From Planctomycetota bacterium (GTDB lineage Bacteria > Planctomycetota > Phycisphaerae > WQYP01): a stretch of DNA of 7,857 nucleotides. Numbering within the stretch: the stretch's first letter is position 1; each line of letters opens with the position of its first letter. A program made the translations under genes and the position numbers. The stretch covers positions 1-7,857 of the forward strand of contig JAJYGE010000449.1 of the NCBI GenBank assembly GCA_021785155.1. The letters are read 5' to 3'. This document shows, piece by piece, positions 1 through 7,857 of this stretch. The notes beneath the pieces are model-generated. The model ran no database searches. It saw only the letters and a program-made list of their open reading frames with translations, and was not told the origin of the DNA.

Positions 1-20
1 TCGTCAATGTATGTTCCCAT
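1..20 (-). CDS. Start of an unidentified gene, cut by the window edge
   Basis: Only the first six codons are inside the window (Met-Gly-Thr-Tyr-Ile-Asp, then the edge). The call rests on the ribosome binding site: on the minus strand an uninterrupted GGAGGAGG lies seven bases before an ATG at 20-18, as strong an SD as can be expected. The gene would lie downstream of hemL in the same direction, with about 135 bases between the hemL stop and this ATG. That gap contains a small inverted repeat, CCTAA/TTAGG at 70-82, but no convincing terminator or promoter. Six residues are too few to assign a family. Confidence 0.55.
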
Positions 21-155
21 ACACTTTCCTCCTCCCTTCGCGCCCACAACCCCCTGGCCCTCCGTCAATCCTAATATTTAGGCGTGACAGAGCACTAGCA
101 TAATGGAAATTCATCGGAACCTGTAAAATATGTAAGCTGTACCAAAGTGCGGGTA

Positions 156-1478
156 TCAGACAGAGATGGCTGCCCGCAGCGCTTTTTCCGCAAGCTCAAG
201 GGTCTTGTCAATATCTTCTGGACTGTGCGCTGCGCTGATAAACCAAGCCTCAAATTGCGAAGGTGGAATTAAAACACCCCCATCCAGCATTACCTGGAAG
301 AATTTTGTGAAGGCTGCCTGATCGGCGCGTAATGCATCGGCATAATTCCGCACCATCGCGCCGCCGGGCGAGAAGAATGGGGTAATCATGCTGCCGCAGC
401 GTTGTACGGAAATTGCGCATCGTGCGGCCCCGGCACATTTGCGCAAGCCATCTTCCAACTGTTTCCCCAATGCCTCCAGGTGCTGGTATTGCTGTTCATC
501 CCGCAAAAGCCGCAATGTGGCGATACCAGCCTGGATGGTCAGGGGATTGCCTGAAAGCGTTCCCGCCTGATATACCGGTCCGGCCGGCGAAACCAGATGC
601 ATGATATCCCGCCGCCCGCCGTAAGCTCCCACGGGCAGTCCCCCGCCGATGATTTTGCCCAGACAGCACAAATCCGGCTTGATACCCAGCATTCCCTGGC
701 CCCCCGACGGATGAACACGGAATCCTGTCATGACCTCATCGAAGATCAATAGCGTCCCCGCCTCGTCGCAGAGTTTCCGCAACCCCTCAAGATACCCCGG
801 GTCCGGCAATACCACGCCGATGTTGCCCATGACCGGTTCGGTTATCAGTGCGGCAATTTGCGGGCCGTACTTTGCAAAAACCTCTTGCGCGGCGGAAAGA
901 TCATTAAACGGAATGACAAGTGTGTTGGCGGTGACATTTTCTGGAATGCCGGGGCTGCTGGGGTGGCCATGCGTCGTGGCTCCGCTGCCCGCCTGCACAA
1001 GCAGCGCGTCGACATGGCCGTGATATCCGCCGGCCATTTTTACAATCAGTTCTCGGCCTGTAAACCCCCGCGCCAGCCGCAGGGCGCTCATGACCGCCTC
1101 GGTGCCGCTGCTGACAAAGCGTATCATTTCAACCGCGGGCATGGCTTGGCGGATCATGGCCGCCAATTCCACTTCCGATGCGCTGCAGCAACCAAAACTG
1201 GTGCCATGGCTGATCTGCTTTGCCACGGCGGCCTGCACGGCCGGATGCGAATGTCCTAAAATCAACGGTCCGTAACTCATCACGTAGTCGATATACGAAT
1301 TGCCATCGACATCCAGAATCGTGGCACCATCGCCGGAGTGGATAAACAGCGGATCGCGCCCGACGCTCTTAAATGATCTTACCGGTGAGGAAACGCCGCC
1401 GGGCATAACATCGCGCGCTTTGATAAACAAAGCCCTGGATTTTGCGTAACGATTCACAATCGGTTTGGTCTTCATCAC
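156..1478 (-). CDS. hemL: Glutamate-1-semialdehyde 2,1-aminomutase
   Basis: This PLP enzyme converts glutamate-1-semialdehyde to 5-aminolevulinate, the last step of the C5 route that feeds haem, sirohaem and cobalamin synthesis in the cytoplasm. The 440-residue product has the full family length. Recognisable landmarks in order are GGVSSPVRSF (27-36), the phosphate-binding SSGTEA (123-128), YHGH (152-155), the PLP-ring aspartate in IFDEVMTGFR (Asp247), the Schiff-base lysine in LGKIIGGG (Lys275) and AGTLSGNPL near 310. A GTG at 1478 is followed directly by an ATG at 1475; either could be the start, and neither has a clear SD. The MITE-like element begins 72 bp upstream, so it may have displaced or altered the native promoter. 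No terminator is visible after the stop. The identification is very secure; the exact start is not. Confidence 0.96.
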   Translation of the reverse strand: MMKTKPIVNRYAKSRALFIKARDVMPGGVSSPVRSFKSVGRDPLFIHSGDGATILDVDGNSYIDYVMSYGPLILGHSHPAVQAAVAKQISHGTSFGCCSASEVELAAMIRQAMPAVEMIRFVSSGTEAVMSALRLARGFTGRELIVKMAGGYHGHVDALLVQAGSGATTHGHPSSPGIPENVTANTLVIPFNDLSAAQEVFAKYGPQIAALITEPVMGNIGVVLPDPGYLEGLRKLCDEAGTLLIFDEVMTGFRVHPSGGQGMLGIKPDLCCLGKIIGGGLPVGAYGGRRDIMHLVSPAGPVYQAGTLSGNPLTIQAGIATLRLLRDEQQYQHLEALGKQLEDGLRKCAGAARCAISVQRCGSMITPFFSPGGAMVRNYADALRADQAAFTKFFQVMLDGGVLIPPSQFEAWFISAAHSPEDIDKTLELAEKALRAAISV

Positions 1479-1541
1479 CAGAGTTTAACGTGAACGGCGC
1501 AAAAATACAGGCCTGCGGATGGGAATTGCGTACCCTTGCGA

Positions 1542-1550
1542 TCAGGAGCC
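1542..1550 (+). repeat. Left copy of 9-bp target site duplication
   Basis: TCAGGAGCC directly abuts the left end of the 324-bp element and is repeated exactly, in the same orientation, immediately after the right end (1875-1883). This arrangement is the usual footprint of a DDE-transposase insertion with a 9-bp stagger. Confidence 0.88.
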
Positions 1551-1574
1551 GGGTGTGTGACACTTTACGCGGGT
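1551..1574 (+). repeat. Left terminal inverted repeat of the element
   Basis: This 24-bp end pairs with 1851-1874 with a single mismatch, at the sixth base (T here, C in the other arm). Identity stops abruptly after GCGGGT, which defines the length of the repeat. Confidence 0.88.
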
Positions 1575-1850
1575 TACGCATACCGCAACAGTCCGTTCCC
1601 AACGCACCGTGGGAGTACCCGGTACCGCTTTCCCCCCCCAACACGAGCCGCCGTTACGGCGTGGTTTTACGGTTCCCACGTCCACTGCGGCCATGGGATG
1701 AATCCCGTGGCCGTCAAACGCAGTGGTGGTGGTGAACGTTGCATCGCCGCACCCGCGTATGGCGGTCATCCGCCCCGAGCGTACACCAACGGCACCGCAT
1801 TATCATGACGGTGCTCCGAGGGTATTGTGTTTGCGGGGCATTACAGCCAT

Positions 1851-1874
1851 ACCCGCGTAAAGTGTCACGCACCC
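1851..1874 (-). repeat. Right terminal inverted repeat of the element
   Basis: This is the reverse-complement partner of 1551-1574. Its inner nine bases (ACCCGCGTA) recur inside the element at 1751-1759 in the same orientation, which may be a relic of an internal end or of rearrangement. Confidence 0.88.
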
Positions 1875-1883
1875 TCAGGAGCC
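1875..1883 (+). repeat. Right copy of 9-bp target site duplication
   Basis: TCAGGAGCC is identical to 1542-1550. A perfect match suggests that the insertion is not very old. Confidence 0.88.
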
Positions 1884-1900
1884 TTTATCTAAATGCGTTC

Positions 1901-1929
1901 TGGACACATCCGCCGAGGCTTTGTAGGAT
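1901..1929 (+). promoter_or_regulatory. Probable sigma70-type promoter of tRNA-Val
   Basis: TGGACA (1901-1906, five of six matches to the -35 consensus) lies 17 bases before TAGGAT (1924-1929, four of six to the -10). The predicted start near 1936 gives a tRNA precursor with a short 5' leader of about 8-9 bases. The promoter lies wholly between the right target duplication and the tRNA, so the insertion left it intact. This is motif evidence only. Confidence 0.5.
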
Positions 1930-1944
1930 AATGGTATGTCGCTT

Positions 1945-2018
1945 GGGCGATTAGCTCAGTTGGTTAGAGCGCATGCATGACACGCATGAGGTCACAGGTT
2001 CGAATCCTGTATCGCCCA
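1945..2018 (+). tRNA. tRNA-Val (anticodon GAC)
   Basis: A complete cloverleaf can be drawn. The acceptor is GGGCGAT (1945-1951) with ATCGCCC (2011-2017) and discriminator A2018. The D stem is GCTC/GAGC. The anticodon stem CATGC/GCATG (1972-1976/1984-1988) encloses the loop ATGACAC with anticodon GAC at 1979-1981. The variable loop is AGGTC, and the T arm is ACAGG-TTCGAAT-CCTGT. The 3' CCA is not encoded (CTA follows), so CCA must be added after transcription. The anticodon reads GUC and GUU valine codons. The 32-38 position is an A/C mismatch rather than the more usual pyrimidine pair, a small oddity. No terminator separates it from the nuclease gene that begins 57 bases later. Confidence 0.93.
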
Positions 2019-2075
2019 CTATCGATCACCTTCTTGCTGTGTTGCGAGAATTGTTCTGCAGGAGATGTATTTAAC

Positions 2076-3050
2076 ATGGCGAGAATCGGTGTTGCACAAA
2101 TGCGTGAGGGGGATGTCATTGATCAGCCTTTTCTGATCTCCGGCAAACAAATGGGAAATACGGTCAGCAATAAGCTTTACCTCAAAGCCACCTGCGCCGA
2201 CGCCACAGGCGAAGTTCATTGCCGCATGTGGAATATTACCAAAGATGTATATGATAAACTTCCGGCCAAGGGCTTTGTTCATGTCCGCGGACGCGTGGAA
2301 AGTTATCAGGGGCATCTGCAGTTGGTGGCGGAAGGCCTGGCACCGATTACCGATACGACCAAGCTGGAACTCGGTCACTTCATAAAAAAGACGCAGAAAA
2401 ATATTCCGGCCATGGTCAGCAGGCTCAAGGAAATTCTCGCCGGTATCAAGGACAAAGATCTCGCCGCGCTGGTGGAATCATTTCTCAATGACAAGGAATT
2501 CATGACGCGGTTCAGCCTTGCCCCGGCCGCGCAATCCATGCACCACGCCTGGCTGGGCGGATTGCTGGAGCATACGCTAAGCCTTCTGGAACTCGCGGTG
2601 GTCATCTGCCCGCGCTACCCGGATATTGATCAGGATCTGATTCTGGCCGGGCTGTTTCTCCATGATATCGGCAAGACCGCGGAACTCTCCTACGATTTCA
2701 TGTTTGACTATACCGATACGGGCAAACTCGTCGGCCACATTGCCCTTGGCACGCTCTGGATCAGTCAGCGCGCCGCCGAAATTTCTGAAAAGCGGGGGCA
2801 CGCGTTTCGCCCGGACATGCTGATGGTGCTGCAGCATATCATTCTGTCCCATCATGGTTTGCCCGAGTTCGGAGCGGCGGTACTTCCCAAAACTCCCGAA
2901 GCGATTCTGGTCAATCTTATCGACAATCTGGATGCGAAAACCCAGATGGCACTCGATGCCGTCGCCGCTCCGACCGAAGATTCCACCTGGACGGAATACA
3001 AAAAGGCATTCAGCACCAGCCTGTATCGGCCATCGATAACCCAGAAGTAG
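2076..3050 (+). CDS. OB-fold/HD-domain 3'-5' exoribonuclease, YhaM-like
   Basis: The 324-residue product matches the size and two-domain layout of YhaM/Cbf1-type exoribonucleases, which trim RNA 3' ends in a metal-dependent way in the cytoplasm. An N-terminal OB fold (about 15-95, with KLYLKATCADATGEVHCRMW at 33-52) is followed by a linker and an HD domain (about 150-295). The HD residues include HHAWLGGLLEHT (His166), the HD pair in LFLHDIGK (His196-Asp197), ILSHHGLPEFG (His259, His260) and LIDNLDAKT with Asp283 and Asp286. The start is set at ATG 2076, 11 bases after AGGAG (2060-2064). An in-frame ATG at 1977 is excluded because it lies in the tRNA anticodon loop. It may be cotranscribed with the tRNA. 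The family call is strong; the true substrate is inferred by homology. Confidence 0.88.
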   Translation: MARIGVAQMREGDVIDQPFLISGKQMGNTVSNKLYLKATCADATGEVHCRMWNITKDVYDKLPAKGFVHVRGRVESYQGHLQLVAEGLAPITDTTKLELGHFIKKTQKNIPAMVSRLKEILAGIKDKDLAALVESFLNDKEFMTRFSLAPAAQSMHHAWLGGLLEHTLSLLELAVVICPRYPDIDQDLILAGLFLHDIGKTAELSYDFMFDYTDTGKLVGHIALGTLWISQRAAEISEKRGHAFRPDMLMVLQHIILSHHGLPEFGAAVLPKTPEAILVNLIDNLDAKTQMALDAVAAPTEDSTWTEYKKAFSTSLYRPSITQK

Positions 3051-3059
3051 CAAATTGAT

Positions 3060-3087
3060 TTGACTTTTCGTGTGACTTGGTTAATAG
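3060..3087 (+). promoter_or_regulatory. Candidate promoter for the aromatic leader and DAHP synthase
   Basis: TTGACT (3060-3065) is a good -35 match. A weaker AT-rich -10 (TTAATA/TAATAG at 3081-3087) follows at 15-16 bases. Transcription would start near 3093-3095, almost on the leader ATG, which has no SD, so the leader could be translated from a leaderless or near-leaderless RNA. The alternative is read-through from the nuclease gene, which ends at 3050. Confidence 0.4.
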
Positions 3088-3094
3088 TGTTGTT

Positions 3095-3178
3095 ATGAAT
3101 AATGTTGCACCAGCTTGCGGCCAGAAACATTCCGATCAAAGTTATCGGTTCTGGTTTTATTTTTATACCGGCGAATGA
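3095..3178 (+). CDS. Aromatic-rich leader peptide of an attenuator (27 aa)
   Basis: The ORF starts at ATG 3095 and stops at TGA 3176-3178. Its N-terminal half is unremarkable, but residues 17-24 (3143-3166) read Y-R-F-W-F-Y-F-Y: three Tyr, three Phe and one Trp in eight codons. Only T-G-E follow before the stop. Such a run is characteristic of leader peptides that sense charged tRNA, as in the E. coli pheA, pheST and trp leaders. The peptide itself probably has no function; its translation is the signal. A ribosome stalled on these codons ends short of the antiterminator arm at 3180, while one that reaches the stop covers it. No SD precedes the ATG, which is the main weakness. The next gene of known function is DAHP synthase, which supplies all three amino acids. 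Confidence 0.8.
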   Translation: MNNVAPACGQKHSDQSYRFWFYFYTGE

Positions 3179-3179
3179 C

Positions 3180-3248
3180 GGCGGGCTGAGTGATCTTTTA
3201 CCATAACAGTAGAGTTAAACCTGAAGCCCGCCACAAGCGGGTTTTTTT
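3180..3248 (+). promoter_or_regulatory. Transcription attenuator (antiterminator/terminator switch)
   Basis: GGCGGGCT (3180-3187) is perfectly complementary over 8 bp to AGCCCGCC (3225-3232), which contains the 5' arm of the terminator hairpin. The two structures cannot coexist. Arm 3180-3187 begins one base after the leader stop codon, so a ribosome finishing the leader would mask it and let the terminator form. A ribosome stalled on the aromatic codons leaves it free and permits read-through. A third segment, CAGCTTGC (3111-3118), can pair with GCGGGCTG (3181-3188) using two G-U pairs and could act as a protector helix when the leader is not translated. That last pairing is tentative. Confidence 0.8.
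3224..3248 (+). terminator. Rho-independent terminator of the attenuator
   Basis: CCCGC (3227-3231) pairs with GCGGG (3237-3241) around a CACAA loop. The stem extends by one G-U and two A-T pairs into a run of seven T (3242-3248). It sits upstream of the DAHP synthase gene rather than after a gene cluster, as expected for an attenuator. It resembles the E. coli trp attenuator terminator in stem sequence (AGCCCGC). Confidence 0.88.
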
Positions 3249-3268
3249 ATTGGCGAAAGGAGTTTGAA

Positions 3269-3391
3269 ATGAATCGACGTTTGCGACAAGAAGTGAGCCA
3301 CGCGCTTATTCTGGCGCATCATGCACTGGCTTTATCAGCGGGTATCCGCGGTGAACTCACGGGGTTGCCGGAGTGTCTTTGGCGGCGCTGA
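3269..3391 (+). CDS. Small hypothetical protein between attenuator and DAHP synthase (40 aa)
   Basis: AAAGGAG (3256-3262) is a strong SD six bases before ATG 3269, only 20 bases after the terminator T-run. The ORF encodes 40 residues: a basic start (MNRRLRQE), a hydrophobic histidine-rich stretch (HALILAHHALALSAG), then ELTGLPECLWRR and TGA at 3389-3391. No family is recognised. About 100 bases then remain before the DAHP synthase ATG, and other frames stay open across parts of them. This could be a genuine small protein, a truncated or frameshifted remnant, or an ORF whose translation merely keeps the mRNA covered. The SD is the only solid support. Confidence 0.45.
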   Translation: MNRRLRQEVSHALILAHHALALSAGIRGELTGLPECLWRR

Positions 3392-3492
3392 ATCAGATAT
3401 GGATATGTCCCGGCGCGAAGCTATGGTGTCGGCGGATGACAATGGATTTTTGAATGACGCGGCTCGGATCGCGTCGCAGGTGGAGTTGAAAA

Positions 3493-4515
3493 ATGATCGT
3501 GGTAATGCAACAGGGCGCGGATCAGACGCAGGTGGATCACGTAACGGCATTGATTCGGGAAATGGGACTTCGTGAGCATGTCATCGTCGGCACGGAGCGC
3601 ACCGTGGTGGCCTGCATCGGCGATGAACGAAAAATGGATCCCGACCGGCTGGAAAACGTTGCGGGTGTGGAGAAAGTCATGCCGGTTCTGGCTCCTTATA
3701 AGATGGCGTCCCGTGAAGTGAAAAAGGACCGTTCCGTGGTTGCGCTGGGCGGGACACTTGGTTCCAGCGCGGGCGGGAAAAAAATTGCGATGATCGCCGG
3801 GCCATGCTCGGTGGAGGATCGCGTTAAATTGCTGGAAGTTGCCCATGCGGTAAAAGAAGCGGGTGCGACGGCCTTGCGCGGCGGGGCGTTCAAACCCCGC
3901 ACCAGTCCTTATGCGTTCCAGGGGCTGGGTGAAAAGGGCCTGGAAATTCTCGCCGAGGCGCGGGCGCAGACCGGGCTGGCGGTGGTGACGGAAGTCATGT
4001 CCATTGAGCAGGTTCCGCTGGTGGCAAAATATGCCGATGTGTTTCAGGTCGGTGCGCGAAACATGCAGAATTATAATTTGCTCTGGGCGGTGGGGGAGCA
4101 GAAAAAGCCCGTGCTGCTAAAGCGCGGCCTAAGCGCCACGCTGGAAGAATTCATGCTGGCGGCGGAATATGTCATGTCGCGCGGTAACAGTAATGTGATA
4201 CTGTGTGAACGCGGCATCCGCACGTTTGAATCCTATTGCCGCAATACCCTGCCGCTGGCGATTGTGCCGGAAGTCCATCGCCTCAGTCATTTGCCGATTA
4301 TTGTTGATCCGTCCCAGGGTACAGGCCACGCCCATCTTGTGCCGGATATGTGCCGGGCCGCCGTGGCCTGCGGCGCGGACGGTTTAATTATTGAATGTCA
4401 CAGCGACCCGGAACATGCCCTGACCGACGGGGCTCAATCCATAACACCGCAGGGATTGAAGTCGCTGATGGTTTCACTGAAAAAAATTGCCGCCGCCGTG
4501 GATCGGGAAATCTGA
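3493..4515 (+). CDS. aroF: 3-deoxy-7-phosphoheptulonate (DAHP) synthase, type I-beta
   Basis: The enzyme condenses phosphoenolpyruvate with erythrose-4-phosphate, the committed step of the shikimate pathway. The 340-residue product has the Thermotoga-like layout: an N-terminal ferredoxin-like domain (about 1-65), known in relatives for Tyr/Phe feedback inhibition, a linker, and a TIM barrel from about 97. Motifs are IAGPCSVED (Cys105, metal ligand), [19 protein letters not shown] (129-147), [11 protein letters not shown] (187-197), LLKRG (208-212), [18 protein letters not shown] (271-279), and [13 protein letters not shown] with Glu301 and Asp312. The position expected to be the histidine metal ligand is Gln275 here. 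GGAG (3482-3485) lies seven bases before the ATG. The upstream aromatic attenuator implies repression when Phe, Tyr and Trp are plentiful. The family is certain; the symbol aroF is used by convention. Confidence 0.95.
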
Positions 4516-4826
4516 TAACGGCTTGGGAATAAAAGCATGGGCGTGCTCCCCTGCTGCCGAGGAAAGTGATGTGTAAGAGCCGGTTAATCCACGTTTCATA
4601 GAAAAACGCCTATCAGCCAAGTTTTAATTTCAAGCATACAAATTGAAGGATAGCCCATTTTCCTTTAATTGTGAAGCCTGAAATTAAGGTTATCTTAAGT
4701 GACAAAATGAAGCCGCTATTTCACGGCGTGTGCCTTGATGCTCACGCCCGTGCCGAAGGTTCTCGACCACCGCGTGAAAGCAGAAAATGGAAGGCAGGAC
4801 CGCAGTTGGGTTTTCATGGATAAACA
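4516..4826. other. Gene-free AT-rich gap between convergent genes
   Basis: No convincing ORF is seen in these 311 bases. Inverted repeats are present. One is CACGGCGTG (4722-4730) with CACGCCCGTG (4743-4752), pairing except for one extra C. Another is CCTTTAATT (4662-4670) with AAATTAAGG (4681-4689), eight pairs with one bulge. An overlapping one is TTAAG/CTTAA at 4684-4698. None is followed by a T-run on either strand, so they are not classical terminators. The GC-rich one could still act as a two-way end for the converging DAHP synthase and ABC transporter transcripts. A 38-codon frame from ATG 4707 has no SD and is not called. Confidence 0.5.
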
Positions 4827-5708
4827 TCAGGAGACGCGATTGGAGCGGGAAAACCAGAGCATATCATTTTTTATTTCCACCCGCACGCGATAAATAGGCT
4901 CCAGGATTTCCGGCGTCAGCACCGCCGGAGGTTTGCCCTGGGCGGCGGCCTGGCCCGCGTGCATGACCAGAACACGATCAGCATTGGTTCGAGCATGATT
5001 CAAATCATGCGTGACCCAGATCACGGTTTTCTGTTTTTGTCGGGTCAGAAGTTTCAGATGATCCAGCAGTTCCAGTTGATGCCAGATATCCAACGCCGCT
5101 GTGGGTTCGTCCAGAAGCATAATGGGGGCGTCCTGTACGATGGCTCGCGCCAGAGCCACGCGCTGGCGCTCACCGGTGGAAAGTTCATCATACGTGCGAT
5201 CGGCCAAGGCGTGAATGTCCAAATCCCACATTGTCCGCCGGATCAGGTCGTTATCGAGTTGATCAGGTGATACGCCCGCGGTCGACGATTGTGAGGAACC
5301 TCCAACATTTGCGCAAATCGCCATGGCCGATGCGCGGCACTGCCGAGACGCCCAGCGGCCCATGGCCACGATCTGATGAACACTGTACGCAAAGCTTACG
5401 TGCGGCGATTGTGGCACATAAGAAATCAGGGCCGCTCGTTCCAAGGCATGTAGCTGCGTTACATGTCGGCCATTGATCGCAACGTGTCCCGCCGCTGGAA
5501 CCAGATGGCCCAAAAGCAATTGAAGTAATGTGGACTTCCCGGATCCATTAGGCCCGACAATCATGGTTAATTCGCCGGCGGAAAACCGAGCTGAAACATT
5601 GTTTACCGCCGGTCGATCAGCTCCGTAGTGAAAGCTCACGCCTTGCGCCTGCAACCCGGAAGCGTCAGGCAATACGGCGGACGGAGTGTCAGGATTGATG
5701 ATGCTCAT
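4827..5708 (-). CDS. ABC importer ATP-binding subunit (FecE/BtuD type)
   Basis: This cytoplasmic ATPase powers the importer encoded just upstream. With the start at ATG 5708 the product has 293 residues. All ABC motifs are intact: Walker A GPNGSGKST (52-60), Q-loop Gln100 in SYVPQSP, signature LSTGE (176-180), Walker B IMLLDE (196-201) and H-loop His234 in VTHDLNHA. The start is supported by AGGA eight bases upstream, 11 bases after the permease stop; a longer frame to 5924 would overlap the permease gene and is rejected. Residues about 122-154, between the Q-loop and the signature, hold a Ser/Gly/Ala/Gln-rich segment that looks longer than usual for this subfamily. It is the last gene of the operon; no clear terminator follows. 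Confidence 0.9.
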   Translation of the reverse strand: MSIINPDTPSAVLPDASGLQAQGVSFHYGADRPAVNNVSARFSAGELTMIVGPNGSGKSTLLQLLLGHLVPAAGHVAINGRHVTQLHALERAALISYVPQSPHVSFAYSVHQIVAMGRWASRQCRASAMAICANVGGSSQSSTAGVSPDQLDNDLIRRTMWDLDIHALADRTYDELSTGERQRVALARAIVQDAPIMLLDEPTAALDIWHQLELLDHLKLLTRQKQKTVIWVTHDLNHARTNADRVLVMHAGQAAAQGKPPAVLTPEILEPIYRVRVEIKNDMLWFSRSNRVS

Positions 5709-5719
5709 AATCCACGTCC

Positions 5720-6760
5720 TCACATCCAGGTACGCCTGCGGGTCAACAGATACAGAAAAAATGGGCCGCCGCACAAAGCCGTGATAACGCCCACCGGCAA
5801 TTCCCCATTGAACCACGCCCCGGTGCTGCGGACAAACGTATCCGCCAGCATCAGAAATACCGCCGCCAGCAGAGGGCTGGTAATCAATAACTGGCGATGA
5901 TCCGGTCCGAATATTCCCCGACACACGTGCGGGCAGATCAAGCCGACAAAGCCGATCGGCCCGGCCACGGTGATGGAAGCCGCCGTGGCCAGAGCCGCCA
6001 GAGCAAAGCTCGACAGTCGCAGGGAACCTAAATTAATTCCCAGACTATGGGCCTCGGCATCTGAAAGCGACGCGATGTTCATGGCTCCGCCGAGCATCAG
6101 CGCTCCGGCCCACGCCGCCAAAAAAGTCAAAAATGCCACCCAGAGCAGCGTATGCCCCGTGCCCTCGCTGATGTAGCCGAACATATAATTGAGAATATCG
6201 GCCCTGGCTCCGTAAGGCACGAGATTGTTCAGCAGCATCACCAAGGCTCCGCCGATGGTGCTGATGACCACGCCGGAGAGTATCAGGGTCATGGGATCAA
6301 GTATGCCGCTGCGCCGCCGCCCCAACAGGAAAACCAGCCACGTTGCGGCCAGGGCACCAACCAGGGCGGGAATGGTCTGACCATTGGCAAACAGTTCGTC
6401 CAGCCATCCCGGCGCACCGGCGGTGAACGACTGAATTATCGCCTGCCCAAAAACAATCCATACCATGACGCCCACCGTTGAGCCGCTGGAAATGCCAAGA
6501 ATAAACGGATCGGCCAACGGGTTACGCAGCAGCCCCTGCAACAATACGCCGGCCAGGCCCAATGCCGCGCCGGCAATGGCCGCCGCCGCGACTCGCGTCA
6601 GGCGCAGTTGCAGAATATCCATCGGTGGAATGCCAAAGGATATGGCGCTGGTTCCCGGCTCGCCGGGACCGATGGCCAGACACAGCAGAAAAGCCAGAAC
6701 GGTCATTATCGCCGCCACCACGATGACAGCCTGAAATCGCCCCGGGGTCATCGTTCTCAT
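5720..6760 (-). CDS. ABC importer permease, FecCD family
   Basis: This inner-membrane subunit of a type II importer would move cobalamin, haem or an iron chelate across the membrane as a homodimer. Its 346 residues are typical for the family, and hydrophobic segments run along the whole length, consistent with about ten membrane helices. Diagnostic stretches are AAIAGAALGLAGVLLQGLLRNPLADP, which includes the conserved Q..LRNPLA.P element, GISSGSTVGV near residue 90, and GPIGFVGLICPHVCR in the C-terminal third, the conserved site contacting the ATPase. Its ATG at 6760 overlaps the stop of the binding-protein gene in ATGA, indicating translational coupling. The substrate cannot be told from this subunit. 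Confidence 0.93.
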   Translation of the reverse strand: MRTMTPGRFQAVIVVAAIMTVLAFLLCLAIGPGEPGTSAISFGIPPMDILQLRLTRVAAAAIAGAALGLAGVLLQGLLRNPLADPFILGISSGSTVGVMVWIVFGQAIIQSFTAGAPGWLDELFANGQTIPALVGALAATWLVFLLGRRRSGILDPMTLILSGVVISTIGGALVMLLNNLVPYGARADILNYMFGYISEGTGHTLLWVAFLTFLAAWAGALMLGGAMNIASLSDAEAHSLGINLGSLRLSSFALAALATAASITVAGPIGFVGLICPHVCRGIFGPDHRQLLITSPLLAAVFLMLADTFVRSTGAWFNGELPVGVITALCGGPFFLYLLTRRRTWM

Positions 6761-7653
6761 TTTGCATCCCCCGTGTCGGTCGATGGTGCTGTGATGATTT
6801 GACGCAGGCGCTGAATTATCCGGCCCACGTCAAGTGTGAGCATCTGGGCTTTTTGCCAGGTGATAAGATCAATATGCTTGGACACCGCTGCGGCGATTGG
6901 CAAAGCCAGCCATGGCGCAAGGCGCGGATCGGTCGGGCTGGTAGCGGTCGGCTGGCCCGGTTTGGCGATCAGCACCACCTGCGGATTGAGTCGAACCAGC
7001 GTTTCGCGTGTAATGGCTGGATAACCCATCCCGCACCGTTCCGCCACATTTACTCCACCTGCCAAGGTTAGTTCCTCATCCATAAAATTATCCGCTCCAA
7101 CGACGCGAATGGGGTTCGTGGAGATTATATATACCACACGCGGCTCATTTATGGGCCGCGTTTTCGCCAGCCGGGCCAGTTGCTTCTTCAGTGCCTGAAT
7201 TTTCAGATGCGCCTGCTTTTGACAGCCGCTGATTTTACCCAACAGCGCGGTCGTCACATAGAATCGGCGCAATGTGTTGAGATTAATGTTGACGATGCGT
7301 ATTCCATGTTGCCGGGCCATGGCCAGAATTCCCGGTGATATTCGTGGCGCTGATTCCTGAAGTATCAGGGCGGTGGGGGCAAGCCGCACCACCAACTCTT
7401 CATCCAGATGCAGATAATCACCTACGACCGGCAGATTCCGCATGGATTGCGGCAGCAGCGGTTGGTCCCAGGGCGATACACCGACAATTTCGTGGGCCGC
7501 ACCAAGCTGTAAAAGAATTTGCGTGGCGGCCGGATCAGTGCTGACAATACGCGGGCCGGTGGATCGCGCCACCGGCTCCCGCCGAGAACAGCTGGCTAAT
7601 ACGGCTGCGCCGCCAAGAAAAAGGACCAATGCAAGAAAGTGTTTCAATCGCAT
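6757..7653 (-). CDS. Substrate-binding lipoprotein of a BtuF/FecB-type importer
   Basis: This extracytoplasmic binding protein captures the ligand and delivers it to the permease. The 298-residue product starts with MRLKHFLALVLFLGG and a lipobox LASC, giving lipid attachment at Cys22. The mature part opens with RIVSTDPAATQILLQLGA and IVGVSPWDQP, the normal start of Peripla_BP_2 domains. Later stretches include LPVVGDYLHLDEELVVRLAPTALIL and VVLIAKPG. It is the first gene of a three-gene minus-strand operon. ATG 7653 has only a weak ribosome binding site. The BtuF-like opening favours cobalamin but does not exclude haem or siderophore. The 204 bases upstream within the window show no cobalamin riboswitch and no obvious Fur box. 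Confidence 0.88.
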   Translation of the reverse strand: MRLKHFLALVLFLGGAAVLASCSRREPVARSTGPRIVSTDPAATQILLQLGAAHEIVGVSPWDQPLLPQSMRNLPVVGDYLHLDEELVVRLAPTALILQESAPRISPGILAMARQHGIRIVNINLNTLRRFYVTTALLGKISGCQKQAHLKIQALKKQLARLAKTRPINEPRVVYIISTNPIRVVGADNFMDEELTLAGGVNVAERCGMGYPAITRETLVRLNPQVVLIAKPGQPTATSPTDPRLAPWLALPIAAAVSKHIDLITWQKAQMLTLDVGRIIQRLRQIITAPSTDTGDAK

Positions 7654-7715
7654 GGTTTACGATACTATACCGATCCTCATAATTCTTCCATCCACTCCGT
7701 TATACAGGTTAGAGC

Positions 7716-7757
7716 CAGTTTTCAGTTTTCAGTACTCAGTGTCAAGTATTCAGGGGG
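7716..7757 (+). repeat. Degenerate 7-bp tandem repeat
   Basis: Six successive heptamers start at 7716: CAGTTTT twice, then CAGTACT, CAGTGTC, AAGTATT and CAGGGGG. The period of seven is clear in the first four units and decays afterwards. It lies 63 bp upstream of the binding-protein gene and is read in the opposite direction. Short heptameric repeats of this kind are known from intergenic DNA of several bacterial groups; no function is evident. Confidence 0.65.
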
Positions 7758-7833
7758 CAGGAGAGGGTGTGGCAATAAATCCGAACCAGGGGTCCGGGGT
7801 GCGAGTTTCCAGGACGAACCCTTCTCTAATCGC

Positions 7834-7847
7834 CGGCATTTATGCCG
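7834..7847. repeat. Short palindrome CGGCAT-TT-ATGCCG
   Basis: Perfect 6-bp arms surround TT. A related motif in opposite orientation (GGCAATAAATCCG) occurs about 60 bases to the left, so the 7770-7857 stretch may be part of an imperfect inverted repeat or a dispersed repeat cut by the window edge. Confidence 0.4.
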
Positions 7848-7857
7848 TTGATTTCGC

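Follow-up and report, generated by a model that had tools for sequence, protein, structure and literature searches.

In the 7,857-nucleotide stretch of DNA analyzed here (the window), the DAHP synthase operon is very probably controlled by ribosome-mediated transcription attenuation. The grounds are sequence and comparison: the parts themselves, the joint change of arm and terminator, their spacing, and the link to the DAHP synthase gene. The mechanism is the known one of trp and phe attenuation, whereas the version with three amino acids ahead of DAHP synthase looks new. An earlier note on this DNA had proposed classical ribosome-mediated attenuation; the conserved aromatic run, the joint change of arm and terminator, and the arm spacing support that proposal, and all coordinates of the note were correct when checked on the sequence. 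Table 1 summarizes the features.

Table 1. Features of the attenuator region and of the genes behind it (positions of the window).
Feature	Position	Strand	Basis
Promoter -35 box, TTGACT	3060..3065	+	Pattern listing; in 8/8 aligned sequences
Promoter -10 region (TAATAG/AATAGT)	3082..3088	+	Pattern listing, alignment; start codon 6-7 nt downstream
Leader peptide ORF, 27 codons + TGA	3095..3178	+	Sequence; similar leaders in relatives
Aromatic run Y-R-F-W-F-Y-F-Y	3143..3166	+	Sequence; amino-acid-level selection in relatives
Possible P1 5' strand (C + Trp codon + T)	3151..3155	+	Sequence; paired changes in L097 and L008 by eye
Possible P1 3' strand, ACCGG (Thr-Gly codons)	3167..3171	+	Sequence; paired changes in L097 and L008 by eye
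Arm 2, antiterminator 5' strand	3180..3187	+	Sequence; duplex with own terminator arm
Arm 3, antiterminator 3' strand, overlapping the terminator 5' strand	3225..3232	+	Sequence, duplex
Intrinsic terminator, stem 3223-3231/3237-3245, T tract 3242-3248	3223..3248	+	Sequence, terminator listing, fold
Shine-Dalgarno-like AAAGGAG of the small ORF	3256..3262	+	Sequence
Conserved small protein, 40 residues, C-terminal ECLWRR	3269..3391	+	Family alignment, searches
DAHP synthase with N-terminal ferredoxin-like domain	3493..4515	+	NCBIfam, Pfam

The leader ORF was read directly from the sequence, with its ATG at 3095, its TGA at 3176-3178, and the peptide MNNVAPACGQKHSDQSYRFWFYFYTGE. The 27-codon leader with Tyr-Arg-Phe-Trp-Phe-Tyr-Phe-Tyr at codons 17-24, described in the earlier note, is there as described: codons 17 and 19-24 are aromatic, and codon 18 is Arg. 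Stretches with at least seven aromatic residues in eight were sought in six frames of 29 loci of L001-L030 (L027 left out; 233,858 bases). As a result, such stretches were found in five leaders (L001, L002, L004, L005, and L030) and once elsewhere (L023), and the leader run was the only one in the window. The YRFWFYFY run is not a product of chance. The Pfam and NCBIfam searches with five leader peptides resulted in no matches at E up to 1. At the gathering score, Rfam returned only tRNA for the window, with no T-box or riboswitch match at the leader, and only two T-boxes for eight relatives, both elsewhere in the L066 locus. Additionally, the fold of the leader ORF alone was no better than that of shuffles (z 0.47).

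The switch itself lies directly behind the leader. Its eight perfect pairs, claimed before, are present, as the arm at 3180-3187 (GGCGGGCT) and the stretch at 3225-3232 (AGCCCGCC) are exact reverse complements, and so is a terminator with seven T (3242-3248) and the CCCGC/GCGGG pair at 3227-3231/3237-3241. The leader stops one base before the arm (the TGA ends at 3178 and the arm starts at 3180), and 13 bases (3167-3179) separate the last aromatic codon, Tyr24, from it. The terminator was found independently at 3223-3245 by the pattern listing, in which the number of terminator patterns was near chance (4 vs 2.5 in shuffles). The duplex between arm 2 and the terminator arm was estimated at -19.2 kcal/mol, and none of 200 shuffles gave one as good. 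In the fold of the untranslated window leader, the arm pairs with upstream sequence and the terminator hairpin is present. From their sequences, the predicted antiterminator and terminator are mutually exclusive and have one strand in common.

For the comparison with relatives, DAHP synthase was used as the query, which resulted in 79 loci; the closest (L001-L005, L022, and L030, all from Planctomycetota/Phycisphaerales MAGs) were 93-95% identical. The 150 genomes searched from the class of the L002 genome, judged to be Phycisphaerae, contained orthologues with ~57-95% identity and a second DAHP synthase copy with ~46-54%, and a part of these, 40 first-copy and 20 second-copy upstream regions, was added. 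The detector required an ORF with at least four aromatic residues in ten, followed by a T-tailed hairpin 10-70 nt past the stop. Leader and terminator were detected in 44 of the 128 non-duplicate first-copy upstream regions, which belong to several phyla, and no leader was recognized in 84; an earlier version of the detector, later replaced, had given 41 of 129 regions. Ten detections came from L110-L149 (40 regions, ~57-70% identity, with one partial match at 92%), including the weak L136 and the duplicate L146. We curated a set of 40 leaders after dropping L007 (mis-called), L136 and L016 (judged weak), and L146 (duplicate).

The arms and terminators of these 40 leaders have changed together. 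Their own arm/terminator duplexes had a mean of -16.65 kcal/mol vs -10.11 kcal/mol for 1264 swaps between groups, which were drawn by the analyst, and none of 10000 permutations was as good as the own pairings. The arms differ across the groups and match within them (GGCGGGCT/AGCCCGCC, GCGTCCTGA/TCAGGACGC, CCGCATAGGG/CCCGATGCGG, and AATGAGTT/AACTCATT). In an alignment of 14 distant leaders, the terminator was paired in 96.4% of cells and the antiterminator in 89.3%, against at most 40.7% when it was slid; the covariation of the antiterminator was modest, with 50 of 500 shuffles reaching the paired percentage and 32 of 500 the score. The joint change of arm and terminator that the earlier note had said to look for is thus favored by the comparison of own with swapped duplexes and is modest within the 14-leader alignment.

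The spacing was also considered. By a script count, the arm starts 11-13 nt past the last aromatic codon in 21 of the 33 curated planctomycete leaders and 3 to 19 nt past it in the other 12, whereas the clostridial leaders have it 42-43 nt past that codon. In a ribosome-front model with a 12-nt front, a simple footprint, and no distance-matched control, 36 of the 40 leaders lost at least 4 kcal/mol of antiterminator stability as the ribosome moved from the last aromatic codon to the stop. This result is a consistency check and not a proof, because a ribosome at the stop always leaves a shorter region. Within this simple model, the claim that the arm is free at the regulatory codons and covered at the stop holds for the window and 35 others of the 40. 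The remaining four leaders (L011, L066, L099, and L122) failed the model; in two of them, L099 and L122, the weakening of the antiterminator had set in by the last aromatic codon. The seven closest relatives have their stop codon 3' of the arm and not 5', and a ribosome at that stop would still cover the arm.

A different layout was found in one subclade (L006, L007, L009, and L011, with L013 similar by eye): the arm follows Phe-Trp immediately, and further aromatic codons flank it on either side. Stalling at Phe-Trp would therefore cover the arm, and only the earlier Tyr/Phe codons (in L006 and L007 also Trp) could act classically. With the earlier arm, the own duplexes of L006 and L011 reached -18.5 and -25.6 kcal/mol; both were kept in the 40 with poorer values, as the arm was sought only past the last aromatic codon. 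In Holdemanella porci (L066), a short MNIQSTYFYFYFR leader and a terminator lie 163-112 nt upstream of DAHP synthase, and the duplex search gave no matching or usable arm for this terminator.

The aromatic block was tested for selection with seven window-clade leaders; L030 was left out as near-identical to L002. Summed over all pairs, the ten codons of the block differed 10/22/58 times by codon position, and 54 codon changes were synonymous and 30 were not, 20 of the 30 remaining within F/Y/W. The 13 codons before the block differed 98/108/107 times by position, with 22 synonymous changes and 159 that were not. The amino acids of the block are thus kept, apart from exchange between F and Y, its third codon positions vary freely, and the N-terminus drifts, which agrees with the conserved run and drifting flanks that the earlier note had said should be sought. 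Phe, Tyr, and Trp occur together within ten residues in 38 of the 40 curated leaders, with one Trp in 34 and two in four; the two leaders without Trp are L066 and L103. Because of this conservation, we infer a multivalent function, that is, a response to Phe, Tyr, and Trp, all three.

It is possible, though rather unlikely, that the same attenuator effectively senses a single amino acid, most likely Phe, with Tyr and Trp codons carried along as passengers. In the curated blocks, Phe is more frequent than either of the others (146 F, 78 Y, and 42 W), and the free exchange of F and Y in the window clade points the same way, as does the aroR attenuator of C. glutamicum, which has Phe-Tyr-Phe and for which the accessible part of PMC11802643 describes Phe limitation as effective and Tyr supply as without effect. 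However, 38 of the 40 leaders, which are related and hence not independent, have retained Trp, the rarest of the three residues and one that a pure Phe sensor could do without. The valence varies by eye among the Clostridia, where L195, L197, L200, and L204 are without Trp and L199 and L201 are nearly all Tyr. The question of valence can be tested on naturally occurring variants, as there are lineages with F/Y/W, Tyr-only, and F/W leaders. The Phe/Trp leader of the clostridial L198 lacks Tyr, and the gene behind it resembles prephenate dehydratase.

Besides the terminator, the unguided helix scan and RNAalifold gave a second hairpin, P1, in the 14 distant leaders, whose strands are the Gly-Tyr-Phe-Tyr-Pro codons. 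P1 was paired in 89.3% of cells, and its covariation score was reached by none of 500 shuffles; changes on both sides occurred in three of six pairs, which 21 of 500 shuffles reached. It does not include arm 2. In the window clade, a P1-like pairing surrounds the Trp codon, and L097 and L008 carry matching changes by eye; in the window itself P1 is weak, and the fold prefers another hairpin. We suggest that P1 may act as a pause hairpin. Since this codon hairpin covaries, part of the peptide conservation can be RNA pairing.

The same point bears on a quite improbable alternative, an arrest peptide. In TnaC, the nascent chain binds a metabolite and the ribosome stalls, and a leader of that kind could be read from the non-aromatic residues that are conserved, namely R..TG among the window-clade leaders, a consensus of the G.YF.PAG type among the distant relatives, and FWGFYFSAGYLFC, which is invariant in six clostridial leaders. 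However, the Gly-Tyr-Phe-Tyr-Pro codons of the 14 distant leaders are the covarying hairpin, so the conservation there can be RNA pairing, and the window-clade residues swap within F/Y.

The start of the leader transcript was examined through its promoter. A sigma70-like promoter was listed at 3060-3088, with promoter patterns near chance in number (2 vs 1.7 in shuffles). A TTGAC box with a -10 box ending 6-11 nt before an in-frame start codon was found in 32 of the 40 leaders, for which any in-frame start was allowed, and the same test on other start codons gave 39 of 4545. The test was passed by 32 of the 33 planctomycete leaders, the exception being L122. This layout was not found in the seven non-planctomycete leaders (L033, L045, L048, L049, L050, L066, and L077), the stretch fetched for L033 being too short for the test. 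L206, the copy fetched from the L033 genome, and several other Chloroflexota leaders have TTGAC and a TAGAAT-like box ~10 nt before the ATG. The leader mRNA is probably leaderless, because the start codon lies only 6-7 nt past the -10 region.

For the gene-blind searches, we used leader models built partly from the leaders that they match. Model A1 (E<1e-4) matched 16 of the 150 class genomes, and model A2 (E<1e-8) matched 10 other genomes of the 150, with one match each. Weaker single matches were G062 (A1) and G011 (A2). Submitting 246 genomes spread over the whole phylum to A1 resulted in no matches, and an empty result there shows nothing. In Chloroflexota, the phylum of the Thermoflexales MAG, model A7 matched 10 of 121 genomes, all ahead of DAHP synthase. 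In Clostridia, model A3 matched 16 of 245; by eye, 12 were followed by the start of DAHP synthase and L198 by another gene. The A3 matches L202, L203, and L205 were not recognizable as leaders.

That the window holds just an ordinary terminator of the upstream gene beside an unrelated short ORF is scarcely credible: an intrinsic terminator does lie ~170 nt past that gene, which ends at 3050, but a promoter-like sequence and the leader stand between the two, the leader, arm, and terminator are conserved together, 25 of the 26 gene-blind matches lie ahead of DAHP synthase (at the remaining one the contig ends), and similar arrangements occur in Chloroflexota and Clostridia.

None of the 20 upstream regions of second-copy DAHP synthases had a leader and terminator. 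Some ORFs upstream of the second copy looked aromatic (in L152, L157, and others) but were rejected, as six of the 12 inspected second-copy regions have promoter-like DNA in common and no terminator was found. In L152, L153, L155, L156, L157, and L159, a strongly conserved promoter-like block (TTTTTTCGC...GATAATAA) occupies the last 200 bases before the gene, without a leader; it is possibly a regulator site.

For the ribosome-mediated attenuator, the proposed course is as follows. Transcription would start, probably, at or next to the leader AUG, and the ribosome would load with no need of a Shine-Dalgarno site. If the cell ran short of charged tRNA for Phe, Tyr, or Trp, each of the three counting, the ribosome would slow in YRFWFYFY with its front edge short of 3180, arm 2 would pair with 3225-3232, no terminator would form, and the operon would be read. 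If all three were plentiful, the ribosome would reach the stop and cover arm 2, the terminator would form, and RNA polymerase would leave near 3248. More tentatively, the system may be a three-input OR gate of Planctomycetota, Chloroflexota, and Clostridia, in which the charging of Phe, Tyr, and Trp tRNA sets how much flux enters the shikimate pathway as a whole, leaderless mRNA and the codon hairpin synchronize RNA polymerase with the first ribosome, and the amino acids read are tuned by lineage.

The synthesis of all aromatic amino acids enters through DAHP synthase, which E. coli controls by separate isozymes and repressors. The repressors TyrR and TrpR are named in the accessible part of PMC11802643. 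One leader reading all three products would, if true, show a way to control this entry step without a repressor.

A literature search at the level of titles and abstract openings, with subscription papers mostly outside it, gave no three-amino-acid leader ahead of DAHP synthase. The E. coli attenuators pheL/pheA and trpL/trp likewise switch between antiterminator and terminator according to whether a ribosome stalls in the leader; they stand ahead of end-branch genes, read one amino acid each, and have a Shine-Dalgarno start. The aroR transcript of C. glutamicum is leaderless. This attenuator, ahead of aroF (DAHP synthase), is the closest known system (Neshat et al. 2014, as cited in the accessible parts of PMC4046766 and PMC11802643). 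Like the window, it has an aromatic-codon leader peptide ahead of a DAHP synthase gene and ribosome-mediated attenuation; unlike the window, which has F, Y, and W in a 7-of-8 run, it belongs to another phylum and has only Phe-Tyr-Phe, with no Trp named in those parts. The pheL/pheA and trpL/trp attenuators are also named in the accessible part of PMC11802643.

Other described elements are less close. The uORFC-13-1 motif of Acholeplasma (PMC8632094), likened here by its description, is likewise an upstream ORF with a terminator ahead of aroF for which attenuation was proposed; its 24 representatives are from Acholeplasma and environmental sequences only, with at least one Phe residue noted. 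Attenuation of the E. coli aroF has been hypothesized (PMC8632094), and elements ahead of the Shewanella aroF and aroH were predicted according to the accessible part of PMC2659441. The S. meliloti trpL (PMC7298713) and the Streptomyces leader peptides (PMC8079986) are described in the accessible parts of these papers as leaderless, so that their leader mRNA likewise starts at or near the AUG; however, these leaders concern Trp, Leu, Ile, and others, and not DAHP synthase.

The downstream gene was classified as DAHP synthase by NCBIfam NF006421 (468.6 bits, cut-off 335), with the Pfam domains PF00793 and ferredoxin-like PF18152. Between the attenuator and this gene lies a small ORF, probably in the same operon. 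The family predicted from 19 aligned members has 35-52 residues, a Leu/Ile pattern, and one invariant Trp near the C-terminus. It gave one match each in 18 of the 150 class genomes (E<1e-7), always next to DAHP synthase; the 19th match, G093, was weak and not beside DAHP synthase. A search of a 5.8-billion-protein set resulted in 13 matches, the window's own included, and Pfam gave no convincing match. In eight of eight pairs, the third codon position differed most, which speaks for the small ORF being coding, and amino-acid-changing codons outnumbered silent ones. No small-protein ORF was found between the attenuator and DAHP synthase in L003 and L022. Judged from these sequences, the predicted family between switch and enzyme is new, and the small protein may be a partner of the enzyme or another leader, one that reads Trp.

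In the Chloroflexota loci L206, L212, and L219, an AroH chorismate mutase-like gene lies between the leader and DAHP synthase, in the position of the small protein in the relatives of the window; none was found in L208. Elsewhere in the window, a ~324 bp element at 1551-1874, between hemL and tRNA-Val, has 24-nt inverted terminal arms (96% complementary) and is like a miniature mobile element.
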